Origin: Actinomycetes bacterium
GTDB taxonomy: Bacteria; Actinomycetota; Acidimicrobiia; Acidimicrobiales; Palsa-688
Direction of reading: 5' to 3'
Length of the DNA stretch: 6,435 bases
Assembly (NCBI GenBank): GCA_021827225.1
Contig: JAKAXG010000058.1
Location: 5,461 to 11,895 of the forward strand
The notes beneath the pieces are model-generated. The model did not search any database. It saw only the letters and a list, made by a program, of their open reading frames with translations, and was not told the origin of the DNA. The position numbers and the translations under genes were made by a program. Positions 1 through 6,435 of this stretch are shown one piece after another (within the stretch, counting starts at the first letter, position 1; the number at the start of each line of letters is the position of its first letter).

Positions 1-383
1 TTCCGATCTCGCTCTATGTCCTCGATGAGCATCCGGATCATCCGGGGGGTGAAGCCCTTCGACACCAGCCGGCGGTAGCGCTCGTGCTTGGGCGGGTCCA
101 TGTTGAGGATGGTCAGGCGCAGGCTGGCCAGCACCTCCTCCTCGGCGGTCGGGATGAACGTGGCCCCCAGCTCCGAGGAGAAGGTCCGCCAGTCGTGGCT
201 GCACCTCTTGACGTCGGCGTGCTTGGTGAGCGCCCAGAAGCCCGGGCCCCCGTCGTGCTCGGGATGCCAGTAGACCGGGGCTTCGCGCCGCAGCCGGTCG
301 AACTGGTCGTGGGGGACCCTCTCGCCCCAGGTCTCGGCCAGCAGGTCGATGCCCTGCAGGCTCTCGTGCTCGATCGTGGTCAA
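1..383 (-). CDS. Cytochrome P450, N-terminal part (runs off the left edge)
   Basis: The first 127 codons of a cytochrome P450, a haem monooxygenase; the gene continues beyond position 1. The translation has the bacterial P450 N-terminal layout: a VPHDQFDRLRREAPVYWH segment (residues 23-40), FWALTKHADVKRCSHD (49-64), TFSSELG (67-73) and a diagnostic helix-C block MDPPKHERYRRLVSKGFTPR (95-114), in which the conserved His and Arg contact haem propionates. The block resembles actinobacterial steroid/lipid P450s of the CYP125/CYP142 type, but the I-helix, ExxR and haem-Cys motifs are outside the window, so the subfamily and substrate are not assignable. The start is TTG at 381-383, chosen because it overlaps the TetR stop (TTGA) and follows GGGGGAG at 5-6 bases. 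There is no membrane anchor, so the protein is probably cytosolic. It is likely cotranscribed with and translationally coupled to the TetR gene. Confidence 0.9.
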   Translation of the reverse strand, partial: MTTIEHESLQGIDLLAETWGERVPHDQFDRLRREAPVYWHPEHDGGPGFWALTKHADVKRCSHDWRTFSSELGATFIPTAEEEVLASLRLTILNMDPPKHERYRRLVSKGFTPRMIRMLIEDIERDR

Positions 384-991
384 GGTAGCTCCCCCTGTGT
401 TCGGGTGCGGGTGGATGGTCGGGTGTCCGGAGGTCGGCCGCCGATGACGACGCTCCGGAGGGCGTCGATGGCGAACTCGTCGGTGACGGCGGCGGGGTCG
501 ATCCGCCTCATCATCTCCAGGCCGAGCAGGAGCCCGATCACGGCCGGTCCCACGGACCCGCCGGGGGCGGCCCACGCCTCGTCCACCCCGGCCCACGCCG
601 CCTGGTAGCGGCGGGCCAGGCGTTCCCGTGCCGGCTCGTTGCGCGCCGCGTAGCTCCACAGCTCGTGCTCGAGGGCGATCCACCGGCCGTCGCCGGTGAC
701 CGGACGGGACACGTTGCGCCACAGCGCGGCCATCTGTTCCTCGATGGAGCGGGCCGCCGCCAGCTCGGCGCCGATCACCGCGGTCACGTCATCGACCCAG
801 CCTTCGAGGAGGGCGAAGAGCAGGCCGTCCTTGCCTCCGAAGTGGTCGTACACGGCCCCGGAGGTGCGCCCCGCCGCCTCTGCGATGGCGTCGACCGAGG
901 CACCCTCGATGCCCCGGGCCGCGAACAGTTCGGCGGCGGCGTCCAGCAGCGCCCGGCGGGTCTGGGCTCGTCGCTCCAGCTGGGTGGCCAC
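380..991 (-). CDS. TetR/AcrR-family transcriptional regulator
   Basis: A 203-residue TetR-type repressor. The N-terminal DNA-binding domain is clear: RAQTRRALLDAAAELFAARG (about 8-27) leads into the helix-turn-helix (about 30-51) ending GRTSGAVYDHF, followed by the typical GKDGLLFALLEGW. The C-terminal two thirds (about 65-185) is helical and variable, as expected for the ligand-binding and dimerisation domain; the last 15 residues are polar and probably disordered. The GTG at 989-991 is preferred because it puts the TetR domain in the normal position and sits where transcription should begin from the TATAAT at 997-1002. The stop overlaps the P450 start by four bases, so the regulator and P450 form an operon. 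Autoregulation and control of the P450 are likely from context; the ligand is unknown. TTG at 994-996 is out of frame. Confidence 0.93.
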   Translation of the reverse strand: MATQLERRAQTRRALLDAAAELFAARGIEGASVDAIAEAAGRTSGAVYDHFGGKDGLLFALLEGWVDDVTAVIGAELAAARSIEEQMAALWRNVSRPVTGDGRWIALEHELWSYAARNEPARERLARRYQAAWAGVDEAWAAPGGSVGPAVIGLLLGLEMMRRIDPAAVTDEFAIDALRSVVIGGRPPDTRPSTRTRTQGELP

Positions 992-996
992 GGCAA

Positions 997-1029
997 ATTA
1001 TATTGGCATCGTTATGTAACTTTTGTCAA
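997..1029 (-). promoter_or_regulatory. Probable promoter of the TetR-P450 operon, apparently leaderless
   Basis: On the minus strand a perfect TATAAT (997-1002) lies five bases before the TetR GTG start, so transcription should begin at or within a base or two of the GTG, giving a leaderless mRNA of a kind common in Actinobacteria. A perfect TTGACA (1024-1029) lies upstream, but the 21-base spacing exceeds the usual 16-19, so it may not act as a -35 with this -10. The stretch is AT-rich against a very GC-rich background. Its lack of a Shine-Dalgarno sequence fits leaderless translation. Confidence 0.55.
998..1019. promoter_or_regulatory. Candidate TetR operator (imperfect inverted repeat)
   Basis: Arms TTATAT (998-1003) and ATGTAA (1014-1019) are inverted with five of six positions matching, separated by 10 bases, and cover the -10 element of the TetR promoter. 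Position and size suit an autoregulatory TetR operator. The symmetry is imperfect and does not extend inward, so the assignment rests mainly on location. Confidence 0.3.
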
Positions 1030-1046
1030 GCCCACGGAAGAGAGAG

Positions 1047-1065
1047 GTACCCTGGGGGGTATGGG
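1047..1065. promoter_or_regulatory. CsoR-like GC-rich pseudo-palindrome, copy 1
   Basis: The plus strand reads GTACCCTGGGGGGTATGGG. Its reverse complement has ATACCCCCCAGGG, nearly the same as the core of the element at 3531-3550. The TACCC...GGGTAT shape resembles operators of the CsoR/CstR/RcnR metal- and persulfide-sensing repressors. It lies about 18 bases upstream of the TTGACA in front of tetR, in the 156-base gap between the OsmC stop and TetR start. No CsoR-type gene is in the window. TACCCT within it could alternatively be a plus-strand -10 hexamer. The rest of this gap shows no convincing gene or terminator. Confidence 0.3.
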
Positions 1066-1147
1066 ATGCTGCGGATGGCGACCCCACGACGACAAGCCGC
1101 CATGGCCGACGCCCGGGGCGCTGGTACGCCCCTCCACCCCGGAGCTG

Positions 1148-1609
1148 TCAGGCCCCGGATCCGTCCCCGATACCGGTGACCTGCACGTCGACGGGGATGC
1201 CGGCGCGGACACTGGCGGTGACGACACAGAAGTCCTCGAATAGGTTCAGGCAGCGCTGCATCCGGGGCCGGTCGGCCTCGTCCACGTCCATCTCGATGGT
1301 CACGCTCAGGCCGGGTATGCGCAGCCGTCCCTTGTCGTTGCGGTCCGTGGAGCCCGTCACCACCGTGTGGACACCGTTGACCTGGATGTGGGCCCGCTCG
1401 AGGCAGTAGAGGGCGCTGGCGCTCAGACAGTGACCGACCGCGGCGGCGAGCACCCGGGAGGCGTTGGGCCCGCTGGCCTCACCGAGGGGAGGAGGCTCGT
1501 CGATGATCCAGGGTTCCACCCCGCTGACACCGAAGTCCGCGCTGAAGCGGTAGCGCTCCTGCTGATCGAGCCGTACCTCGAATCCCGATGGGGCGTCTGT
1601 TTCTGCCAT
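1148..1609 (-). CDS. OsmC/Ohr-family protein (putative thiol peroxidase-like)
   Basis: A 153-residue protein with the OsmC fold signature. A first conserved Cys lies in AAAVGHCLSASALYCLERA (Cys61) and the second in FEDFCVVTASVRAGIPV (Cys128), the positions of the peroxidatic and resolving cysteines in OsmC/Ohr proteins, which reduce organic hydroperoxides as dimers. Cys69 and Cys120 are extra. The glycine/proline-rich segment EPPPLGEASGPNASRVLAAA (38-57) is the usual approach to the active-site helix. Length is normal for the family. The ATG at 1607-1609 is chosen; GGAGG-type sequence lies about 11-12 bases upstream, a rather long spacing. The gene follows the MFS exporter by 61 bases and probably shares its transcript. 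Members differ in substrate (hydroperoxides, possibly persulfides), so a precise Ohr/OsmC label is withheld. Confidence 0.9.
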   Translation of the reverse strand: MAETDAPSGFEVRLDQQERYRFSADFGVSGVEPWIIDEPPPLGEASGPNASRVLAAAVGHCLSASALYCLERAHIQVNGVHTVVTGSTDRNDKGRLRIPGLSVTIEMDVDEADRPRMQRCLNLFEDFCVVTASVRAGIPVDVQVTGIGDGSGA

Positions 1610-1624
1610 GGATGCACTCTTCCT

Positions 1625-1648
1625 CCCTCCCTGTCACGCGGGGGAGGG
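1625..1648 (-). promoter_or_regulatory. Hairpin overlapping the OsmC ribosome-binding site
   Basis: In the minus-strand transcript CCCTCCC (1642-1648) can pair perfectly with GGGAGGG (1625-1631) across a 10-base loop. The 3' arm overlaps the GGGAGGGAGGA that is the only Shine-Dalgarno sequence before the OsmC ATG. The structure could limit initiation or partly end transcription after the MFS gene; no U-tract follows, which disfavours a classic terminator. Confidence 0.4.
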
Positions 1649-1670
1649 CCGAAGGTCCCTGCCGGAGCTT

Positions 1671-3254
1671 TCAGTGGGCGGCCCCGGCGTGGGCGGCGCC
1701 GGAGACGAAGTCCTTCGTGCGGATGAGGGCGAAGGCGGCCACGCCGCTGGCCAGGGCCAGGACGGCGGCGACCAGGAGGATCTCGTTCAGGGCCGAGCTG
1801 AACGCTCCCCGGGCCACGTGGGCGAGCGTCGCCCGCTGGGCGGCCGGCACGCTGTTGAAGAGCTGGCCGACCTCGCCGTTCTGCAGGCCCGAGACGATGG
1901 TCGCGCTGTGGCCGGCCAGAGCGGTCCCGGTGGCCAGGCTGATGACCGAGCTGGTCAGGCGGCTGCTGAACAGGGTTCCGAGCAGGGCGATCCCGGTCGA
2001 GATGCCGACCTGGCGGAAGGTGGAGTTGATGCCGGAGGCCATGCCCGACTGCTGCGGTGGCACCACGCCGACCGCGGTCGAGGCCAGAGGGGGGTTGATG
2101 AACCCGACCCCGATACCGCCCAGGACCATGCCGGCGATCAGGTGGGTCCAGCCGGACGAGGCGTGCAGGCCCCGCATCAGCAGGAGCCCGACCCCGACGG
2201 CTATCAGCCCCGGACCGATCAGCGCCCGGATCGGGACGTGGGCGGTGAGCCGCCCGGCCAGCCCGCTGACCGCCAGTATCCCGCCGGAGAGGACCAGCAG
2301 CCGCAGGCCGGTCTGTAGGGCGCTGTAGCCGAGGACGTCCTGGAGGTAGATGGTCAGGTACAGCAGCACGGAGAAGATGCTGACCGAGACGCCGAACGCG
2401 GCGATGGCGCCACCGGTGAAGGTCGGTAGCCGGAACAGCTCGAGGTCGAACATCGGGTGGGGAACCCTGGCCTCGGCTACCACGAAGCCGACCAGGAGCA
2501 CGGCGGCGACGGCGAACGACAGGTCCACCCCGGTGGAGGTGAAGCTCGACTGGCTGGACTCGATCAGGGCGTAGATCAGGGCCACCAGCCCGCCGGTGAA
2601 CAGCACGAAGCCGGCCCAGTCCGGGCGGCGGGCGTGCTCGTTGCGCGATTCGGCGACCTTCTTGAAGGTGATGGCCAGGGCCACGACCCCGATCGGCAGG
2701 TTGACGAAGAAGATCCACCGCCACGACAGCCCGGTCACCAGAGCGCCCCCCACGATGGGGCCGATGGCCACCGCCACCCCGGTGATGGCACCCCATATGC
2801 CGAAGGCCATTCCCCGCTCCCTGCCCTGGAAGGCGGTGGCCAGCAGGGCCAGCGACACCGCGAACATGGTGGCGCCCCCGATGCCCTGCAGGGCCCGGGA
2901 CAGTTCGAGCATGACGGGGGACTGGGCCGCGCCGCACAGGCCCGAGGCCCCCGTGAAGGCCACCAGCCCGGCCATGTACATCTTGCGGCGACCGTACATG
3001 TCGGCCAGCGAACCGGACGTGAGGAGGAACGCCGCCAGGGTGAGGGCGTAGGCGTCCACCACCCACTGCAGGTCGGCGAACGTCGAGTGCAGGGCCGACT
3101 GGATGGCCGGCAGGGCCACGTTGACGATCGTGATGTCCAGCAGCAGCATGAACGTCCCGAGGCACACCGCGGCCAGCGTCCACCACTTGGTGTCGGCGGG
3201 AGTGAGGTCCTTCCGCTCGGGGCCGGCCTCAGCGGTGGTCTGGTCGATCGCCAT
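1671..3254 (-). CDS. DHA2 (EmrB/QacA)-type MFS drug exporter, 14 TM
   Basis: A 527-residue inner-membrane proton antiporter of the 14-helix DHA2 family. After a polar N-terminus (1-24), helix 1 carries motif D1, LDITIVNVALP (39-49). Motif A, GSLADMYGRRK (81-91), is between helices 2 and 3; motif B, SRALQGIGG (119-127), is in helix 4; antiporter motif C, GVAVAIGPIVGG (159-170), is in helix 5; WRWIFFVNLPIG (178-189) follows. Family length is usually 470-550, so the gene is complete. Substrates range from antibiotics and dyes to lipids and cannot be predicted. I chose ATG 3252-3254 over an open frame reaching GTG 3320, because the extra 22 residues are not family-like and contain the hairpin at 3300-3317. 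No strong Shine-Dalgarno sits before the ATG; TTG at 3261-3263 is a possible alternative. It lies 78 bases after the small Cys-rich gene and 61 before the OsmC gene. Confidence 0.93.
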   Translation of the reverse strand: MAIDQTTAEAGPERKDLTPADTKWWTLAAVCLGTFMLLLDITIVNVALPAIQSALHSTFADLQWVVDAYALTLAAFLLTSGSLADMYGRRKMYMAGLVAFTGASGLCGAAQSPVMLELSRALQGIGGATMFAVSLALLATAFQGRERGMAFGIWGAITGVAVAIGPIVGGALVTGLSWRWIFFVNLPIGVVALAITFKKVAESRNEHARRPDWAGFVLFTGGLVALIYALIESSQSSFTSTGVDLSFAVAAVLLVGFVVAEARVPHPMFDLELFRLPTFTGGAIAAFGVSVSIFSVLLYLTIYLQDVLGYSALQTGLRLLVLSGGILAVSGLAGRLTAHVPIRALIGPGLIAVGVGLLLMRGLHASSGWTHLIAGMVLGGIGVGFINPPLASTAVGVVPPQQSGMASGINSTFRQVGISTGIALLGTLFSSRLTSSVISLATGTALAGHSATIVSGLQNGEVGQLFNSVPAAQRATLAHVARGAFSSALNEILLVAAVLALASGVAAFALIRTKDFVSGAAHAGAAH

Positions 3255-3299
3255 GGCGACCAACCTACCCGGGGCGGCTTTCTCCTGAAGCAGGCGGTC

Positions 3300-3317
3300 G
3301 GCGGCCCGCGGGCCGCC
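3300..3317. terminator. Perfect 18-bp GC palindrome, possible factor-dependent terminator or attenuator
   Basis: GGCGGCCCG followed by its exact reverse complement CGGGCCGCC. It begins 16 bases after the stop of the small Cys-rich gene and ends 46 bases before the MFS ATG on the minus strand. It can form a very stable GC hairpin, but no T-run follows in either direction, so it is at best a U-less terminator of the type proposed for high-GC bacteria, an attenuator, or a protein-binding site. Confidence 0.4.
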
Positions 3318-3332
3318 CACCCTGGGGCCCCG

Positions 3333-3500
3333 CTACTGCCGGCGGAAGATCCGGCTGAGGAAGGACCCGGAGCGCTCGGCCCTCGGATGCCCGGGGCACC
3401 GCTGGGAGGCCGGCACCCCGGCCAGCACCATGTCCACGTGCTGACCGCAGCCAGCCCAGGTCTTCTTCCCGCACGTCCGGCAGGTAACGGCACGACACAC
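3333..3500 (-). CDS. Small cysteine-rich protein, possible zinc ribbon/knuckle
   Basis: A 55-residue protein starting at GTG (3498-3500), ending at TAG (3333-3335), with AAAGGG about nine bases upstream. It begins MCRAVTCRTCGKKTWAGCG, continues QHVDMVLAGVPASQRCPGH and ends in the amphipathic basic tail FLSRIFRRQ. Cys7-x2-Cys10, Cys18, His21 and Cys35 could bind zinc or another metal; Cys2 is also present. From memory, short actinobacterial hypothetical proteins share the TCGKxTWAGCGxHVDxVLxGVPxxQRC pattern; no search was run and no function is known to me. Its composition is protein-like, unlike the arginine/proline/glycine-rich other frames, and the preceding in-frame codon is TGA, so the start is closely bounded. 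A CsoR-like element lies 31-50 bases upstream. It may head the transcript with the MFS and OsmC genes, or be separated from them by the palindrome at 3300-3317. Confidence 0.8.
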   Translation of the reverse strand: MCRAVTCRTCGKKTWAGCGQHVDMVLAGVPASQRCPGHPRAERSGSFLSRIFRRQ

Positions 3501-3527
3501 TACGCATCACCCTTTCTAGGTCACCCG

Positions 3528-3556
3528 ATCATATACCCCTGGGGGTGTATTCGAAC
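3528..3556 (-). promoter_or_regulatory. Candidate promoter of the small Cys-rich gene
   Basis: The minus strand has TATGAT (3528-3533), five of six matches to the -10 consensus, 27 bases upstream of the GTG start. A weak TTCGAA (3550-3555) sits 16 bases before it in the -35 position. The CsoR-like inverted repeat fills the spacer, a typical repressor position. The -35 match is poor, so confidence is limited. Confidence 0.35.
3531..3550. promoter_or_regulatory. CsoR-like GC-rich pseudo-palindrome, copy 2 (candidate operator)
   Basis: The plus strand reads ATATACCCCTGGGGGTGTAT: arms ATACCCC and GGGG-T-GTAT around TG with one bulged base. The TACCCC...GGGGTA form is the known shape of CsoR/CstR-family operators, whose repressors release DNA on binding copper, nickel/cobalt or persulfides. 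It lies between the candidate -10 and -35 of the small Cys-rich gene and 15 bases beyond the LarA stop. A weak terminator hairpin for larA is the alternative; no T-run supports that. Confidence 0.4.
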
Positions 3557-3564
3557 GGGCGGGT

Positions 3565-4839
3565 TCAGGTCTGCGCCCGGAGCCGGTAGAGGTCCTCGCC
3601 GGCTTCGGGGACCACCAGGGTGGAGGGGCGGGCCGACCATTCCCCGATGTCCACCCTGGCGGGGTCGAGGTAGTCCAGGTTCACCGCCCGCACCACCTCT
3701 TCGGGTATGCCGGTCGCCAGCGTCACCCGCACCCGGGGCCGCTCCCCCCGGACCGGGTCGTAGGTTCCCGCCCCCCGCAGGTGCGTCGAGTGGGCCAGCT
3801 CCCCCCACGGGCGGTCCCGGTAGCGGTCCCACTGCTTCACGAAGTAGTCACGGCAGTGGTAGCCGATCTCCTTGATGCCGGGATGGGTGACGCTGATCTC
3901 GGTCAGGTGGGGGGCGTAGATGACGACCTCACCACCGTCGGCGACGACCGGTTCGACCTTGTAGAAGCCCTTGGCCCCGGTCCACAGATCGGCGTAGCGG
4001 GTCGGCAGCACCGACAGGACCCGCTCGACCGGGGACTCCAGGTACCGGATGTGGGTCCGGGCCGACACCCGGGCCGCTACCGCCCACGCCTCCTCGGGCC
4101 GGCCGAGGGCGGCGTGGTGCAGGCCGCCGCCGGCCGCCGTCACCACGCAGAGGGCCAGTCGCTGCCCCGGCACCATCGCCGCCGCCTCGTCGATCAGCGC
4201 CCTCACCGGGGTCCGGCCCGGGGTGCCGATGATCTCGGCGCTGGTGATCAGGGCCCCCAGCCAGTGGGAAACGTCGATCATCTCGGGTCCGGAGACGCCG
4301 GGGAAGAGGTACTTGTTGCCGCCGGAGAATCCCACCACCTCGTGGGGGAACACCGGCCCGACGATCAGCGTGGTGTCGTGCTCGACGACGGCGCGGTTCA
4401 CCCGCACCGTCACCTCCTGGGCCAGCCGTCCCTCCGACAGCTGCGCGACCCTCTCCGCCCCGATCCGTCCGATCGTCACCAGCGCCGCCGGGTCCCACCA
4501 CTCGTGGTTGCCGACCGTCAGGCCGGGATAGCGGTCCGCCAGCCGGCCCGGGCGGAAACCCAGGTGGGAGGCCAGCGCCTCCTCACCCATGGGCTGGTGG
4601 GTGCCGAGAGCGACGATGACGCTGAGCCGTTCAACCCGCCGGTGCAGGGCCTGGTGCACGGCGGCCAGGAGCGTCGGCAGGGGGCAGGTCCGGGTGGCGT
4701 CGGGTACCAGCACGCACACGCTGCGGCCCCGCAGCGCTGCCGCGTCGAGCGCCTCCAGCACGAAGTCCCGGACCTGGCCGTCGGTGAGGACGGCCTCCGG
4801 CCCACCTGTCTGGGGTACCGCTCCGCCCGGACTCGCCAT
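3565..4839 (-). CDS. LarA-family nickel-pincer-nucleotide racemase/epimerase (DUF2088)
   Basis: A 424-residue LarA homologue, the same length as lactate racemase. LarA enzymes epimerise the carbon bearing a 2-hydroxy acid's hydroxyl by hydride transfer to a nickel-pincer nucleotide (NPN). Visible landmarks: PDATRTCP (46-53) matching the N-terminal D-x-T-R motif; ALGTHQPMGEEAL (77-89) with catalytic His81 (LarA His108); FPHEVVGFSGGNKYLFPG (164-181) with catalytic His166 and cofactor-binding Lys176, ten residues apart as for His174/Lys184; and VSH with nickel-ligand His192, 26 after His166 as for His200. The active site looks intact. ATG 4837-4839 follows GGAGG by eight bases; the longer frame to 4938 lacks family similarity. 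It is divergent from uronate isomerase, so an aldonate or uronate-derived hydroxy acid is a better substrate guess than lactate. Cofactor genes larB, larC and larE are absent from this window. Confidence 0.9.
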   Translation of the reverse strand: MASPGGAVPQTGGPEAVLTDGQVRDFVLEALDAAALRGRSVCVLVPDATRTCPLPTLLAAVHQALHRRVERLSVIVALGTHQPMGEEALASHLGFRPGRLADRYPGLTVGNHEWWDPAALVTIGRIGAERVAQLSEGRLAQEVTVRVNRAVVEHDTTLIVGPVFPHEVVGFSGGNKYLFPGVSGPEMIDVSHWLGALITSAEIIGTPGRTPVRALIDEAAAMVPGQRLALCVVTAAGGGLHHAALGRPEEAWAVAARVSARTHIRYLESPVERVLSVLPTRYADLWTGAKGFYKVEPVVADGGEVVIYAPHLTEISVTHPGIKEIGYHCRDYFVKQWDRYRDRPWGELAHSTHLRGAGTYDPVRGERPRVRVTLATGIPEEVVRAVNLDYLDPARVDIGEWSARPSTLVVPEAGEDLYRLRAQT

Positions 4840-4948
4840 ATCGCTCGCCTCCGCCTCCCTCGCTGACCAGGAAGGTCCGTTCCCGGACCCGGGCACCGGC
4901 CGGCCGGTTGCCTTTGCGGCCCCACCCCGGCCCGCCAATCATAGGGAC
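4840..4948. promoter_or_regulatory. Divergent LarA/UxaC promoter region with two inverted repeats
   Basis: The 109 bases between the two divergent starts contain two perfect symmetric elements: GGTCCG-TTCC-CGGACC (4874-4889) and ACCGGCCGGCCGGT (4895-4908), five bases apart. Both are placed so that one bound regulator could control both genes, for example a uronate-responsive GntR, LacI or IclR protein; no such gene is in the window. I could not identify convincing -10/-35 pairs in either direction. In GC-rich DNA the second element, being only C/G apart from its end bases, could arise by chance more easily than the first. Confidence 0.4.
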
Positions 4949-6370
4949 ATGGACGAGCTGGACCGCCGCCTGCAACTGCACCCCGACCGCCTCCTCCCGG
5001 TCGAGCCGGCACAGCGGGAGGTGGCCCGGCGCATATACCGGGAGGTGCGCGACCTGCCCATCGTCTCGCCCCACGGGCACGTCGATCCGAGCCTGCTGCT
5101 GGAGGACCTCCCCTTCCGGGATCCGGTCTCCCTGCTGATCACCCCGGACCACTACGTGACCCGCCTCCTCCACGCCGACGGCGTCGGCCTGGAGCAGCTG
5201 GGGGTCGGCCAGGGACCGCTGCCCGAGGCGGCCGCCCGGCAGGCCTGGCGCCTGTTCTGCGAGCGGTGGCCGCTGTTCCGGGGGACGCCGGTCCGGGCCT
5301 GGATGGAGGCGGAACTGTCGCAGATATTCGGCCTGGATCTGGCCCCCTCCGCCCGGAACGCCGACGGGCTGTTCGACGCCCTGTCCGCCCGGCTGGAGCG
5401 GCCGGAGTTCCGCCCCCGGGCACTCTACGAGCGCTTCGCCATCTCGGTGCTGGCCACCACCAACGACCCCTGCGACGACCTGGCGGCCATCTCGGGCCTG
5501 GCCGCCGACCCGGCCTGGTCGGGCCGGGTGGTCCCGGCGTTCCGCCCCGACCGCTACCTGGAAGCCGGTCAGCCGGGGTGGGTGGGCCTGACCGACCGCC
5601 TGGCCGAGGCCGCGGGGGTCGATACCGGCAGTTACGAGGGCTACGTGCAGGCCCTGGAGCAGCGCCGCCGGTTCTTCATCGTCCACGGCGCCACCTCGGC
5701 CGATCACAGCCACGCCGACGTCGGGACCCTGTCCCTGTCGCCGGCCGAGGCCGCCCGGATCTACCGGGCCGCCCGGTCCGGGCAGGCCGGCCCGGCGGAG
5801 ACGGTGGCCTTCCGCCGGCACATGCTGGGGGAGATGGCCCGCATGTCCTGCGACGACGGCCTGGTCATGACCCTGCACCCCGGGGTGCGCCGGAGCCACC
5901 ATGGGCCCACCGCCGCCCGCTTCGGTGGCGACACCGGCCACGACATCCCCCTCCGGGTGGAGTTCACCGACCCGCTGCGGCCCCTGCTGGAGCGCTACGG
6001 TACCCATCCGGGTTTCCAGCTGGTGCTGTTCACCGTGGACGAGACCGTCTGGTCCCGGGAGCTGGCGCCGCTGGCCGGCTTCTACCCGTCGGTGTTCATC
6101 GGGGTGCCGTGGTGGTTCCTCGACGCCCCTGACGCCATCCGCCGCTTCCACGCCGCGGTCACCGAGACCGCCGGGTTCTCGCGCCTGTCGGGTTTCGTCG
6201 ACGACACCCGGGCCTTCTGCTCGATACCGGCCCGCCACGACATGTCGCGCCGGGTGGACGCCGGGGTCCTGGCCCGGCTGGTCTGCGAGCACCGCCTGGC
6301 CGAGGAGGAAGCGGTGGACACCGCCATCGGCCTGGTGTCACGGCAGCCGTACCGGGTGTTCAAGCTGTGA
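4949..6370 (+). CDS. uxaC: Uronate isomerase (glucuronate/galacturonate isomerase)
   Basis: A 473-residue member of the amidohydrolase-fold uronate isomerases, cytosolic enzymes converting D-glucuronate to D-fructuronate and D-galacturonate to D-tagaturonate. Family marks in order: LPIVSPHGHVDPSLLLEDLP (36-55) with metal-binding His42 and His44; VLATTNDPCDDL (167-178); VHGATSADHSHADVG (245-259); the lid/substrate segment SHHGPTAARFGGDTGHDIP (316-334); FYPSVFIGVPWWFLD (378-392); VDDTRAFCSIPARHDMSRRV (417-436), equivalent to the tDSRsF...RHeyFRR region; and C-terminal PYRVFKL. Length matches the usual ~470. ATG 4949-4951 is chosen because the family N-terminus begins there; AGGG lies only 3-4 bases upstream, so initiation may be weak or partly leaderless. 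The sequence is divergent (HGH rather than HCH, DTR rather than DSR), but key residues are kept. The stop overlaps the next frame by GTGA. Confidence 0.93.
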   Translation: MDELDRRLQLHPDRLLPVEPAQREVARRIYREVRDLPIVSPHGHVDPSLLLEDLPFRDPVSLLITPDHYVTRLLHADGVGLEQLGVGQGPLPEAAARQAWRLFCERWPLFRGTPVRAWMEAELSQIFGLDLAPSARNADGLFDALSARLERPEFRPRALYERFAISVLATTNDPCDDLAAISGLAADPAWSGRVVPAFRPDRYLEAGQPGWVGLTDRLAEAAGVDTGSYEGYVQALEQRRRFFIVHGATSADHSHADVGTLSLSPAEAARIYRAARSGQAGPAETVAFRRHMLGEMARMSCDDGLVMTLHPGVRRSHHGPTAARFGGDTGHDIPLRVEFTDPLRPLLERYGTHPGFQLVLFTVDETVWSRELAPLAGFYPSVFIGVPWWFLDAPDAIRRFHAAVTETAGFSRLSGFVDDTRAFCSIPARHDMSRRVDAGVLARLVCEHRLAEEEAVDTAIGLVSRQPYRVFKL

Positions 6371-6435
6371 CCGCCCGGCCGCTGACCCGCGGCGGCGGAG
6401 GAGGCCGGCCCGCCGGGCCGGTCCGGCTGGTGCAC
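6367..6435 (+). CDS. Probable start of a mannitol-dehydrogenase-family reductase (UxuB/UxaB-like), truncated at edge
   Basis: GTG at 6367-6369 overlaps the uxaC stop (GTGA) and opens a 23-codon frame to the edge: MTARPLTRGGGGGRP followed by AGPVRLVH. The ending PVRLVH is just what precedes LGLGNF/LGLGAFHRAH in the first Rossmann beta strand of long-chain mannitol dehydrogenase-type enzymes, which include fructuronate reductase (UxuB) and tagaturonate reductase (UxaB). Those enzymes act directly after UxaC, reducing fructuronate to mannonate or tagaturonate to altronate with NADH. The identification rests on six residues plus context, so it is a prediction. A hairpin at 6403-6423 (arms CCGGCCC/GGGCCGG, loop GCC) falls inside this reading frame; if no gene exists, it could instead be a U-less terminator for uxaC. 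Confidence 0.5.
   Translation, partial: MTARPLTRGGGGGRPAGPVRLVH

What the first reader, a model, noticed from the sequence alone, without database searches (positions are those of the whole stretch)
3565..6435. LarA-type nickel-pincer epimerase paired with a hexuronate isomerase and a probable ketouronate reductase
A LarA homologue with intact His81, His166, Lys176 and His192 is divergent from uxaC, which overlaps a frame resembling the start of an UxuB/UxaB-like reductase. Published LarA relatives include a D-gluconate 2-epimerase and malate racemases, so the family handles aldonates. Hypothesis: glucuronate to fructuronate (UxaC), to mannonate (reductase), then C2 epimerisation of mannonate to gluconate (LarA homologue), feeding the gluconate pathway without the usual mannonate dehydratase. 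A related reaction on altronate or another hydroxy acid is possible. The enzymes are seen; the pathway is inferred.
Basis: partly seen in the sequence, partly recalled or inferred. Interest (0 to 1): 0.72.

Follow-up and report, generated by a model that had tools for sequence, protein, structure and literature searches.

The report
Nickel epimerase in glucuronate breakdown
A soil actinobacterium appears to break down the sugar acid glucuronate by flipping mannonate into gluconate with a nickel-cofactor enzyme instead of dehydrating it, a route proposed before in a heat-loving bacterium and, to judge from relatives, used by many actinobacteria in place of the usual enzyme.

Summary
In detail: a LarA homologue with all published catalytic and cofactor residues lies divergent from uxaC, whose end overlaps a frame resembling UxuB starts. 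No genome is held for the window, so I tested relatives. The protein is far closer to T. maritima gluconate 2-epimerase GntE2 than to lactate or malate racemases. Within 10 kb in 80 related loci: uxuB 51, uxaC 49, larE/C/B 27/26/25, gluconokinase-like kinase 16, 6-phosphogluconate dehydrogenase 10. In 296 genomes of one actinobacterial class, 15 carry this LarA clade, 12 of them with UxaC. Among 46 UxaC genomes, a mannonate dehydratase (UxuA or ManD) occurs in 1 of 12 LarA+ and 31 of 34 LarA- genomes. LarC is in 47 of 47 LarA+ genomes and 1 of 34 controls. Best reading: glucuronate > fructuronate > mannonate > gluconate > 6-phosphogluconate, the nickel epimerase replacing mannonate dehydratase. 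The route was proposed for T. maritima and the activity shown for GntE enzymes, so this is a widespread new member of a known kind. The substrate, and the order of kinase and epimerase, are unproven.

The parts
3565..4839 (-). LarA-superfamily (nickel-pincer nucleotide) epimerase, probable D-mannonate/D-gluconate 2-epimerase, 424 aa
4840..4948 (.). 109-bp divergent intergenic region, presumably holding both promoters (inference)
   Evidence: Sequence; the strict LacI-type consensus was found in 0 of 35 such regions, this one included
4949..6370 (+). uxaC, glucuronate (uronate) isomerase, 473 aa
   Evidence: NCBIfam NF002794 508.5 bits, cut-off 387; Pfam PF02614 227.4 bits
6367..6435 (+). first 23 codons of the next gene, probably uxuB (fructuronate reductase, mannitol dehydrogenase family), overlapping the end of uxaC by 4 bases
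   Evidence: Frame read; resemblance to UxuB starts of relatives; uxuB follows uxaC within 400 bp in 40 of 80 loci

Best explanation
The locus is part of a glucuronate catabolic cluster in an actinobacterium. UxaC isomerises D-glucuronate to D-fructuronate, the UxuB-type reductase makes D-mannonate, and the LarA homologue, using the nickel-pincer cofactor made by LarB, LarE and LarC, inverts C2 by proton-coupled hydride transfer to give D-gluconate. An FGGY gluconokinase and 6-phosphogluconate dehydrogenase then deliver ribulose-5-phosphate to the pentose phosphate pathway. The epimerase takes the place of mannonate dehydratase (UxuA or ManD). Shown here: the genes, their linkage in relatives, the tie to the cofactor gene larC, and the near-complementary distribution with dehydratases. 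Inferred: the chemical step, its substrate, and that the window's organism has the remaining genes.
Against: 3 of 15 LarA+ genomes in the sample lack UxaC, two of them with PF04295; 17 of 58 loci of 19 kb or more show neither uxaC nor uxuB nearby. One LarA+ UxaC genome (G244) has ManD, and six more have weaker matches to that model, under its cut-off. In a second set, 3 of 29 UxaC+ LarA+ genomes also have UxuA (ManD not searched there). T. maritima itself rings for UxuA, and S. litoralis is reported to carry a mannonate dehydratase (PMC7953866), so the two routes can coexist. Kinase and Gnd are linked in a minority of loci. GntE1 of C. glutamicum, which probably belongs to this clade, has a KM of 120 mM for mannonate and its discoverers suspected another native substrate (PMC7583248). 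Kinase and reductase matches lie under NCBIfam cut-offs. An AU test did not reject a tree placing GntE2 with the lactate-type rows (p 0.48). The Fisher tests ignore shared ancestry, and genome completeness is not told.
Confidence: 0.82

Rival explanations
1. Kinase first: the linked FGGY kinase phosphorylates mannonate, and the LarA homologue epimerises 6-phospho-D-mannonate to 6-phospho-D-gluconate.
For: That order was measured in Lactobacillus suebicus extracts, with the structural genes not yet identified (PMC6978723, abstract and Discussion). It could explain the 120 mM KM of GntE1 for free mannonate (PMC7583248).
Against: GntE2 acts on free mannonate with kcat 197 per s (PMC7583248); the loop motif is like that of groups assayed on free mannonate. 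Kinases of two families (FGGY in actinobacteria, GntK type in Alteromonadales), both best matched to gluconokinase models, accompany the epimerases.
Confidence: 0.12
2. The native substrate is another C6 acid (for example an aldarate such as glucarate/mannarate), and linkage to UxaC/UxuB reflects general uronate metabolism.
For: Suggested for GntE1 by its discoverers from the high KM and the uronic-acid context of its group (PMC7583248). Some LarA+ genomes lack UxaC.
Against: The near-complementary distribution with mannonate dehydratases and ManD beside UxaC-UxuB in LarA- genomes point to mannonate; Gnd is in the neighbourhood in 10 of 80 loci.
Confidence: 0.05
3. A lactate or malate racemase that happens to neighbour uronate genes.
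For: Names given by sources call relatives nickel-dependent lactate racemase.
Against: 57.4 bits against the lactate model (cut-off 460) and 98.0 against a malate model (cut-off 500); structure, loop and context differ.
Confidence: 0.01

Closest known systems
GntE2 / LarAH20 of Thermotoga maritima (PDB 4NAR) and the T. maritima hexuronate route proposed by Rodionova et al. 2012
   Same: Same fold, same catalytic and cofactor residues, same Glu after the catalytic His; encoded with a fructuronate reductase and gluconate kinase (PMC6978723 Discussion)
   Different: 31% identity; other phylum; clusters here also hold beta-glucuronidase, lar cofactor genes and Gnd in part of the loci; GntE2's second loop residue is Ser, here Val; T. 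maritima also rings for UxuA
GntE1 / LarAH19 of Corynebacterium glutamicum
   Same: Actinobacterial; mannonate/gluconate epimerase activity shown (PMC7583248).
   Different: The C. glutamicum sequence itself was not obtained, so membership is inferred; in the four genomes UxaC lies about 15 kb (two) or about 300 kb (two) from larA, not adjacent
LarAH group 18, NCBIfam NF052594 putative hexonate epimerase (Catenovulum, Saccharobesus)
   Same: Same Glu-Val loop; found with gluconokinase and lar genes, and with uxaC or gnd
   Different: Window scores 157.9 bits, cut-off 500; group 18 sits beside or is fused to a GntK-type kinase, not FGGY
UxuA / ManD mannonate dehydratase routes
   Same: Same UxaC-UxuB upper pathway
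   Different: Dehydration to 2-keto-3-deoxygluconate instead of C2 epimerisation

Membership tests
LarA superfamily (NPN-dependent 2-hydroxyacid racemases/epimerases) | Lar_N domain above Pfam cut-off | tested here: met
   77.2 bits, cut-off 23.3
LarA superfamily (NPN-dependent 2-hydroxyacid racemases/epimerases) | Catalytic D72, H108, H174, K298 and cofactor R75, K184, H200 (LarA numbering, PMC7583248) | tested here: met
   D47, H81, H166, K290, R50, K176, H192 aligned and invariant
LarA superfamily (NPN-dependent 2-hydroxyacid racemases/epimerases) | Cofactor genes larB, larC, larE in the same genome | tested here: inconclusive
   Not testable in the window's genome; LarC in 47 of 47 genomes with the clade, all three genes within 10 kb in 22 of 80 loci
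D-gluconate 2-epimerase (GntE) | Closer to GntE than to lactate/malate racemases by sequence and structure | tested here: met
   split 100/99 in the tree, but the AU test there did not reject another place for GntE2
D-gluconate 2-epimerase (GntE) | Loop Glu-Val/Ser after the catalytic His | tested here: met
   E167 V168 in all 21 clade rows of the tree
D-gluconate 2-epimerase (GntE) | Interconverts D-mannonate and D-gluconate | not testable with these tools
   Needs an assay of holoenzyme
NCBIfam NF052594 (group 18) | Score over the curated cut-off 500 | tested here: not met
   157.9 bits
LarAH group 19 (GntE1) | Falls in one clade with C. glutamicum LarAH19 | tested here: inconclusive
   Corynebacterium-like proteins nest in the clade; the named sequence was not obtained
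Lactate racemase NF033504 | Score over the curated cut-off 460 | tested here: not met
   57.4 bits
Malate racemase NF052593 / NF052595 | Score over the curated cut-offs 500 / 462 | tested here: not met
   98.0 / 75.2 bits
Glucuronate isomerase UxaC NF002794 | Score over the curated cut-off 387 | tested here: met
   508.5 bits
UxuB fructuronate reductase | Mannitol dehydrogenase domains | tested here: inconclusive
   Only 23 codons lie in the window; a relative's gene (L040) matches PF01232 and PF08125 and best matches fructuronate reductase, 239.5 bits, under its cut-off 603

The most novel reading that the evidence does not exclude
The clade works on phosphorylated substrate: the linked kinase makes 6-phosphomannonate and this nickel enzyme is a 6-phosphomannonate 2-epimerase, an activity measured in L. 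suebicus extracts whose gene had not been identified (PMC6978723). In that case a nickel-pincer enzyme would act on a sugar-acid phosphate, which I did not meet in the papers I looked at.
Probability: 0.12. Interest if true: 0.7.

Novelty: new member of a known kind. Interest (0 to 1): 0.52.

Why it matters
Genome comparison suggests that UxaC-bearing actinobacteria of this class handle mannonate either by dehydration or by nickel-dependent epimerisation, rarely both (1 of 12 LarA+ genomes in the sample). That proposes a native substrate for a LarA group whose role was left open, a redox-balanced entry of glucuronate into the pentose phosphate pathway (fructuronate reduction costs one NAD(P)H, 6-phosphogluconate oxidation returns one; from known chemistry), and a testable nickel requirement for growth on glucuronate. 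Sources that name these proteins mostly call them lactate racemase, which is probably wrong.

Tried and rejected
Whole-genome search for the window: none held. LacI operator: the consensus TGNNANCGNTNNCA occurs in 0 of 35 divergent intergenic regions, a looser form in 4 (shuffle mean 2.4), so no regulator site is claimed. Lactate and malate racemase readings rejected by score, fold and context. Group 18 membership rejected by cut-off. PF03786 and PF04295 alone left 15 of 34 LarA- UxaC genomes without a dehydratase; adding ManD left 2 (G213, G229). Six LarA+ genomes have matches to the ManD model under its cut-off (G020, G106, G127, G134, G263, G317); I count them as other members of that superfamily, which I did not test. 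The alignment searches scored only 5-6 candidates per genome, so a LarA gene could have been missed. Rfam and promoter/terminator scans were not run. Rodionova 2012 is not held; I rely on its description in PMC6978723 (abstract and Discussion seen) and PMC7583248 (passages, and sections 7 and 8). PMC11770544 and PMC7953866: passages only. Searches for print on this actinobacterial route: (25 of 178 listed); no listed title or abstract start described it, but most subscription journals are not held. Rows dropped: frames of L098, L107 and L108, two of them over-long, left out of the trees; LarA hits of 57 bits or less (10 genomes) not counted as the clade. In the tree the clade was not one side of a branch (one row, L094, fell with GntE2 and group 18, 79/67). 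The link of model NF011654 to ManD was recalled and then checked on 3 proteins, which pass the ManD equivalog cut-off.
Full report
What is in the window. The finding's region holds a LarA-superfamily gene (3565-4839, minus), a divergent uxaC (4949-6370, plus) and the first 23 codons of a gene whose GTG lies 4 bases before the end of uxaC. The rest of the window, on the minus strand, is an EmrB-type MFS transporter, an OsmC-like protein, a TetR regulator and part of a P450-like protein, with no evident connection. No whole genome is held for it, so what I say about genes beyond 6435 comes from relatives.

Context in relatives. Within up to 10 kb: uxuB-type reductase 51, uxaC 49 (34 divergent with under 400 bp between matches), LacI regulator 37, larE 27, larC 26, larB 25, beta-glucuronidase 17, FGGY kinase 16, Gnd 10, GPH transporter 7. 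The three kinases scanned match gluconokinase best, under its cut-off. Some loci are short because contigs end; of the 58 that are 19 kb or longer, 39 have uxaC, 39 have uxuB and 17 have neither. uxuB follows uxaC within 400 bp in 40 of 80, and the starts that could be read (19 of 47 rows) look like the window's 23 codons. Two Embleya megaplasmids carry LarA divergent from uxuB-larE-larB-uxaC.

A less biased sample. In 296 genomes drawn from the class of Knoellia sinensis (G020, itself included), 46 have UxaC, 18 have UxuA, 16 of them over cut-off, and 15 have the LarA clade with a clear score gap, 508 bits and up against 57 and down. UxaC is in 12 of 15 LarA+ and 34 of 281 LarA- genomes (Fisher 1.7e-8; 8.5e-8 without G020). 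In 9 of those 12 the two genes lie on one contig within about 7 kb.

Replacement of the dehydratase. Among the 46 UxaC genomes, UxuA (PF03786) is in 0 of 12 LarA+ and 11 of 34 LarA-; PF04295 (altronate/galactarate dehydratase family) in 0 of 12 and 18 of 34; the enolase-type mannonate dehydratase (NF011654 over cut-off) in 1 of 12 and 26 of 34. Either mannonate dehydratase: 1 of 12 versus 31 of 34, Fisher 3.0e-7; any of the three: 1 of 12 versus 32 of 34, Fisher 6.6e-8. The exception is G244; six other LarA+ genomes have matches to NF011654 under its cut-off. ManD lies within about 10 kb of UxaC in 12 of the 27 genomes that have it. In three of these twelve, which I read, the order is UxaC-UxuB-ManD, and all three proteins pass the ManD equivalog cut-off. 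So the same upper pathway carries either ManD or the nickel epimerase. In a second set of 34 genomes chosen because they have the LarA clade, UxaC is in 29 and UxuA in 4, three of which also have UxaC; ManD was not searched there. Elsewhere the routes coexist: T. maritima rings for UxuA in the controls, and S. litoralis is reported to have a mannonate dehydratase (PMC7953866 passages). The tests ignore relatedness, and genome completeness is not reported.

Cofactor. LarC is in 47 of 47 genomes with the clade (LarB and LarE were not searched genome-wide) and in 1 of 34 UxaC+ LarA- genomes. This makes nickel-pincer dependence very likely.

Corynebacterium and group 19. In 351 genomes of the family of Nocardia carnea (G015), 6 carry the clade (538 bits or more; next 83), four of them small genomes of 2.4-3.2 Mb that I take to be Corynebacterium (inference; unnamed). 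Their proteins nest in the window's clade (100/100). larE and larB lie beside larA in three of the four, and about 5 kb away in the fourth. UxaC is in all four and in G413 (5 of 5); it lies about 15 kb from larA in two of the four and about 300 kb away in the other two. In the two read, UxuB follows UxaC. C. glutamicum, the source of assayed GntE1/LarAH19 (PMC7583248), rings in the named controls for UxaC and LarC but not for UxuA or PF04295. For NF011654 it rings, but whether over the cut-off is not told. The window's clade is therefore probably group 19. GntE1's KM of 120 mM for mannonate led its discoverers to suspect another substrate; the distribution found here argues for mannonate, or its phosphate.

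Support from another phylum. In marine Alteromonadales, sister-group proteins sit in a run with uxaC, a GntK-type gluconokinase, larC and larB (Catenovulum), or are fused to the gluconokinase in one 589-residue protein, in a run with larE, larB, a tagaturonate epimerase and gnd (Saccharobesus).

Verdict. Most likely a D-mannonate/D-gluconate 2-epimerase in a glucuronate-to-pentose-phosphate route, replacing mannonate dehydratase. The route was proposed for T. maritima and the activity has been shown for GntE enzymes, so it is a known kind; its breadth in this class and the near exclusion with dehydratases are what I add. The chemistry, and the order of kinase and epimerase, remain to be assayed.

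Noticed in passing
L122:5449-7218 (Saccharobesus litoralis plasmid): Natural fusion of a GntK-type gluconokinase (residues 3-157) and a group 18 LarA homologue (171-581), annotated only as gluconokinase, in a run with larE, larB, a UxaE-type epimerase and gnd.
   Followed up: partly
L144, L145, L146: Three LarA- genomes of the class carry UxaC-UxuB-ManD in one direction, the counterpart of the LarA clusters.
   Followed up: yes
window 1-3320, minus strand: EmrB-type MFS transporter, OsmC-like protein, TetR regulator and a P450-like fragment, all on one strand and with no evident link to uronate metabolism.
   Followed up: no
G176: UxaC+ genome with LarC and ManD but no LarA found by the clade's profile; either another NPN enzyme, a missed gene or an incomplete assembly.
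   Followed up: no
G244: The one LarA+ UxaC genome in the sample that also has ManD; it has a second, distant LarA hit too.
   Followed up: no
Kribbella loci (for example L042, L043, L051): LarA clade member with neither uxaC nor uxuB within 10 kb; the genome of L042 (G022) has UxaC elsewhere.
   Followed up: partly
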